Below, piece by piece: positions 1 through 64,000 of a DNA stretch of 64,000 bases. Source of the DNA: Phytophthora quininea (taxonomy: Eukaryota > Oomycota > Peronosporomycetes > Peronosporales > Peronosporaceae); assembly GCA_011947345.1 (NCBI GenBank), contig JAAVTG010000697.1:310001-374000 (forward strand). Direction: 5' to 3'. The notes below the pieces were generated by a model, which saw nothing but the letters and a program-made list of their open reading frames with translations, was not told the DNA's origin and did not search any database. The position numbers and the translations under genes are program-made. How positions within the stretch are numbered: position 1 is the first letter of the stretch; the number at the start of each line of letters is the position of its first letter.

Positions 1-2031
1 TAGTCGATTCTAATGCGCTTCTTGGGGTTAATGGACGTGGCCGAGCTATAAAGCTTTGTACTGTCACCACCATCACTGGTGAGGAGTGCAGATCCACCAG
101 CCTGACTAGATTTGGGCGCTTGATGGAAAGGTCCGTCCCCAGCAGTTTGCAACAGCAACAAGTCGGCTGCGTCAACGATGTGCGGCATTTGGCCATTTTC
201 ACGCATCCGAGACACCCGTGCTTCCAGCACCTCTTTCGCCTCGTCGATATACGCAGCTTTCATTTTCTTGATACTCTCCGCATCCATGTCTGTGGTCGAG
301 ATATCTTTCATTTTCAGGCGCATATAGTCGAGCCGCTCCTTAGCACGTCGATTGTCAAACCAGATACGAATCTGCTTCAAGGCGATGCCATCCGGCTGTA
401 GCTCTGGATCCGCATACTCGGGACAGTTAATGATGCGGTACATGGCCTGAATCTCACTAGACTCTGGACGAGAAGACCTCTGATACCATTCCTCCAGCTT
501 CTGGATCTGCTTCGACGAATAGAGACGGCTAGCGCCACTCTTCCCTTTCGTGCCTGACGATGATCGACCTGCTGTTCCTGCGCCCTGCGATTTTCTCGTA
601 GATCCACCCCGGATTGTGTCCTGCGGTCATCGTGGCCTTGGATAGCTTTAAGCTCCCTGGCCAAATCCACTTCGAACTGGATGCCTGTGACTTGTAGATG
701 TTCCAACAACTGTTTCAACGAGGCTAGCCCGGCGTGCACACGGCGCAGTAAAACTTCCTGCTCGAAAATCCTAGTAGTTGCAAAAGTGCCATTACTCTGA
801 GGGGCACTTTCGTTGGTAGCGACAACTTGAGAAGCGGCATCAGACGCGTTAGTTGACGACGACGCCGGTACCAGCATGAATGGGGGTGGTGGCGGAGAGG
901 ATGCGCGCCGCTCCTGCTTGACGTTGTTGTTGTTGTTTCTGCTGTCGTCGCTGCAGGCAGCATAAATATTTCTGTGGCTGGCACCGCTGGCGTCTTGTCC
1001 CTTTGCGAGCCAATTCGGGCCCATGGCGCTGTTGATCTCCTTTGTGAGCGTCTGTGTGATCTGCAGCATCTCTCCCGCCTGCTCCAGAATCACCGTGTTG
1101 ACCTTTTTCCGCCTAACACCACCATGTCCTTCACGCGCTGCAACTCGACGGGGAGACAGAAGAACTTGCAACTGCTGCAGTATCGTCATTGTCACCCTTG
1201 CCTCGAGCTGAACCAGGCGTAGATTTCGACCCTCGACGGCCACGTCCCTTGACAGACTTGCGTGGGGTGTGTGACGGCTCTTTCTCCACGTCTGCGCTCC
1301 TGGCCATGGGCTCACAGTCTGGACAGAACCACTGGCGGTTGGAAGATGACTGTGCCAGTTTGGGGAACTGCTGGCGGAAGCAACTCGCGTGGTACATGCA
1401 CTTGCACTGCGCACAGAGGAGAGCGCGCCTCCCATTGCGGGGCTCGTGGCACGTCTCGCATTCCTTGCGAGCGACTGTGCGACGTCTTGCTGCGATAATA
1501 GCCCCAACGTTGGAGGTAGCGCCCGACTTGAGGGTCAGCGTGGCGGAGTCGTCCACATGTTGCTGGCTGGAGACACTGAGGGAGGGACTGGGCGCCCGGT
1601 TGGCAGCCATCTCGGACGCCGAGTCCGTCTCGCTGGGCGGGGCTCTGGGTGGGGGTTGCTGGTTGGTCGTCAGAGGCAGAGGGGCGGGGTCTTGGGAGCT
1701 GAGGGCGTGGCTTTGCTGGCCTCGTCGTCCTCGTCCGTCTCGGAGCGTCTCGGCGTGGCGGTGCTGTCCAGGTCGTCGTCGGACGGCGCGTTAAGCGACT
1801 CGTCGTCGTCCTTCTCCACCTGCACGCCCCCTTCCTCATCCTCGTCCACGCCCGCATGCTGCTCCACTGGGGCGATGGGCGCGGCGGGGGCGGCAGGAGC
1901 CTTGGGGAGGCCATGTCCTCGTCCGAGGCGTCGTCCGAGGCGTCGTCGTCCGACGCGGACTGCAGGTTGCTCTTGTACACCAGCAGCGCCTTCCTGCGCT
2001 CTGTCTCCTCGGCAGCCGTCTTCTCCTCCAT
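1..2031 (-). CDS. PHD-finger and homeodomain protein, 3' end off window
   Basis: Probable nuclear chromatin or transcription factor, the only clear host gene. Reading down the minus strand from an ATG at 2031: an acidic, Ser/Asp-rich N-terminus; a C4HC3 PHD finger at about 1460-1314 (CETCHEP, CAQCKCMYHASC, WFCPDC); a Ser/Pro and Asn-rich linker; then a homeodomain at about 521-325 with helix 1 around YSSKQIQKLEEWY and recognition helix WFDNRRAKER. Coding stays open to base 1. The frame changes near 1900, 1680, 1190-1130 and 630-590, mostly at short C, A or G runs, while the predicted protein on both sides remains sensible. Small introns are not excluded, but one-base indels fit better. PHD plus homeodomain recalls plant HAT3.1/PRHA proteins. 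I infer a DNA-binding histone-reader role. Whether it is a gene with assembly indels or a young pseudogene is open. Confidence 0.75.
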
Positions 2032-2240
2032 GTCGACGTCAGCCACCCGTCGTTCTTGCCACAATTCTTGCCAGAACCTCCGTGCGCGGGGGCAGTCTCG
2101 AAGTTAACGGTCAGAAGGCCCGTCCCGGAAATGTGAACGATTTCATTGGCTAAAAGAAAACCCTGGAGAAGTCTACTGAAAATACTAAAAGTAGAATCGA
2201 CTCAAAACTTGTCGGTGCGACCCCCCTTCCACTTTACATC
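2032..2240. other. Upstream region of the PHD-homeodomain gene
   Basis: No coding sequence recognised. It should hold the promoter and 5' UTR of the minus-strand gene, but I see no convincing TATA box or initiator. Confidence 0.3.
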
Positions 2241-2244
2241 TTTA

Positions 2245-2440
2245 TCCAACAACACGGTCAGTGAGCAAGTCCGTGCAGTTTCTCGTGTACTTATGTAGAT
2301 TATTCGCGAGGCCAAGCCATTGGAGAACTTGCTTCTGGGAGCGCAGGCGCGGGCCAGCCACAGATAGACTTGACCTTCTCTGGATCCGAACGCACGCCGT
2401 CGCGACTGACAAAGCAGCGGAGGGTGTCACGGGGCTTGAG
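2245..2440 (-). pseudogene. Ty3/Gypsy reverse transcriptase fragment
   Basis: Minus-strand translation gives the RT thumb/connection signature of oomycete Gypsy elements: DGVRSDPEKVKSICGWPAP, then after a one-base shift QVLQWLGLANNLHKYTRN. This corresponds to the segment between the YxDD motif and RNase H. No RNase H, integrase or LTR is recognisable next to it, so it is an isolated relic close to the host gene. Confidence 0.7.
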
Positions 2441-2741
2441 CCACGTGAGTACGCAGAGGAAGCAATTAACAACTTGGTGGGAATGTAATTTTGTCTATTG
2501 ATATGAGGAGTGTGAGCCGCACTTCTTCATAACTCTTATAACTAATATGCAACCTATAGAAACGAATGTGTGACGCGTGACAGGTGGTCATCTCCCATTG
2601 GACCACCTGTCCGAGTAGTGACCAATAGTGGCCCGCTACGCTATCCTTCACTAAAAACAGCGCACACTTTACGGCACTGACATTTAAAGATCCTTCTTCC
2701 AACGGCGACAAGCACGTTCTCGGCTTGAAGCCAGAGAAACC

Positions 2742-4098
2742 GTGAGCGGCATGGATCTTACGCGCGGGGCGAACACGGGTACCTCCAGCCCGATGCAGAC
2801 GAGTGGAGGGCGACACGAGGAGCAGTCGATTGTGGTTGGAGAGGAGGTGAACGCTGGGACGACAAAAACGGCCGGGACGTCGCCTGTGGAAGTCGCACCG
2901 GCGGAGCTCACTCCCGCGATAATGTGGTGGACGGTGGGACTGCTGGGGGCGCTGGAGTAACGGCGGAAACGCCGGTAACTGAACTGACTGGAACTGGAGG
3001 GGCGGTACCAGCGGAGGCACCGCAGCGAAATGATACGCCGTCTGCAGGGTCCGTGCCGACGGTGGATCGCAGTGTCGAGGCGAGTCGCAAGCAGTCGGTG
3101 CCTCCCGCAGGAGCGAAATGGATAATACATCGCCTGCCGCGTCGCGATGGATCAGGTCCTGGAATGCCTGCGACGACATCGGACACGACCACAGGAGACC
3201 CTTCTCCTGCAGCAGCGACGGATATTGGGTACTTGAGTCTAGGGCATGCTGCCGGTGTTATGCCGTCGACATATGAACAGCATAAGCACCCACTGGATCT
3301 CCACAATCTAGCGGACTTGCAGTTGCAGTGAACTCTCACCTAGTTGATGGAAATGTTCGATCGATGGAAGAGGGTCCACACTTCCCAGTATCGGACGCGT
3401 AAAGCGGAACTGCACGCTTAGAATGGGTTTCTTTGCCGCTGCCTCCGTGGCGATATCGAAACGTACTTAAAAGCACGTAAGCGACGAGTGGAACGGTTTG
3501 ACTTGGGATTCCTGTACCTAGAGGTCCACCGGTTGTGCCAAGAGCAGCAGCGACCGTAGTTCGCTGAAGTTGTGGGGCCGCTGCACGGAGTGTAGCGGGA
3601 CTAAAAGCACGTGGTCTTAGTGGGACGAACACATTCGTCGTCTACCGCTGGACGAGACTCTTCAATGATGCATAACTAACCTCGCACGAGCCGTGGATAA
3701 CAATCGCCTCCACGGCGGGAGGGAGAGTGTTAGGGGTCGTCGTGATGTTCCTGTCCCAAGTCGCAGCTGCTCTCGTGATGACAACCGTCGTGAAGAGCCG
3801 CGAAGGCAATACCTGCGCGGTTTTGGTGAGCAGGATCAGAGCTACCGGCGTCCAGTGTCACCCTATCGATTGCCACACCATCGCCGTGCTGCGGGATATG
3901 GGGACCAGCGAGGCTCACGACGTGAACTTGTGGATCAACAGAGCTCGATCGAGCAAGATCGGCGGTACGCCCAGCGCGGCTGCGATTCGTCTCAATGGCG
4001 CGATGACCGGCGGCGAGACGGAGGTCCTGGTCGGCAATGGATTTCTCGTAGTCCGCCACGACGTCCGGAACGTCTTGAGGTAGTGTCGACCGGCTCTC
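2742..4098 (+). pseudogene. Gag-like relic of an older retroelement
   Basis: Successive open stretches in changing frames (2742-2960, 2924-3331, about 3420-3545, 3693-4098) read as a Gly/Thr/Ser/Pro-rich N-terminus, a charged middle part (DIETYLKARKRRVERF) and an Arg/Asp-rich basic tail. That order resembles Gag of oomycete Gypsy elements with a basic nucleocapsid tail, but I see no CCHC knuckle. It ends exactly where the A' LTR begins at 4099, so A' probably inserted here. Low certainty; it may be unrelated degenerate sequence. Confidence 0.35.
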
Positions 4099-4471
4099 TG
4101 CAGCGGGGCTGTGTAGCAGTGCACGTGCACAGAGGAAGACATAGGACTCCCCGAGTCAGTGTCTTTAGGCTTCCAGCCTTCAGTTCTATACAAGAACAAA
4201 GTACAGTCCCGTAACTAGAACTCGCAGAGTCAGTGTCCCTTAAAACAAGGACTACACAGATTAACTGCAAAGTAGAACTGAATTGAATTGTTTATCTGAC
4301 CTTGCTTGTAAATGTATAGACTAAACTATGTGGCGTAGTTAATCTAAGAGATATGTAAATGAGTGGTGGAGAGCCAGATGGCTACAGAGTCGAAACTCCA
4401 CACACGGCTAAGAGTTTCGTGTAACCTCTAAAGCCAACGCACGGTTATGACTTTCGTGTAACCCCGTTACA
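4099..4471 (-). repeat. 3' LTR of A' (family A)
   Basis: 373 bp, starting TGTAACGGGGTTACA (at 4471) and ending GCTGCA (at 4099) on the minus strand. A polypurine tract, GGAGGGGAAGG on the minus strand, abuts it. The same LTR family occurs at 22126-22495, 30252-30619 and as a solo LTR at 59881-60227. This copy is the most diverged from the 22126 copy, with about nine differences in the first 70 bases compared. Confidence 0.92.
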
Positions 4472-4599
4472 CCTTCCCCTCCAATCAGTGGATACACCGG
4501 ATCCACAACTGCCTTGTCAAGGTCGCGTCTCTTAGAGACTTCCGCTGGTCGCTACATCTCAACGAGGTCGCCGTTGGCATGACGAGCTCATTCTTCGCG

Positions 4600-5432
4600 G
4601 TGCATCGCCGGATCTACGGATATCGCGCCACACGCAGCCCACGGGCAGTCTCGACACCCAAGCTGGCGGCGACGTGACCTCATACCGAGGTGGAATCCCG
4701 CTGTCGTCACCGACACGGCGTTCGCCTTCGCCGATACGGCGCTCTAGCCAAGAGCAAGTCGAGGTCGAGGTCGATTATGGTGACTCGGACGATCGAGGTG
4801 GTGATACGCCAACGCATGACAATCACGGCGATCGCTTGGGCGCTTCGCCCAGGGCTGGAGGCCCTTCGTCGCGATCTCCTCCGCGAACACCACGCACGCT
4901 GTCCGGTCAGTGACCGCCTCTACGGACTTCATGTCCGTTCCCGGAAGCCAGGCCGTCGGCCTTTGTGTTGAGCGCCCTGCGCTCAGCTCCGCCGCTGCCT
5001 CCGCGCGATGAGGGCGACCGCTCTGGCGAGCGTGTCATCACGAACGACCTCGACGAGGGCCAAGACCGCGCTCTCGCGAGCCGAGCGTACGCGCGCTCCA
5101 TGCACCCCGTGGCACAGCCACTGCTGAATCCGTCGCGGCGCGACTACGGTTTCGAGCCGCGCGATGCGGCCGAGCGGGCCCGAGCTGCTGCCGCGCAGCC
5201 ATCACTCGCGAGCTATATCGTGGGGCCTCCAGCCCGCACGGACGCCGAGCTGGCGACTCGTCAAGCGCTCCACGAGCGGTTCCTGACACCGCAGGTGGCG
5301 AACGTGGCGGAATATCGCCAACGTCTACACGCTCAAGCGAGCGGCGGCTCGGTGCCGCAGATGCGGAAGAATCCCATCGCTCTCAAGCCTGGAGAGACAG
5401 CCAAAGAGTATTTCTCGGCCTTCCAGACTTGA
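4600..5432 (+). CDS. Antisense ORF between pol and 3' LTR of A'
   Basis: Lies on the strand opposite to pol, beyond the chromodomain stop at 5686. Open stretches 4674-4913 and 4965-5432 encode a Ser/Pro/Arg-rich, then acidic segment (EVEVDYGDSDD), then a more regular helical-looking region (PRDAAERARAA, LATRQALHERFLTPQVAN) ending EYFSAFQT before TGA. The same ORF appears inverted in element A at 29213-30062 with matching order and motifs, each copy carrying a few indels. No family recognised. The further opposite-strand ORF 5451-6374 overlaps integrase and is treated as a shadow. Confidence 0.45.
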
Positions 5433-5685
5433 GCCGAACACGGCCGCAAGTTGCAGTCGTTCGACAACCTGCATGCAAGCTTCAGCGAAGCAGACGTTCG
5501 TGTCGAACGGCGTCTGTACATTGACTTTGATAAGTCCCGTACGAGACTTCCTCGTTCTCACTCTGCGCGTGCAACCGGCACGGAGGCGTCCCATTTCGCC
5601 CCTGCCTTTCAGGGAAAGGCGTCGATGGCTGAACCAGCCCCGGATCAGAGCATGAGCTCTGCTTCTGACCCGGACGCGCCTCGCA

Positions 5686-7449
5686 CTAGTGGCGAGAAGC
5701 GCGGCTCGGTCGACGAGTCGACCGTGAGCCCCCAGGGTGCCCCTGATCAGCCCGATCAAAAGCGTCCACGACGTCAGGGCAGTCTTGCCTTAGAGGCACC
5801 TCGTATTCCCACGAGTTCTGGGAGTGAGGGTAGCCCCTCCACTTCGCCAGATACTGGGTATGACCCTTACTTCGGCGGCGTGCTAGAAGACGCTCCACGG
5901 GATAGTGGAGGTCACCGTGCTCATCGAGCAGCGCCGGAGGTGGGCGATGGTCGGATGGTCGATGACCATAGGAATCCGATTCCTGGCTCGCGCTGGGCGC
6001 GTCAGTCGGAGGTGTCAGCCATGCTGCACCGTGTTCGCTCGCTGCGGGGAGAGCTCGCTCGCCAGACACGAGACGTCTGGGAGACGTTTGATCGCTACGA
6101 TCAAGATCTGACGGATCTGCAGCAGCGGGTGGAGTGGTTCGAGGCCCCGCAATCGATCTCCGATCGTCTTCGCGCCCAGGAGCTAGGGCTCGCGGAGCTT
6201 CGGGGTCAACTGACCGGGCTGCAGCAGTTTGTCTACTCAGCGTTGTCGGCTCAGGAACCGGCGGCGCCAGCGCCTCTGCACTCACCCCCACGGGGTCCTG
6301 GTATGGCTTCAGCAAGCCCACGTAGAACACAGGATGTGTTCGCATCTTCGGTGGGAGGTTTAGCGTGTATGTAAGATCCTTCTTGGCCACGACCTTGAAC
6401 GGTCCAATGAACCGTGGTCGGAGTTTCGTCTTGAAGACGGCAGATACTGCATGTGTAGGCAGGTTCTTAGCGTTTAATAAAACAAGGTCCCCGACCTGGA
6501 ATTCCACCATATTGCCTCTGCCTTTTGCATCAGCTTGTTCCTTCTGAACATCTTGGCTTTCAGCCATCGCATCACGCACACTGCGTAAGACGCTTAACTT
6601 CGTTGAGAAAAGGTCATCGACTTGCTTGCGCACCGCAAGAGGACTGACATCAGCAAGCTCGGGAGCTGTCCCTCCCCACCAAGCCCGTGGCCACGAAGTG
6701 GTAGGGAAAGGGGTCGCGCGGGTGCGCTAAGCCGTTCACGTAGAACGGAGTGAAGCCTGTAGAGGCATGCACTGCATTTTTCAATGCAAACTCGACAAGC
6801 GGGAGCATAGCGCTCCACCGATTCGGAGTTTCAGCGCACACACTGTGCAAGACGTCCTCGACGACGCGGTTGACGCGTTCGGTCTGACCGTCGGTCTGCG
6901 GGTGATCCGCTGTGGACATATCCAGTCGTGTGCCTAGCACCTTGAAGACGGACGTCCAGAACCTTCCCGTGAAGCGCGGATCACGATCCGAGACGATCGT
7001 CTCCTGCAGCCTGTGCTGAAAGACTCGAACGATGAACAGCGAGGCTGTACCCTCTCCATCAATGGAGTCCGGCACCGCCGCTAAGTGAACCATCTTGCTC
7101 AATCGGTCAACAAAGACCACAATACCCGTGTTGCCTACCGAGTCCTTCGGCAGACCAAACACAAAGTCCATACTCATGGACTGCCAATACCCGCTGGATA
7201 CTGGCAAGCTCGCCAGCGGCGCCGCCGCATGCGGCGCGGGTTTGACCCGTTGACACATCTCACACGTGCGCACATATGTGCTGACCCACTTGTACAGCTT
7301 GGGCCACCAGTACAGGGAGCTCACGGAGCTGTAGGTCTTCTCGCAACCAAGGTGGCCGCTCGTGGGAGCGTCATGAGCCTCGTAAAGTATCCGATGCTTG
7401 AGGTCCTCATCGTGAGGCACCACGACACGAGGAGGATCATCCAGACCAG
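5686..7449 (-). CDS. A' integrase with C-terminal chromodomain
   Basis: C-terminal part of Pol: inserts cDNA into the genome. In order: an HHCC zinc-binding block (HRILYEAHDAPTSGHLG, then CEMCQRVKP), a DDE core (MDFVFGLPKD; VSDRDPRF; DGQTERVN, all three acids present), a GPY/F-like region, and a chromodomain (YPVERLLARRRSKGHTQYLA, WRGYPHSQNSWE). The frame breaks once near 6650-6633. The chromodomain defines it as a chromovirus-type Ty3/Gypsy and may target chromatin marks. The Arg-rich tail after the chromodomain ends at 5686. The 5' boundary is the solo LTR at 7450. Confidence 0.9.
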
Positions 7450-8286
7450 TGTGGTGTAGGAATCCACTGAACTTTCGCTAATGTAGCAGCGAGCTTCCGC
7501 ACACAACAATACACCTTCCCGATCGTCAGGCGAATGTTGGTCATGATCTGAAGGAACCAGATCCGACCTTGCCCGAGCCGGTGTGGCCTCCACTCACTGT
7601 CTATGCTGTAGGCAAATATAAACTGACGCTACAGGCAGGAGCTTTCGCCTGTACGTCCAAACACTCTCTCACACACTCCAAACCCAGTGGCACCAGCAGA
7701 CGAAGGTTGCCTAGTCCCGTGGACTCTCTTACAGGGGCGCCGGAGTATAACTCCGGTTGGAAGTCACGTTGGAATGCGACTAGCACTCCACACACAAGGG
7801 CCCTTTCGCCCAACACTATCAATAGGGTCAAGCCAAAATACACTCTAACTACCACTCTTCACTCTTGGCCTGACCAAACGAACACTCACTTCACGAAGGT
7901 CTGTGTTCGCTGGCAGGCATAATCCAACACAAAGGGCAAGGTGCTTACCTAGGACGCTTGGCCACTTGGGTAGTAAGGGGAAATACCTGCTCTGTTTGTA
8001 TCGCCCTCGCGGGCTCTTACTCTGTCTAAATCTACTCTTCCCGATAATTCTATACAAATATCAAGTGAAATAAGGTCGGTGCTAGCAGGGCCACTCATTC
8101 AGCCTCGCGACCAGACGAACCTTCGGAGTAGTGACCACCTCGGTATAGTGGCACACAGGTTAGCGATACCCTGAGGTTAACGAACCTTCGCCTGATCCTG
8201 GGATTGGCCCAAAATAGTAACTTGATTTCGCCAATAGTAGAGGTGATAGTTGGCTGCCGCGATCCTTGGAGAATCGCTACATCACA
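7450..8286 (-). repeat. Solo LTR of a D-like family inside A' pol
   Basis: 837 bp, TGTGATGTAG to ACCACA on the minus strand, flanked by the 4-bp duplication CTGG (CCAG at 7446-7449 and 8287-8290). It interrupts pol between RNase H and the integrase HHCC domain. The same insertion with the same flanks is at 26367-27200 in element A, so it predates the separation of the two copies. Confidence 0.85.
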
Positions 8287-9858
8287 CCAGTACTGTACTA
8301 CAGCAGGCCGCCCTCGCAGGCGTAGCGATGCAGTCGCGCGCGCAAGCGCCCAGACAGTTCTGTCTTCGAGTCTTTAAACTCCTCGCTCCCCAGAGCGCGC
8401 AGCAATGCGACGCAGGACTCGTCCTGTGCATACGCTGATCAGATCAAATCCGTCACCGACGACTTCACCATCGTGACATGAGAAAGCTCATAGTCCGGCC
8501 GGCGCGACAGCGCATCGGCCAGGACGTTCTGTCTGCCAGGCTTGTACTTCACCTCGAAGTTATACTCCGCAAAGAAGGAGAGCCAGCGGTCCATTATCTG
8601 CGAGAGGTGAGGCAACAGTGTTGCAGTGCGTAGTGACGCATGATCCGTGAAGATCACGAACGGCTTAGAGCCGAGCAGGTGCACCCTGAACTTGACGAGA
8701 GCGTACTTCATCGCAAGTAGCTCCTTGTCGTGAACTGGGTAGTTCTTCTTCGCAGATTTAAGCAGGCGAGACTCAAACGCGATCATGCGTTCACGCCCAT
8801 CGACGTCCGCTTGTAGCAAAGCGCAGCCGATGGCAAAGTCGGAGGCGTCACAGACGACACTGAACGGACGATCAGGGTCTGGCAGCGCCAATATCGGTGC
8901 CTGCAGGAGGCTCTCCTTGATCTGCGCAAACGCAGCCTCGTGATCAGCACGCCAACACCAGTCCGCATCCTTCTTAAGGAGATTGGACAATGGCCTAGCC
9001 AGCTCAGCGTAGTTCTCGCTGTACTTGTGCAAGTAACTGGCGAGGCCAAGCCACTTGCGAAGGTCCTTCTGGTTCAAGGGAACCGGCCAGTCCACTATGG
9101 CCTTGATCTTGGCAGGATCTGCCCGCAAGCCACGCTTCCCAATGAAGCAGCCGAGGAAGGGAATCTCCTCGGCGCCAAAGACACACTTGTCTACGTTGGC
9201 ATACAACTTGTTCGTGCGCATGCACTCGAGCACCGCTCGCAGATGCTCAACGTGCATCTTGACGTCAGTCCTTCCGTGCTCAGCACGACTATGGACGAAG
9301 ATGTCGTCGAAGTATGTCTGTGCATACGCCCGATGGGGCCAGAAAAGCTGCGTCACCAGACGATTGAACGTCGCTGGCGCGTTCGACAGCCCTAGGGCAT
9401 AACGAGCCACTCCCAGACCATGCCGCTCGGGGTGCTCACCGCTGTCAGCGGCACATCGCTCGCTCGCATGAGCAGTTGGTAATAGCCATCGACTAGGTCG
9501 AGCGCGCTATACATGGTACAACAAACCATGTTGTTCTGAAGAACATCCTTCCTAGGAATCGGCGTCTGCACCGGGATCGTGGCCGCGTTCAGCTTATTGA
9601 AAGCATGAACAATGCGCCACTTGCCGTTCGGCTTTCTGACACAGAACGTCGGCGTGGAGTGCGGAGACTTGCTCTCACGCACAGGCCCTGCCGCGTGCTT
9701 AGCACGGAAGAAGGCGTCAATGACGTCGCACTGCTCCTTTGGTAAGGACCACTGGCGTGTGACGCAGTACTTCGTTCCGGGAACCAGGTCAATTTCATGA
9801 CGGACCCCTCGGTCAGGAGGGAGGCCACTAGGTGGCTCCTTTGAGACGACGCCTCCAT
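8287..9858 (-). CDS. A' reverse transcriptase and RNase H
   Basis: Copies RNA to DNA and degrades the template. RT motifs: TPTFCVRKPNGKWRIVHAFN, YSALDLVDGYYQL, LGLSNAPATFN, the catalytic TYFDDIFVHS, and the connection block WLGLASYLHKYSENYAELAR. RNase H follows: VVCDASDFAIG, YPVHDKELLA, FVIFTDHASL, and ADALSRRP at the end. A one-base loss at about 9392 after WEWLVMP breaks the frame, and a TGA at about 8439 follows VTDLI. Both lesions recur at the same places in element A. Confidence 0.92.
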
Positions 9859-9884
9859 ACTCCTTGAGTAAAGAATAGAAGGGA

Positions 9885-11115
9885 TCAGTTCGGTCCTTTA
9901 GGATCGCTGACCCACTTCACACATTCAATGCCTTTTTGGTCTCGACCAAAACTGACTCGTCCACGAGGGACGATGAGTTCAACTCGTCTTCGGGTCGAAT
10001 GATGACCACTTCGGCGAGCTCGCCGTCCTTCAGCGCCCCCAAACTCGGCGACGGACATTTCGTCCAGCTCTAAGAGCTCGCCAACACTTGGCAGGTCATC
10101 GAGGCGCATGCCTCCTTCGACCGCACCCGTCACTCCGTCGACGAGAGTGTAGAGCTGTTCACAGCCCGACCGCTGAGCACCGCTCGGCGCGGTCGACGCC
10201 CTTGGCGCTACAGACACCTTGTGTCGCGCGCACCGCGCTTTCCGACGCCTTCGCTTCACCGAGGCTCGTCCAGACGGGGACGGAGAGCTCACTGCTCCAC
10301 CGGCGCTTCTCAAATGAGGGGTTCGCCCGAGGGGTGCCACGCGAAGCGTCGCGAGATCTTTGATCGCGGCCGGCACTCGCCGCAGTCGACGTAACGACCT
10401 TCTCTGAAGGCCCAGTGTCACTTCGGACATCCAGCGACTCGCTCGGTCCACGACCGACGAAGCTCAGTGGAGTACGTGCCACTGCACAATTAACAGCCCT
10501 CAAAGGCTCTTCAGGACTACAGTCCTTCACGGTGCTGTCCACCAACTCGGACACATCGACATCCAGCACCATGACCGACTCGGCCCAGTGCTCGCGCCAA
10601 AAGCGTTTCTGCTTCCTAGCAGAGGTGGGTTCATGACTCGCCAAAGCTCCGCTATGAGAGATGCGCGTAGCGCCCAAGGTATTCGACCGTCAATCGATCC
10701 ATGGCTCGTGGCGCTCCAGCGACGCCATGCCAAGGATGAGGTTGTACCTCGAATCCAGGTCAAGGACCAGACGGCGTTCCACGCTATCGAAATCCAAGAA
10801 CTTCAGCCCCAGGTCCATTGGGACCCTCGGCACCGTAACATGGGCCCCCGTCGCGAGACGGACAGTGACCGTGTCACCACTTCGCTCTTCCAGAGCCTCA
10901 GCGTACCGCTGGCTACCTTGAACGGTGGAGCGTCTGGCATAGTTGCCAGACGCCCCAGAGTCTATCAAGACTACCCACGGCTTGTCGAAGCCCTTGACGT
11001 CCGCCAGGACGTCCAGCAAGCCCGGCTTGCATACACGTTCCGTGTTATAGAGCACGGAGCTCTTGGGGGCTGAGCCCTGCTGCCTCTCACTTCCCACAGG
11101 CACTACAGAACTCAA
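9885..11115 (-). CDS. A' protease and protease-RT linker
   Basis: Aspartic protease with active site [15 protein letters not shown] and a second conserved block [12 protein letters not shown], followed by a Ser/Arg-rich connector leading to RT. Just upstream, 11195-11116 holds the Gag tail (QYKPKKQGNLGR), which element A has lost. The protease frame stops at 10690 with TGA after HEPWID, and the connector is split among frames; the TGA is shared with element A. The reading that continues past it restores sensible sequence ([14 protein letters not shown]). Confidence 0.85.
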
Positions 11116-11195
11116 TTCTGCCCAAATTTCCCTGCTTCTTAGGCTTGTATTGTGCCAGATCCACTACTGGAGCGTCCCACATAGAGATCTGGGGC

Positions 11196-11290
11196 CACGG
11201 ATCCTGGATCACTCAAACTTATATGGATCCAGAAGGGGTCATTCGGATCCACTATGGTTCTCTTGGATCCAGTGTGGATCCCGTCACTCG
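11196..11290. repeat. Cluster of GGATCC-containing motifs
   Basis: Within about 95 bases the hexamer GGATCC occurs five times, mostly as TGGATCC or CGGATCC at roughly 15-25 base spacing, in the junction between relic B and element A'. It reads as an imperfect short tandem pattern. It may be an expanded piece of coding sequence or a rearrangement scar. Confidence 0.6.
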
Positions 11291-13035
11291 TGTTTCTGAT
11301 GCGCCCTGCCCTGCCGAAAATCTGGAAAACCGCTTCACGACACACCTCAACCGGGTTTTCCTTGTAGTTGTCCCGCGAATGGAATCGTTCGTGCTTTTCG
11401 GGGCACGCGACGAGGAGGTCGACGTTGAAGGATGGGTGCACCCGCTTAAATCGTTTGGAAAGCTTCAGCCTTGCCACATTCTCATTTACTATGTATGCTG
11501 TCGGAAATGGTCCAACAAAGCGAGTTGATAACTTCGCTTTCGTCAACTCAGTGTTGCGTGAGACGTGTCGGAACGACAAATTTTTCGTCTTCAACAGTAC
11601 AAGGTCACCACACTTGAAATCAACTTCTGCACGCCGTTTATCGTAATATTGCTTTTGCTTTGCATCCAATAGAGCTTATTGTGCTTGCTCAGCAAATTGT
11701 TGTGCAAACTCTGCCTTTGTGCGCAGTAATCTTGATACAGCACTACTCGCCTCAGAACTACGTGGATGGCGAGCAACACGACTGCAGTTGGTCTCGAAAG
11801 ATGCGAGACCAGTGAAAGCACTAACCAGCGTTGCGAGAGCGAATTCAATCGTTCCAAGCAGGTCAGACCATTCAGAACCATGCATACTGGTCATGCACCG
11901 TAGGGAATCTCCTAAAGCCCTGTTCTGCTTTTCCACGTGTCCGTCGGCTTAGGCGCGGTGGGCCATCATCATGGGCAACTTGACGCCCATGATCTTCATC
12001 CACCCCTGCCAGAAAGCGGCCGTGAAACGAGGGTCGTGATCGCTCACAATTTCTTGTAAGAGTCCGTGATGGCGCACTTCGAAATCGGCAGTCCAGTCAC
12101 GTAGTCAACTCTGAGATGTTTCCACTTCTAGTGGAATCAGCTTGCCTTTCTTCCCTGAACTCGAAACTTTAAACTTGCTGCACGCCAAGCAGCTCTGCAC
12201 GTAGTCGTTCACATTCACGCTCATCTCCTTCCAGTAGTACCACTGAAACATCTTGGCTAGCGTTCGAGGTACTCCTGGGTGGGCAGCACTGTCATGAAAC
12301 TCGGCACTTTCGTGCGAAGCTCGTAGTCATTTGGGACACAGATTGTGTTCACAGCGTCTACGGTCTGGCGGTAAACAATTCCATCTTTCGGTAGTTGACA
12401 CCTTCGTTGACGGCATGAAAATTGTCGGTAAATACAACAGCGAATTCATTGTCGCGAAGGTAACCGGCGACGAACCGCGAGCGCATGTCTTTGGACAGTG
12501 CCACCGTTGTTACATAGCGCGCTGCACTGGTCACGCTCAGCTTGAGGTGCTGTTGATCCATGACTGGGCGAGCTCAATCAGTACCCACCCTCCGTTGCTA
12601 GTCATCCGGCAAAAGATGCGAGTCGTAGAAGTTTCGTGATGCGAGTTCATCATCAGGCGTTGGTGATCAGCAATCAGCTGCTGTGCATGGCAACAAGTGT
12701 CAGAGTACGAGTAAATATTTACCACGCTTACGTAAAGGTCCTGATCGCTGCGACTCGAAATGCTTTCCCACTCATCTGGGGAAATTGCCTCCTCTGGATT
12801 CTCGCTCCCATCGTCGTCATCTTGTACACGCCGAAATAAAGCGTCTGTAACTACATTCTGGACACATTTGACATGGTGCAGCTCAAAGTCAAATTGCGAG
12901 AAAAATCAAGCCACCTCGCCAATTTGGCCGACACGCAAGGATGGTGGAGAAACCAGCGGTACGAATCATTATCTGCGTAACCAAGAAAGTGTCTGCCGTG
13001 CAAGTAGTGTCTCCACTTCGCCACACTTGCTCGAG
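11291..13035 (-). pseudogene. Gypsy relic B: RNase H end, integrase, GPY/F
   Basis: Minus-strand fragments in shifting frames. RNase H end: KWRHYLHGRHFLGYADNDSY and FFSQFDFELHHVK. Integrase: HHCC-like FHDSAAHPGVPR and CLACSKF near 12200, DDE core with VSDHDPRF near 12030 and VEKQNRALGDSL near 11930. C-terminal GPY/F-type block: CGDLVLLKTKN and FVGPF near 11600-11520. Several stops and shifts, no LTRs found. A different lineage from A. RT and everything upstream is absent, with the opposite-strand B' protease starting immediately next to it. Confidence 0.75.
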
Positions 13036-13059
13036 TGTGAAGACCCCGAGACCAGCCAT

Positions 13060-13851
13060 CGGGGTCAATGTGCACGTCGAGACCGTCGAAGACTGTCCAG
13101 CGGAAGTACCCATGGAGACCAAAGATAACTGTTTGGCCCGTGTGGAGAATGTTGTGGATCTGCATCACGTCTTTCTTGACTCTGGAGTGGATGTTAATGT
13201 GGTGAGCCGAGGATTGATCACGCAGCTGCAAGCACGGGGTGTCGCTCTGCATATGGAGAAGCGCCCGTCTCACAACCTTGCTACGTTTGACGAGAGAGCA
13301 TTCGAAGTACCTGAGATGGTGTTCCTTGACACAATTCAGATTCACATGACAGCAGGACCTTTGCTCTTGCGCCATACACCCGCGTGGATATTCGAGCAGG
13401 AAGTGGGCAATATGATCTTGATCTTATCTCGACCGGTTATGGAGCGCTTGGGATATTCGGTTGATGCCATTCTGGCCCGTGCTTGTAATGAACGACAAGA
13501 ATGAGATTTGCAAGATGTCGTGGTGTCACCGCCCGAGAGCTCGACAACCAGCCATGTTCAACTCATTAGTGATATCGCTTTGCAAGACCTTGATCCGGAG
13601 TTGCGAGCTGCTACACCCGCACCCGAGCCGTCAAATGCTAATTCTATGATTGATGAGATATTGGCGGAGCGTGAGAAAGCTGTAGCTAATGTATTAGATG
13701 CTAACCTTGTGAGTCGACTGCAGGAGCTTTCGCAGGACTATCGTGACGTCTTTCGCATATTTTTGGACAATACCCCCCAGCGCATATGAAGTTTTTAGAC
13801 GAACACATTCAAGAACCACTGGACAGTGGCCTTGCTTCCATTAATCCAGCT
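13060..13851 (+). pseudogene. Gypsy B' protease and pre-RT region (5' half)
   Basis: Aspartic protease: VFLDSGVDVNVVSRGL, then LLRHTPAWIFEQEVGNMI and LSRPVMERLGYSVDA, followed by a linker (MIDEILAEREKAVANVLD, LSQDYRDVFR) and the start of RT (KFLDEHIQEPLDSGLASINP). Active-site Ala is replaced by Val (DSGV). The RT reading stops at 13851 exactly where DIRS-like sequence begins and resumes at 19670 (SRWTSPLRIVAK), so one old Gypsy pol was split by the later insertion. Confidence 0.8.
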
Positions 13852-13890
13852 TTCCTCGTACACTTCGTTTTGGGGACAAATATAATTTCA

Positions 13891-13980
13891 TTCAATAAGA
13901 GCTTGCAGAACTAACTTCAGCTTCGATTGTTGGATCTAGTTGAGCCCCATATGGAAGTAGTTCTGCAAGCTCCTATTGAA
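13891..13980. repeat. Inverted repeat near the DIRS 3' end
   Basis: Two 23-base arms (13891-13913 and 13958-13980) are complementary with one mismatch, separated by 44 bases. The second arm overlaps the end of the recombinase reading frame. DIRS elements carry inverted or split terminal repeats used in circular-intermediate recombination, so this may be part of that structure. No matching arm was seen at the other end. Confidence 0.6.
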
Positions 13981-15044
13981 GGTGCTGCATCCGCTTTTGC
14001 CCTGACACGATCTTTGCAGCGAGGCCGTCGACAGACTCCTTGCATAGTCTTGTATACTGCTTGAATGTCTCGGAGGCCCAGCGGCCGTGGAATTGAATCG
14101 TGAGCGCGTCAACACCAGTTCGGTACGTATACGTCGCTCCTCCCGCGCGCAGCGAGTCAGCGCTAAACGAGCTGGGATCCTCCCCAGACGGCCGGTCGCC
14201 CGACGTATAATCTCTGTGATTGCCTCCCCGGAGATGCAGTCCAGTTGTCCGTTCTCGTTCAGAAACACCGCTGCCGGAATCTCGACTGGGAGATGCACTC
14301 GCGCCTTGAGGATGCAGAGAGCTCCGAAGACGGGGCACAGGAATGGGTGACCTGAACGATTCAGCACCCGTTTCGTTGGCGTGCCTTGTTTGTTCGTTTA
14401 GACCCGACGAGGCGGATGTGCACTGCGGCTGCGTGACGAACAGCTTGCGTGACTGAGCCGGATGTGTCCGTCACCGCGAAATCTGAGGCCTTGAGAGCAA
14501 ACCACGCGAATTTCTTCCCTTTGACACGATCTCCGAACGCCGCAAGAGGAAGAAGAAAGCCAGATACAACACCCCCATAGAGCTTGGTCAGACAGGGACG
14601 ACAGGTCGAGGAGTCCAAAGCACGCCTCTAGTAACTCCAATGATACCGGGGCCTTGTGGCGTGCCGGACTGTCGAGACGAGAGATGCCTTTGAGGACCAT
14701 GCGAACTTGTGGGTGGCTGCTAGGAAATGGGAGCCCTGCCGCGTGGAAGAATTGAAGAACCCCTTGTAGCGCGGCGGCAATAGTCGAGCCGCGGACGCGT
14801 CTCCCCGAGCCATAACCAACTTGAAACCCGTGGATGATAAACGAGGAGATAGCGTGAACCTGGGCGTTCTTCGTGAGGCCGAGCAAGGCGGGATGGATGC
14901 CGTGGATGGCGCCCAGGAATGCCACGCCCTCAGGGACCGGAGGTACTTCGAACGGGTCGAGTCGGCGACAGAGTGTGTTCGGAGATAGTACGCCAAATCG
15001 TCTCCAGACTCTGGACATCCGCCGGTGGTGGCACCTGCGTCCAA
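13973..15044 (-). CDS. DIRS-like tyrosine recombinase
   Basis: Integrates the element through a circular intermediate. N-terminal core-binding part: LAYYLRTHSVADSTRSKYL. Middle: LLGLTKNAQVHAISS, SGRRVRGSTIAAALQG. Catalytic C-terminus at about 14220-14000: DSLRAGGATYTY, TIQFHGRWASETFKQYTRL, holding the expected Arg, His/Trp and nucleophilic Tyr. Three frames are needed (15044-14628, 15018-14398, 14338-13973), so as sequenced it is not one ORF. Confidence 0.82.
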
Positions 15045-15079
15045 CCCGACGTTAGCACACCAAACAGGTTAGTGTGAGC

Positions 15080-17350
15080 AGAGTTGCTGAGCGAACGCGA
15101 GCCTGCATCCGCGATCCGATTGTCGACGCCCGTGACGTGAGCGGCCGAGAAGCGGAGTCCGAGAGCGATTTCCCAGTGACAAAGCAACCTGATCACGGTC
15201 TGAGCTCTCCGGTTCCGGGAGCACAACTTGTTCTGCCACGACACGGCCGAAGTGTTGTCGATACGAAATTGTACGTGTATGGGGTCTGCCGTCGGCAAGG
15301 TGCCGCGGTTGGACCAGGAGTGTCCCCACGCTTGGACCGCGAATGCACACTGCAGCAGCTCGCGAAAGTCGATGTCGAAGCCCGTCGCAGAGTGCGTTTT
15401 CGTGCGTCGAATGAGGAGCTGTTCTGTTTCGGTGAAACGGTAGCGGAGGACGCAGCGGTCGGCCGCTACCAGGGCGCACAAACCCGTGTCCGAGGCATCC
15501 ATCTCCACCACGACGCCTGGGGAGGTGCCGAGCGGAAGTAAGAGAGCGGGACACCGTTGAGGGCGGGAGCCTGGAGGATGAAGGACCACCAACGCAGGTC
15601 TTGTTCCATTTCCGCGGACACCGGTACCCGTTGCCAACGCGTAAGGTGGCGCTCGTGTTGGCACAGGTGTTGGAGAAAGGGCGGGGCGGACGCACGTCGC
15701 GACGGGACGGAGACGACCGAGCAGGAACCGGTAGTCGGAGCGACGAAGGACATCCGTAGCGAGCGCGTGAGGACCCATGCGCGCGCCTTGTCAATTTTCC
15801 GGGACGGCATAGCGACGGAGCGGGCCGCGGTGTCGAAAATCAGGCCGAGCATTTACTGGCGCGAGCTCCAGTCTGTGAATTTCTCCTCGCTGACCGCGTC
15901 GTTGCCCAGAACTGTGACCATGGCGAGCCGTAAGGAGCGGTCGACTTCGGAGGAATTGTCGCCGACGTCAGCGGCGACGTTGATATGATCATCCACCCAG
16001 AAGTAGTTGAAGGGGGTCGAGGCTCGCAGGGCATTGGACGAGCACCCGTGGAGGTGAGCGATGGCACCACCCACAACACCGTAACTTGCTGGAAAACCGG
16101 ACCAGCCGAAAGCGGCCGCGGTGTCGATGACAAGGGCATTGTCGGCCTCGAGCCGGCCGCCAAAGAGGTACACACTCGCTGTGGGTGCACACGTTCCGGA
16201 AGGCCGAGGCCACGTCCCCAGCTTGGATGAGGATATCGGCGGAAGGGTGTTGTGATTGTTGGCGAAGAATTTCACGGGCTACGTATCACACGTCACAAAA
16301 GTGGGAGGGCGCAGGCTGGATACATCGGTGGCATCATTGACGGAAGCACCCTCGGGAAAGGATAGATCGTGGATCGCGCGACCAGATACCCGCGGGTCGA
16401 AATCGCCCTTGTCGACGGCGCCAATGGGACTCAGGCGAACTTCGGGCCAAAACTCGAGAATATCGACGTCGAGCACCAGGTAACGCCAGTGGTCCTGTTC
16501 CTTACGAATGTTACGCACAAGGACCGGGTAGCGCTCGTCCGCCGAGTTGCGGTCCGCCGGGTAAGTCCGCTACCGTGGAAACGGGCTGTGAAGGGGAACA
16601 CAGACACCGGACTCCGCTATCTCAAGGACAGCATCGCGGTGCGGGTAATCGCTGCAGGAAGCGCTTATTACCGCGGGCAAGATACGTTTGTTCGGCCGAT
16701 AGTCGTCGGCGGTTTGGCCACGCACGAGCTCGACAAACCGGGGTAGCGTGATCCGGGTACGCCGGACGAACTCGGATAGCGTGTGCTGGAGTGCCTTGTT
16801 AAGCGACGGAGCGCCCTTGACCATCGCCGGAGTTGGGGTCGGGAAGCGGAGACCGACCCGACTTAAGGCAGGGTTGAGGCCGCGCAACCGAATGCGGTCC
16901 CAGAGGTCGTCGCGGGCCGAAGCGTTCGCCGCAAAGACCGACACGTCCACAGCATGTGGCGCGGTTCGCCGGACGGCGGGATGGGGCTGGTGGCGGCAGC
17001 GGCAGGGAAGAACCGAATCCGGGCTGGATGGAGCTGGTCGACGGGCAAATGCGCGCCGGTGGCGCTTCGAGGGCGGCGGAGTGGTTGGATAGTCCGATCG
17101 CCGGTCGAGGTTCCGACGCGTTAGAAGGAGTACGCTGCGCACCCAGAGGTAGGGGTGTGCCGTGGGGCGACCCTGGCCGACAATGAACGTCATGGTACGG
17201 TTCGTGGAGAGCGCAAGGACCATGGGGTGCCTTGGCTGGGGTGGCGCACCAGCGTCAACGTCGGACGCAATGGGCGAGGACGGGCGCGGTGGCGAGGACG
17301 CCGGGAATGGCAGCGTGAGAGGCTCGTTAGCATCGCGAATAGTAACTGTA
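15080..17350 (-). CDS. DIRS-like reverse transcriptase and RNase H
   Basis: ORF2 N-terminus (LSEFVRRTRITLPRF) leads into RT: EVRLSPIGAVDKGD and GRAIHDLSFPEGASVND at about 16430-16330, then GWSGFPASYGVVGGAIAH and the catalytic FNYFWVDDHINV near 15990, where YxDD is WVDD. RNase H at about 15510-15080: VVEMDASDTGLCAL, FRELLQCAFAVQAWG, FRIDNTSAVSWQNK, HVTGVDNRIADAGSR. These are the DIRS-type versions of the domains. Frames change near 16520, 16275 and 15850. Confidence 0.85.
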
Positions 17351-17351
17351 T

Positions 17352-19494
17352 TTACGTTCGCTGTGCAAAGGAACCGAAGAGCCGACGAGCTAGCGGCACC
17401 TCGGCCTCCTCGGGCACGATCGCGGCGGCTGGGATGGCGCCGGTCCGGTCCGTAGTGACGATCAATAAAGTCTTGGAGCTCCCGCGGCAGGTGGCCGGCC
17501 CAGCGATGCGTGTGGTCGTGGTGCGCGCATCGGTCGGGGTTACCACCGTAGCACATGCCCCCAGCGAGAAACCGTAGGCAGGGCTCGCGGCCGTCGCGGT
17601 CACGCGGGATAAGTTGCCTGACCGAGTCGGGCATGATCGGGGTCCGCGTCGCAGGGCCACGGCGGAGTGGGGTCCGTCACGACGGCGGGTAGTCGCAGGG
17701 AGCGGTGGAGACGAGGGTGCCGCCGGAGACGCCGTGGCGATGCGCAGCGCGGGCCCATTTAGCACCGCCTGCCAGTTAGCGCTGTGGTAATCGACGGCGC
17801 GCACTGCTTCACAGAACCCGCGCCACCAGTGCGGTGAGTCGACGAGGAGGTGAGACAGCGCCATGCCGATGAACTGGTTGACGAAGAGGAGCGTGAGACG
17901 CACACGAGCTGGGTTGTTGCTGTCGCGCTCCATGTTCGCGGTGACGAAGCGCTTGACACGCGATAGCAGCCGGCGAACGTGGTCATACCATAGCGCGTCG
18001 TCCACCGAAATTAGGCCAAGCAGGTCCTCCTACATGGCACAGTCGGCTGTGGCCGCTGGCAGGGTCGCGCTCGAGCCAAAATCAGCGGCGAAATTGGCGT
18101 TGGACGAGCCTCGTTCGAGATCCTCCAGCTCCGCCTGCGGGCGGAAGTGCAACACGGTTAGCCCTCGGGAACCGAGGCGGCCACTATAAAGGGCCATAAG
18201 GACCGCCGGAGGCGTCGAACCGGACACACTCAAGCTCGCGCAGGTGGAGAACAAAGACATAGGCGACAACCACGTACCCGACGTCGTGTTCAGCTCGCGG
18301 AACATCCGGTTAGCAGCTAGTTGGTGACCAAGAGGCGGGTGGAACTCGCCCTTGACTCGCGTCCTTGGCATCTGAAAGCTCGAGCAGCGGAGCCCCGGAG
18401 CTCCGTAGGAGGGAAGTCGGCAACGCTACCAAGCGCGGGAAGAGTCCATGTGATGCAACCCGAGGCATGGAGACCCCGTCTAAAGCGCTTTCGGGGTGCG
18501 CGGGTTGGACCGGGGCGGCTGGGACGTCCACCGAGGGCGATACCGGGCGCAGAAGACCAGTATGAGACTGCACGTCCCGCTGCAGGCGCGTGACGAGGTC
18601 AAACAGCTGGTAAACCTTCACTTCCAGCGAGGCGCGCTGGGACGCAGCGCTAGCCGCAGGCGGCAGGGATGAGGAGGCGAAGGAGCGCGTGAACTCGCCC
18701 AGGTTAAAGCCTCCCGAGCGACGTGGACCCACCGGGGAGGGCAGTGGCACCGACGCCGGGGACGGCGATCTCCGCGCTCCACACGGGGGTCATGGCCTGC
18801 CCGCTGCACTGAGCGCCGCTCAGGATGACCCCAGGCTCGGGCTCGTAGGCGTCACCGCGCCGAGGAATCGGTGACTCGGTCGCTGCAGCGGATGGCACCG
18901 GCAGCGCCGGGTCAGCGCGCACGGACGGGAGTGGTGTGGTGGTCGCACATTGCGCCAGCACCGAGACCACAGGCGGTTCCGCCGCGGAGGGCGAGGGTCG
19001 AGCAACACCGGGACCTATGGGCGGGTCGGCAGGGGCGAGAACGTCGAAGCTGCTAGCGGAGGCGACGAGAGGATCGGGTGGGGCGGTAGTGGGTGCGTCG
19101 ACGACCACGGAGGGCGGCACAGCCGCCTTCCGCTTTTGGGCTTGGTGGTGACAGTCACGCTGCTGGCCGGCCCGACTCGCTTCGGTTGGCGGGAAGCCGC
19201 GCGCAGGACGCGTGCAGCCTGCTTGGCACGAAGCCTCGCACTTGTCCGCCCCGCGGAGTCGACAGCGGAAGTTGGCGACTCGGCGGCGGCGTCGGCATCC
19301 GAGACGCCATCCGCGTCGACCACGATGACGTCGCGCGCGGCAGTAGCGGGCGGATTCTGAGCGACCGGCGGGGTAGGCTGACCACCAGACGAGGCAGAGG
19401 CCGGGTCTCGCCTGGCTGAAGTAGAAGGTCCGCCCCCCGCACCGGAAACGGCAGACGGGACAGCTTGACGGATTGGGCTTGAGGCGCTTGACAT
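17352..19494 (-). CDS. DIRS-like Gag with CCCH-type zinc finger
   Basis: Starts at an ATG at 19494 (MSSASSPIRQAV). Long Ala/Pro/Ser-rich N-terminal part, then a short helical block (VYQLFDLVTRLQRDVQ), a structured core (YDHVRRLLSRVKRF, HWWRGFCEAVRAVDYHSAN) and a zinc-finger-like motif at about 17580-17514 (CLRFLAGGMCYGG, then CAHHDHTH). Order fits Gag-like ORF1 of DIRS elements. At least four frame changes and one in-frame stop (near 18030). ORF1 and ORF2 run into each other near 17400. Confidence 0.72.
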
Positions 19495-19669
19495 GTTGAC
19501 GGAACGGTGGCGCAGGGTTTGCTTGAGCTGTTGGCAGTCGCTCGAAAACTGAGCGCTCGCTGCCAGCCACCCGAGCTTGCGCGTTTTGGTTGGCGCTGGC
19601 TCGGTCTCCCGAGGATTTGTCAAACTCTGCCCGCGGAAACCCTTTTTCCTGCTGGGCAGGAAATGCGAC

Positions 19670-20937
19670 AGCCGCTGGACGTCTCCGCTAAGAATTGTGG
19701 CCAAGCGTGAGTTGTGGGCATGTCTCATAACGGTGGACACTCGCGCCGTCAACGAATGAACCGACCCCATTCCGTGGCCGATGCCAATACTGAAAGCTGT
19801 ACTCACTTTATTGGGAGGTTCCTCGTGCTACTTACTCTGGATTGGTTCCGCGGATACTGGCATCTTCCGCTGCATCTCGATAGGCAAGAGATGTTCTCGA
19901 TAAAGACGCCTCGGGGCATAATCACCCCCACTCGTGTGTTCATGGGTGGAACGGATTCTGTGGCATACTGCCAACACGTGATTGAAGAGCTATTTCTGCC
20001 TATACTACATTATGGCATCCTCGCCTGACTTGACAACATTTTGGGGTACGCGGCAGATCCAGTCAACCTGCTCGGGGTGCTTGAGCGCGTCCTTGCGGCG
20101 TGCCGGAGTTTCAGCCTGAAATTACACCCGGGCAAGTGCCATTTTTCGTTCGTGAGGCGCGTTGGTGCGGAAAGCTGGTGAGCGGGGCTGGGGTCAAACA
20201 CTGCCCATCTTGAGTTGAGGAGTCTGGTTGACATGCCCGAGCCCACCACTGCCGGCCAACTTCAACAGTTCATGTGAGCGGCCAATTGGATGCGCCAGAA
20301 CATTGCTTGTTACATCAAGCTGGCAGCAGCCTTGCTGGCAATTGTGGGTATGGCTGCCAAGCGTGTTGGTGGCAGGAAGATCCGGCAACTGAACCGAATC
20401 AAATTGTCCGAGCTGGGCTGGGGTCAAAAGCATGTGCAGGCGCTGCAAGATATAAAGGATGCCCTGCTTACTATGATGCCTCTGGCTTACCCTGGTGCGA
20501 CCAAGGCAGGCTCGTTGTTCACGGATGCGTCAAATAAGTTTTGGGCAGCTGTGTGCACTATCGTGGATGAAGAAGATCTCGGACAGCCCTTGGAGCAGCA
20601 AAACCATCGGCCTCTCGCTATTCTAAGTGGCCGATTCACTGGTGTACAATTGAGGTGGCCTACGATTGAAATGGAGGCTTTTACCATCGTCGAGACAGTC
20701 AGATGATTGGAGTATCTCTTGTTACGCCTTGGAGGGTTTCACCTCATTACCGACCATCGTAACTTCGTCTGCATGTTCAATCCTACTGCTCACGATAGTG
20801 CCATGCAACGCTATCAGGCAGACAAGCTCAAGAGATGGGCCATGACGATGACTTCTAATCGCTATGTCATTGAGCACGTTCGCGGTGATGAGAACGTCTG
20901 GGCAGATATGCTAGTGAAGACACGCCCAGAATAGCGC
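19670..20937 (+). pseudogene. Gypsy B' reverse transcriptase and RNase H (3' half)
   Basis: Continuation of the pol at 13060-13851: SRWTSPLRIVAK, LITVDTRAVNERTDPIPWPM, LDWFRGYWHLPLH, TPTRVFMGGTDSVAYCQ; the YxDD position reads LDNILGY with a TGA just before it (expected Trp). RNase H: GSLFTDASNKFWAAV, WPTIEMEAF, LITDHRNF, HVRGDENVWADMLV. Four in-frame stops, otherwise long open sequence, so decay is moderate. Confidence 0.85.
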
Positions 20938-22125
20938 GAATCAAGCAGCGCTGGCGAGATCTGGATAGTATATTGGCCAGATCCACCTACGGCCCAGACC
21001 CACCAGTATCAAGTTCAAATCCGAGGTCTACTGGAGTTACTACTTAGCCAAGACGACTGATTGACCCGGAACCCCTCAAGACCTCGCTATTGGAAGCGTT
21101 CAAGCACGGAAAAGAACCCCTATTCTGCGCCCTGAGCGTCCGCGGCTCATGTAAAATGCGAAGTGATTGAAGTTTAAAACAAGTTGGGCTGTGTCTCGAC
21201 GTCACTATAGCACAATATGATTCTTCTGCATATTGGCAGCTTGCACAGCTTGCCACCTCTAATCCTGCTGCACGACTGGGATACAGGAGTTTGCCTGCTC
21301 CAAGTCAGGTACGACTCGTATCCCTGGCAACCCAGACACAGATGCCCATCATCTGGGGGTGTCATTACCGGCGCTCCCGGCCAGAACAACCCCCTAACAC
21401 ACCCGTCAAGGCAACCCCACCTGGATCCAGGATCCAGAGGACAGAACCAGATCTAACAAACCATCCTCGACACAGGGTGAAGATTCCCGCGGCGTCAACT
21501 TTCCTATGTCTCGCCAATACAGTTCTCCCTGATAGATCAAGCATCCTCGAAGCGCCTGAAGAGCAGATTCAGCCCGCCGACGGGTACAAAAGGTGAACAT
21601 AACTTCAGCATATCGGAGTACACCCTCCATCAGTCGGTGTCTGGGCGCAGCAGAAGCGGATTTTTGGTAAATCCCGCTACACCACAGGTTCTCGACAAAG
21701 AAGAAGACGATGGCATGCGCGTTGTAGAGAAGCTGCTGGCAAAACGCCAAATCAACCGAAAACGGAATATCTCGTGCAGTGGCTTGGCGAGCCGCTGCCC
21801 GAGTCTACGTGGGAATTGGAGAAGAGCCGCAAGCACGCCGTCCGTTGTCGTCGCCTAGTCAAAGAGCTGCGGGAACAGCAACGGGCCAAGCGCACAATAT
21901 CGCGTGGAAGATTGTCAGCTACTGTCGACGGACGCCAACCCACGAAGCCACACAGGAAAGCGACAACCCGTGGGGTCAACTCGCAGTGCACTAAATACTA
22001 TGAAAGCACCTCAACAACAGTAATCTCCAGCAGCAAGGAGTATCAGTGCGTGAACACGGTGTAGTTACCTAGAGCGAGGTACGAGGGCCTTCATAGCAAC
22101 TAAACCTACAAAAATATATTCAATC
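20938..22125 (+). pseudogene. Gypsy B' 3' remnant with chromodomain
   Basis: Integrase is not recognisable here and seems deleted. At about 21690-21880, across one frame change, there is a chromodomain (VVEKLLAKRQINRK, then QWLGEPLPESTWELEKSRKH) followed by a basic tail ending near 22064. The stretch 20938-21640 has open reading (21291-21596) but nothing I can name. The segment ends at the A insertion site, whose left target copy CAATC is 22121-22125. Confidence 0.6.
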
Positions 22126-22495
22126 TGTAACGGGGTTACACGAAAGTCACGCCCGTGCGTTGACTTTAGAGGTTGCACAAAACTCTTAACTGTGTGTAGA
22201 GTTTTGACTCTGTAGCCATTGGCTCTCCACCACTCATTTACATATTCTTAGATTAACTATGCTATATAGTTTAGTCTATACATTTATAAGCAAGGTCAGA
22301 TAACAATTCAATTCAGTTCTATTTTGCAGTTAATCTGTGTAGTCCTTGTTTTAAGGGACACTGACTCTGCGAGTCCTACTTACGGGACTGTACTTGGTTC
22401 TTGTATAGAACCGAAGGCGGGACGCCTAAAGAGACAGACTCGGGGAGTCCTATGTCTTCCTCTGTGCACGTGCACTGCTACGCAGCTCCGCTGCA
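22126..22495 (+). repeat. 5' LTR of element A
   Basis: 370 bp, TGTAACGGGGTTACA to CCGCTGCA. Very similar to the 3' LTR at 30252-30619 over the first 300 bases, but a patch near the end (GGCGGGACGCCTAAAGAGAC here) differs and instead matches the solo LTR at 59881-60227. Confidence 0.93.
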
Positions 22496-22497
22496 CC

Positions 22498-22515
22498 TGG
22501 TACCACTCGAAGTCA
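22498..22515 (+). other. Putative primer binding site of A
   Basis: Starts TGGTACCACTCGAAGTC two bases after the LTR. TGG pairs with the CCA end of a tRNA, the usual minus-strand primer. Identity of the tRNA not determined. Confidence 0.55.
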
Positions 22516-22636
22516 ATCCGACTCCTGAGTCGTCGAGTGAACCTCTGTGAGGATGGAGCAAGTAGCGTTTGCGCACTTGACTCCCAGTTAGCAGGACACG
22601 CTTAATAAGCTTGCGTCCTTGCTGGGCCCTGAGGGC

Positions 22637-23560
22637 ATGGCGCTCCTTGCCTCGCAAGGGCCTGACGCCGTGACGGCGCGCCTTGAGGCGTTCTCGAAGT
22701 ACGAGAGTGCTATGCTGGAGCATATCCAACAGCGTGTCGCTGCTGCAGCGCTCCCTTAGCGGGCGAAGCCGCTCTCCGTGAGCGTGAAGACCTTCTCGGG
22801 GAAGAAGGGGAGAACCTCCTTTTGTGGACCAGAGAGGTCGAGATGGCCACGCTCCAACTGGAGAACCAGCGCGTGGCGCTTGCGATCTCTAATTTCGAAG
22901 GGCGAGCGAGAGAATGGGCCTTGACGTCGGGGACGTCGGTCGAAGAGGCCTTCCCGACCTGGAAGGAGCTGAAAGGGAAGCTCATGCAGGTGTTCTCCCC
23001 GCCTAACCAGGCGTATCGCGTGAGGTCACGCTTCCTTGCCATCCGCCAGGGTAAGAAGGACTTGGTGGACTATGTCCAAGAGCTACGAACGCTCATCGCA
23101 GGCATGGCTGCCGACCCTCTACCCGAGGTGGTCACTGTGACCGTCTTCATGGAAGGACTCCGAGCTGGAGTGGCTCGCACGGAAGTATTCCGTCAGAGCC
23201 CGGCCGACTTTGAGAAGGCCGTCAGTGTGGCATTGAATGCCGAGTTCAACTTTAAGTTGTCTCGGGTCGGTGCCAACACCATCTCTTCCGGATCGAATGG
23301 TCCTGAGCCCATGGACCTCAGCTATGCTGAGGATGCAGCCGAGGAGCTCAGAGCTGCTGAGCAGCGAGCAGGCATCCGGCGATGCTCTATGTGTGCGGGA
23401 GCGCCCGCCACTTGAGGCCGACATGTCCTCTGCGCAAGCAGTGCTCCGGCCAGCTCGGCCGCACCTCTGCCGAGAGCCAAACAGGCTCGGTGCAGGGAAA
23501 CGCCGGCTCCCAGTAGGCGCGGGGCGGCTTACTGGGGAAGAACTGAGTTCTGTTGTGCCT
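22637..23560 (+). CDS. Element A Gag
   Basis: Capsid precursor. ATG at 22637 (MALLASQGPDAVTARLEAFS), a TAG after 40 codons, a frame change at a G run near 22808, then the capsid-type region (ENLLLWTREVEMATLQLENQ, FLAIRQGKKDLVDYVQELR, FMEGLRAGVARTEVF). The CCHC zinc knuckle (CYVCGSARHLRPTC) is present at about 23383-23425 but only in the frame reached after one extra base near 23385; as sequenced the ORF stops at 23415. Confidence 0.8.
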
Positions 23561-23579
23561 GTGTGAAGTGAGAGGCAGC

Positions 23580-24780
23580 AGGGCTCAGCCCCCAAGAGCT
23601 CCGTGCTCTATAACACGGAACGTGTATGCAAGCCGGGCTTGCTGGACGTCCTGGCGGACGTCAAGGGCTTCGACAAGCCGTGGGTAGTCTTGATAGACTC
23701 TGGGGCGTCTGGCAACTATGCCAGACGCTCCACCGTTCAAGGTAGCCAGCGGTACGCTGAGGCTCTGGAAGAGCGAAGTGGTGACACGGTCACTGTCCGT
23801 CTCGCGACGGGGGCCCATGTTACGGTGCCGAGGGTCCCAATGGACCTGGGGCTGAAGTTCTTGGATTTCGATAGCGTGGAACGCCGTCTGGTCCTTGACC
23901 TGGATTCGAGGTACAACCTCATCCTTGGCATGGCGTCGCTGGAGCGCCACGAGCCATGGATCGATTGACGGTCGAATACCTTGGGCGCTACGCGCATCTC
24001 TCATAGCGGAGCTTTGGCGAGTCATGAACCCACCTCTGCTAGGAAGCAGAAACGCTTTTGGCGCGAGCACTGGGCCGAGTCGGTCATGGTGCTGGATGTC
24101 GATGTGTCCGAGTTGGTGGACAGCACCGTGAAGGACTGTAGTCCTGAAGAGCCTTTGAGGGCTGTTAATTGTGCAGTGGCACGTACTCCACTGAGCTTCG
24201 TCGGTCGTGGACCGAGCGAGTCGCTGGATGTCCGAAGTGACACTGGGCCTTCAGAGAAGGTCGTTACGTCGACTGCGGCGAGTGCCGGCCGCGATCAAAG
24301 ATCTCGCGACGCTTCGCGTGGCACCCTCGGGCGAATCCCCTCATTTGAGAAGCGCCGGTGGAGCAGTGAGCTCTCCGTCCCCGTCTGGACGAGCCTCGGT
24401 GAAGCGAAGGCGTCGGAAAGCGCGGTGCGCGCGACACAAGGTGTCTGTAGCGCCAAGGGCGTCGACCGCGCCGAGCGGTGCTCAGCGGTCGGGCTGTGAA
24501 CAGCTCTACACTCGTCGACGGAGTGACGGGTGCGGTCGAAGGAGGCATGCGCCTCGATGACCTGCCAAGTGTTGGCGAGCTCTTAGAGCTGGACGAAATG
24601 TCCGTCGCCGAGTTTGGGGGCGCTGAAGGACGGCGAGCTCGCCGAAGTGGTCATCATTCGACCCGAAGACGAGTTGAACTCATCGTCCCTCGTGGACGAG
24701 TCAGTTTTGGTCGAGACCAAAAGGCATTGAATGTGTGAAGTGGGTCAGCGATCCTAAAGGACCGAACTGATCCCTTCTAT
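23580..24780 (+). CDS. Element A protease and connector
   Basis: Aspartic protease with [15 protein letters not shown] and [15 protein letters not shown] after HEPWID at 23968, then a connector (SRKQ-type basic and Ser-rich, [19 protein letters not shown]) in shifting frames up to the RT. Matches A' almost base for base, including the TGA, so the lesion is inherited, not local. Confidence 0.85.
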
Positions 24781-26366
24781 TCTTTACTCAAGGAGTATGG
24801 AGGCGTCGTCTCAAAGGAGCCACCTAGTGGCCTCCCTCCTGACCGAGGGGTCCGTCATGAAATTGACCTGGTTCCCGGAACGAAGTACTGCGTCACACGC
24901 CAGTGGTCCTTACCAAAGGAGCAGTGCGACGTCATTGACGCCTTCTTCCGTGCTAAGCACGCGGCAGGGCCTGTGCGTGAGAGCAAGTCTCCGCACTCCA
25001 CGCCGACGTTCTGTGTCAGAAAGCCGAACGGCAAGTGGCGCATTGTTCATGCTTTCAATAAGCTGAACGCGGCCACGATCCCGGTGCAGACGCCGATTCC
25101 TAGGAAGGATGTTCTTCAGAACAACATGGTTTGTTGTACCATGTATAGCGCGCTCGACCTAGTCGATGGCTATTACCAACTGCTCATGCGAGCGAGCGAT
25201 GTGCCGCTGACAGCGGTGAGCACCCCGAGCGGCATGGTCTGGGAGTGGCTCGTTATGCCCTAGGGCTGTCGAACGCGCCAGCGACGTTCAATCGTCTGGT
25301 GACGCAGCTTTTCTGGCCCCATCGGGCGTATGCACAGACATACTTCGACGACATCTTCGTCCATAGTCGTGCTGAGCACGGAAGGACTGACGTCAAGATG
25401 CACGTTGAGCATCTGCGAGCGGTGCTCGAGTGCATGCGCACGAACAAGTTGTATGCCAACGTAGACAAGTGTGTCTTTGGCGCCGAGGAGATTCCCTTCC
25501 TCGGCTGCTTCATTGGGAAGCGTGGCTTGCGGGCAGATCCTGCCAAGATCAAGGCCATAGTGGACTGGCCGGTTCCCTTGAACCAGAAGGACCTTCGCAA
25601 GTGGCTTGGCCTCGCCAGTTACTTGCACAAGTACAGCGAGAACTACGCTGAGCTGGCTAGGCCATTGTCCAATCTCCTTAAGAAGGATGCGGACTGGTGT
25701 TGGCGTGCTGATCACGAGGCTGCGTTTGCGCAGATCAAGGAGAGCCTCCTGCAGGCACCGATATTGGCGCTGCCAGACCCTGATCGTCCGTTCAGTGTCG
25801 TCTGTGACGCCTCCGACTTTGCCATCGGCTGCGCTTTGCTACAAGCGGACGTCGATGGGCGTGAACGCATGATCGCGTTTGAGTCTCGCCTGCTTAAATC
25901 TGCGAAGAAGAACTACCCAGTTCACGACAAGGAGCTACTTGCGATGAAGTACGCTCTCGTCAAGTTCAGGGTGCACCTGCTCGGCTCTAAGCCGTTCGTG
26001 ATCTTCACGGATCATGCGTCACTACGCACTGCGACACTGTTGCCTCACCTCTCGCAGATAATGGACCGCTGGCTCTCCTTCTTTGCGGAGTATAACTTCG
26101 AGGTGAAGTACAAGCCTGGCAGACAGAACGTCCTGGCCGATGCGCTGTCGCGCCGGCCGGACTATGAGCTTTCTCATGTCACGATGGTGAAGTCGTCGGT
26201 GACGGATTTGATCTGATCAGCGTATGCACAGGACGAGTCCTGCGTCGCATTGCTGCGCGCTCTGGGGAGCGAGGAGTTTAAAGACTCGAAGACAGAACTG
26301 TCTGGGCGCTTGCGCGCGACTGCATCGCTACGCCTGCGAGGGCGGCCTGCTGTAGTACAGTACTGG
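24781..26366 (+). CDS. Element A reverse transcriptase and RNase H
   Basis: Same domains as A': LPKEQCDVIDAFFRAKHA, TPTFCVRKPNGKW, YSALDLVDGYYQL, LGLSNAPATF, TYFDDIFVHS, WLGLASYLHKYSENY; RNase H with CDASDFAIG, HDKELLAMKYA, FTDHASLRT, LADALSRRP. The 323-residue ORF 25245-26216 is identical in protein to its A' counterpart. The one-base loss after WEWLVMP (near 25263) and the TGA after VTDLI (26216) are also identical. A short stretch to 26366 (LLYYSTG-type ending) runs into the embedded LTR. Confidence 0.93.
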
Positions 26367-27200
26367 TGTGATGTAGCGATTCTCCAAGATCGCGGCAGCC
26401 AACTATCACCTCTACTATTGGCGAAATCAAGTTACTATTTTGGGCCAATCCCAGGATCAGGCGAAGGTTCGTTAACCTCAGGGTATCGCTAACCTGTGTG
26501 CCACTATACCGAGGTGGTCACTACTCCGAAGGTTCGTCTGGTCGCGAGGCTGAATGAGTGGCCCTGCTAGCACCGACCTTATTTCACTTGATATTTGTAT
26601 AGAATTATCGGGAAGAGTAGATTTAGACAGAGTAAGAGCCCGCGAGGGCGATACAAACAGAGCAGGTATTTCCCCTTACTACCCAAGTGGCCAAGCGTCC
26701 TAGGTAAGCACCTTGCCCTTTGTGTTGGATTATGCCTGCCAGCGAACACAGACCTTCGTGAAGTGAGTGTTCGTTTGGTCAGGCCAAGAGTGAAGAGTGG
26801 TAGTTAGAGTGTATTTTGGCTTGACCCTATTGATAGTGTTGGGCGAAAGGGCCCTTGTGTGTGGAGTGCTAGTCGCATTCCAACGTGACTTCCAACCGGA
26901 GTTATACTCCGGCGCCCCTGTAAGAGAGTCCACGGGACTAGGCAACCTTCGTCTGCTGGTGCCACTGGGTTTGGAGTGTGAGAGAGTGTTTGGACGTACA
27001 GGCGAAAGCTCCTGCCTGTAGCGTCAGTTTATATTTGCCTACAGCATAGACAGTGAGTGGAGGCCACACCGGCTCGGGCAAGGTCGGATCTGGTTCCTTC
27101 AGATCATGACCAACATTCGCCTGACGATCGGGAAGGTGTATTGTTGTGTGCGGAAGCTCGCTGCTACATTAGCGAAAGTTCAGTGGATTCCTACACCACA
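26367..27200 (+). repeat. Solo LTR of a D-like family inside A pol
   Basis: 834 bp, TGTGATGTAG to ACACCACA, flanked by the 4-bp duplication CTGG (26363-26366 and 27201-27204). Removing it with one target copy leaves the pol frame continuous into the integrase zinc domain. Ends and duplication size match element D (TGTGGTGTAG...ACCACA, 4 bp), so I infer a relative of D as the source. No coding inside. Confidence 0.88.
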
Positions 27201-28905
27201 CTGGTCTGGATGATCCTCCTCGCGTCGTGGTGCCTCACGATGAGGACCTCAAGCATCGGATACTTTACGAGGTTCATGACGCTCCCACGAGCGGCCACCT
27301 TGGTTGCGAGAAGACCTACAGCTCCGTGAGCTCCCTGTACTGGTGGCCCAAGCTGTACAAGTGGGTCAGCACATATGTGCGCACGTGTGAGATGTGTCAA
27401 CGGGTCAAACCCGCGCCGCATGCGGCGGCGCCGCTGGCGAGCTTGCCAGTATCCAGCGGGTATTGGCAGTCCATGAGTATGGACTTTGTGTTTGGTCTGC
27501 CGAAGGACTCGGTAGGCAACACGGGTATTGTGGTCTTTGTTGACCGATTGAGCAAGATGGTTCACTTAGCGGCGGTGCCGGACTCCATTGATGGAGAGGG
27601 TACAGCCTCGCTGTTCATCGTTCGAGTCTTTCAGCACAGGCTGCAGGAGACGATCGTCTCGGATCGTGATCCGCGCTTCACGGGAAGGTTCTGGACGTCC
27701 GTCTTCAAGGTGCTAGGCACACGACTGGATATGTCCACAGCGGATCACCCGCAGACCGACGGTCAGACCGAACGCGTCAACCGCGTCGTCGAGGACGTCT
27801 TGCACAGTGTGTGCGCTGAAACTCCGAATCGGTGGAGCGCTATGCTCCCGCTTGTCGAGTTTGCATTGAAAAATGCAGTGCATGCCTCTACAGGCTTCAC
27901 TCCGTTCTACGTGAACGGCTTAGCGCACCCGCGCGACCCCTTTTCCCTACCACTTCGTGGCCACGGGCTTGGTGGGGGAGGGACAGCTCCCGAGCTTGCT
28001 GATGTCAGTCCTCTTGCGGTGCGCAAGCAAGTCGATGACCTTTTCTCAACGAAGTTAAGCGTCTTACGCAGTGTGCGTGATGCGATGGCTGAAAGCCAAG
28101 ATGTTCAGAAGGAACAAGCTGATGCAAAAGGCAGAGGCAATATGGTGGAATTCCAGGTCGGGGACCTTGTTTTATTAAACGCTAAGAACCTGCCTACACA
28201 TGCAGTATCTGCCGTCTTCAAGACGAAACTCCGACCACGGTTCATCGGACCGTTCAAGGTCGTGGCCAAGAAGGATCTTGCATACACGCTGAACCTCCCA
28301 GCGAAGATGCGAACACATCCCGTGTTCTACGTGGGCTTGCTAAAGCCATACCAGAACCCCGCGGGGGTGAGCGCGGAGGCGCTGGCGCCACAGGCGGCGC
28401 CGACAACGCTGAGTAGACGAACTGCTGCAGCCCGGTCAGTTGACCCCGAAGCTCCGCGAGCCCTGGCTCCTGAGCGCGAAGACGATCGGAGATCGATTGC
28501 GGGGCCTCGAACCACTCCACCCGCTGCTGCAGATCCGTCAGATCTTGATCGTAGCGATCAAACGTCTCCCAGACGTCTCGTGTCTGGCGAGCGAGCTCTC
28601 CCGCAGCGAGCGAACACGGTGCAGCATGGCTGACACCTCCGACTGACGCGCCCAGCGCGAGCCAGGAATCGGATTCCTATGGTCATCGACCATCCGACCA
28701 TCGCCCACCTCCGGCGCTGCTCGATGAGCACGGTGACCTCCACTATCCCGTGGAGCGTCTTCTAGCACGCCGCCGAAGTAAGGGTCAAACCCAGTATTTG
28801 GTGAAGTGGAGGGGTTACCCTCACTGCCAGAACTCGTGGGAATACGAGGTGCCTCTAAGGCAAGACTGCCCTGACGTCGTGGACGCTTTTGATCGGGCTG
28901 ATCAG
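27201..28905 (+). CDS. Element A integrase with chromodomain
   Basis: HHCC zinc domain (HRILYEVHDAPTSGHLG, CEMCQRVKP), DDE core (MDFVFGLPKD, VSDRDPRFTG, DGQTERVNRVV), GPY/F-like part (FIGPFKVVAKKDLAYTLN, RTHPVFYVGLLKPYQ), and chromodomain (VERLLARRRSKGQTQYLVKW, GYPHCQNSWEYEV). A frame change between about 28600 and 28750 separates integrase from chromodomain. From about 28265 on it begins to differ noticeably from A'. Coding may read on to 29259 beyond the chromodomain. Confidence 0.9.
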
Positions 28906-29212
28906 GGCACCCTGGGGGCTCACGGTCGACTCGTCGACCGAGCCGCGGTTCTCGCCACTAGTGCGAGGCGCGTCCGGGTCAGAACCAGAGCTCATGCTCT
29001 GATCCGGGGCTGGTTCAGCCAGCGACGCCTCTCTGAGAAGCAGGAGCGAAATGGGACGTACCCGTGCCGGTGGCACGCGCAGAGCGCGAACGAGGACCCT
29101 CGTGCGAGACTTAGCGAAGTTAAATTACAGACGTCGTTCGACGCGAACGTCTGCTTCGCTGAAGCTTGCATGCAGGTTGTCGAACGACTGCAACTTGCGG
29201 CCGTGTTCGGCT

Positions 29213-30062
29213 CAAGTCTGGAAGGCCGAGAAATACTTTGGCTGTCTCTCCAGGCTTGAGAGCGATGGGATTCTTCCGCATCTGCGGCACCGAGCCGCCG
29301 CTCGCTTGAGCGTGTAGACGTTGGCGATATTCCGCCACGTTCGCCACCTGCGGTGTCAGGAACCGCTCGTGGAGCGCTTAACGAGTCGCCAGCTCGGCGT
29401 CCGTGCGGGCTGGAGGCCCCACGATATAGCTCGCGAGCGATGAGCAGCTCGGGCCCGCTCGGCCGCATCGCGCGGCTTGAAACCGTAGTCGCGCCGCGAC
29501 GGATTCAGCAGTGGCTGTGCCACGGGGTGCATGGAGCGCGCGTACGATCGGCTCGCGAGCGCGGTCTTGGCCCTCGTCGAGGTCGTTCGTGATGACACGC
29601 TCGCCAGAGCTGTCGCCCTCATCGCGCGGAGGCAGCGGCGGAACTGAGGGCAGGGCGCTCAACACAAAGGCCGACGGCCTGGCTTCCGGGAACGGACATG
29701 GTGTCCGCAGAGGCGGTCGTTGACCGGGCGGCGTGCGTGCGTCACGCGGAGAGCACGGCGTACGCGGAGGAGATCGCGGCGCAGGGCTTCCAGCCCCTGG
29801 TGAAGCGCCCGAGCGATCATCGCGTACTGGCGTATCGCCACCTTGGTCGTCCGACTCCTCATAGTCGACCTCGACCTCGCCCTCCTCTTGGGGCGAGCGA
29901 GGGCGCCGTGTCGGCGATGACAGCGGACTCCCACCTCGATACGAGGTCACGTCGCTGCCGGCTTGACTGCCGGGACTGCCCATCGGGCTGCACATGGTGC
30001 GATCTCCGTAGATCTGGCGATGCGCCGCGAAGTACTCCGCAACGGAGAGCGTGTGGGTGGCC
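29213..30062 (-). CDS. Antisense ORF between pol and 3' LTR of A
   Basis: Minus-strand reading with an ATG at 29995 (MCSPMGSPGSQAGSDV) and open sequence upstream of it (LSVAEYFAAHRQIYGDR). Contents: Ser/Pro-rich, acidic EVEVDYEESDD, PPLPPRDEGDSSGERVITND, then after two compensating shifts LASYIVGPPARTDAELATR and FLTPQVANVAEYRQRL. The same protein order is on the opposite strand of A' (4600-5432), so the reading is conserved across copies. No known domain seen, no CCHC. Could be an accessory protein or a captured Gag-like piece. Confidence 0.45.
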
Positions 30063-30251
30063 TGGGGCCGGCTTGAAGGCGCGCACGAACGCTGGGGTGC
30101 TGTGACCAGCGTGACGGGAAGGCCTGCAAGTGTTCAACACTTGAGGCGGATGAAGAATAGGCTCGTTGAGCCAACGGCGGCCTCGTTGAGGCGAAGCGAC
30201 CTTGCTAAGGCAGTTGTGGATTCGATGTATCCACTGTTTGGAGGGGTAAGG

Positions 30252-30619
30252 TGTAACAGGGTTACACGAAAGTCACGCCCGTGCGTTGACTTTAGAGGTT
30301 GCACAAAACTCTTAACTGTGTGTAGAGTTTTGACTCTGTAGCCATTGGCTCTCCACCACTCATTTACATATTTTTAGATTAACTATGTTATATAGTTTAG
30401 TCTATACATTTATAAGCAAGGTCAGATAACAATTCAATTCAGTTCTATTTTGCAGTTAATCTGTGTAGTCCTTGTTTTAAGGGACACTGACTCTGCGAGT
30501 CCTACTTACGGGACTGTACTTGGTTCTTGTATAGAACCGAAGGCTGGAAGCCTAAGACACTGACTCGTGGAGTCGTACGTCTTCCACTGTGCACCTGCAC
30601 TGCTACGCAGCCCGCTACA
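30252..30619 (+). repeat. 3' LTR of element A
   Basis: 368 bp, TGTAACAGGGTTACA to CCCGCTACA, preceded by polypurine tract GGAGGGGTAAGG (30240-30251). Followed directly by target copy CAATC (30620-30624). Confidence 0.93.
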
Positions 30620-30624
30620 CAATC

Positions 30625-33298
30625 TGCATTTTGCCCTCACCAACACAAGCGCATCAACAACCAAGCTTCAGTACCTCAACAACCTCACAAACTGACACCT
30701 CTTCCTTATCTTTTGCGCACCGTTGATTCGCAGAAGTCGACAACTACGCTCACGACCATGACCAGGGGCCGTACAGTGTTTTGAGCGACTGGAGCAATCT
30801 GAGCGACGCCAGAACAAGGAGCGTGGACCCAAAGACAAGCAGACGCAAGGCCGCACAACTGGAGAAAACGCTAACAACAACAACAAGAACAACAAAACGA
30901 AGGACGGTGCTGGTGGAAACAAAGGTCAGCAGCAGTCGCAGCAGAATAACAATCAAAACACAAGAGCAACAAATGGTGCAAGTTGCGCAAGATCAGCTCG
31001 AATAGCGATAGCGACTGTTTTTACCCAGCAAAAGAATGCCTAGAAGACCAATAACAACGCACCCGTGGTGTCATAGAAATCTGAAGAGGCCAAGCTCCTG
31101 CAGACTCAGATGGAAGACTCTTTCTCTGAGTACGAGTTCAGTGAAAACAGTAAAACTAAGGTCATCAATAGCACCTTAAGAGCCAAGTCGGCTGTCGCGT
31201 CCAATGCGCCTACGCTTCTGAGTGTCGGGAACGATGGAAACTCGAGTAGCCTTAGTGAATACTGGCTGCGAGAAGAGCTACATCAACGATAAGTTACTTG
31301 ACGTGAATCAGTCCCTTGGAGTGGACATGACGCCAAGCAACACGGAGTTTGAGCAAGTTGAGGGGTACGTTCGAGCATCAGGAGCGAGTACGGTGAAGTT
31401 TCGTTTTCTGGTTTTGAATTACAGCTATCGTATGTTCGAAGTCATCCGCAACACAAAGGACGAGATGGTCACCGGACGTGGCATCTGAAGTGCACTTGGA
31501 ATAATCGTGAACTTCCGCGATGGAATCATCGAGTGGAACGGCAACACCATGCAAATGAATACCAGATCGATGGCGGGTTTAGTGGAGCTGCATCCAGAGC
31601 CAGAAGTCGAAGCCGAACTCAAAGACATTAACGACACCTTCGCCAATCTCACAGAAATGGTCGGCGATGCGAACATTGATGAAAAACATATAGGCAGGTG
31701 CTGGAAATACTGGAGGAGATTGAACAACTTTACGACGACCACTTGGGACGGATGAAGCTGACAGACTACGTGCTACTAAATGTGAACAACTATTGTCAGC
31801 CTTCCGCAACCCAACGAGATGAAAGGCGTGATCAAAGGGATGAAGTCGCACGATAAGCAGCGCATGACAGACCAGTTGATGCAAGCAGCATCAACAGTGC
31901 AAACCGTGTTCAGAGCTCCAGCACAGCCGATGACAGTACCCCAACGTACAGGAGGTCTATCAAATCACTTCATCACGCGAGTTCGCGGCCAAGAAAGTTA
32001 CGAAGATCCATCAGACGCCGGCGAGCACCACCATAGCCATAATCAATGGCATCATGGACACAAAGACTAACTGTTTATATGACGATGTAGTTCATAGAGC
32101 GAGGCCCTAGGCAAAAAAAGAGAAACAAAGGTAGTAAAAGCAAACCAAAAACGAAGCACACCTTAATTTGCCCTCAAGAAGACAAGCACGACAACAGCTA
32201 CTACATCAAGCGCTACAACAACTATTATTCCAACAACTGTCGTCCACTAACAACTCCAGCACCCCGCAAGCGGCGTCCACTGTCGAATTCACGCCGAAGT
32301 CGACTACTATACTCCTGTACAAGCACGATCGCATAGCATCCCCAAGGCAATGCAGAAAGCGGCGATGGAGGAAATTCAACGGCTCATATAAAACGATGTG
32401 ATTGAGCAGAATTTGGATATTGAGTAGACCTCGCCAGCCTTCTTTCTAGCCGAACCGAACGGACGGCTCCGTCTGTACTCAGGCTTCTGAGAGCGTGCGA
32501 AGCCGCAAGGCAGACCACAAGCCTACGGCAAGCTACCGCCGTTGACCTTACACGTGGTGGATCCTTTTGACGTGATTCAAGTGGACACCACTAGGCCATG
32601 TGAACCCAAAGGACAGTTTGTCTTGACAATCATTGACGAAGCGACACAGTGGCTCGAAGTCGCAATCCGATAAAAGTGCATAAAAATTTGGTGCTACCTG
32701 GTTGTGTCGCTACCCGCGTCCGAAGCAGGTCATTTTCGATCGCAGGAATGAGTTCAACAACAGTGAGTTTTGCGAAATACTATTAAGCTACGCGAGCATG
32801 GGCAAACCACTTTTGGTGAAGAATCCGCAGACTAAAGCTATCTGCGAGAGAGTGCACTTGGTGCTCAACAACTGTCTGCGCTGTTACCAAGGACAAGATT
32901 GGCAAAAGATCGTGCAGTATGCAGCATTTGCTGTCCGTCCCAGCTACTATATCATCCTAGAAACGATGCCAGCATATTTCGTATTGGGCCAGGATTTGAT
33001 GACGCGTCAACTCCATGAAGCGAGCTGGAGCTACTTGACCAAGCGCCAATTCGACGTCATCCTGCGTGAAAATGATTGTGAAAATGCACAACGACTCCAA
33101 CACTTCTATCACGCTGGAGACCACATGATGCTGCGCATTCTAGCCAAAGATCGCAATAACCAGCAACGCGAAGCCGCCAAGGGCCCATTTGCGATTACGG
33201 ATGTTCACGATAACGGCGCTGTGACACTCGATTATGGAGTGGCGAAGAAACGAGTGAACATACGCAGACTTTTCCTTGCTGAGCATGGGGCCAAGTGA
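30625..33298 (+). pseudogene. Ty3/Gypsy relic E with internal deletion
   Basis: Gag tail rich in Asn, Gln and Lys (30790-31000), aspartic protease (VALVNTGCEKSYINDKLLD, active site NTG instead of DTG) at 31240-31560, RT entrance (KAMQKAAMEEIQRLI, SPAFFLAEPNGRLRL) at 32340-32480, then directly integrase: FDVIQVDTT, VLTIIDEATQWLEVA, QVIFDRRNEFNNSEF, TKAICERVHLVL, ending at 33298. RT catalytic part and RNase H are missing, so about 1.5-2 kb was lost. Several stops and shifts. LTRs not found. The stretch 31884-32290 is low-information, Gln/Asn/His-rich. Confidence 0.78.
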
Positions 33299-33606
33299 CA
33301 TACCACGCGTGCCTGATGCGTCGTTGCTCATGGTTGATGCCATTGTCGGAATTCGGCTACGCTGATGCTTTGGACTAATGTCAGTTGGAACCACGTCTTC
33401 ATATATTACCTGTCTCTAGTTGAACTAACCTTGTGCCTGAGTAGCAGGCCGAGGAATCAATCTTGCTTCGTCTTTTGCCAAGACGAGCACAGGCAGCTTG
33501 AACCTCACTGCTCAGCCAAAGGCCAAGACAGCTTCGGAAGATCCCGCTGCGTGCCAAGGGTTATCACTAGCGCTGGTGCAAGCTTGATCTTTCATGGTAA
33601 CATATT

Positions 33607-33807
33607 CACGGAATTTCAAGAGGTACTATTCGCCGACTTGCTCATCGTGCCGGTGTCATTCAAATGCCCAGTTTGGTGTGTGAGGAGATTCGAGAAGTGC
33701 TCAAAGTATTCGTCCCCAACCTCGTGCGCGATGCAGTGGTTTACACCGAGCATGCCAATCGGAAAACTGCTATCATGATGGATATCATCTACGCTCTCGA
33801 GCGTTAA
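33607..33807 (+). pseudogene. Histone H4-like pseudogene
   Basis: In one frame the translation follows the histone fold of H4: GISRGTIRRLAHRAGV, CEEIREVLKVFVPNLVRDAV, VYTEHANRKTAIMMDIIYAL, ER, then TAA where H4 has Gln, followed by GCTL. These align with the canonical H4 IRRLARRGGV, EETRGVLKVFLENVIRDAV, YTEHAKRKTVTAMDVVYAL segments. The N-terminal tail upstream is not readable in frame (TAA at 33598). Functional H4 is nearly invariant, so this divergence implies a decayed gene or retrocopy. Confidence 0.78.
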
Positions 33808-34058
33808 GGATGCACCCTCTCCTGATTGGATCAATAGGCAGACATCATCAACCAATACAAACAATTTCAACTTTTGCATGATCGCAGGCAGACGAACACG
33901 CTTAACACAGACTGGTCAACAGATAAGCTGTAGGAAAATCTGAGCAAATTATTACTTTTCCAACATTGCCTCAGCGGGGTGCAGCTTGGTCTTAATCGTC
34001 AACATGAGCCACTTCATCGATACTTGCACGATACTCACTTTCCTCCTTATCTTCGTAC
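33808..34058. other. No recognisable feature
   Basis: AT-richer spacer with short ORFs only; nothing I can name. Confidence 0.3.
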
Positions 34059-34589
34059 ATGTATATTGGAGCTGCAGTTCTTACGAACTGTGACTTCCCA
34101 CCGCCAGAAGTTTCGTTTGATGATGTCATTTCAAGTACACTAACCACCGCAATTAGTAACTCTAATTTGTGTGGGGCTGGAAAGCCAGAAAAACTTAATA
34201 CTGTTTGTGGTGGAGCGGCAGAGTACGACAACTCAAGTTCATCCACTCACGAACATTCTCCAAGCCTCGCACAAGCTCTTCAACCGCCTTTGCCGTACAC
34301 TATACAGTTTGCACGTGACCCAATCTCTCGTGCTCCTACAACATCGCCTTCTGCGTCTGTGCATCAACTGGCTACGGAAAACAGTAGATACCCGTACCTC
34401 ATTGTTGCCGCAATGGAGCGGGCTAGACGCTTAGCTGACAGCCAGCAGCGAAACTTGCACAGGGTCGACGACACTGACGCTGACGGGTTGTGTGTCCCTG
34501 AAGCCACTTCAACTCAAGTTGCGCCAGTCGTGCAAGATGAAGTACCAAGAGCTTGGGAAAGTGCAAGCGACAGGTTCAACATGTCGTGA
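34059..34589 (+). CDS. Unrecognised 176-codon ORF
   Basis: Starts with ATG (MYIGAAVLTNCDFPPPEVSF), Ser/Thr/Pro-rich with no transmembrane segment or known motif, ending MS-stop. It overlaps the start of the pogo-like reading frame by a few bases in another frame, so it may be that gene's N-terminal extension or an unrelated flank. Reality as a gene uncertain. Confidence 0.3.
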   Translation: MYIGAAVLTNCDFPPPEVSFDDVISSTLTTAISNSNLCGAGKPEKLNTVCGGAAEYDNSSSSTHEHSPSLAQALQPPLPYTIQFARDPISRAPTTSPSASVHQLATENSRYPYLIVAAMERARRLADSQQRNLHRVDDTDADGLCVPEATSTQVAPVVQDEVPRAWESASDRFNMS

Positions 34590-35100
34590 CAAAGTATGAG
34601 CGCGTCGCTGTTGTCAAGTGGATGATCACAGCGACCAACAAGAGCTCGCGCTTTCTTTTAGGCGCACAATTGATGTATTTCCTGGTTGTTTCCGGGTTGC
34701 ATCCGCTTCAGCAAACTACATGAAAGCTTCGCACTGGTAGGACAACCGGGAGCGGGTTTTAGCAGCATGTGCTGAACCAACAAGTCGCATGTCGGTCTAG
34801 GCGATACAACCTGGAATAAGGGAGCACGTCATGCTCAATGCGTTGCCGGGTCGTGGCCGTCGAGGAGACCTTTGGTCACCTTGGCTACATGATGAGATTC
34901 TGGAAGAGTTTCATCGACTGCGAAAAACTGGATCAAAGATGTCGCCATTGATGTTAGTTAGTATATATTAGAGGTCGATTTCAAAAACGAGGTACTTCGT
35001 AGCGTATCTCTCTCTCGATCATACAGCGGGTCCGTTCCGATACGATGCGGGTCTCGCTCAAGACGGCCATGTGCATTACGCGGGCTCCCTGTTATAGTTT
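34560..35100 (+). pseudogene. Pogo-like transposase relic, N-terminal part
   Basis: Translation across frames gives KYERVAVVKWMI, FRRTIDVFPGCFRV, NYMKASHW, RERVLAACAEPTSRMSV, PGIREHVMLNALPGRGRRG, LHDEILEEFHRLRKTGSKMS. This resembles the DNA-binding front of a repeated oomycete family of pogo/CENP-B-type DDE transposases. The matching rear half is at 37480-38640; a Harbinger transposase and a TIR element lie between. Stops and shifts throughout. Confidence 0.5.
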
Positions 35101-35208
35101 TCTACGCACATGTCACCACTTTGCTCGAATCATAACTGAACCACAAGGTTTTACTTGGGCAGCCAGAAATTGATTGTCGCGCAACCTACGCTACCAAAAA
35201 CTGTATCA

Positions 35209-36532
35209 CTAGTACTCAGTGCTAAAGCCGGAGGAGTCTTCGTCCGACTCGTCTTCTAGTGCTGGCATTTGCGTCGCCAGCCGCAGTTGGCGTCTTTCTC
35301 GTGCTCTTCTGCTACGTTCGCGGTGTTTTTCACGATCGCATGTCCCAATGGAGTACAGTCGGCGCACGTAGTCTTGGTAGCAGGTGCCGTCATCGGAGCG
35401 AAGCGGGTGGACACGTATGTGCACGTTAGTGAGTGCAACACAAGCTCGAAAAAGATCTCGTAGCTCTTCTCCTGCCAGCGATATTTATCCGAGCACACGC
35501 CCCATAGAGTGCAGAGCCTCCCAAAACAATTTTCGACGATGATGCGATCCGAGGAGATGTCATGGTTGACAGCTTCTTCCTCTAAGGTTAACGGAGTAGA
35601 AGGACGGCGGCGTTGAGGGTGGATGACTCTCCTTTCATCGGCAAAACCCTGGTACCCTTTGTTCGCAAGAATTGCCCACGACTCCGGGTACTCGGCCAAC
35701 AGGGGACCATCATCAGGTGTGCTATCTTCCTCGTTTCTCTTGGCTGACGCAGCCACATGGAAGTCGACATTGCTCGAAAATGCTAATGTCAGCAACAGCA
35801 CCATGGTAGTGGTGCGAGCAGCCAATAGCTAGGCCAGTAGGGATTACGGAAACTTCCGTTTTGAAGCCATGCAATTTATGCTTCGCCGAGTAGTAGCCAG
35901 CCCTTTCTTGCTGCGTGCCGCTGGGCATGTTGGACTGCTGAAAAGTGACATCTACCGCGTAGCGAGCAGCCGGATAATGAGAGAACGCATGGCCCGCTAG
36001 AGTGACCTTCTTTATCGCGTACTCTCGCTCTGCGTTGACCACGTACAGCTTGAAAAGATGCGGAGACAGCAGACTCAAAAGCGCAGGACCATCTTCTCGA
36101 ACGTCGGTGGCTAGATGCCGAAGGAGTTAGCGAGCACGTCCCAGCGCCCCCAGTTTTTTAGGACACTTAGCACCATGAAGAGCACGTCGACAGGAGGGTG
36201 CTGGCATTTATTGCCCCGGTCCACGTTCCATCGCGTGAACATGAAGCCGCTCACGCGCCCCCAAATCCTCACAATCTCCGATGGCGTAAAGTTGGTCAAC
36301 TTCAACACTCCCTCATTGCGGATCGACAGCTGGAAGGATTCGAGGAGGGGTGGGGAGAGTCCGCATCACCTTCTTCGGGAGGGAGTGGGTCGTGTTGGTG
36401 GCGGGCCCTCTTGCTAACCCGCTCAGCCTCTTGCTCTTGAAGCTGGAGAAAGGCTCAGCGAGCATCACTTTGGGAAAACGAGCGTCTTAAAGACCGTGAG
36501 GTGCGAGAAGCGCGAGTAGAAGAGGCAGGCAT
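35209..36532 (-). pseudogene. PIF/Harbinger-type transposase
   Basis: Reading from an ATG at 36532 (MPASSTRASRTSRSLRR): a TGA near 36460, a charged N-terminus (QEQEAERVSKRARHQHD), ESFQLSIRNEGVLKLTNFTP, WNVDRGNKCQHPPVDVLFMV, then the DDE_4-type catalytic domain: ARYAVDVTFQQSNMP, YYSAKHKLHGFKTEVSV, GAVADISIFEQC, WAILANKGYQG, SSDRIIVENCFGRL, LWGVCSDKYRWQE, and an acidic tail ending at 35209. The Asp, Asp and Glu positions are present. Three frame changes plus the stop make it inactive as sequenced. It sits inside the older pogo-like relic. Confidence 0.85.
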
Positions 36533-36576
36533 GGTGCTTGGGTGGGGAAAGGTGCGATGCGAGATGCTAATTCACT

Positions 36577-37224
36577 GGACGCCTTCCAAATATCGCCCAG
36601 ACGGGTGGCATATCTGCAGCATGTAAGCCGCGGCATAAAAAGATATAAGCTGACATACACCGAACGGCAACCACCGCAATTGCCTTACTTCCAATTTCTT
36701 TGTCCAACAGATAACGTCCCAACGACGTGCAAAGGCAACCACTAAGTGGTACTTTAATCGGGACACACGCACCGTTTAAATCCTCAAAGCTCAGTCTCGA
36801 AGTCGCGCTGTTTGGAGCAAGACGCGCGGGGTTATGTCTGAGAACATGGAGCTTCATTCTCTTCTTCTTCTGGGTGTTACGATGCAGCACCACGAGAGCA
36901 ACGTACTGGACGCTCGTCGCGAGGTGTACGACTTGTTGATGGGCGAAGCCTGCTGCAGCGGCAAAACTCAAACTGAGATTCACTCGAAAGGGGCGGCTCC
37001 AAAAGATATATGTACGGCATAAGCCATAAGAATGATGTTCATTGATTGGAATGGTGGTCTGGCTTATTCTATACAATTGTCAAGATATCAATTTAAGATG
37101 GCTGCACGGGCATATTTCGATTTATTCAGACAATATATACGTCTCCGCAAATTTATGTAGTGATTTGCCGCGGCTTACATGCTGCAGATATGCCACCCGT
37201 CTGGGCGATATTTAGAAGGCGTCC
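36577..37224. mobile_element. TIR element (MITE-like), 648 bp
   Basis: Terminal inverted repeats of about 60 bases (36577-36636 and 37165-37224), starting GGACGCCTTC at each outer end, with one or two mismatches. Flanked by a 3-bp duplication ACT (36574-36576 and 37225-37227), the size typical of PIF/Harbinger. The interior has a 62-codon plus-strand ORF (36834-37022, MSENMELHSLLLLG) and minus-strand ORFs, none recognised. It lies 44 bases upstream of the Harbinger transposase start, but no link is proven. Confidence 0.72.
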
Positions 37225-37480
37225 ACTTGCTGGGAGATTGCAAAATGAGCTGGTGTGGTAACCTAAAATACTAAAAGTTTTCGTCCGGCTTAAAGACCCA
37301 CTCCGTGTCTAACTGATTGCTCTGTTGGAGGGAATTAATAGACTCGCGCGCAGAAGCAAGAGGGAACATCTCGATCACGACCTCTTTCCCTTCATTGTCG
37401 CATCTGCTTTTTGTTTTAAACAATTCGTTATGAAGATGCTGATGAGTTATTGACATGGAGGTCTACTGATAAGCTCTAAA
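37225..37480. other. No recognisable feature
   Basis: Short ORFs only (for example 37271-37456 minus). Probably remnant flank between the TIR element and the pogo-like relic. Confidence 0.3.
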
Positions 37481-38640
37481 CACGCCGAGTACACGAGGAT
37501 ATTCACTCCACCTGAATCAGGCATTTCGTTGCACGATCAGTTGAACTGTCGGTAGGTGCAAAATTTAAGATAGATTCAACATTGTGCAGCGAAAGAAAAA
37601 TTTGTAGAAAGCAGCTCAGCCCTCAAAAACAACTACAGGTCGAAAATGAAATGGCATTCTACATGGGCACGTTGAAAAGGGACTTTAAAAGCGGGGAGTT
37701 TACCAATTTTCAAATGGTAAACATGGATGAGACCCACCTTATTGTCGATATAGACGATGGCAAAATGCTATATTTTAAAGGTGATAAACATATCCGCTAT
37801 GCAGACGTTGTAGCTGGTACAACTGGAATGACGATGGTAGTACTCCTATTTAGTGGGAGCTCTGCTCGAATAGTAAGCCTGATAATGAATTTTTCTAATT
37901 CGAGCTGCAGCTATTCCTTTTCAGGTGTTCCTGATAACGTACTCGGTAGTTGAGCTATATATCGAGTTTTGAAAACATTTTAATGGCTAAAAAATTTGTT
38001 GTTTGATTAGGTATGGCATATCGGACGGCATAAAAGGGGTTTATGACATCAAGGGTGTTGGCCAAATGGCTTAGTAAAAGTCGAATTTTCGACTGCTGCC
38101 AATGCTGTAAAATATGATTATTTGAGCCGACATTTACCGTGGTCACACCCTTACTGAGCAGGCAAATAAAGAGCTTTGTTGCCTCAACGCGGAGGTTTGC
38201 GCTTTCCTGGCAATTGCGACCCATCTAGTTCAGCCGGCGGGTTCGTTTGTCATCTCAAAAGTGTAAGACGCCTGGACAAAGGATTGGGAAGAAAAAAGTG
38301 GAAGTGATTACTGCTGGTAACTGGCAGAATATGGTCTGCAGTGATGGCTCCAGACCAGGGAATCTGCGCAATCCGGCAAAACGTTCTACTTTAAACTTGC
38401 TGCGGAAGCTGTCCGTGACGTCAATTTGCAGCGTCACGTATTTCGTGCCCCCAGTAGCCCATCTACGCGGCGAAGATGATCTATTTGAGATAGACGATTC
38501 CAAAGAAGACTGTATAAAGAAAGATGAATCCTTAATGCAGGGGCAATACGCTCCACGATATATCAGTATCTCCTCGATCACGATCAGAATGTCGTAATGA
38601 GCGACGTCGACAACATGGTGAGCTTTAGGAAGTCGGCTTG
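37480..38640 (+). pseudogene. Pogo-like transposase relic, catalytic part
   Basis: Open from about 37560: KQLQVENEMAFYMGTLKRDF, GEFTNFQMVNMDETHLIVDI, HIRYADVVAGTTGMTMVVLL, SYSFSGVPDNVLGS. The NMDET Asp and the YADVV/GMT block are typical of DDE_1 (jerky/CENP-B/pogo) transposases. After a frame-broken stretch, AGNWQNMVCSDGSRPGN and AAEAVRDVNLQRHVF at 38320-38440 match the family's C-terminal part. The second catalytic Asp region (about 37960-38200) is degenerate. Confidence 0.65.
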
Positions 38641-38925
38641 CTCAACTCTCAAAGTCTAAGAAGCTACGGCGGCGGAGCTGGCGAGGTTCAATGCTATTGA
38701 TCCTCAAAACGTATCGACAGTAACAGAGAATGAAGTCGATACCGTGGGCGATATCTCTCTTTCACTGCCCACATGCGCCAAATCTTAAGCAGGTGTTCCA
38801 ATGCACAGCTGGTCGATCCAAGTCACAAGAGAAACTGGACGTAGTTTGTTCATTATTTAACCTACTACCAGCTTACAGCTAACGCAATGTTAATCTGCAG
38901 CTGCGACTACTAGCCACTCACCTTC

Positions 38926-39640
38926 ATGGTTATGAACCAATTCCGCAACGGCTCCGTGGTGCGGCGTTCGTTGATGGAGTCGAGTAGTGATTGGCACATG
39001 CTGCAATCTATCAAACACTTCAAGCTCACAAACTCCGACAGGATGGAGTTGCTACGGGTGATTATCGTTGACAAAGACCTGAACGAAATCAGAGTGATAG
39101 ACAAACATGTTCCCAGAAGTTTGCGCCCTGATCTGCCAATTTCATGTCATAAAATGGTTGTAAGAGGAACGAAGCATGCCTAAGTACGGTAAAATCTCCA
39201 GCGAAAAAGCCATGCTGGTCGACAGTGCTATCCATGGAATCGTATACGCTTAAAGCCCAGAGATTTACGATAGACACCATTCAGTACTAAAAGATATATG
39301 CTCCCGCATAGAGCTGGACGCGTTTCTCGATTACTTCGAGACAAACTGGGACGCCTCTCGAGACATGTTGGCCACGTATTTTCGCTCAAAGCTCCGCACT
39401 TCAAAATTCACACCAATAACAGACTTGAAAACCTCGTTGTGAAGTCACAGACTCGTACGCAAGCTCTAGCACAAGTTTCAAGTACAACCTCTTCAATGTA
39501 GAGGAGTCCATACGCTGGAAGAAGATGCAGAGGCATTCAGAACGCTATCGTGAAGTGTTACGAGGTACGCAATTGATTTCTAGTTAGCTCGCTGACATTG
39601 AAGACTGCTGTGCTCATCTGGGCCCAGGAGGTGTGGCGTG
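38926..39640 (+). pseudogene. MULE-type transposase relic
   Basis: Two recognisable pieces: MELLRVIIVDKDLNEIRVID with ISCHKMV (38926-39180), the MULE catalytic Asp region, and FLDYFETNWDASRDMLATYF with FKIHTNNRLENL (39300-39450), the later conserved block of oomycete MULE proteins. Frames differ and stops are frequent. The stretch 39641-40480 has open reading (39668-39889, 40251-40472) without recognised domains and probably links it to the protease domain. Confidence 0.55.
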
Positions 39641-40479
39641 AGATCAAATTAGGAAACCCCAAAAGAATTGACAATAGATAAGGACACGCATTTACAGCTA
39701 GTAGCTGCCGGGGATTTTAACGACGATGTCAAAATACCAACGTGCCCGGTAGCTCAGCCTGGCTTACTTTTGAGTGTAAGAGCAAGTCGATTAGGACGGA
39801 AGAAGACAGACCAAGATCAAGCAACTTCCGACGAGCGCGTTGGCCGTCGTTGGTACCAACAATCCGAAGATGCCAAAGATGCAGCCTGATATCGTGCTCT
39901 ACGATAACTGATGGACGCGCTTGATTGACGCCAGCAAACCTTACACGAAACCACGGAGCGCCTCCCATGTATTTTAGAGAAAGGCAGCGACAGAGAACAA
40001 GAAGGTCGAATACAAGAAGTTAAGGGATTTAATGCTGATCATAAGCGCATTATATCTCTGTCCACCAGGGCTTCTCGACGCGTGGGTGAACGCGTTCCTC
40101 ATATCAAACAGCAAAAATGATGCAATCGCGATAGGTTGTGACGAAGAAAGCTCATATCCCGGTTGAGCATTTACATAAGAAGTGGTGCACATTAAAGACG
40201 TGAGGGTACTTTTCAAGAGCTTAAGTCGAGCTTTTCAGTGAAAAAGAAAAATGCATGCGAACTGTGCTAATCTAAAGGCGTGGTTGTTCAAGGAAGTCAT
40301 CAGTTCTATGCCTGCCTACATACACAGTGAAATTCGAGTGCTCGCAGACCTTGTGGATAAAACATACCCGTACACAAAGATTAAAGGCCTTGAAGTAGTT
40401 CCGGACCACGACTTCTCGATGCTTTACCGCACACTGCCACCTCCGAGCGCTGTGCAATCAATTGATTTATGACTTCCTA

Positions 40480-40950
40480 ACAGTAAGATTTGCTGGTCTA
40501 CAGAGTGTTAAAGTACAGCCGAAGCGTGCGCGCAGTCGTCACCCGCTGGAGGTGGAGCGGTGTATCTAGGAGAAGGTGTTGGAAGCGGTCGGCACTGGCA
40601 GCGCAGAGACCGTGATGATCCCAGTAAATTTCAAGAACGCCCACTGGTGCGCGATTATCGTCGCCCTTGTAGAGAAGCGCATCTGTTTCTACGATTCGCT
40701 TCTACAGTCATCGTTCCCAGGATGTCTGCAAGACATCGCAAACAGCATCTGACGGCTGGGGTTGCCGGAATGTGAAGTGGTGCCAATAACCTACCCGTGT
40801 CAAAAAGATACCTACAATTGCGGTGTCTTCGTATGCTAGATGTTCATCAGACATATCGTAGCTGACGCTACCAATCTGTTTGCACTCCACGTGATGACAG
40901 CTCGAAGATTCGAACTACTCCACTATGTTTTGACTGCCAAAGCGAATGTT
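40480..40950 (+). pseudogene. Ulp1-type (C48) cysteine protease domain
   Basis: SUMO-protease fold read in one frame: VMIPVNFKNAHWCAIIVALV (catalytic His), ICFYDSLLQSS (catalytic Asp), ITYPCQKDTYNCGVFVC (Gln and catalytic Cys), then TAG where Trp is expected, MFIRHIV and a C-terminal RRFELLHYVL. Following a MULE transposase, it recalls plant MULEs that captured a Ulp1 domain (Kaonashi type). Two in-frame stops. Confidence 0.72.
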
Positions 40951-41104
40951 CTGCGTGTGCGGAAGTCGGTAACAGTGCGCTCACTGCTAGTTGATGGTCC
41001 AGACCACCCCGAACCACACCTCACGATCAACCATGACTCGCGGGTCAGACTTAGCCAGGACGCGCCATCATCACGAAGCCTCCAGGATCTCGTCACTGGG
41101 ACTG

Positions 41105-41298
41105 TGTAACGAATACTTAGCAGTTACGTACGTTTTGGCTAGGATTGTAATTATTAGAACATTTAGTAAATATGCAGAGAAAGGCAGTTCGTGGGAGCAA
41201 AGCTCTTAACTGCCCGAACTGCGAGGACGGCAACCTCATCACTTTCCAATTTGGCCGCCCTCTCAAAGACCTCGCCTGCTTCCTTCATTTTCGATATA
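41105..41298 (+). repeat. 5' LTR of element C
   Basis: 194 bp, TGTAACGAATACTTAGCAG to TTTTCGATATA. Ends in TA, not the usual CA. Followed after one base by TGGTAGCACTTG, a possible primer site. Confidence 0.88.
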
Positions 41299-41341
41299 CT
41301 GGTAGCACTTGTTGGTCTCAGCTCCTGAGTTCAAGAAGCCC

Positions 41342-41598
41342 ATGCCTCCCACCAACACGCAACTCCGCGCCGAGGTCGCCCGCCTCAATCAGGCGGTGGC
41401 CGATCGCCCCAAGGTCCCAAGCAACTTGCCCAAGTTGAAGACGCAGGCGCACAGCTGACAGGGATCGCCGGGTCGGTGATGGAGAAGCCTACCTCGGGGT
41501 GGTTCCTGCACTGGTCGTCGGTGACACGAAGCGAGGAGCACAGGTGGGGAGTTTCCGCGAGCATGTGCTCCAACACTTCCAGTCGTCGAACTATCAAG
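41342..41598 (+). CDS. Element C gag, 5' portion
   Basis: ATG at 41342 (MPPTNTQLRAEVARLNQAVA). Frame breaks near 41457; a later frame gives GSFREHVLQHFQSSNYQ, where element D inserted. The Gag reading resumes at 57391 as AALREKLLQLKQTADIETYN. The duplicated bases CAAG (41595-41598) are the insertion site. Confidence 0.75.
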
Positions 41599-42505
41599 TG
41601 TGGTGTAGTAAATTCGACAGACCCCTAGCCTAGGACTTCCTAGTCTAGATTCAAGGCGTGGAGTCAGCTAAGTTCGACAGCCAAGTCTAGGTGTGCATGC
41701 GGACTTAGTGGACTCGGCTCAGCGGGACCAAGTCGACGAATTGGTCAGGCAACTTGGCAAGCGATTATACATAGTAAAGGACTTGAGCGGCCGAGTCGCC
41801 GCAGAGTTAGAGTCAGCAGGCGACGAGATCTTTGGCAGCGTTGGCTTCGGTCCGAAGAGTCGCCGGTGGTTGCAGGCTGGACCCAGCGAGGGGTCGCAGC
41901 TGATTCATTTCATTAGATATTTGTAAAGGATTGACTAGGATTTAGTATAGGACGGCTCGAAGGGCCGCACGGAGATAACAGATAACAGAGCAGAATTTTT
42001 CAAGTCTACAACAAGCGCATACTATCCGGTAAGTCCCTGCGCGGGGCTGGAATATGTCTGCCGGCAACACCCGAGAGGCATAGCTTGTAGGGTGTTGTCT
42101 GGTAGCGCCAAGAGAGCAAGGTCGGCCCGGTGTTGGGCAAAGTTCCGCCAAGCGCGCTCTACAAGTCTCGCTAAGTCCGCGAGCCGGTACGCCCGTCAGC
42201 CGGGGTGCCGTAACTCTTTCAGTCGGGAAGCCTTTGCTCCTGGCGACCTGTAAAAGCGCGGTCTGCGCCGTCGTCCATCCTTTGGTGGATGGCACAGGGT
42301 ATTCAGAGTGACTGAGGCAGCTCAGCTGAGTCGTGTGGCTGGCTTGGAAGCGAAGCACCGGCGGGAACAAGACACTACTGTCCCGGCTGGGCCGAACCGC
42401 TAGGGGACCACCTAGCGCAGGCCAACAAGCGCCGACCTGTTCTTCGGCGTTGTTGTGTTTGTAGCTCATCCATATCTGACGGATTTTGTGTGTTGCTATA
42501 CCACA
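41599..42505 (+). repeat. 5' LTR of element D
   Basis: 907 bp, TGTGGTGTAG to TACCACA. Contains ATTAGATATTTGTAAAGG near 41913, AT-rich and possibly promoter-linked, though not proven. Confidence 0.93.
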
Positions 42506-42507
42506 AC

Positions 42508-42525
42508 TGGTGCCGCGACCCGGGA
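42508..42525 (+). other. Primer binding site of element D
   Basis: TGGTGCCGCGACCCGGGA begins two bases after the LTR. Its complement ends in CACCA and has a CCCGGG T-stem-like run, as expected for a tRNA 3' end. The tRNA is not identified. Confidence 0.7.
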
Positions 42526-42587
42526 ACAGGGTGTGCTTGTTTTCGTAGGTGCCATGTAACCAAGGTTCGAGCATTCAAGTGAGCAAG

Positions 42588-44893
42588 ATGGTTAAGGGGT
42601 CGAAATTACCGAGTGGAGGGAATCCAGCGACGGCTGTGGGTTCCCTACGCGCGAGAGCTGACTCAGCAAATGCGCCGACTACGGCTGCGACGGTAGCTGA
42701 GCCGCGCAACGCTCAGTTCTGGGAGGACGACCGCCAAGATCATGGGAGTGAAGGAGGTTACGATGATGAAGATGAAGAGAAAGCCGAGTACAGCGATATG
42801 AAGACGACCGCTGAGTTACTCAGGGAGGTCGATGAGCTGACGCTTCAAGTCGGCAAGATGAGTGCACCACGTCCTGTGGAGCGCAATCTTGCCGCTGAAC
42901 TCAGCGAAGGTGCGGACGACGATGATGATGACGATGCTCAAGGGAACGTCTGCCCCTTGTACCCAAGGCAACACGGAACGTTGACACGCCGAGGGCCAAC
43001 AGGGTCCTCGCGTTCCTCGGCGAAGAGATGAGAACGAAGAGCGAGTGGATGATGATGTTTGCCCCGGTGCCTATGGCGCAAGCCAAGTGGCCCGTGCTAG
43101 GACCCGAACTGACTCAGCCGGTGAACAGTACTGACATCAACCAGCTCGTGGAAGATACGGTGCTCCTTCTGAGAGCCATGGGCTTCAGCTGCACCAGCCG
43201 CCCAAACAGCCTACTTCTATCTGGGTGGAGCCTGTCACGAGCTGGCGCTGAGTTGATCCTATGGAAGCGTAAGCTGAGAGTTGCATTCGGGCTTGAGCGT
43301 GTACCCGGCGTCAAGCAGCCTGTTGCACGGCGCAAAGCCGACGATGAGTTCCCGGCTTTCACTGAGAACCCAGCTGAGGTGCCCCTGCTAAAAACACCGG
43401 AGACTCACAAGCGTGGTGTTTTCCGTACGACGGAAGGCACGCCGTACTTTGTCGACTCGCATATGCAGACACCCAAGCGCGACAAGTCGAGACGTGGTCG
43501 GTACGACCACCTCTATGACGCAGCCGATGAAGGTGAAGTCAGCGATGATGACGATGGAGCTAGCCAAGCTGACTCCAGAGACGACTATCAGTCGGTGAGA
43601 GGCCAGATCCGTCATCTCAGCTTCGATGATGACCGAGACTCGACACAGTATCTGGAGGTCTGCTCGCATTCCTCACTGGACAAGATTCCTGAGTTCGAGG
43701 GTAAGCGATACCGTGCTGACGCCTCGCTACAGTGGCTGAAACGCTTCATCTACGAGATGAAGGAGACCCGTATGCCTCAAGACTCGTGGTGCGAACCATT
43801 CTCGCTGAGTCTGGGTCGAGCCGCCAAATCCTGGTACCGCCAGCTGCCTAAGAAGACTCAGAACCGCTGGAAACTACATAGTGAGTCCTTCTTGGACTAC
43901 TACTGCTCGCAGTTTGACCAGTCGGCTCGTACTCACTATTACTTAGCAAAGTGCAAGGAGAACGAACCGGTGTGCGACTTCCTCGTCCGACTCAACGGAT
44001 ACGCCCGTACTGCCAAGCTCCAGTACGAGAAGGGCGGTTCGGATACCATGGAACATGTGGAACATTTTCTACTCAACTGTGGAGACGACGAGATAATGGA
44101 TCTCCTGTATCCACTCCAGCTGGACGATATCCACAAGGTGGAGAAAATCATCAACCGAAAGATGCTCGGTGAAAAGCGCAAGAAACAGCGCGATCGGGCA
44201 CTGCCTGGCCGCGGCCGAGACTCCCGTCGCGGTGAGTCGAGTTAGCGGAGTGAAAACAGCCGGCGAACTGACTCAACAAGGCGCTCGGAGTCCCGCCGAG
44301 ACGACCGCCGCGACGACGAGCGCGATTCACGCCGTGACGACCGTCGAACCTACCGCGACGACAGCCGGGAGCGCTGAGTGTCGTTCGCTGATGAGGTTGA
44401 CTCAGTAGGTGAGTCTACCGGTGTTCAAGGACAACCCAGCCAATGGTATGATTCGGCGGATGATAATAGCGACAATGAGTCGTATGCTGAAGCCGAGTCA
44501 GACAACAGCGATGACCACATAGACGCCTGAGCGTCGACCGACCGTCCAGGCAACTCAGCGACCCGTGGAGACCCGCTACACGCCCATCATAACTCAGCGG
44601 GACAGGCATTCCGAGGATTTGATCGCCGGGACCGCCGAGATCGTCGTAACGACTCGCGAGAGCGTCAACGCTACGGTCTCTGTGCTGCTTGTGGCATGGA
44701 AGGACACTCAGCCCACTTCCGCCGTAGACGGTGCAAGTTTTGCAAGCAGGTACACGAGGTGGGACAGTGTGAACTCTTCCAGCAGTATGAAAAGCTGGCT
44801 AAGTTTGTCCGCACTACAGTGGACAAGTCGACGGTCCCAGAAGACCTCCTAGATCTCATTTCGCCGAGAGATTTAAACTCGGAGGCCCACTAA
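42588..44893 (+). CDS. Element D Gag
   Basis: ATG at 42588 (MVKGSKLPSGGNPATAVGS), acidic N-terminal region with an Asp run (42915-42935), frame change near 42990, then a long ORF from 43028 to 44245 with a capsid-type core (SLQWLKRFIYEMKETRMPQD, KSWYRQLPKKTQNRWKLH, FDQSARTHYYLAKCKENEP). An Arg/Asp-rich tail (44250-44530) in several frames leads to a zinc-knuckle block at 44670-44790 (CAACGMEGHSAHF, CKFCKQVHEVGQC). The knuckle reads in frame only after a shift. Confidence 0.82.
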
Positions 44894-45265
44894 TAATGAC
44901 TGGATTGGATTATACCGGGCTGCCACAGTCAGCTGAACCTGCGGTTGAAGCGAATTTCGTATTCGCTTTTGTAGGGAAGCACAACGGCCCGAGAGAAGGA
45001 GTGTGGGGATCAGCCACGCTGAGTGTGAAAAGGATGATTATGGTGGTGGTTTAGATGGTGATGTTGGTGATTTTCACGATAGAGATGGTCATTTTCATGT
45101 TGGAGATGATGGTTTTGACGACGGTGACGGTAAACGTGACTGCGATAGCGACTGTAGCCAAGTCGCACGACTCAGCGACTCAGGGAAGATTATCGAGTTA
45201 TTAGCAGTGCGCTGAGTAGGCTCAGCCAACTCAGCAGGAGGCAGCAGGCGAAGGCAGTAAAATTA
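44894..45265 (+). other. Gly/Asp/His-rich gag-pro spacer of D
   Basis: One frame, 45003-45215, reads a low-complexity GGGLDGDVGDFHDRDGHF-type tract formed by TGGTGATG-like repeats, ending shortly before the protease. Possibly part of Gag-Pol; no domain seen. Confidence 0.4.
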
Positions 45266-45780
45266 TTGCCCGGTGAGCGCCTGGGATGGTGGTCAACAAA
45301 GAAATTTGACCGCCGGGTCCGTATGCGTGCACTCGTGATGGGTGCAGTGAATGACGAGCGCATGAAGGTCCTATTGGACACTGGAGCCAACGTATCGGCG
45401 ATCAGCGTGAACCTAGCGCATCGCTTAAGGCTCAAACGGCTCGCCAATACCGACCAACAGATAGATGTTTAAGGTATTGGTAAAAATAAGGTCGGCTCGA
45501 GCGCTAGAGTCATTGTGAAGGTCACGCTGGGCTGGGAAGTGGTGTATGAGTTTGAATTATGGATAATGCCACACCACGCCGGTGTAGACTTGATTCTCGG
45601 TACCGATGTTATGATTCTAGCCGGCATTCGGCTGGATCTGGACAACTCTACGGCTAAACTGCCCGACGAGGTGGTTGTACCGCTGATTAAGTCACGTAAT
45701 GATGAGGTTGGCCAAAACCCATACCGTAATCAAGTCAGTAATGGTCTCCATTTGCATTCAGCCCCGATTACATGCTAATT
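45266..45780 (+). CDS. Element D aspartic protease
   Basis: VLLDTGANVSAISVNLAHRL gives the DTG active site, followed after one TAA (45470) by GWEVVYEFELWIM and GVDLILGTDVMILAGIRLDL, the flap and ILG block of retroviral-type proteases. Preceded by GERLGWWSTKKFDRRVRMRA. Confidence 0.88.
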
Positions 45781-48243
45781 TTCGGCTCCAGCGTAAACAA
45801 CCGAGCGAGGCGACTCACGAGCTGTGGGTCAGGCGCTCTAAGGATTGGATTCCGACCGTGATATATGCTAAAAGAAGACCAGCACGCGTGTTGATCACTA
45901 ATGTGAGCGCTAAATTGGTCTGGAGCCCGGCACACTTCTCGGTGGTACAATGGGTGCCCATAGGTGACCTACCGCCTGATAATGGGTACGTCCGCCTAGC
46001 GTCGGCCAAATACCGCGACTGTCAGGTGCTGGCATATGAAGCAGCCATGGACAAAGCTTTATTGCATAAAGAAGAGCGTCTCTACACTGAGCGGATGGCC
46101 AAGCAGCCTCCAACAGTCGATCGGAGGCCGTATGAAGCCCCCAAAGGCGTACTTAAGAGAGAAAACGGCGATTATGTCGACGGCCACCGCGAGCTAACTT
46201 ATGCGGAGCGGAGGGAATGTCAAGAAGGGTCTAGAGATGCTAAAGCCAAGTTGGCGAGTTCTGATGACCCATCTATGAACGCAATAGTGGCGCCAGTATC
46301 GACTAAGCGGGGCGTTGACGATTACTCAGCGACTGAGTCAACCGATTCAGCGACAGCAGAGCTGAGTAATACTGAAAACATCTACGACGCGAGTGCAGGT
46401 GTTCGAGAAGCTGAACAAACCATTGAGAAGATGCCAAATTTCTTCGCGGACCCTCGTGAGCTGTGTACCCATTCGGAAGGCGACATGAACTCAGCTATGG
46501 TCAAATTGACCGCCGAGTCAGCAAGGGAGGTCAGTAAATGGGGTGAAGTCGATGTTAGCGATGAACCGCTAGCTCCTGACCCTGAAGAAGACCTCCGGCT
46601 ACGGTTCCTTGCAGCTTTAGCGGTGTGAGATGAGTCCTATGTCGTTTCCGGAGCTCCGACGAGACCGAACAGTCACAGGAGCCGGTGAGCGAGTATACAA
46701 CGTCAGGTAACTCAGCTGGGGAATTTTCTCAACCTCTAGACCCTGTTGAGATAAGTGCCAGAGTCGTTGAGTCAGTCCACAAAACTCGCAGTAGTGTAGG
46801 AGCGAGCAAATCAGCTGGTAAGGAAATTCCGGCCGAGGAAGTGGCCGCCAAGTCGAGTTACTTGAATAAAGTATGCCCTGGAGGTCGGCCTTCGCATACG
46901 GCATCCTACACGCGTGAGCAGTCACTCCAAACAGTCAAAGAGGCTAGCAGCCGGGCAGAGTCTCGCACCACCAGCGATAAAGCGTCTGGGGCGACTACTG
47001 AGTCCACCGACCCGGCCAAAACACCCGCTGAGCTCGAAAATACGGCCAGCGAGCTGTACCTCGACGACTATGCTCACGAACTCGCATTTTTGCCCGATCT
47101 TGCTGACTTCGAGCCCACGGTGCTTGACTATGACGGTGCTAACGTCAAGTCAGCAGCTCATACGCTCGGGCAGAAGCAACAATTGGTGGAGATGCTGCGG
47201 AAACACGAAGGGATTATGATCTCGAGTGGCAATGCACTTCCGCCGCCAGCGTACGGTATCGTGTGCAATATTGACGTACAGGGGCACAAACCGATCAAGC
47301 AGAGGGCTCGCCGAGTGCCGCTAAAGCACTTGAAGAAACTATACGAGCTACTCAAAGGTTTGTTGAGAGCTGGGTTGATCGCTTTCTCGAGCAGCCCATG
47401 GGCGTCGCCCATGGTCATTGTGCTGAAGAAAACGGCGTGGACATAAGACTCTGTATTGACTACAAGATGGTTAACGCCGTTACAGCACTTATGGAGTACG
47501 CGATGCCCCTGGTAGACGACCTACTGACTGAGTTGGAGAGCTACTTGTGCTTTTGCTCGTTGGACGCGGCCAGCGGGTTCTGGGCAGTCATGATGACTCA
47601 GCGAGCTCGCTGCATCTCAGCTTTCGTGTGTGCGCTGGGTCACTTTGAGTGGCTACGCATGCCGTTCGGCCTAAAGAACGCCCCGGTGATCTACCAGCGT
47701 CTTATAGACAACGCACCCTGGGGATATGTACGCCCCAGAGGCGGCTGGAAAGCGTTTGCCAAGCGTGTACGCCACGCCGAAGCTGCAGCAGCAGCTCAGC
47801 GACGGAGAACCTTAGCACAGCAGGGGCAGATATCCCCTTCAGTCGAGTCAGCAGCCGGTGGTGCAACGAAGTTCGAAGCCGACCACCGGGCCCTTGCTGA
47901 GTCGGATTCGATGCAGGAGTTGGTCAATGTCCCCGACGGTGACATGTTCAAAAATGGAGAGCTCGACGACTCCAAGCCGACTCCCATCTTCGAACGAAGG
48001 TCGTTCGTCGATGATATTTGCTTTGGTGAAACAACCTTCGACGAGTGCTTATCCACTCTGAACCGGGTGCTGACTCGGTTTGCCGAGTGCAGAATCAGCA
48101 TCAGCTTCACAAAGAGTATCTTCGTCCAGCAAAAGGTGGAGTTTTTGTCGCATGAAGTGACATCGCATGGTATCGCGGCGAATGCTAAGAAGCTGACCGC
48201 CATATCTGAATTGCCGTTCCCAAGTCGAAGAAAGGCATGCTAG
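45781..48243 (+). CDS. Element D pre-RT region and reverse transcriptase
   Basis: A 900-base linker (45699-46628), Ser/Glu-rich, then RT: PIKQRARRVPLKHLKKLYEL, SSSPWASPMVIVLKK, frame change at an A run near 47440, DIRLCIDYKMVNAVT, FCSLDAASGFWAV, LRMPFGLKNAPVIYQRLID, then about 95 residues (47716-48000) rich in Ala, Ser and charged residues, then SFVDDICFGE with the catalytic Asp pair. In ordinary Gypsy RT that interval is about 15 residues. Ends VEFLSHEVTSHGI. Confidence 0.88.
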
Positions 48244-49735
48244 CCTTCCTTGGGGCACTCAACTACTATGGACGGTTCATCCAGAACTTGGCTGTGCATG
48301 GAGCAGTTCTCTATCAGCTGAAGGACACTGACTTCGCTCATGGTGGTGACCTCACTGCTGCCAAGTCAGCTTTTGCTGCGCTGACGCACAAGGTGGCGAA
48401 CGCACCCATTTTGCGTCACTTCGACTCAGCGAAAGAGGTGCACGTAATGCTGTTCGCTAACGATTGGGCGTTGAGCAGTACCCTGATGCAAATGCACGAC
48501 GACAAACTCCATCCAGTGCGATTCTGTGGGCGAGTCCTCAAGGACAATGAATACAACTACCACCCAGCGGAGAAGGAAGTATTGGCACTGTTGCAGCTAT
48601 TGAAGGTGTGTCATACACTTTTAGCAGGGAAGACTTTACACGTCTACACTAGATTTTCGACTTTGGAGTGGGTGTTCACGTCCCTGTACGGACGTGCAGT
48701 TAGCTTCGCGGTACTGCTATCACCGTACTATTTGAAGGTTAAGCGAGTGCGTGAAAGCGACGTTGAGTTCACCCAACTGCTCCAAGCGTCTATTACGCCG
48801 CACATTAGACTCGACGAGTCGCTAGCGCGCATTGCACCACCAAGTAAGAACTCAGCGACGGTCCGGATGGACCCAGAGTTGCTGTATGCCCACGTGCCAA
48901 GAAACTTTGACGGTTATGTAGTATCTTTTGACGGTTCAGCCAAGACCGAAAAGGACGGTAGCTATGGAAGTTGCTCATGGATATTGTGGCGCCTTCCTTT
49001 GTGGAATATTGAGATCGCTGCGAGTGCGCACCTCTCATCAACCACGGTCAACATCGCTGAGTACACTGGCATGAATAACGGTGTACTAGCGGCTCTAGAC
49101 CGTGGGGTGACCGACTTAATTATAGTTGGTGACTCTCGGCTTGCAATCCAGCAATCCATGGGGGTGATCGCATGCAAGAAGGAGGCACCGCAAGTTGAGT
49201 TGGCTCGCCATAAGAAGTTGAGCAGAACATTTAATTCTGTGCGATATCTGCATGTAGTGCGGTACTATAATGCTGCCGCTGACTCCGTAGCTACTGAAGC
49301 ATTGGAAAATCAAGCTGGCCGAGTGATACTGAGCGATGCCCGAAAGAAGGAGCTACAAACGCTGAATCGGATAGCCGAGATCTTGTACGCGGACTCTGAC
49401 CGCAAACCGAAGGCAGACGACCCAGCCACGATCTTGGTGATGACCCGTAGTCAAGCTAGCCGAGTCCCAGTGGGACGAAGAACGGCGCCGAGCCCAGCTG
49501 ACTCCACGGGACATAGGGCAGTCAACCCAGCGGACACTGAATACGAGTCAGCGGGCAAAACCCCGGCAGTACCCCATGTCGACGGCCAAATCGATCTTGA
49601 AGTGGACGATGATCGAACGCCTAGCGCTGACGATATTGACCCAGTAGTCGTCCAAGCAGAACGACGCACCGAATATCGAGGGCACAAGACGAAGAGGCTA
49701 AGTGGGCCGACGTTAAAGCGGTCCTAAGAGGTGAG
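48237..49735 (+). CDS. Element D tandem RNase H domains
   Basis: One ORF (48237-49727). Residues 60-170: a Ty3-type RNase H (FDSAKEVHVMLFANDWALSS, NYHPAEKEVLALLQ) in which the usual TDAS and TDH motifs are altered (FANDW, YTRFSTL). Residues 228-360: a second, archaeal-like RNase H (VVSFDGSAKTEKDGSYGS, TVNIAEYTGMNNG, DLIIVGDSRLAIQQ, RYYNAAADSVATEAL) with all four acids (D232, E275, D299, D349). This suggests the first domain became a connection and the second does catalysis. A second RNase H has been described in some oomycete Gypsy elements. Confidence 0.88.
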
Positions 49736-51401
49736 ATTGACAAGATGACTCACCGTCGAGCCTGCAATGCAGGCAAGATCGCTGAGTACGAAGTGGTCAG
49801 CGAAGACCGTCTTTGTACTACCAAGAGGAGCGGGGAAGCTGAGACGAGTCCAGCGAACCTGGCTTGCGGCTAAGAATAGTCACGCCAACCACTATAATTG
49901 ACGAGGTCCTTCACAGTTGCCACAACTCCATTGAAGGAGGTTACCAAGCCATCGTGAGGGCGTTTTACCGGGTGAAATCTGAGTACTACTGGATCGGACT
50001 CTATGCCGACGTACTGAAGCATGTCCAGGCATGTGAAGACTGTTGTACCAGCAAGAATAAGCCTCAGCTGAGAGGATTCTCGCCGGGCAAAATCGTGTTC
50101 GACAGACCGTTCCACATAGTGTCGATGGACTTCGTGATTCCGTTGCCTAAGACTCAGCGGGGCAATACTGCTTTGCTCCTTTTCCAGGACCACTTCACAG
50201 GGTTTGTTATTGCAAAGGCAATGAGCGATACTGGGGCACTGGAAGTAGCCAAAGCGTTCAAAGAGTGCATCTTTCGCCGGTATGGGGCACCAACTCAGAT
50301 CCGACACGACCGAGACCCGCGTTTTATGGGCGAGGTCTTTCAAGCGTTCGCTGAGATGATGCAGTCTAAGTCTCGAGCCACGCTGAGTTACTGGCCTCAA
50401 GCCAACGGTCAGCAAGAACGCTCAGTCAAGACCATGATCCAGACGGTACGCGTCTACGTGGAAGATCCGCTGCAAGCTGATTGGGATGACATAGCCGAGC
50501 GGATGGTGCATGCCATCAACAACTCGAGGGATACGACTTGGCGTGAGACGCCGTCATACTTGCTGTACGGATGGGACCCCAGTCAACTCTCAAGGCGATG
50601 ACATCAGTGGTTAGGAAGGATCCAGCGGGCTCAGCAGACGCTGTTCAGTGGCGCCGCGAATTTAACAGACAACGCGAAATTGCCCTGCAGCTGGCTAAAG
50701 AATATCAGCTGAAGGAGAAGGCCCGACGAGCCGAAAAGCACAACGCCAAGTTAAGCCGGAAAGAGCAGAAAGCTATGCCCGACTCAGCAGATGATTTGTC
50801 GACAACAGCTCCAGAGGATGCCGAGTCGACAACACCGCAACACAAGTCCCTCTTCAAGGAAGGTGACCATGTCTGGCTGTTCATGGAGCGCGTGAAGCCA
50901 GGTCTAAAGAAGAAACTGGCCCACCGCTGGCATGGGCCCTTCCGAGTGAAGAGGAAGGTGGAAGAATTTGCGTACGAGCTCGAGCTGCCCGACAAGAGCG
51001 GGTACCGGTTCTACCCGGTGGTACACGTTTCTCGATTAAAGGCCGTGACAGACGTTGGGGAACGGCCAACTGTGCCGCTCGCCGATGACCTGGATGAGAC
51101 CCAGCGGTTTGACTTCGATGAGGAACTCCTCCCTGAAGATAGTTGGGAGCCAGACGCTGACTCCAACAATTACGAAGTTAAGGCTATACTCGACGACCGT
51201 GTTCCTCGGTCCACTGGGACGAGTCGAACTCAGCGTGAGTTTAAGGTCAAGTGGTTTGGCTATGACGAACCGACTTGGGAACCGTTGGCAAATCTGTCAT
51301 ATGGAGGCCTCCTTTTAATAACTTGCGGCAAAAGAAGCGCGAGAATTGTCTGCAGATGGTGCAAGTGGCAGACGAGAACTAACAAATGCACCATATGTTA
51401 A
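49736..51401 (+). CDS. Element D integrase with chromodomain
   Basis: HHCC block (LHSCHNSIEGGYQAIV, CEDCCTSKNKPQL), DDE core (VSMDFVIPLPKTQRG, IRHDRDPRFMGE, NGQQERSVKTMI) with the three acids intact, GPY/F region (FKEGDHVWLFMERVK, HRWHGPFRVKRK, FYPVVHVSRLK), and chromodomain (YEVKAILDDRVPRSTGTSRT, FKVKWFGYDEPTWEPLANL). Frame changes near 49730, 50590 and at the extreme C-terminus (51300). Pol ends at 51401, 230 bases from the stop of the opposite-strand gene. Confidence 0.9.
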
Positions 51402-51631
51402 CCACCGCTGAGTGAAGAGCTCAGGCCCAGCGGAACGGATAAGTTACTGCACTCAAATTGCATGGATATATATTGACGGAATGATGAAGCCGGCAGAACA
51501 CCGCCAAGTCGACACCAGTTACGACTACGACCAAATACCAACTTGGATTTGGCGGGAGGCGAAGGGGCTGCGACTCGGTCGGCGAGTGGAGAGAGGCAAC
51601 ATTGGAGGAGAGAAAGAGCCGCCACTGTGGG

Positions 51632-54600
51632 TTACTCTTCCTCCTCCTCCTCAGCGACTTCGTCGACCACTTGCTCCTCGACGTCATCCTCAAAGATGAC
51701 CAGTCCGTCACGGTTGAATGGAGTCGGAGCGCTTGGAGAAAGATGAGGTAACTCAGCTGGTTCCTTCTCAAAAAGAGGCTCCACCTTGTCCTCGATAGAA
51801 GCTACCTCAGGTTGGTCCAACCCACGAGCCGTGAACAACGGGAACTCTGGATGGAGCGATCGGAAGCAGCGGTTGCACGGGTGCAGCTCAGGCGCAGTCA
51901 ACCACCAAACCCGGTGTGGCTCATCCTTATCGGTCTGCTCCGCCTCCACAGCCCAGTCTGCACTCAGCGGGAACCAAGTCAGGTTAGTGGGAGATGCAAA
52001 TGGGACCGAAGGTGAGAAATACAACTCAGCATCCAGAGTTGGCTCAGGGCCAGCTGAGTCTTCAGCGGTGGCGCCCGCATACAGAGCCTCATACAACTCG
52101 TTCAACATCAGTCTCAGCGCGTCAGCTCGGCCCTTCCGGGTTTTGCTGTAGCTCTCCCTGAGGTCGAACACCAACGAGACATCCGAAACGCTGACACTCG
52201 GATTGTTGTCTGGATGCAGACCGATGTACACACTGTAATCGATGATCCAATGAGTCCGCTCTCACATGGCGATTTACAATGGACGTGAGTCCTCATATGC
52301 TCCAGCGAGGCTCACCCAACAATCGGAGACGACCTCAGCGAGGTTCGTCAAGGGAGTTTCCCCGCCGCGATGCGCCTCCAACCGCCGTTCGACGTTGGGA
52401 CCCATGAAGATAGGGACCCCATTGAACTCAGAAAAGACCGGTAGCTGGGATGCTGAGTCGACAGGATGTCAGCGAACGCACCGATTCCGGCCGGCGAACA
52501 CTTGGTCCCAAGGACACACATCTTCTTCTCCACACGCTCCTTCACAACCCGAATGGAATAGGCCTCCAGCAGAGTCTGCCAGCAGAATGCTGACCCAGCA
52601 TGGAGGAAGGGTGGGTGACGCCACACCCTCATTTGGGGAGAAGCCTTCGACGCCAAGCTCACCGCCTGAGCAGCTCGCGCGCCTTACTCTTCGACGGCTT
52701 AGTCGTTGTGGTGGACTTGGCCTTCGCTTTCCCAGACGCTGACTTCGACGACTTGCTGGACGAGACCACCGGAGGATTCAGAGGAGTCGGCGACCCTGGC
52801 CCAGCCTTAGACGACTTGGCTGCCGTAGTCGATCTGGCCTTGCTAGACGTTGTTAACTTCGACGACTTGATAACCAGCGAGACTGATTTGACGGAGGAAC
52901 CGAAACCTTCTTCTTCTTAGAGTGCGCTGATCCAGAGCCTAGAGATGACTTGACTACCGGCTGAGCCTTCGCAGCCGCTACCGGAGTCTGGGACGAACGA
53001 GCGGAACGCGACGCCGACTGGGGTGCAGTAGGCGCGGTAGGCGTAGGCGCCGCGGCTGGCTTGCATGTCGCTACTCGAACCGAAGCCACCGCGGATTGGG
53101 ACTGAGTCGGCTTAGACCGACGCAGTGGTAATTGCCACGTAAACGCTTAACAGCGGGAGTCAGAGTAACAGGCTTGGCAGTCGAACGGACCTTCTTGGAG
53201 GAGGAAGGCTCGGCAGCCGAGTCGACCGACGACGATTTGCGTTTCTGCGAACGTGGAGCCTTGACGACTGAGTCGACTGATGACAGTTCACGCTTGTTCG
53301 AACTCGAAGGCGGAATCGACTCCACTGAGTTGGAGCGACGGGTAACTGAAGCCGATCGATGGGATAGTTTCCCTCCGAGGCCGTTGCTCATGTTGTCGTC
53401 CGACCCAGCGTCCTCTTCTTCGGCCTCCCCTTCATCCTCCTCCGATTCTGCAACACTGCCACCATCATGATCCGAGCCGGCAGTCGACTCCTTCCCTGAT
53501 GAACCCGGAATAGATGTCGGCGAGGCCTTGGACGACTTGACGACAGGCTTGTGCCGAGGTGACGGAGTCGGGCGCCGGGTGATGGCACCCAACGCTTCAG
53601 CACCACTCGTTGCCAGATTCTGGAGCTGAATACGCGCGATCTGGATGGCGTCACGAGCAGCAGGGCGAGTCAAGCGACCACGTGACCCAGTTGGGGGCAT
53701 CGAGAAGCCCAGCGACGACGATGCTGGGGGAGTCGGAGCCGCCGACTCGGAGAACTCGGCTGAAGACTGGATGGACCGCCGAGATACTGGAGTCAACATA
53801 GCCGAGTCCTTCAACACTGCGTGAACAGTGCGGCTTGATGTCGAAGGCGCAGGGGGATTCTACAGGGACAGACTGAGGTACACCCAGCGAAGCCAAAGTT
53901 GAAGCTGAAGCTGCAGACGTCGATGAAGACATGGTGCAGGCAGTCGCTGAAGGCCGAGTCGAATCCGAAGACTGGACAGGGCCACGAGCGATTGACTCCG
54001 TCTCCTCATCTACGTCACTGACCTCCAGGGACAGCGAGTGACTTGGTGAGGGAGGAGCCGAAGGCCGAGCTTGATCCGACGCCAAGTTAGCTGCAGGCGA
54101 GTTGAAGCTCAGCGAGCGCCCGACAGAATGAACTGATGAACCGGCACTAGACCGAGTCGCGGGCGAAGCAGGAGCTGAACGGGTGACCCCGCCGGAGAAC
54201 GAGGCCCACCGAGCGTGATCACTGGGCTGCAAGTTGAGACCGATGGAATCGGTGAGGGTCCAGACTGGACGACGACAGACTCAGAGCCGGAAGTCGTAGC
54301 CATGGTCCCCGCCGAAACTGGTTGGGAAGTCGCTGGAGCCAGCGGACGGCGGATAGTTACGCGAATCTCCCGAGTCTCACCCGGTTCTGCTCGCATCCGA
54401 TCAGGCCACATCTCCTCGACCTGGCGAACCAGTCGATCCTGAAGCTGGAGGTCGCGAGGAGACAGACCAGGCATGTCAAGCCCAGCGGCCGCAGCAATAG
54501 CTGCAGCTGGGTCTGACACCTGCAAAGTCATCCCAGAACGCTTCACCTTGTTGCTGAGGATGGAGATGTCCTTGCGGAGCCGCTTGATAGTCGCCTTAGC

Positions 54601-56275
54601 AGCCTCCAGCTGTCGAGTAGAACCGCCATCCTGGGCAACAAGGATAGCGTCCTGCATCAAGCGGAAGTAGTTCGCCGACATCTGCTGGCAGGTCGCCAGC
54701 GCCGCCTCATACTCAGCGATCTCTTCTCTTTGTGCCAAAATTTGGGCATTGCGCGAAGCAACAATCTTGTGCAACCCGTTGACGGTGTCCTGGTGGATAT
54801 CAACATGACGGTATGCTTCGCTGACGCCGTCGCGAGCTGAAGCTTCGTGACGCAGGATAGCAGCGTGATAACCCGCCAACAGACTCTGCTGACTCTGCAC
54901 AGTACGTCGAGCTTCATCACGCTCGTGAACGGTGACCGCCAAGTCATGCTCCAATGAAGCAACCTCGGTAAGCGCGGAACGCAAATGTCGATCGAGCTGC
55001 AAGTTCTCTTGAGTCAGCTCAGCGACACACTGCTGAGTAAAACCCAAGTCAGCAGGGGAGCATGGCGGAGAGGGTACAGCCGTTTGCAGCTGATTCAGCA
55101 GGTCTCTGGCGGTCGAAGACCGCATCAACTCACGACGAAGTACATCGTCGTGAGGGAGCAGAGGCCGAGTCAGCGAAAATGCAACCAAACGAGACAGGTC
55201 ACGCTCAAACCGAGCGCGGGACGCAGCTTCGTGAGCCAAGAAGTCACGCAGGCACAGAGAAGCAGAGTCGAACCCACCGTCAGAAGCTGGTACCGTCGAG
55301 ACCCACTCGGAGTCAGCAGCGTCGTCAGGAGGAGTCGCAGACCCAGTCTTTCCTCCTGCTCCACGGCCACCGAGCTCGGCGAGTGCGACGGAGTGCGGGG
55401 ACGCATGGGCGAAAGCGACCTAGCGTCGATAACCGCATTCTCAGCTCTCTCCCTACTGTGGCGACGGAGTATCGATCGCAGCTCTAGCTGAGCAGGCCGA
55501 CGCGACGGCTTCCATGAACGCGGATCGCACCTACAGTTCAGCGAGAGCGGCTCAACGACCTCCTTGGCTCGACACGCAAGAAACGAGTTCAAATGGTGCG
55601 GCAAATGGAGAGGCGGCGAGTTGGGAAAACGCGGGCCTCCAGCCACGCCAACATCAGGGTCCAGCAGCGTAGGATGGTCTGGCACCGGACGCAGAGCGAG
55701 CAACTGAACAACCAAGACTGAGTCAGTGAGATTTTCCTGAGGTAAGGGACGGCAGATCGATTTACCGCTGTTGGGCCAGTAATGGGATTCCGATCTCGTA
55801 GCATAGACGGCGGGAGCGGGGCCGCGCTCGAAGCAGTCAGTGGGTCTTCGCTTGGAGGAACTTCTCCAGGCTCGCGCTCTGGGTATTCAGGGGAGCCAGA
55901 GCCGTCAGCACGGTTGACGAAGACCCGCTTCCGCTGGACGGCAGGAGTCAGCGAGGTAACTTGGCCAGTTGAGCCGTGAGCGTTCGGAGGTGAACTTGGA
56001 GCAATCGGCGCGACCGAGTCTGCCTGTGGGACAGCACCACTTGGCTGCGTGCACTCAGCAACGGCAGCGACAACACTCGAGGCTGGCGGAAGCTCAGCCG
56101 AGTCTGTGGTGGAGTCTTGAGCTGCAAGGGAACCAACTGGGCAGCTCTCCGACGAGTCAGCGCTCTCATCAACGCGACGCAGAGCTTCCGGCTGCGCGTC
56201 TCCGCAGTGTTCTTTGTGTGAAAGGGAGCGAGCCTTCGCACCCTCAGCTGCTGGAGACGAGACAGCGGACGACAT
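51632..56275 (-). CDS. Large antisense gene between pol and 3' LTR of D
   Basis: About 1,548 codons on the strand opposite to pol, tail to tail with it and starting 208 bases inside the 3' LTR. ATG at 56275 (MSSAVSSPAAEGAKARSLSH). Segments in order: Ser/Pro-rich N-terminus with LTPAVQRKRVFVNRADGSG; an LPHHLNSFLACRAKEVVEP region; a long coiled coil at about 55014-54528 (ENLQLDRHLRSALTEVASLE); Ser-rich part; an acidic block near 53480-53380 (EEDEGEAEEEDAGSDD); nuclear-signal-like SQKRKSSSVDS and KKVRSTAKP; a Lys/Ser/Thr-rich, H1-like tract at 52892-52680; a C-terminal region (FNGVPIFMGPNVERRLEA, WIIDYSVYIGLHPDNN) ending in a Glu run. About seven frame changes and two stops near 52270. No known family. 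The sense strand has only short ORFs here. Confidence 0.65.
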
Positions 56276-56483
56276 AGACTTGTCCACACACGTGGAATGA
56301 GTGCGTGGACGCAGCGCATGAGCCGAGCGAGCGGTATTCAGGGGCCTTACCTAGCGCAAAGTCGGCGGTGTGGATGGAGTTAACTTGGCAATGGGATTCC
56401 GTGGACTTAGCGATTGGTGGAAATGTGAGAGCACGATGGGTCATAACACTCGCCAGCCCGGCTCGTATCATGACCGGGGCAGT
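56276..56483. other. Spacer and polypurine region before D 3' LTR
   Basis: Non-coding in both directions as far as I can see. Contains CCGGGGCAGT just before the LTR as a weak polypurine tract, and would hold the 5' end of the antisense gene. Confidence 0.35.
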
Positions 56484-57390
56484 TGTGGTGTAGTAAATTC
56501 GACAGACCCCTAGCCTAGGACTTCCTAGTCTAGATTCAAGGCGTGGAGTCAGCTAAGTTCGACAGCCAAGTCTAGGTGTGCATGCGGACTTAGTGGACTC
56601 GGCTCAGCGGGACCAAGTCGACGAATTGGTCAGGCAACTTGGCAAGCGATTATACATAGTAAAGGACTTGAGCGGCCGAGTCGCCGCAGAGTTAGAGTCA
56701 GCAGGCGACAAGATCTTTGGCAGCGTTGGCTTCGGTCCGAAGAGTCGCCGGTGGTTGCAGGCTGGACCCAGCGAGGGGTCGCAGCTGATTCATTTCATTA
56801 GATATTTGTAAAGGATTGACTAGGATTTAGTATAGGACGGCTCGAAGGGCCGCACGGAGATAACAGATAACAGAGCAGAATTTTTCAAGTCTACAACAAG
56901 CGCATACTATCCGGTAAGTCCCTGCGCGGGGCTGGATTATGTCTGCCGGCAACACCCGAGAGGCATAGCTTGTAGGGTGTTGTCTGGTAGCGCCAAGAGA
57001 GCAAGGTCGGCCCGGTGTTGGGCAAAGTTCCGCCAAGCGCGCTCTACAAGTCTCGCTAAGTCCGCGAGCCGGTACGCCCGTCAGCCGGGGTGCCGTAACT
57101 CTTTCAGTCGGGAAGCCTTTGCTCCTGGCGACCTGTAAAAGCGCGGTCTGCGCCGTCGTCCATCCTTTGGTGGATGGCACAGGGTATTCAGAGTGACTGA
57201 GGCAGCTCAGCTGAGTCGTGTGGCTGGCTTGGAAGCGAAGCACCGGCGGGAACAAGACACTACTGTCCCGGCTGGGCCGAACCGCTAGGGGACCACCTAG
57301 CGCAGGCCAACAAGCGCCGACCTGTTCTTCGGCGTTGTTGTGTTTGTAGCTCATCCATATCTGACGGATTTTGTGTGTTGCTGTACCACA
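56484..57390 (+). repeat. 3' LTR of element D
   Basis: 907 bp. Differences from the 5' LTR that I could find: ACAAGATC for ACGAGATC, GGATTATG for GGAATATG, and CTGTACC for CTATACC. Followed by target copy CAAG. Confidence 0.93.
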
Positions 57391-57840
57391 CAAGCCGCGC
57401 TGCGTGAGAAGCTACTGCAGCTCAAACAGACGGCTGACATCGAGACGTACAATGGAGAGTACAGCGCTCTCATCTTCCGTGTCGAGGGCATGAGCGAGCT
57501 GGATCATGTCCTGAACTACGCCAACGGACTCAAGCCTCGCACGCGCGCTACGTCTAGTTGGAGAACCCCGCGACACTGCGCGCCGCGATGGGCCTCGCGG
57601 TCAAGTACGAGATGACTCACTTCGTCGACGAGGCTCAGGCGCGCCAAGATCGCTCCGACAAAAACAAAATTTTGGCTGGCAAGGTCTCCGAACAAAGAGG
57701 ACACCACTAAGGCAAACCCTTCCGTGGAAAGGGCCGCTTCAACGCCAAGACCAAGACAAAAGCCAAGGGTGGTAAAACTCGCACACGCTTCCACTGCAAG
57801 AAGCCCGGTCATATCAAGGCTGATTGCTTCGCGTGAAAGA
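57391..57840 (+). CDS. Element C gag, 3' portion with knuckle
   Basis: Continues the interrupted Gag: AALREKLLQLKQTADIETYN, MSELDHVLNYANGLKPRTRA, then after a shift AAMGLAVKYEMTHFVDEAQA, a basic Lys-rich part and a zinc knuckle FHCKKPGHIKADC near 57790-57830. The first Cys of CX2CX4HX4C is Phe or Arg here (RFHC), so the knuckle is incomplete. Confidence 0.75.
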
Positions 57841-58950
57841 GGCTGCAAGACGAGCAGGGAAACAACAACTGCGACGGTGAATGAGGGTCCTGCCGTGGCC
57901 AAGAGTGTAACCAGAACATTAACTGTGGACAATGTCAGCATCAGTGTTCTGTGTGAGTACCCTCTTGTCTATAAATCACACCCACTGTTCTCTATCAATG
58001 GGGGATCAGTGTTGGCAGCAAGAACATCTCGACCTCAAGTATGTTGCTGGACAGTGGAGCTACTACAATCTACATGTCCAAGGGTTGGGTCAAGAAGAAC
58101 AAGCTTACAACCACGAAGTTTCAAGAGAAGAACATCCGTGTAAAGCTTGGAGACAATCAGATTGTCGAGACAGAGTTGGAGCTACTAGCTCTGACTATCA
58201 AAGTACCAGGAGTGGAAGAAGCATACAAATGTGTTGCTGTCGTGTACGCTATTCCTGATGGGTTCGTCTGCATCCTGGGGATACCATTGTTTGAGGACAT
58301 ACAACCCCTGATTGATTGGAGTGGTCGAAGGATTGAAGGAACAAAGCAGACTTTGCGAGCGGAGCGGGAAAGTGAGGCCATCGGGGCCGACCAAGGAAGG
58401 CGGTCCGGCGATTGCCTCTGGGTCTCGGAGATCTGCCGGAGCGAAAGGCCTGTCGGCGAAAAGATCTGATTCCTGTCGAGGCGCCGCGCTGGAAACGGAT
58501 GTGAAGTCTGTGGTTTCCCGTGAAACTGCGCAGAGTGGAACCCCAAGAGTTGCTTGCGAGCAACTGGACCGCGAGCCAGTTGGTAGAGGCTCGGCGGCGG
58601 GGAATGACAAGCGGTCATCTTCGGATAAAAGCACAGCTGAGAGCCGTGCTGGGGTAAAGAGCAGCGCCGTGGAGACGATGTTCACGATGGGCGTTGTCGA
58701 CAAAGCTGGCGTGGAGACCAAGCTCAACACGCGGAAGAAGCTAAGAAAGTTCCTGAGAATCAAGACGAAGACGAACCTGATTTTATGCTGGTTCTGTCGA
58801 ACGAGACAATCAAGCGCATTGCAAGCTCGTTGCAGCGACGCGACCAACCTGATAACGTTGGCAGTGCCAAGGCTCAACGTTACCTGGATACTGGCTGGGA
58901 AAGCTTTCGGGCTAACCCTGCCTAAAACCTACTCAAGGAGTATAAAGACA
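57841..58950 (+). CDS. Element C protease and pre-RT region
   Basis: MLLDSGATTIYMSKGWVKKN at 58041 (active site DSGA), then VRVKLGDNQ-like and FVCILGIPLFEDIQPLIDW blocks typical of Gypsy protease. The rest, to 58950, is a charged linker in shifting frames leading to RT. Minus-strand ORFs over the same bases are shadows. Confidence 0.8.
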
Positions 58951-58952
58951 CC

Positions 58953-59880
58953 GTGTTTCGTCCCGAATTCCCTGAAGGTTTACGTGAGAAGCGCGAGATT
59001 GAGCACCGGATCGATGTGCGTGATCCAAACCTCGCAATGTATTGGCACCAGTGGCGTCAATCACCGGGGCAGCAACGTGAAATTGTTTGCTGGGTAGAAG
59101 AGATGATTGAGAAGAAGCTCATCAGGCCAAGCATTAGTTCACACGCGACTCCAACATTTTGTGTGCGGAAACCCACTGGATGGCGTGTCGTTCACGACTA
59201 CCGATATCTTAACTCGAATACGATCCGACAGAGCATTTCGATGACAAGAAAGGAAGATATCCTGGACGACATGGCTGGAGCATACTACTACTCGACGATG
59301 GACCTGATGTCGGTGTACTATCAAGTTTGAATGCGCGAAGAAGATATCAAGTTCACGGCATTCCAGGCACCGAACGAACTCTGGGAGTACCTGGTACTTC
59401 CCATGAGAGTCTGCAATGCACCGGCAACGATGCACAGACTGGCGTCCAAGCTGTTTCGAGGCTTGAAGCAAACGAGGTCGTTTTACGACGACATCTACAC
59501 CTTTACAAAGTCTTAAGATGTCAACGAGCATTTGAAAGCTTTACGAAAGACGTTGGGTATCTTGCAGGACAACAAGCTGTACGTCAACCTATCCAAATGT
59601 GTGTTTTGTGCCCTAGAGATTCCGTCTCTCGATGACTTTGTCGGCCGAGACGGAGTGCGCATGGACCCCGACGAAGTGCAAACCATCAAGGACTGGCCGG
59701 TACCAAATACTCAAGAGGAGCTTCACAGCTTCTTGAGACTCACTGGCTACGTCCAGCGTTTCTGTCCGGATATTGCCTCGCTCACGGCTACCATGTTCAC
59801 ACTACTCAAGAAGCAAAACAAGCGCAACGCGAAGATTCATTTCGACAAGGAGCAGTTGAAGAACTTCAAGGAGTTGAAGC
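58953..59880 (+). CDS. Element C reverse transcriptase
   Basis: IEKKLIRPSISSHATPTFCV, GWRVVHDYRYLNSNTI, YYSTMDLMSVYYQV, TGA at about 59328, MREEDIKFTAFQAPNELWEY, RVCNAPATMHRLASKLF, catalytic SFYDDIYTF, TAA at 59516, then LSKCVFCALEIPSL, VRMDPDEVQTIKDWPVP, LTGYVQRFCPDIASLTA. Two in-frame stops. The reading enters RNase H and is cut at 59880 by a solo LTR. Confidence 0.88.
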
Positions 59881-60227
59881 TGCAGCGGAGCTGCGTAGCA
59901 GTGCACGTGCACAGAGGAAGACATAGGACTCCCCGAGTCTGTCTCTTTAGGCGTCCCGCCTTCGGTTCTATACAAGAACCAAGTACAGTCCCGTAAGTAG
60001 GACTCGCAGAGTCAGTGTCCCTTAAGACAAGGACAACACTAATTAACTGCAAAAATAGAACTGAATTGAATTGTTATCTGGCCTTTGCTGTAAATGTATA
60101 GACTAAACCATGTGGCATAGTTAATCTAAGAGATATGTAAATGAGTGGTGGAGAGCCAAATGGCTACACTATGACTACATAGCCAAAAGTCTACACACGA
60201 TTATGACTTTTGTGTAACCCTGTTACA
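59881..60227 (-). repeat. Solo LTR of family A inside C RNase H
   Basis: 347 bp, minus orientation, with perfect 5-bp target duplication GAAGC (59876-59880, 60228-60232). Virtual removal with one target copy joins FKELK to RCLCDPPVLHLLHF in frame. Its 3' part resembles the 5' LTR of element A. Marks an A-family insertion after C. Confidence 0.92.
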
Positions 60228-60653
60228 GAAGCGATGTTTGTGCGACCCTCCTGTGCTGCATCTTCTCCACTTTAATCAGCCAATGCATCTGCGTACAGAT
60301 GCCAGCAAGTTTGCTGTTGGTGGCGTCCTGTTCCAAGCGTAGATGGTATTAAACGCCCAATCGTGTACACTAGTCGGAAGATGAAGTCGGCGGAGCTCAA
60401 CTACCCGATGCAGCAGCAAGAACTGTTAGCTATTGTTCATGCTTTAGCAGCTTTCAGGATCTACTACCTGGACAAGTCACCAATTGTCGAGACGGATCAC
60501 AAGAGCCTCGAGGGATTGTTCGCGCAGAAGATGGCGAATCGCCGTCTAGCTCGTTGGTATGGCATCTTGGCAGAGTATCAACCGACACTCTCGTATCTTC
60601 CTCGTGCGAAAAACGGAATCGCCGATACCTTGAGTCAAAGACCAGACTTGTAA
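60228..60653 (+). CDS. Element C RNase H
   Basis: PMHLRTDASKFAVGGVLFQA followed by TAG (about 60341), then SAELNYPMQQQELLAIVHAL, VETDHKSLEGLFAQ, SYLPRAKNGIADTLSQRP. Catalytic TDAS, QQE and TDH are present. One stop and the 5' solo LTR break the frame. Confidence 0.87.
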
Positions 60654-60839
60654 CCAGAGACGAAGTATTTTCACGATCTCAGTGTTACCAGCTTAGCTGT
60701 GCGTCGCTTGATAGTAGTGAATACCGCTTGAATTTTCCCATCTTTGATATATGCTGCTTTAATCTTCTGGATCAAATCGCTGTCCGTCGTGACTTCACTG
60801 ATCTCCATCGTGAATGATGTATCATCGAACTTGAAACCC

Positions 60840-62153
60840 AAAGCTGAGCGTCAACACCGGAAGAAGTATTGATACTTCACCGAGGGCAATGGATTGCTTT
60901 GGTATCAGACACCAGTTGACTACGTTCCACGAGTTGTCGTACCCACCGATGTGAAGTTGAGGTACGCCATCATCGGTAAGTGTCATGATTCCAACTATGG
61001 AAGGCATCCTGGTGCAGAACGCACTTACTTGACACTTGCGCGACGCTGGTATTGGTTGAAGATGTTGGCGTCGATCCAGGAGTTATTGCTGACTGTGAAC
61101 CATGCCGCCGCAACAAGCCTCGGCCGACGAAGCCACCAGGTCTGCTAGAACCACTCAGCATTCCTGATGAAAGATGAGATCCATCTCGATGGACTTCATC
61201 ACGGACTTACCGCAAACGAAGAACAAAGTCGACTCGATTTGGGTTGTTGTGGATCGATTGACCAAGCGATGTCATTTTGTTCCAGCGGCAAAGACTGTTA
61301 CCGCAGAAGTCGTAGCACAACTTTTCGTCAATCACATTTGGAAGTTCCACGGCATGCCCACCAACATCGTGTCCGACCGCGACAGAAAGTTTGCGTCCAA
61401 ATTGGCCAGGCAGAACGGATGAATCGAACGATTGAAGTGCAAGATGACAGGGATGATCGCCTTGCCAACGCAGAGTTTGCTGTGAACTCGACGGTGAACT
61501 CAAGCACGAAGATGGCACTGTTTGTAGCCGATCTGGGATATATCCCGTTGAATTCTTTGCAGTTCGCAGCAGAACAGATTTCCAACGTTCCTGCTAGTCG
61601 ACAAGGCATCGAGTTTCACGAACGTCAGGCATCGATACTGCTACGATACAGGAAAGCACTCGCACGAGCTCAAGACCGGATGAAAGATGTCTACGATCAC
61701 AACCGGAAAGAGTTCCGCGTGGGAGATCAAGTGTACTTGATCACTCAGAGCCTTGATCCCAAGCACACTGGTCTTCCGGCGTCGTCGAAGTTTGGTCCGA
61801 AATGGATCGGCCCATATTCGATCGTTCGCAATTACAACCATGCATATGAACTAAACATTCAGTCAGGGATAAGCTTCATCCTGTGTTCAACACGGGATCC
61901 CTGAAACCGTACCAGCAATCGTCAAGGCTATCGCGCCCACATGATGTTGTCCTTGCGGACGGCAGCATTGGTCAGCTCGTACAACGTTTGCCGGGTAAAC
62001 GGGTTCGAAAAACAAACCCAACTTCTCGTGGAGTGGGTGGGCGAAGAGAAACCAACCTGGGGGCGATCGAGAACTTAGCATAAAAACCTGACATGATTGC
62101 AGAGTTTGAAATCAACCGACGCTCAAAGAGACGCAAGAAAACCAAGAAATGAT
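60840..62153 (+). CDS. Element C integrase and chromodomain
   Basis: Zinc domain around [20 protein letters not shown], then [16 protein letters not shown] (first Asp), [14 protein letters not shown] (second Asp) joined almost directly to [10 protein letters not shown] (Glu), so about 35 residues between D and E are deleted; another gap follows ([14 protein letters not shown]). GPY/F part ([28 protein letters not shown]), [13 protein letters not shown], and a chromodomain at about 61960-62090 ([21 protein letters not shown]). Ends in a basic tail at 62153. Confidence 0.82.
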
Positions 62154-62243
62154 GAAAGGGGGCTCAAGGCCTACATGCATTGTCAAGACCTACATGTATT
62201 GATCAACGTGCCCTCGCTAATTGCGACTCTTCTTGTTGAAACC

Positions 62244-63630
62244 CTACTTCGACTTCTTCGAACGCGTGGGACGCGGAAGCGCTACAAGACGTATCGCGTA
62301 AAGGTGTGTGAGCCAACCCAACTTCTGCAATAGCTCCAACGAACACGGGCGCTCCTTGTCGACGTTGTACTCGTCATAGATCATGACTGGATCTTTTGGA
62401 CCCGTAACCACAAGCGTGAAGTAGTGCTTGATGCTGTGCTCTGTCGCGTGGACGATGTAATGACCTGGATCAAGCGCGCGCGCATGGCGTTCCAGCACAG
62501 CAGTGGAAGACAGCGAACCCTTTTGAAGCGGCTTGAACAACGCCACATAGTCGAGAGAAACACGTTCAGCTCGCAGGAAGTTGAGGAAGGGATCGACATC
62601 CGTGCCGTCAACACCCTCGGCAAAGTCGTTGCCTTTCGCGAGGCAAAACTTGTTCCAACGCTCGCGAGTAGTCAAATCCGCTCTCCCAAGGCTGAAGCAT
62701 GCCGCTTGAAGGGCGTGCAAAAGAACCAGTTGCTATCTGACGCCCCAGCCTCGCGGTAATGCTTCGAGTAAAACTCGATGAAGGTCTCGCGACGACCAGC
62801 AGCAATCCAAGCATTTACCTGGCTCATGCACCAGTAAACGTCGCGAAGACTTTCGGGCCGCTCATACGTCATCTAAATAGGAGTATAGTTCCACTCCACC
62901 AAGTAGTACAAGTCGGGAAGAGCTCCTCCACGATCCAGCAGCCTGCGGACGTTCCAATCTCCTTCGTGATCCCCAGCGGGGTCGTAGTGATTGAAGCAGT
63001 TCGTCGATGGGTGCCTTTCAGGAGGCTGGCGCTCATACATAGCGACCTCATTTCGAAGCAAGTTGCACGTCGAGTACGGGTCAGCTATCTCATCACCAGG
63101 GATCCCCGACATCGCTGCACCATCCTCAGCACACGCATGAGTAGGACGGACCACCCTGGAAGTCGTCTTCTTGGCAGCCGGGGGCACCATCGCACTCGAC
63201 GTCGATGCAGATGAAGAAGCTGCTTGCACCGGTTCCTCAACCGAGGTTGCGCGTGGAACGACCGAAGACGAGACGCCAGCCGAAGGTGAACGCAGCGGAG
63301 AAGCCATCGGAACAGCACACGCCGGTACAGCATCTCGCGGAAGCAGAGTCGCCTCTTGGGAGGTCCAGGGAGCGTCGAAGCGGGCAGGGACTTGGGAGCG
63401 CCGAGGCAAGATTTCCTCAAGCTCCTCCAACGTGAGGCCGCCGAGGATATCCTCGTCGGCCGACGGTAGTGTTGGTGTGGCTGGGGAGAACCCAGCAAGC
63501 CAGCAGCAGTGAGGAGGTCAGGTATGAGGCCAAAGTCTTGGTCAGCCGCCGCTCTTCCTTTGAGCGACGGCACTTAGACCCCTTGGTCGGCAGCCCAGTC
63601 GATCATAGCAGCTACTGGCGGTAGCCTCAT
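62244..63630 (-). CDS. Antisense chromodomain/OTU-like gene of element C
   Basis: Opposite strand to pol, tail to tail (91 bases from the pol stop), 137 bases inside the 3' LTR. ATG at 63630 (MRLPPVAAMIDWAADQGV), TAA, then DFGLIPDLLTAAGLL, frame change, GGLTLEELEEILPRRSQ, a Ser/Ala-rich middle, then a chromodomain near 62930-62840: NVRRLLD, LPDLYYLVEWNYTPI, TAG, TYERPESLRDVYW. Next GASDSNW, then after a one-base shift LHALQAACFSLGRADL, resembling the DGNCLF block of OTU-type proteases with Cys replaced by Trp, and a C-terminal GHYIVHATEHSIKHYFTLVV with VMIYDEYN (possible His and Asp/Asn). Ends KKSK at 62244. Domain calls beyond the chromodomain are inference. Confidence 0.62.
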
Positions 63631-63767
63631 AGAGGCACCAGCCCCTCCCGTGCCAAGCGTCATACGAAAACAAGGCACTTTGGGGTCAGTCCCGACCAGC
63701 AGCCACCTACTGAGCAAATTCCGAAATGGCTGGCGAGGACGCGGACGACTCTTGCGGGATGGGTGAG

Positions 63768-63962
63768 TGTAACGGATACTTAGCAGTTACGTACGTTTTG
63801 GCTAGGATTGTAATTATTAGAACATTTTAGTAAATATGCAGAGAAGGGGAGTTCGTGGGAGCAAAGTTCTCAACTGTCCGAACTGCGAGGGCGGCAACCT
63901 CATCACTTTCCAATTTGGCCGCCCTCTCAAAGACTTCGCCTGCTTCCTTCATTTTCGATATA
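63768..63962 (+). repeat. 3' LTR of element C
   Basis: 195 bp, TGTAACGGATACTTAGCAG to TTTTCGATATA, preceded by GGGATGGGTGAG as polypurine tract and followed by target copy GACTG. The remaining 33 bases of the window are flank with no feature. Confidence 0.9.
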
Positions 63963-64000
63963 GACTGAGGCGAGCGGCACCACTAGGTAATCGATTCTGC

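What the first reader, a model, noticed from the sequence alone, without database searches (positions are those of the whole stretch)
51632..56275. 4.6-kb antisense gene of unknown family inside Gypsy element D
Seen: from 56275 down to 51632 the strand opposite to pol stays coding-like across about seven frame changes and two stops, with coiled coil, acidic block, nuclear-signal-like and Lys/Ser-rich tracts, while the sense strand shows only short ORFs. It is tail to tail with pol and starts just inside the 3' LTR. Known: plant Tat/Ogre elements and maize Grande carry opposite-strand ORFs in this place. Inference: a large accessory protein, perhaps nuclear or chromatin-linked, transcribed from the 3' LTR side. 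I do not recognise any homologue.
Basis: partly seen in the sequence, partly recalled or inferred. Interest (0 to 1): 0.88.

Follow-up and report, generated by a model that had tools for sequence, protein, structure and literature searches.

The report
Antisense gene in oomycete Chronos retrotransposons
The backwards-running stretch in this jumping element is the worn copy of a real gene that related elements in this genome carry facing their enzyme gene, and that is related to unnamed proteins of eight Phytophthora species, which makes it look like the layout that some plant retrotransposons evolved on their own.

Summary
Element D is a full-length Ty3/Gypsy element (41599-57390; 907-bp LTRs, 3 mismatches) with gag, protease, RT, two RNase H domains, integrase and chromodomain, the layout of oomycete "Chronos" elements. 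The minus strand from 56275 to 51632 is a decayed gene in eight open pieces with seven frame changes. It is not chance: the C-terminal piece gives 34 hit rows in the genome (itself included) and matches 53 of 63 retrieved Phytophthora "hypothetical proteins" (583-1179 aa, eight species). A relative in contig C78 has a 920-codon antisense frame, its coiled coil lying in another frame. Substitutions show purifying selection: omega 0.18-0.42 in the nine aligned stretches with dS above 0.25, but 0.25-1.01 in the 25 others. Of 81 pol chromodomain ends, 70 have a related antisense domain tail to tail; one has it on the same strand. Three sequence classes share the C-terminal domain. No Pfam or fold match explains it. 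Plant Retand/Grande elements carry an antisense gene in the same place, apparently unrelated in sequence. I infer a nuclear accessory protein; expression and localisation are untested. I found no report of it for oomycetes in the papers searched.

The parts
41599..42505 (+). 5' LTR of element D (907 bp, TGTGGT...ACCACA), left flank ends CAAG, followed by a TGGTGCCGCGACCCGGGA stretch that looks like a primer-binding site
43028..44245 (+). sense gag
   Evidence: PF03732, E 4e-5, exactly at the curated cut-off
45266..45472 (+). aspartic protease piece
   Evidence: PF13975 E 1e-7
47398..48243 (+). reverse transcriptase piece
   Evidence: PF00078 E 6e-18
48237..49727 (+). Gypsy RNase H followed by a second RNase H (PF13456, about 49017-49301), read as the archaeal-type one
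   Evidence: related hits genome-wide
49864..50601 (+). integrase: H2C2 zinc-binding and rve core
50571..51401 (+). integrase C-terminus: SH3_Tf2-1 and chromodomain (PF00385, about 51171-51299)
51402..51631 (.). 230-bp gap between the two convergent genes
51632..52231 (-). antisense gene, C-terminal domain, second half, then acidic tail and stop
   Evidence: 34 genome rows including itself; 53 of 63 Phytophthora homologues; hhalign 97.9% probability, E 6e-13
52348..52662 (-). antisense gene, C-terminal domain, first half (piece in another frame)
   Evidence: 4 of 63 Phytophthora homologues
52853..53089 (-). antisense gene, Ser/Lys-rich linker piece
   Evidence: C301 copy 83% over 35 aa only
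53071..53817 (-). antisense gene, acidic block and Ser/Lys-rich linker piece
   Evidence: C301 copy 72-86% in pieces
53651..54232 (-). antisense gene, Ser/Pro-rich linker piece
   Evidence: C301 copy 83% over 110 aa and 61% over 54 aa
54109..55239 (-). antisense gene, coiled-coil region (376 aa open)
   Evidence: matches in 7 other contigs, 26-90% identity, open frames to 548 aa
55170..55715 (-). antisense gene, N-terminal piece
   Evidence: C301 copy 76-86% in pieces
55589..56287 (-). antisense gene, N-terminus, first ATG at 56275
   Evidence: C301 copy 82% over 230 aa; ATG and upstream DNA kept in C301
56484..57390 (+). 3' LTR of element D, followed by CAAG (4-bp target-site duplication)

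Best explanation
The region is the decayed copy of a true protein-coding gene that belongs to the Chronos clade of oomycete Ty3/Gypsy retrotransposons. It lies on the opposite strand, tail to tail with pol, and starts just inside the 3' LTR. The fullest relatives encode a protein of roughly 800-1050 aa: disordered N-terminus, coiled coil, long Ser/Pro-rich linker with acidic and basic tracts, and a conserved helical C-terminal domain. Shown: conservation, position, orientation, coding constraint in the family, decay of this copy. Inferred: it is transcribed from an antisense promoter at the 3' LTR side, the protein oligomerises through the coiled coil, enters the nucleus, and acts there for the element, most likely regulating its expression or the fate of its DNA on chromatin.
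For: Homologous open frames in other copies and a 920-codon antisense frame facing pol about 230 bp away in C78. 63 homologous proteins under eight Phytophthora species names; D's C-terminal piece matches 53 of 63 and aligns to the profile of 48 of them at 97.9%. omega on the antisense frame 0.18-0.42 in all nine stretches with dS above 0.25 (e.g. 0.33 over 455 codons, substitutions 70/80/134 by codon position); same-pair comparison antisense 0.39 vs pol 0.35 and 0.47 vs INT 0.25. 70 of 81 pol ends carry the antisense domain tail to tail, 1 same-strand; 0 of 29 more distant chromodomain rows do. The three sequence classes match by profile with scores 46.6, 49.5 and 64.4 against at most 24.1 in 40 column-shuffled controls each. 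62 of 81 copies have both an aRNH hit and the antisense domain. Basic clusters 36 of 63 against 9.1 expected. AlphaFold: N-terminal helix and helical C-terminal core.
Confidence: 0.78

Rival explanations
1. The antisense unit works mainly as RNA: its transcript pairs with the sense transcript and feeds small-RNA silencing or self-limitation, with the protein of minor importance.
For: The convergent hits lie 205-651 bp apart in the first set of pairs, so transcripts could overlap. The review PMC7264820 (passages) raises this for plant elements.
Against: Amino-acid-level constraint across classes and species: an RNA role would not keep a reading frame.
Confidence: 0.12
2. It is a host gene or another element's gene captured by chance in one lineage, not a standing part of the element.
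For: No Pfam relation to gag or pol was found. The Phytophthora homologues are annotated as ordinary hypothetical genes, and their neighbourhood could not be checked.
Against: Same place and orientation in 70 of 81 copies in three diverged classes. Nine of the first 34 rows had no chromodomain partner; two of these nine belong to one C534 copy that lies next to a reverse-transcriptase fragment.
Confidence: 0.05
3. A retroviral-type envelope or a second gag-like structural protein.
For: Location between pol and 3' LTR; 5 of 63 homologues reach a 19-residue hydropathy mean of 1.64-1.75, borderline for a membrane segment.
Against: Opposite strand; the other 58 of 63 stay at 1.57 or less; a separate sense gag is present; no env or gag model among listed Pfam matches.
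Confidence: 0.03
4. A chance or mirror open frame.
For: D itself has seven frame changes.
Against: No sense gene is recognised over it; frames conserved at 26-44% identity and across species.
Confidence: 0.02

Closest known systems
Chronos Ty3/Gypsy elements of Peronosporales and Pythiales (Ustyantsev 2017, PMC5348765; abstract, section 5 and search passages seen)
   Same: Dual RNase H with archaeal-type aRNH, chromodomain after integrase, two sense ORFs.
   Different: The words 'antisense' and 'opposite' occur 0 times in the held main text, and section 5 describes no opposite-strand gene. Figures and supplements were not seen.
Antisense ORFs of plant Retand elements with the TRP28 domain PF04195 (PMC11963269; passages seen, abstract included)
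   Same: Long pol-3' LTR region, gene antisense to gag-pol, some with Smc-type matches, aRNH in the polyprotein (PMC6317226, passages), function unknown and thought regulatory.
   Different: No PF04195 among listed matches here; this element has a chromodomain and, per the Chronos paper, Chronos and Tat seem only distantly related.
maize Grande gene23 (Gomez-Orte 2013, cited in PMC7264820, passages; original not seen)
   Same: Antisense gene downstream of pol; reported nuclear protein with its own antisense promoter.
   Different: Expression and location unknown here; sequence relation not tested.
Boty of Botrytis (named in PMC7264820 passages)
   Same: Non-plant element with an ORF antisense to gag-pol.
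   Different: Sequence relation not tested.
HTLV-1 antisense gene HBZ (HBZ itself recalled; HTLV antisense promoter and genes mentioned in PMC7264820 and PMC11963269 passages)
   Same: Works-like comparison: leucine-zipper nuclear regulator read from the 3' LTR side.
   Different: No homology claimed or tested; different virus group.

Membership tests
Chronos | second, archaeal-type RNase H after the Gypsy RNase H | tested here: met
   RT_RNaseH then PF13456 in 48237-49727; related hits upstream of 68 of 81 pol ends. That it is of the archaeal type rests on its position and sequence look, not on a tree
Chronos | chromodomain after integrase | tested here: met
   PF00385 E 8.6e-8
Chronos | degraded native RNase H catalytic residues | not tested
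   no alignment to reference RNase H made
Chronos | RT phylogeny within the Chronos group | not tested
   no named reference RT sequences were at hand
Chronos | host in Peronosporales or Pythiales | tested here: inconclusive
   genome unnamed; the protein homologues are all from Phytophthora
Plant Retand antisense-ORF family | ORF antisense to gag-pol between pol and 3' LTR | tested here: met
Plant Retand antisense-ORF family | TRP28 domain PF04195 | tested here: not met
   not among matches listed at E<=10 (6 proteins) or E<=1; (48 proteins) only the first 25 of 43 families were shown and it is not among them; sequence-profile level only
Plant Retand antisense-ORF family | non-chromovirus Tat element without chromodomain | tested here: not met
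   chromodomain present
Grande gene23-like nuclear protein | antisense transcription from own promoter and nuclear localisation | not testable with these tools
   no RNA or imaging data
Envelope-like ORF | sense orientation with transmembrane segments | tested here: not met
   minus strand; 19-residue hydropathy maxima 1.02-1.75, 5 of 63 above 1.6

The most novel reading that the evidence does not exclude
The gene is a further shared feature of the plant Tat and oomycete Chronos clades, beside the extra archaeal-type RNase H that the two are thought to have taken up independently. The pair may be functionally linked: an element that is transcribed from both ends makes sense-antisense and RNA-DNA hybrids, and a second RNase H together with a dedicated antisense-coded nuclear protein may be one evolved package for coping with or exploiting convergent transcription. 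If so, other aRNH-bearing clades (for example Archon) should carry an antisense gene too.
Probability: 0.2. Interest if true: 0.85.

Novelty: new variant of a known kind. Interest (0 to 1): 0.7.

Why it matters
Antisense accessory genes of LTR retrotransposons are known mainly from flowering plants and have no established function (review PMC7264820, passages). Here an apparently unrelated protein occupies the same slot in an oomycete clade, in 70 of 81 copies tested and under selection for its protein sequence. That argues the slot serves a real need of such elements and is not a plant peculiarity, and it ties 63 unnamed Phytophthora proteins to one transposon gene family. It also gives a comparative handle on function: two likely independent inventions beside the same extra RNase H.

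Full report
What is there. The window lies in an unnamed 87-Mb genome. Element D is complete: LTRs 41599-42505 and 56484-57390, 907 bp each with 3 mismatches, TGTGGT...ACCACA ends, a CAAG duplication on both sides. On the plus strand it encodes gag (PF03732, exactly at the curated cut-off), an aspartic protease piece, reverse transcriptase, Gypsy RNase H, a second RNase H (PF13456), integrase and a chromodomain. The sense genes are also spread over several frames. This is the layout published as Chronos for oomycetes (PMC5348765: abstract, section 5 and passages seen). I did not place its RT on a tree.

The antisense region. Between pol (ends 51401) and the 3' LTR (starts 56484) the minus strand holds eight open pieces in frames 0,2,1,0,1,0,1,0. 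The LTRs are nearly identical, so the insertion looks young, yet the genes on both strands are broken. Other copies in the same assembly have long open frames, so indels are not everywhere in it; whether D's breaks are real or local errors I cannot say.

It is a gene family. The coiled-coil piece (54109-55239) matches seven other contigs in this genome, C301 at 90% and the others at 26-35%, with frames open up to 548 aa. The C-terminal piece (51632-52231) gives 34 rows, itself included, the others at 31-44% identity, some within frames of several hundred codons; a few rows are two pieces of one copy. In contig C78 an antisense frame is open for 920 codons and ends about 230 bp from the end of the pol frame running towards it; its coiled coil lies in a separate, overlapping ORF in another frame. 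With that 920-aa frame as query the large protein set returned 4 proteins, and with one of those 62: 63 in all, 583-1179 aa, all unnamed, some partial, listed under P. cactorum, sojae, rubi, fragariae, ramorum, palmivora, fragariaefolia and megakarya. D's C-terminal piece matches 53 of the 63 at E<=0.001 (E for this set of 63), the piece 52348-52662 matches 4, and the pieces 53071-53817, 54109-55239 and 55589-56287 match none. So D's N-terminal two thirds are supported only by copies in its own genome, and five of the eight pieces only by C301. Profile comparison of the C-terminal piece with the family gives 97.9%.

Selection. One search lists 34 aligned stretches between copies. In all nine with dS above 0.25 omega is 0.18-0.42 (the longest, 455 codons: dN 0.165, dS 0.505, omega 0.33, substitutions 70/80/134 at codon positions 1/2/3, with the two other forward frames near 1). 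One reverse frame shows a mirrored low value but holds 24 stops. In the 25 others omega is 0.25-1.01, nine of them 0.67 or more; D against C301 gives 0.37 (coil), 0.53 and 1.01, 0.67, and 0.87 (N-terminus). Old constraint followed by decay of dead copies would give this picture, but the young pairs alone do not show it. In the same pair of copies pol and antisense gene are alike: 0.35 and 0.39 (C78-C561), INT 0.25 and antisense 0.47 (C922-C712). Against more distant copies D's synonymous sites are saturated; there pol pieces are 46-90% identical and the antisense C-terminus, where it aligned, 42-43%, so it seems to evolve faster than most of pol.

Position across the genome. Of the first 34 C-terminal rows, 25 lie tail to tail with a pol chromodomain hit, hit ends 205-651 bp apart (24 distinct partners). 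Searching with two further antisense ORFs found downstream of pol in neighbouring families (L046 from C266, L022 from C712) and taking one chromodomain row per copy, 70 of 81 pol ends have an antisense domain of class I (26), II (15) or III (29) tail to tail within 1.6 kb, and one has it on the same strand. Of 29 more distant chromodomain rows none has it. All counts are lower bounds, since the searches scored only part of their candidates. Profiles of the three classes match each other with scores 46.6 (I-II), 49.5 (I-III) and 64.4 (II-III), E 1.5e-5, 9.5e-6 and 2.4e-8, against at most 22.5, 24.1 and 19.2 in 40 column-shuffled controls each. Of the 81 copies 62 have both an aRNH hit upstream and the antisense domain, 6 aRNH only, 8 antisense only, 5 neither.

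Anatomy of the protein. The longer homologues show a disordered N-terminus, a coiled coil, a long Ser/Ala/Pro-rich linker with acidic and basic tracts, and a C-terminal domain with conserved HPW, LWERRHW, RADRLR, LLEPS and QPWRNCW stretches. The C266 element, whose chromodomain is 48% identical to D's, repeats this order in three successive ORFs: coiled coil, acidic, C-terminal domain (match to the family profile 69.6%, E 4e-5). AlphaFold gives a helix for the coil and a helical C-terminal core with good local confidence but poor overall scores, and no recognisable fold. Basic clusters (5 of 8 residues K or R) occur in 36 of 63 homologues against 9.1 in shuffles, and K[KR]x[KR] in 48 against 10.7; some lie in the coiled coil, and the D pieces lack the former. 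Hydropathy maxima are 1.02-1.75, 5 of 63 above 1.6, so a membrane segment is unlikely in most.

Start of the gene. The ATG at 56275 and the roughly 200 bp up to the LTR are kept in the C301 copy; DNA identity over the 1188-bp stretch from gene start through LTR is 92%. No promoter could be shown.

Reading. The gene is real and belongs to the element. Its function is inferred: coiled coil, basic and acidic tracts and the parallel with plant antisense genes, one of which is reported nuclear with its own promoter (PMC7264820, passages), point to a nuclear accessory protein that regulates the element. In Retand 97% of clusters encode PF04195 antisense (PMC11963269, passages). PF04195 is not among the listed matches here. 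The Chronos paper calls Chronos and Tat only distantly related, while not fully rejecting a single origin of the aRNH elements. Convergence is the likelier reading; remote common origin of the antisense genes is not excluded because folds could not be compared.

Novelty. Opposite-strand genes in this slot are a known kind (plants; Boty in Botrytis, per PMC7264820 passages). I did not find the protein family or its presence in an oomycete clade described in what I searched and read (the brown-alga paper PMC12477816, passages, mentions Chronos only as unrelated to its elements). The library lacks most subscription journals.

Noticed in passing
window 41104-41298 and 63767-63962: A 95% identical direct repeat flanks element D on both sides, with further Gypsy-like ORFs after 57.3 kb: D seems to be inserted in an older LTR element.
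   Followed up: partly
window 51632-56287, minus strand: The pentamer GACTC occurs 31 times on the antisense-coding strand against 8.7 in triplet shuffles, GAGTC 7 against 10.4; not tied to one frame. It is also raised in D's gag-pol (32 against 14.1), weaker in C301 (10 against 5.8) and C922 (12 against 7.5) and not raised in C78 and C266.
   Followed up: partly
L018, about 5804-9754: In the C301 copy a roughly 3.9-kb stretch separates two parts of the antisense gene, as if another element had inserted there.
   Followed up: no
G000 contigs C155, C382, C637, C775, C85: Regularly spaced aRNH hits about 5-7 kb apart suggest tandem arrays of another aRNH-bearing element, perhaps the U2-targeting Utopia type (name by analogy with PMC5348765).
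   Followed up: no
G000:C534:116326-117225: The only copy with the C-terminal domain and chromodomain on the same strand, possibly a local inversion.
   Followed up: no
G000:C796:46899-48057: C-terminal-domain fragments on both strands within 1.2 kb, without a nearby pol hit: a rearranged copy.
   Followed up: no
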